NCBI GenBank assembly: GCA_031261045.1 | Contig: JAISKE010000103.1 | Coordinates: 1-5,491, forward strand | Direction: 5' to 3' | Source: Mycoplasmataceae bacterium | GTDB taxonomy: Bacteria > Bacillota_I > Bacilli_A > Mycoplasmatales > Mycoplasmoidaceae | DNA length: 5,491 nucleotides | Shown here: piece by piece, positions 1-5,491 of the stretch | Position numbering within the stretch: position 1 is the first letter of the stretch | Layout: every line of letters starts with the position of its first letter | Program-made: the position numbers and the translations under genes | The notes under the pieces: model-generated | What the model was told of the DNA's origin: nothing | Seen by the model: the letters and a program-made list of their open reading frames with translations, nothing else | Database searches by the model: none

Positions 1-503
1 GTAACATTACCGCCAGTAACGATGGTGTTAATTGTTTTATTAACAGTGTGCTCAGTATTAACCACAATTACGGGAGTAATGGTGTCATAACCAGCTTTTT
101 TAATTTCCGCAAGATCAGCATTTAAAATAGGGCTACCAACTTTAACACTATCACCAGTTTTCGCTACAATTTGGAAACCAACTAATTTACTTGGTGTCGA
201 TGTTGCTTTAGCATCTTTAGAATTCATATTAACAGTATCGATACCGACGTGAACTAATATTTCAACTCCATTGCTTGTTTTAACAGAGTATGCATGTCCC
301 GTTTCCGCAATTAAAGTTATTTCACCTTCAATTGGAGAAACAAAATTACCGTTAGTTGGTTTAACTGCGAAACCACGACCAATCATGTCTTTGCTAAAAG
401 TTTCATCTTTAACTTCTGTCATAGAAACAATCTCACCATCAACTGGTGCGAAGATTTCTATACTTTTATTCTTACGTCCGAATAATTTACTAAAAAAACC
501 CAT
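1..503 (-). CDS. crr: PTS glucose-type EIIA component (IIA-Glc), C-terminus outside window
   Basis: Cytoplasmic phosphocarrier that takes phosphate from HPr and passes it to the IIB domain of a sugar permease. The visible 167 residues begin MGFFSKLFGRKNK, a short amphipathic lead like that of E. coli IIA-Glc, then run into the EIIA fold (IEIFAPVDGEIV near residues 15-26). Both active-site histidines are present: His70 in ETGHAYS and His85, the expected phosphorylated one, in EILVHVGIDTV. Near the window edge the sequence reads VNTEHTVNKT then VTGG, close to the usual C-terminus, so probably only 10-15 residues are missing. It is free-standing, not fused to IIBC. A ribosome site (AAGAGGT) lies 8 bases before the ATG. 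It is downstream of ptsH and an unknown membrane-protein gene, matching its role as the next phosphate acceptor after HPr. Function is confident from the motifs. Confidence 0.95.
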   Translation of the reverse strand, partial: MGFFSKLFGRKNKSIEIFAPVDGEIVSMTEVKDETFSKDMIGRGFAVKPTNGNFVSPIEGEITLIAETGHAYSVKTSNGVEILVHVGIDTVNMNSKDAKATSTPSKLVGFQIVAKTGDSVKVGSPILNADLAEIKKAGYDTITPVIVVNTEHTVNKTINTIVTGGNV

Positions 504-531
504 ATTTATATACCTCTTTTATATAGCTAAC

Positions 532-537
532 ATTATA
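532..537 (-). promoter_or_regulatory. -10 box of a probable crr promoter
   Basis: A perfect TATAAT on the minus strand lies 28 bases before the crr start, after the stop of the upstream membrane-protein gene (566). At a 17-bp spacing there is no good -35 box, which is common in low-GC Mollicutes. It suggests crr can be transcribed separately from ptsH. No terminator hairpin is visible in the 62-bp gap, so read-through from upstream is also possible. Confidence 0.4.
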
Positions 538-565
538 TGCTAATAATACTATTACAGTTTATTAA

Positions 566-877
566 TTAACTAGAATAATTGTTTCCAAAATTAGGTACGA
601 CACCACAATACATTAATATAAGGCAAATACCTCAAGCTAGGACTATAATCGTGGTCATTATTATAATTAGCATACGATTCTTATAGATTCATTTAGTGAA
701 CCAGTTCATTTGCTGAGCGCGATTATAATCTGGTTTGTTTTTCATGAAGCGATAAGTTAACCAACATAAAGCACAACCGGCAAGCATGCATATAATACCG
801 ATAATTAAATATACTATTGATCCAGTTCTAGGTGAATCAGAAGATAGAATTTCACTTAACTTTATACAATAGTTCAT
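566..877 (-). CDS. Small two-TM membrane protein of unknown function (UGA = Trp)
   Basis: I do not recognise this 103-residue protein. Read with UGA as Trp, it continues past a TGA at 689-691 (Trp63) and has a second UGA Trp at 82, ending at TAA. A hydrophilic start (MNYCIKLSEILSS) leads to TM1 near residues 19-43, a basic loop at 44-68 (Arg43, Lys46, Lys48, Arg53, Lys62, Lys66, Arg68), TM2 near 69-92, and a short polar tail ending NNYSS. By the positive-inside rule both ends would face outward. The start lies 16 bases after the ptsH stop with no ribosome site visible, and no other in-frame start exists between the upstream TAA and this ATG, so translation may be coupled to ptsH. It is not recognisably SecG. 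Read with a standard code, it would be wrongly cut to 62 residues and lose TM2. Its position between ptsH and crr hints at a PTS or envelope link, but that is only context. Confidence 0.7.
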
Positions 878-893
878 TATAAATATTTAGTAA

Positions 894-1157
894 TTAGATG
901 ATTTTATTATCAATCATTACTTTTTGAATGGCTGCTAAAGCTTCTGGAGCATCTAAACCATCAGTCTTAATTTCTACTTCATCATTGACTTTAACGCCTA
1001 ATGCCATTAAATTAATTAATGATTTGGCATTAGCGGCATTGCCCCTAACACTTATAGTGATGTTTGATTTAAATTTCCCAGCTTCACTAGTAATCTTACT
1101 AGCTGGTCGAGCGTGTAATCCTAGCGGATCAATAACTTTAACCTTGATTGATTTCAT
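894..1157 (-). CDS. ptsH: Phosphocarrier protein HPr
   Basis: Cytoplasmic HPr relays phosphate from Enzyme I to the EIIA proteins of the PTS. All 87 residues are present, the usual length. The phosphorylated histidine is at the canonical position 15 in GLHARPAS, with the conserved Arg17. Ser46 lies in NAKSLINLMALGV, the site used by HPr kinase/phosphorylase in Firmicutes and Mollicutes, so regulation by Ser46 phosphorylation is likely; the kinase gene is not in this window. A clear ribosome site (AGAAGGA, 1165-1171 on the minus strand) lies 7 bases before the ATG. The gene starts 43 bases after the cls stop with no terminator between, so it may be co-transcribed with cls. Enzyme I (ptsI) is not next to it here. 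Confidence 0.97.
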   Translation of the reverse strand: MKSIKVKVIDPLGLHARPASKITSEAGKFKSNITISVRGNAANAKSLINLMALGVKVNDEVEIKTDGLDAPEALAAIQKVMIDNKII

Positions 1158-1164
1158 TGTGTAT

Positions 1165-1171
1165 TCCTTCT
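1165..1171 (-). promoter_or_regulatory. ptsH ribosome binding site
   Basis: AGAAGGA on the minus strand, 7 bases before the ptsH ATG, is the strongest such site among the minus-strand PTS and cls genes. The neighbouring cls and membrane-protein genes have none visible. Confidence 0.7.
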
Positions 1172-1200
1172 ATTAACATATATCAAATATATCACAATTT

Positions 1201-2757
1201 TTAAAGAAGTGGTTTATATAAATTTAATAGCGCCAAACGGATCTTGGTGCGTAAATTATTATGTTTGGCGACATCTTCAGCGGTGACTATTTGTGAATTG
1301 CTAATGTCATCTTCAAAAATACTTAACATTTGTTGACAAACTTCCGGAGCATCAATCAAAATACCATTTTCAAAATTAATAATCATCGAACGGAAATCAA
1401 AGTTAGCGCTAGTAGCGTAAACTAGCTTGTTGTCAACGATAATATACTTAGAATGAATAAACCCATTATATTCGTACACTTTGATGCCTGTTTCAAATAA
1501 TTGGCGGTATTGACTGCGATTCATTGGTAAGATAAAGTCCTTGTTATCTCGCTTACCTGGTAGCAATACTTTTACTTCCACTCCGTTTTGTGCCGCAATC
1601 TTTAACGCGTTAATTGTTGATTCCGTCGGTAAAAAGTATGGGGAAACCAATTTAATAGATTTCTTAGCTTTCAAGAATAAACTAATCATCGTGTTACTTA
1701 CACCCTTTTCAGAATAGTTAGGCGAAGAAATACTTAATTGGGCTTTAACAGGGTCTTGATTATATGAATGATCAATGTGCAATCATTTATCTAGATTATT
1801 AGACAATTCATCTTTACTAGCTTTAGTAGTTGAATTGTTAGTAAATAGTACTCAATCATTAATAAATTCAATATTTAATGAATTAACAATTTCGCCTTTA
1901 ATAACCATATTCATATCACGTCAATAATATTTCTTAGGGTCCATCGCTAAATATTCATTGCCGACATTACTGCCGCCATAGATTGCTACGCTATTATCAA
2001 TAATTAAGGCTTTATGGTGTAAACGAAAATTGGTGACCCCTTTAAAGATGTTAAACCCTGGAAAATTAAATACGCCAACTTCAATACCCACCGCTTTTAA
2101 TTCGTCAATTTGAGATTTCTTAAATTTCATGAAAGAACCATATCAGTCATATAAGAACCTTACTTTAATGCCGGCTTTAGCTTTCTTAATTAATTCACAA
2201 AAAACTGTGCGCATAAAAAAACCGTCACGAATCAAATATGTTTCAAAGTGAATGAAAGATTTAGCCGAACGAATCGCTTTAATATATTCCTCATAAATTT
2301 CAGTATTAGATTGAAGAATATTAATGTCATTGTTCTGGTAAACTGGTTTAAAAGCTACGTAAAAAGAATATTTTAACAAATTAGATTCATCATCGTTCTT
2401 ATCAAAGAAGGTTTTCATATATGAATAGTCTTCAAACTTATTAAAAGTCTTTTGACTCTCTAACCTTTGTTTTCATTTAGTTCTTCGCAATGGATTAGTA
2501 CCAAATATTAAGAATAATAAACAACCAATCGTTCACAAGAAAGAAATGACGGCGCACCAACAAGCTTTAGTATTAATATGACGATCAGAACCAAGGATAT
2601 AGACTACGAAAGAGAAGTTAATTATTCAAACAACTACGAGTAATGGCAGCATTACTTCGATTCTACGTTCGTAGATAACTAATAAGACAATAACTACAAT
2701 AATCGCTGCAACTAATAAAGCAGCGATACCACAGATCATCATTTTTAATCTATTCAT
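1201..2757 (-). CDS. cls: Cardiolipin synthase (phospholipase D superfamily, two HKD motifs)
   Basis: Membrane enzyme that joins two phosphatidylglycerol molecules into cardiolipin and glycerol. With UGA read as Trp it is one intact 518-residue ORF, the usual Cls length; Trp44, 75, 95, 205, 279, 302 and 325 are all UGA, and a standard code would break it into at least four pieces. The N-terminus has three hydrophobic segments (about residues 7-29, 35-55 and 64-86). The first PLD motif is HHKALIID (His247, Lys249, Asp254) followed by GGSN; the second is HSKYIIVD (His435, Lys437, Asp442) followed by SANFDFRS. Both catalytic triads are complete. The start at 2757 is the first ATG; Met6 and Met7 are alternatives. 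No ribosome site precedes it, and a candidate -10 box ends only 10 bases before the ATG, so initiation may be nearly leaderless. ptsH follows after 43 bases. A different PLD-family phosphatidyltransferase cannot be excluded, but length, membrane anchor and motifs favour Cls. Confidence 0.93.
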
Positions 2758-2767
2758 AGATAATTAA

Positions 2768-2795
2768 ATATTAATAAAATAAAAACGCTTTACAA
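2768..2795 (-). promoter_or_regulatory. Candidate cls promoter
   Basis: On the minus strand TTGTAA (2795-2790) is followed after 16 bp by TAATAT (2773-2768). Each matches its consensus at four of six bases. Transcription would start about 3-4 bases before the cls ATG, which would explain why no ribosome site is seen. The region is AT-rich, so chance matches are easy. Confidence 0.3.
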
Positions 2796-2805
2796 ATTAA
2801 AGTGG

Positions 2806-2811
2806 TATAAA
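2806..2811 (+). promoter_or_regulatory. Extended -10 box (plus strand) in the decayed copy
   Basis: TGGTATAAA on the plus strand matches the extended -10 form (TG, one base, then the hexamer). Transcription from about 2818 would give a short RNA of roughly 50 bases ending at the hairpin at 2840-2865, parallel in layout to the candidate antisense RNA at 2949. No -35 box is seen at normal spacing. Confidence 0.3.
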
Positions 2812-2839
2812 CAAATGTAGAGTAGGGCTAGTAATAGTG

Positions 2840-2865
2840 AAAAGCAGGACGCAAATCCTGCTTTT
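2840..2865. terminator. Intrinsic terminator hairpin, copy 1 (bidirectional)
   Basis: A perfect 10-bp stem, AAAAGCAGGA with TCCTGCTTTT, closes a 6-base loop. On the plus strand it is followed by CTTTT, giving a T-rich tail; on the minus strand the stem itself ends in TTTT. It resembles the hairpin at 2976-3003 in stem core and loop. It does not follow any long gene, so it must serve short RNAs made inside the gap. Confidence 0.7.
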
Positions 2866-2936
2866 CTTTTCTCTGCCAGCTGTCTACCATTTAATTACGT
2901 TTTAAATAAAAAATTTAATATTCTCAAAATATAAGT

Positions 2937-2942
2937 TATAAA
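2937..2942 (+). promoter_or_regulatory. -10 box of candidate antisense RNA
   Basis: TATAAA on the plus strand lies 7-8 bases before the direct repeat at 2950-2964, so an RNA started here would begin almost exactly with the repeat. The hexamer 17 bp upstream (TTTAAT, 2914-2919) is a weak -35. The surrounding AT-richness lowers confidence. Confidence 0.35.
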
Positions 2943-2949
2943 TACATTG

Positions 2950-2964
2950 CTATGGTGCCATTGG
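2950..2964 (+). repeat. Direct repeat, left copy (antisense-RNA 5' end)
   Basis: CTATGGTGCCATTGG is 13 of 15 identical to the right copy at 3127-3141, in the same orientation. It lies on the opposite side of the terminator and toxin-like ORF from the right copy, so the convergent transcripts carry complementary recognition sequences. Confidence 0.7.
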
Positions 2965-2975
2965 TAAAACAATGA

Positions 2976-3003
2976 AAAAGACAGGACGTTAATCCTGTCT
3001 TTT
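2976..3003. terminator. Bidirectional intrinsic terminator, copy 2
   Basis: A perfect 11-bp stem, AAAAGACAGGA with TCCTGTCTTTT, closes a 6-base loop. The plus-strand tail is TTTTATTTT; the minus-strand stem ends in five T. It sits 22 bases after the stop of the hydrophobic 21-codon ORF on the minus strand and would end that mRNA, and on the plus strand it would end the candidate antisense RNA. Confidence 0.8.
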
Positions 3004-3006
3004 ATT

Positions 3007-3020
3007 TTCTCTACTAATGG
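3007..3020. repeat. Long-range inverted repeat, 3' arm
   Basis: TTCTCTACTAATGG (plus strand) is the exact reverse complement of the 14 bases at 3135-3148. In the minus-strand transcript this arm lies just after the peptide stop codon, and its partner lies inside the leader ORF, so the 5' and 3' parts of the mRNA can close on each other. Confidence 0.75.
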
Positions 3021-3025
3021 GTTCA

Positions 3026-3091
3026 CTATTTAATTACTACTAAAAGTAGAATCAATAGTAAACAAAGTACGACAAACACTTGCGTGTCCAT
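3026..3091 (-). CDS. 21-residue hydrophobic peptide, candidate type I toxin
   Basis: A 21-codon ORF from ATG to TAG. It starts MDTQ, then residues 5-20 (from VFVVLCLL to LLVVI) are all hydrophobic, and Lys21 ends it: a single membrane-spanning peptide with a charge at each end. A ribosome site GAGG lies 4 bases before the ATG, and an intrinsic terminator follows 22 bases after the stop, so it looks expressed. It is preceded by a 20-codon leader ORF whose stop is 9 bases away. Size and composition resemble small membrane toxins of type I systems (Ibs, Fst, TisB), but it lacks the Fst proline and WL pattern and I recognise no family. The start codon is in a hairpin loop, and the mRNA can close 5' to 3'; both suggest translational control. 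It could instead be a membrane micropeptide without toxicity, or a chance ORF; the ribosome site, terminator and RNA structure argue against chance. Confidence 0.6.
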   Translation of the reverse strand: MDTQVFVVLCLLLILLLVVIK

Positions 3092-3108
3092 CACACCTCA
3101 TTAAGTGT
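3076..3108 (-). promoter_or_regulatory. Hairpin enclosing the peptide's ribosome site and start codon
   Basis: In the minus-strand RNA, ACACUU then GUGUG on the 5' side pair with the contiguous CACGC then AAGUGU on the 3' side, giving 11 bp (one G-U) with a 6-base bulge AAUGAG on the 5' side. The loop is AUGGA, so the start codon is in the loop, and the ribosome-site GAGG is split between bulge and stem. Translation should be weak until ribosomes from the leader ORF, whose stop is inside this helix, open it. Confidence 0.55.
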
Positions 3109-3163
3109 CGGGTAATACCCCACACACTATGGTACCATTAGTAGAGAAGGACGTTTTGCTCAT
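3101..3163 (-). CDS. 20-residue leader ORF upstream of the hydrophobic peptide
   Basis: ATG to TAA, encoding a short polar peptide that begins MSKTSFSTNG and ends GVLPDT; no known family. It has the best ribosome site in the window: AGGAGG at 3170-3175 (minus strand), 6 bases before the ATG. The stop codon is 9 bases before the start of the hydrophobic peptide, in the same frame, and lies within the helix that hides that start, so its translation could open the downstream site. The leader also contains one arm of the 14-bp long-range inverted repeat and the right copy of the direct repeat targeted by the candidate antisense RNA. This is how mok relates to hok in the hok/sok system. The role is inferred from arrangement; the peptide itself may be irrelevant. 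Confidence 0.6.
   Translation of the reverse strand: MSKTSFSTNGTIVCGVLPDT
3105..3125 (-). repeat. Small hairpin in the leader ORF
   Basis: GTGT and GGGT pair with ACCC and ACAC around a 3-base loop, with one G-G mismatch, in the minus-strand RNA. It lies just before the start-codon hairpin, competes with it for the ACAC bases, and adds to the dense folding of this mRNA. Confidence 0.45.
3127..3141 (+). repeat. Direct repeat, right copy (within leader ORF)
   Basis: CTATGGTACCATTAG on the plus strand, 13 of 15 identical to 2950-2964. Its minus-strand transcript is the predicted target of the candidate antisense RNA. The core GGTACC is itself a palindrome. Confidence 0.7.
3135..3148. repeat. 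Long-range inverted repeat, 5' arm
   Basis: CCATTAGTAGAGAA (plus strand), exact partner of 3007-3020. It overlaps the direct repeat at 3127-3141, so pairing with the antisense RNA and folding of the mRNA onto its 3' end would be mutually exclusive over these bases. Confidence 0.75.
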
Positions 3164-3169
3164 AGAGAG

Positions 3170-3175
3170 CCTCCT
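3170..3175 (-). promoter_or_regulatory. Consensus ribosome binding site of the leader ORF
   Basis: AGGAGG, a perfect match to the anti-SD, 6 bases before the leader ATG. It is stronger than the sites of the ribosomal protein genes here. Confidence 0.7.
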
Positions 3176-3176
3176 A

Positions 3177-3205
3177 CCATCTATACTCGTTAAAATTATA
3201 GATGG
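3177..3205. promoter_or_regulatory. Operator-like 9-bp palindrome overlapping the small-peptide promoter
   Basis: CCATCTATA and TATAGATGG form a perfect inverted repeat with an 11-base spacer, so half-sites are centred 20 bp apart, on the same DNA face. It covers the TATAAT box at 3200-3195 (minus strand) and the expected transcription start, as a repressor operator would. In RNA it could instead form a hairpin just before the AGGAGG site if transcription begins farther upstream. Confidence 0.45.
3195..3200 (-). promoter_or_regulatory. -10 box of the leader / small-peptide mRNA
   Basis: A perfect TATAAT on the minus strand. Transcription from about 3188 would give an mRNA of about 210 bases ending at the terminator near 2975, with a 25-base 5' leader before the first ATG. 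At 17-bp spacing the -35 (GAAGCG) is poor. Confidence 0.45.
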
Positions 3206-3239
3206 CGAGTTAAGTATCGCTTCTATATCTGAAATTCAT

Positions 3240-3305
3240 TCCGGCGTTTGTCTTAAGTTTGTCTAATATTTTTCTAATTATTTTCCAGTTATTTTCTAAT
3301 TAAAT
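3240..3305 (+). repeat. Array of six 11-bp phased repeats
   Basis: Units start at 3240, 3251, 3262, 3273, 3284 and 3295, exactly 11 bp apart, all beginning TC. Units 3-6 approach TCTAATTATTT; units 1 and 2 end GTTTG. The period is close to one DNA turn, so the T-rich parts are in phase, as in curved DNA or a row of protein sites. It lies 20 bp upstream of the rpsL -35 box and 40 bp upstream of the small-peptide -10 box. No ORF explains it, since 11 is not a multiple of 3. Confidence 0.6.
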
Positions 3306-3324
3306 ATAGTGATTTATAAAATTT

Positions 3325-3353
3325 TTAACAAACTAATCATTTTATGATATTAT
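3325..3353 (+). promoter_or_regulatory. Promoter of the str operon (rpsL-rpsG-fusA)
   Basis: TTAACA (3325-3330), a 17-bp spacer, and TATTAT (3348-3353) preceded by TGA, which gives an extended -10. This is the best-formed promoter in the window. Transcription would start near 3359-3360, about 65 bases before the rpsL ATG. Confidence 0.65.
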
Positions 3354-3358
3354 TAATT

Positions 3359-3407
3359 ACTTTACAACAACTCGGTCGGGTGTATCCGATCGTATTGTCG
3401 TCAAAGT
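3359..3407 (+). promoter_or_regulatory. Structured 5' leader hairpin of the str operon mRNA
   Basis: Starting right at the predicted transcript end, ACUUU pairs with AAAGU, ACAA with UUGU, and CGGUCGG with CCGAUCG (one G-U) around a 6-base loop GUGUAU. This gives a stacked hairpin with two internal loops, ending 8 bases before the rpsL ribosome site. No T-run follows, so it is not a terminator. It could bind a ribosomal protein for feedback control or protect the mRNA 5' end; which one cannot be told. Confidence 0.5.
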
Positions 3408-3424
3408 AAATATATAGGAGAGAT

Positions 3425-3850
3425 ATGCCAACAATATCACAATTAATTAGACATAATCGTAAATCAAAAGCGAAAAAATCTAAATCACCTGCTCTAGGAA
3501 AGAACTTCAATTCCATTAAGAACATGGAAAAACAAGGACACAATCCTTTGAAGCGTGGAGTATGTACCCGTGTGGGGACCATGACACCAAAAAAACCAAA
3601 CTCGGCGTTACGTAAATATGCGAAGGTACGTTTAACTAATAAACAAGAAGTTTTAGCGTACATTCCCGGTGAAGGCCATAACTTGCAAGAACATAGTATC
3701 GTTCTAATCCGTGGTGGTCGTGTAAAAGACTTACCCGGTATGCGTTACCACATTGTCCGTGGTACTTTAGACACTCAAGGTGTTGCGAAAAGACAACAAC
3801 AAAGATCAGCTTACGGTGCCAAGAAGCCTAAAGCGAACACAGCAGCTTAA
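3425..3850 (+). CDS. rpsL: 30S ribosomal protein S12
   Basis: S12 sits at the decoding centre of the small subunit and takes part in codon-anticodon checking. The 141 residues carry the family signatures: [20 protein letters not shown] (residues 45-64), [11 protein letters not shown] (81-91) and [11 protein letters not shown] (95-105). It is about 15 residues longer than E. coli S12, mainly an insertion near residues 20-40 ([13 protein letters not shown]), as in other Gram-positives and Mollicutes. Lys56 and Lys101, which correspond to the E. coli sites where streptomycin-resistance changes arise, are both Lys, the wild-type state. The ribosome site AGGAGAG (3416-3422) is just before the ATG. 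It is first in the operon, 15 bases before rpsG. Identification is certain. Confidence 0.98.
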
Positions 3851-3851
3851 T

Positions 3852-3857
3852 AAGGAG
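3852..3857 (+). promoter_or_regulatory. rpsG ribosome binding site
   Basis: AAGGAG, 8 bases before the rpsG ATG, in the 15-base gap after the rpsL stop. The gap is short, so an S7 repressor site like that between rpsL and rpsG of E. coli is not present in the same form. Confidence 0.7.
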
Positions 3858-3865
3858 AAAGAACC

Positions 3866-4333
<468 letters not shown>

Positions 4334-4345
4334 GACGGATGATTT

Positions 4346-5491
4346 ATGGCTAGAATATTTCCGATGGAAAAATACCGTAATTTCGGTATCGTAGCGCACA
4401 TTGATGCTGGTAAAACTACCACTAGTGAGCGTGTCCTTTATCATACTGGTAAATCACACAAGATTGGTGAAGTACATGATGGTGCGGCCACCATGGACTG
4501 AATGGAACAAGAAAAAGAACGTGGGATTACCATTACTTCTGCCGCAACTTATGCGACTTGAAACGGTTATGAATTAAACTTAATCGATACACCCGGGCAC
4601 GTAGACTTCACTGTAGAAGTTAACCGTAGTTTAAGAGTATTAGACGGTGCAGTCGTGGTATTAGATGTACAAAATGGTGTAGAACCACAAACCGAAACTA
4701 ATTGACGACTTGCTGATAACTATAATGTTCCAAGGATCGTTTATTGTAACAAGATGGATAAAGTTGGTGCGGATTTTGAAATGTCTGTTAAATCTTTAAA
4801 AGAAAGATTAGCTGCTAATGGCGTAGCCATTCAATATCCGATTGGTGCGGAGAATGATTTCATTGGTACGATTGATTTAGTAGAAATGAACGCACGAATG
4901 TACGATGGTGAAAAAGAAGAGAATTATAAAATTGCTCCAATTCCCGCTGATCTATTAGGTAAAGCAAAACAATTCCGTCAAATCATGTTAGAAGAAATTG
5001 TAAATTTCGATGATGCTTGCATGGAAAAATTCTTGAACGGTGAGGAATTAACTGTTCCCGAAATTAAACTATGTATCCGTAAAGGCGTATTGACTGCAAA
5101 ATTTTTCCCCGTAATTTGTGGTACCTCATTTAAGAACAAAGGTGTTAAAGCGATGTTGGATGCGGTCATTGATTATTTACCAAGCCCGATTGATGTAGCT
5201 AAAGCTAAAGGATTCAATGATGCTGGTAAAGAAGTAGATATCATTCCAAGTGATGATGCTAAATTCTGTGGACTTGCATTTAAAGTTGCGACTGATCCAT
5301 TCATTGGACGTTTAACATTCTTACGTGTTTATTCTGGTGTATTAAAAGCTGGATCATATTTAATGAATACTAATAAAGATGCCAAAGAACGTGTTTCGCG
5401 TTTGGTGAAGATGCACGCAAACAATCGTGATGAGATTGATGAAATTCGTGCTGGTGATATTTGTGCTGTCGTTGGTTTAAAAGGAACCACT
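4346..5491 (+). CDS. fusA: Elongation factor G, N-terminal 382 residues (cut by window end)
   Basis: GTPase that drives translocation of tRNA and mRNA through the ribosome. The visible part, a bit over half of the usual 690 or so residues, has the complete G domain: P-loop AHIDAGKT (17-24), switch region RGITI (59-63), DTPGH (81-85), NKMD (135-138) and GTSFKNKGV for the G5 loop. The EF-G G' insertion follows NKMD, and domain II begins near 300 ([12 protein letters not shown]). Trp52, 72 and 120 are UGA. The start ATG at 4346 is preceded by AGGA overlapping the rpsG stop; the ATG at 4339 is out of frame. As third gene of the str operon it would normally be followed by tuf or another gene beyond the window. 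Confidence 0.97.

Follow-up and report, generated by a model that had tools for sequence, protein, structure and literature searches.

Organization of the locus between cls and rpsL

The window, the whole stretch of 5,491 nucleotides analysed here, uses genetic code 4, and its rpsG is up to 89% identical to those of Mycoplasmatota MAGs. In the gap between cls and rpsL lie two convergent candidate genes. On the minus strand, the putative toxin-like mRNA, RNA I, extends from a 5′ hairpin to a terminator (2974..3207; 234 nt as folded, elsewhere taken as ~233 nt). The 5′ hairpin (3176..3206) is followed by a Shine–Dalgarno (SD) sequence AGGAGG (3175-3170), a 20-codon leader ORF, MSKTSFSTNGTIVCGVLPDT (3163-3101), a GAGG motif (3099-3096), and a 21-codon toxin-like ORF, MDTQVFVVLCLLLILLLVVIK (3091-3026, with an alternative GTG start at 3094), in which residues 5–20 are all hydrophobic. 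On the plus strand, the −10 hexamer TATAAA (2937..2942), the anchor in all six loci compared below, precedes RNA II, a candidate antisense antitoxin-like RNA of ~60 nt (2949..3008). The two RNAs meet at a bidirectional terminator hairpin (3003-2976, both strands), with the apical bases UUAACG in RNA I and CGUUAA in RNA II. RNA II carries one copy (2950..2966, plus strand; repeat family D4) of a direct repeat, and the partner copy lies at 3127-3143; the two are 88% identical (15/17). The preliminary description had claimed a minus-strand series of TATAAT, AGGAGG, a 20-codon ORF, GAGG, a 21-codon hydrophobic ORF and a terminator, as well as a plus-strand series of TATAAA, a direct repeat and the same terminator, and each element is found in the sequence. 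It did not mention a perfect 14-nt inverted repeat, 3148-3135/3020-3007. The two arms of this repeat correspond to a predicted long-range stem of RNA I, with the 5′ arm (3135..3148, minus strand) inside the leader ORF and complementary at 14/14 positions to the 3′ arm (3007..3020, minus strand).

The minus-strand TATAAT (3200-3195), previously taken as the RNA I promoter, probably does not have this function, because it sits inside the 5′ hairpin by the register of four of the five homologues. By inspection, TATACT or TATAAT occurs 5–7 nt upstream of the conserved 5′ hairpin in L102, L148, L115, and L081, while L138 has no clear −10 hexamer upstream of its hairpin. Judged by this register, the −10 hexamer of RNA I is probably GATACT (3218-3213, minus strand), 18 bp upstream of the TATAAT, which would place the RNA I start near 3206. 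A consensus promoter scan found five promoters, as compared to 3.8 ± 2.1 in shuffles (that is, not above shuffles), and listed none for the module, neither the two hexamers proposed earlier nor GATACT. In five of the six loci, RNA II begins to pair at the seventh base after TATAAA.

A decayed and diverged second unit (2806..2898), also missing from the preliminary description, lies beside the intact one. It contains a TATAAA (2806-2811), an RNA II-like segment (2818-2870), a terminator (2839-2866) that is matched by the covariance model (2866-2839, minus strand), an RNA I tail remnant on the minus strand (2898-2839), and the repeats D1 and D5. Its RNA II-like tail shows no specific pairing to the intact leader (−13.4 kcal/mol). 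Four terminator-like sites are present in 2740-3430, as compared to 0.2 in shuffles.

Homologous modules

Five homologous modules were found, one (L081) in the MAG genome G002 and four dispersed in G010, so that the host genomes, including that of the window, number three in all. L081 is 76% identical to the window at the DNA level (E 8.8e-29). DNA searches retrieved two of the G010 copies first and then a third, and the fourth, L148, was matched by a covariance model that had not been trained on it (E 8.5e-16). Among the G010 siblings, two copies share 93% and 87% identity with a third. Credible homologues occur in just two of the searched genomes, both MAGs (DNA searches of 26, 36, 95, 392, and 320 genomes, which overlap; model searches of 95 and 30). 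A YqaJ-like recombinase gene is located near L115, so some members of the family may be mobile.

Other candidates were set aside. Of the 11 further loci listed beside G002 and two G010 copies, 10 were inspected and judged to be chance, and L108 was without a match when the search was rerun. The covariance matches in G067, G026, G029, G090, and G025 and the weak matches L196–L198 were also inspected and attributed to chance, as were the terminator-only matches in G507 and G508 and a weak match in G008 (L208); L206, L207, and L209 gave no match to model R2. The weak match G010:C3 (L139) was inspected individually, and one homologue search also listed antisense-strand matches at known loci. Exact DNA patterns derived from the toxin ORFs hit 5 and 41 loci in viral contigs, none of which (0/46) matches model R2; the complete R2 search, covering these 46 viral and 28 rpsG loci (74 in total), gave no match at E 1. 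A BLASTN comparison of the gap with plasmids and phages yielded 11 and 6 short matches, with a best E of 0.04 and none covering 80% of the query. In Rfam, the gap has eight matches, all below threshold, and four homologous loci have none at E 0.1. No relative of Cls was found in the genome contigs searched, and neither Cls nor HPr matched any of 80 rpsG loci, some of which have little upstream sequence.

The locus is more than a chance arrangement. In an architecture scan of 2.64 Mb (both strands, overlapping loci counted), repeats of at least 16/17 occur solely at L102, L138, L081, and L148, while the window and L115 score 15/17, which is equalled by unrelated loci. The direct repeat alone is thus not significant in a large scan, and it gains its significance from its conservation in five homologous loci. 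The preliminary description had named loss of the 21-codon frame with retention of the flanking DNA as evidence against itself. This is seen in none of the five homologues, although none of them occupies the same chromosomal site, which makes this comparison a weak one.

Leader ORF and toxin-like peptide

The leader ORF has 20–22 codons in all six loci, and its stop codon lies 7–11 nt from the toxin start in each. The L148 leader contains two in-frame TGA codons, read as Trp, and the leader peptide sequence is not conserved beyond the structured part. The leader and toxin frames of the window are free of TGA codons. The hydrophobic toxin-like frames encode 21–26 residues (21 in the window) and vary in length and composition. 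None of the six translations contains Pro, Gly, Trp, or more than one charged residue among its six C-terminal positions. Searches of Pfam and NCBIfam (E up to 10) with the toxins of the window, L081, L102, and L148 found no type I toxin family, including Fst, Ldr, and Hok. The earlier remark that the peptide is without the Fst sequence pattern is thereby borne out. The hosts are uncultured bacteria that lack a cell wall. In them, this tiny membrane-peptide gene probably encodes a toxin, and it appears to be silenced by the short antisense RNA at the upstream frame.

RNA folding and covariation

The predicted fold of RNA I (2971-3190) has an energy of −85.9 kcal/mol, as compared to −49.6 ± 4.5 in 200 dinucleotide shuffles (z −8.1, 0/200), and that of RNA II likewise lies below its shuffles (z −4.1, 0/200). 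The layout and the fold are common to all six loci; the RNA I covariance match of 1.6e-48 is that of the window, which belongs to the training set of the model. The consensus structure comprises 81 pairs, of which 34 have changes on both sides, as compared to 18.0 ± 2.8 in shuffles (0/500) and 4–9 in slid controls, counted on an alignment that was fitted to the model and holds just six sequences, four of them from one genome. Further pair types, one of the five covariation measures, do not exceed the shuffles (60 vs 57.9, 155/500). The MAFFT alignments A4 and A5, in which the 5′ arm is misplaced, were left out.

The 5′ hairpin (helix 1) is predicted in all six loci, with changes on both sides in 7 of its 10 pairs. 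The long-range stem corresponds to helices 4 and 5 of the consensus and shows compensatory changes in L081. From pairing probabilities, a hairpin (3064..3099, minus strand) is predicted to enclose the toxin GAGG together with the start codon. In five of the six loci the toxin start codon is predicted to be buried (unpaired probability 0.00–0.01; 0.01 in the window), and in L148 it is less so (0.35). All six show only partial pairing of the toxin SD region (−14 to −5), with a mean unpaired probability of 0.24–0.63 (0.36 in the window).

Predicted pairing of RNA II with the leader ORF

How might RNA II recognize RNA I? The first 18–19 nt of RNA II form an uninterrupted duplex with the cognate leader ORF in six of six loci. 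In the window, the 18-bp duplex covers 3126..3143 (minus strand; +21 to +38 of the leader ORF), corresponding to nt 65–82 of RNA I, in which the toxin GAGG begins at nt 109 and the toxin start lies at nt 117. In every locus, the target occupies leader ORF positions between +21 and +44, and the −10 hexamer of RNA II lies 155–202 nt downstream of the toxin start. By pairing probabilities, the 5′ half of the target is in the long stem and the 3′ half is in a partly unpaired junction.

The pairing is locus-specific. The six cognate duplexes have energies of −28.6 to −32.2 kcal/mol, as compared to −7.4 to −22.0 for the 30 non-cognate combinations; the cross energies among the three closest siblings are −14.2 to −22.0, so discrimination there is partial. 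The recognition sequence varies between copies and changes in step on RNA I and RNA II. Three G010 siblings have differing repeat cores, which nevertheless match within each copy. All seven interior repeat differences preserve pairing as G-U; we cite these seven instead of the full count of 12 differences, which is partly circular because the duplex program picked the pairs. In addition, the terminator loops of RNA I and RNA II are complementary in six of six loci. The window and L081 have a common bidirectional terminator, while the four G010 loci have separate ones, so that four of these complementarities are between separate hairpins.

Comparison with known type I systems

The par locus of pAD1 is described as having an RNA I of ~230 nt, a short convergent RNA II, and a bidirectional terminator with a YUNR loop, with direct repeats as the second contact, the initiation region in a stem-loop, and a helix at the 5′ end; the YUNR U-turn is stated there to be absent from some par homologues (PMC7472228). 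The module resembles par/fst in its RNA sizes, convergence, direct repeats, predicted stem-loop at the toxin start, and 5′ helix, and its repeats likewise give complementarity away from the terminator, over 18–19 bp in six of six loci. Par loci also sequester the toxin SD in an intramolecular stem; in the module, the start codon is predicted to be buried in five of six loci, and the SD region is just partly paired. The shared terminator is a likeness for the window and L081 and not for the G010 loci. By inspection, a YUNR motif is present in the RNA I terminator loop of five loci (UUAA, UUGA, UUUA, UUUA, UUGA), and L148 has it in RNA II. In contrast, the module toxins of 21–26 residues are without the PXXXG, Trp, and charged tail of the Fst/Ldr signature. 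The contact is in an upstream leader ORF and ends, in the window, 26 nt before the toxin SD, so the repeat pairing, unlike that of par loci, does not cover the toxin initiation site, and four of the six loci have separate terminators with complementary loops. We do not place the module in the Fst family. It might still be a classical par/fst (Fst/Ldr) locus by descent, with a toxin diverged beyond recognition, a question of ancestry only and compatible with the mechanism proposed below. The size, convergence, and common terminator (window and L081) agree with the description of par pAD1 (PMC7472228), and the YUNR motif in five RNA I loops, the repeats, and the hairpin over the toxin start point in the same direction. 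Yet the six toxins with no Pro, Gly, Trp, or charged tail, the four tested without a Pfam or NCBIfam toxin match, and a target in the leader ORF instead of over the toxin start make such descent rather unlikely.

The module also shares features with enterobacterial systems. The hok mRNA has long-range 5′–3′ pairing, as is predicted for RNA I of the module, and in hok/sok the antisense gene lies opposite the mRNA and overlaps its 5′ region. Hok is much longer than the module toxins, which are unrelated to it. In E. coli ibs/sib, the peptide is very short and nearly pure Ile/Leu/Val, as in the module; unlike RNA II, Sib RNA spans the entire ibs ORF, and to our knowledge ibs/sib has neither a leader ORF nor a repeat. 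A further source describes the hok antisense target as overlapping a leader ORF that must be translated for the toxin to be made, a requirement also proposed for ldr/rdl with the ldrX leader (PMC4147584). The module target is similarly inside the leader ORF in six of six loci; in contrast to hok/sok (mok) and ldr/rdl, however, the gene for its antisense RNA is convergent and lies at the 3′ end, and a duplicated 18-nt segment, not overlap with the 5′ end, brings this RNA to the leader. As an earlier suggestion, the reading as a type I system combining par/fst and hok/sok features, and perhaps a new family, has survived comparative tests of the frames, leader, antisense gene, pairing, and covariation. 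One source states, in a passage that names none of them, that Tenericutes are known to have type I systems (PMC12390103). As far as our literature searches reach, and the statement is only as good as they are, no such form has been described in Mollicutes.

Proposed mechanism

We consider it highly probable that the locus is a chromosomal module resembling type I toxin-antitoxin systems, its RNAs arranged as in par and its leader ORF similar to mok, and that it works in the following manner. Sequence comparison or prediction supplies the ORFs, the fold, the covariation, the duplex complementarity with its locus-specific changes, and the loop complementarity; we infer that the module is transcribed and toxic, and that strand displacement and leader coupling take place.

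Folded RNA I: RNA I would encode the 21-residue membrane peptide with its start codon buried in a hairpin, and would form the long 5′–3′ stem with the 5′ arm within the 20-codon leader ORF.

Antisense recognition: RNA II would contact RNA I at two points. First, its terminator loop would kiss the terminator loop of RNA I. Second, its 5′ tail would land at the junction that immediately follows the 5′ arm on its 3′ side and is partly unpaired. The tail would then displace the 3′ arm, producing the 18-bp duplex in the leader ORF.

Control of translation: The duplex would stop leader translation and hence toxin translation, because the leader stop and the toxin start are so close together. Since the duplex lies past the usual initiation footprint, the block would act via elongation or RNase III. 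When RNA II is exhausted, ribosomes on the leader would open the RNA, and the toxin would be made.

The same RNA circuit could instead control a non-toxic small membrane protein, which would belong to a membrane complex as a subunit or regulate it. Many very small membrane proteins have regulatory functions, and the evidence consists of DNA and predicted RNA. However, a buried start codon and a dedicated antisense RNA fit addiction modules and not housekeeping subunits; the same holds for several units scattered through one genome, each with a specificity of its own, and for a remnant without a toxin next to an intact unit; and the peptide varies in length and composition, all of which renders this explanation improbable. 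Another alternative is a DNA repeat scattered through the genome, or a miniature mobile element, with the direct repeats as target-site duplications and accidental ORFs. It would account for the four G010 copies at separate places and for repeats near-identical within copies and different between them, but is largely refuted and deserves very little credence, since homology extends past both repeats (into the 5′ hairpin and leader start, and into the RNA II −10 region), the seven interior differences all preserve RNA pairing, and conservation includes the lengths of the ORFs, the RNA helices, and the complementarity of the loops.

Beyond the type I mechanism itself, we tentatively propose, at somewhat less than even odds, that the modules constitute an undescribed Mycoplasmataceae type I family with two locks and two keys. 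One would be the loop–loop kiss, kept complementary despite the separated terminators, and the other the junction-seeded, 18-nt strand displacement in the leader ORF. The loop at the RNA II 5′ end would be a hypervariable key separating siblings in one genome, and the family would diversify by joint change of key and lock and spread through gaps between housekeeping genes.

Implications

Type I systems are easily missed because their toxins are too short for homology searches, and the module widens the sequence space for such systems. Because it joins par-like anatomy to a leader ORF of the mok type, it suggests that gating by a leader extends beyond enterobacterial systems, and the presence of several units in small genomes bears on the question of whether they are selfish or useful. 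The specificity of type I antitoxins is usually studied locus by locus, whereas the module offers four siblings in one genome, three of which differ most clearly in the short recognition core, where RNA I and RNA II have changed together. How new RNA pairs that discriminate against one another evolve can thereby be tested directly, and the module copies may represent a naturally occurring collection of RNA switches able to distinguish one another.

The module and its homologues

The candidate type I toxin-antitoxin-like module in the cls-rpsL gap (about 2937-3218) has homologues in two metagenome-assembled genomes (MAGs), Pq454_bin21 (L002; genome G002) and Hm464_bin127 (L010; genome G010), whose names we take to be of a termite-gut MAG series. 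Searched at the DNA level, 26 genomes contained a single clear match, locus L081 on G002:C18 (76% identity, E 8.8e-29), with a leader ORF (MAINSFSTNGYPVSRRKPMT), a toxin (MDTQVFIILIALLVLLLVIFS), and the terminator and antisense gene also kept. With L081 as the query over 36 genomes, two G010 copies were found, L102 and L115 (E 3.9e-5 and 0.02), and with L115 over 95 genomes, a third, L138. A covariance search yielded a new member: model R1, built from the window, L081, L102, L115 and L138, detected in the same 95 genomes a fourth G010 copy outside its training set, L148 (E 8.5e-16, 67.4 bits). The five other genomes matched by R1 in this search were inspected and rejected as members. No further members were found with L148 or the window as the query over 95 genomes, with a second covariance model, R2, over 30 genomes, with L138 over 392 genomes of the phylum, or with L081 over 320 genomes of the order. 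Of the genomes searched, G002 and G010 alone contain credible members; together with the window's organism they have six intact modules, and the family further includes a remnant (in the window) and a solitary stretch resembling RNA II. Near weak model matches in two other genomes (G005:C3 11517, L209; G006:C5 25044, L206) lies a conserved small membrane ORF (VSINKKPFTWIS...), as far as seen unrelated to the family.

The modules occupy gaps between chromosomal genes. The neighbours include rpsL in the window, an amino-acid kinase at L102, GAPDH at L115 (with a YqaJ-like recombinase gene about 0.7 kb after the toxin start), GatB and a P-type ATPase at L148, and at L081 a radical SAM protein, itself beside an anaerobic ribonucleotide reductase gene; L138 is flanked by ORFs without a Pfam family. 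Two adjacent ORFs adjoining the L081 module (410 and 270 aa; L205, G002:C18 1182-3219) have no Pfam family above the cut-off and no PADLOC match.

Conserved anatomy and RNA structure

All of the elements named in the preliminary description are present at the module. In all six loci, the toxin-like mRNA, RNA I, carries a leader ORF of 20-22 codons that stops 7-11 nt before the start of a toxin of 21-26 residues. The L148 leader contains two TGA codons and is therefore open under code 4 only; TGA likewise encodes tryptophan in the window. One assignment probably needs revision. By register with L081, L102, L115 and L148, the RNA I -10 is probably GATACT (3218-3213, minus strand), with a start near 3206, and the TATAAT (3200-3195) previously read as the promoter would thus sit within the 5′ hairpin. 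L138 has no clear -10 hexamer. A promoter scan of the module region gave a count not above shuffles, and neither module promoter was in its output.

In the window, RNA I folds at -85.9 kcal/mol versus -49.6 ± 4.5 for shuffles (z -8.1, 0/200), the short antisense RNA II also beats its shuffles (z -4.1, 0/200), and a perfect 14-nt inverted repeat links the leader ORF with the segment immediately before the terminator. All six RNA I folds are predicted to have the same parts: the 5′ hairpin, a second, small one where the leader starts, a long 5′-3′ stem that begins within the leader, one hairpin in the leader and one at the toxin start, and the terminator. Compared with simple shuffles of their bases, the six folds reach z -6.4 to -10.1. 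In the six-sequence alignment, standard pairs fill 90.8% of the pair cells (80.4% in the weakest helix, the inner part of the long stem), and both sides change in 34 pairs versus 18.0 ± 2.8 in shuffles (0/500) and 4-9 in slid controls, figures that overstate independence because one genome supplies four of the six sequences, which were moreover aligned to fit the model. Further pair types (60 versus 57.9) were not above shuffles in this alignment (155/500). From the window (UUCUCUACUAAUGG/CCAUUAGUAGAGAA) to L081 (UUCUCUACCAACGG/CCGUUGGUAGAGAA), the long stem carries two compensated pairs. The predicted folds bury the toxin start codon, which has an unpaired probability of 0.00-0.01 in five loci and 0.35 in L148; pairing of the toxin SD region is only partial (mean unpaired 0.24-0.63 over the six loci).

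Antisense specificity

How would RNA II recognize its own RNA I? With RNA II counted from the seventh base downstream of its TATAAA, the initial 18-19 nt can pair in one unbroken run with the same-locus leader ORF in 6/6 cases; pairing begins at that base in five loci and slightly later in L148. The cognate energies are -28.6 to -32.2 kcal/mol, versus -7.4 to -22.0 for the 30 non-cognate combinations; the window duplex (-28.7) lies below all 2000 leader shuffles (mean -12.5, minimum -24.6). Despite the close identity of L102 (93%) and L138 (87%) to L115, the three closest siblings have the recognition cores CTCCAT (L102), TCTAAC (L115) and CTCAGA (L138), each matched by the RNA II repeat of its own copy. 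Their RNA II species are each predicted to have a small 5′ hairpin, and its loop of 6 nt largely coincides with the core. Since the six cross energies of the three siblings are -14.2 to -22.0 kcal/mol, discrimination among these siblings is predicted to be only partial. Homology extends past both repeats, and 7/7 interior differences between the repeat copies are pairing-neutral, which points to selection on RNA pairing, not on DNA repeats.

In all of the predicted RNA I folds, the long stem encloses the 5′ half of the antisense target. The 3′ half starts at a junction, of which a long stretch is unpaired in the window, L081 and L148; in L102, L115 and L138 the unpaired stretch measures only 2-5 nt, and the remainder belongs to another hairpin. 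Because it is this 3′ half that is complementary to the RNA II 5′ end, we propose that RNA II would land there and then displace the 3′ arm of the long stem. Relative to the leader, the duplex positions fall between +21 and +44, ahead of the toxin SD, so repression of the toxin should run through the leader. We infer leader coupling, strand displacement and toxicity. In hok/sok, Sok acts through mok (PMC4147584), as RNA II would here through the leader; in par of pAD1, by contrast, the repeats cover the toxin initiation site (PMC7472228).

A second contact may involve the terminators. By inspection, the RNA I and RNA II terminators of every one of the six loci have complementary apical bases, six in each, and in some folds the outer two of these form a U-G pair. 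A shared hairpin makes the complementarity self-evident in the window and L081. The four G010 loci have different stems for the two RNAs, and the loops nonetheless match (RNA I/RNA II: UUUACG/CGUAAA in L102 and L115, UUGACG/CGUCAA in L138, CGUCAA/UUGACG in L148), which could partly be inheritance from a once-shared hairpin. The RNA I loop contains YUNR in 5/6 loci.

A putative remnant, a solitary stretch and the genomic setting

The window segment 2806-2898 reads as a decayed older unit: it combines a TATAAA and an RNA II-like stretch with a terminator and a toxin-mRNA tail. On the RNA I strand, its terminator loop is a different one (UUUGCG), and its RNA II-like tail has no match in the intact leader (-13.4 kcal/mol, the level of shuffled leaders with intact RNA II). 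The solitary RNA II-like stretch, L139 (G010:C3, about 1830-1900), has a gene for a class II tRNA synthetase as its neighbour. By eye, one of its hairpins resembles a terminator, and the other, at the 5′ end, is GATC-TGGATA-GATC, whose loop again differs. No toxin mRNA accompanies the stretch, which is perhaps an orphan antitoxin.

On the minus strand, the window encodes PTS EIIA (3-503), HPr, a 103-codon membrane ORF between them (566-877; no Pfam family above the cut-off), and a phospholipase-D-type cardiolipin synthase, Cls (1201-2757); rpsL, rpsG and fusA follow on the plus strand. The rpsG product is 89% identical to that of L001, an uncultured Mycoplasmatota MAG, and 88% to those of several Mycoplasmataceae MAGs. 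Pattern search of the genome contigs gave no Cls relatives, the window enzyme being too diverged for such a search to reach them, and 80 rpsG loci gave no Cls match within their sequence extent; the cls-rpsL neighbourhood may therefore be peculiar to the window lineage. Relatives have in their rpsL leaders a common short element resembling GATACACCGATTAGAGTTGTC (TACAC...AGTTGT in 18/19 of the rpsL rows listed, where the L022 sequence ends before the element and L016, L018 and L021 were left out). A related element, GTGTATCCGATCGTATTGTCG, lies upstream of the window rpsL (3371-3403). Such an element may be a site at which the str operon is autoregulated.

A proposed new family

Pfam and NCBIfam offer no fitting toxin family for the four toxins tested; the L148 toxin matches Class III signal peptides below threshold, at E 0.005 and 17.2 bits versus a cut-off of 23.7. 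Rfam gave nothing above its cut-offs, and the PDB nothing for L148. Among the literature matches listed, none describes, by title and start of abstract, a type I system of such form in Mollicutes. Passages of PMC12390103 mention, without examples, known type I systems in Tenericutes. For this reason we do not claim the module as the first in the phylum; we do claim it as a new family.
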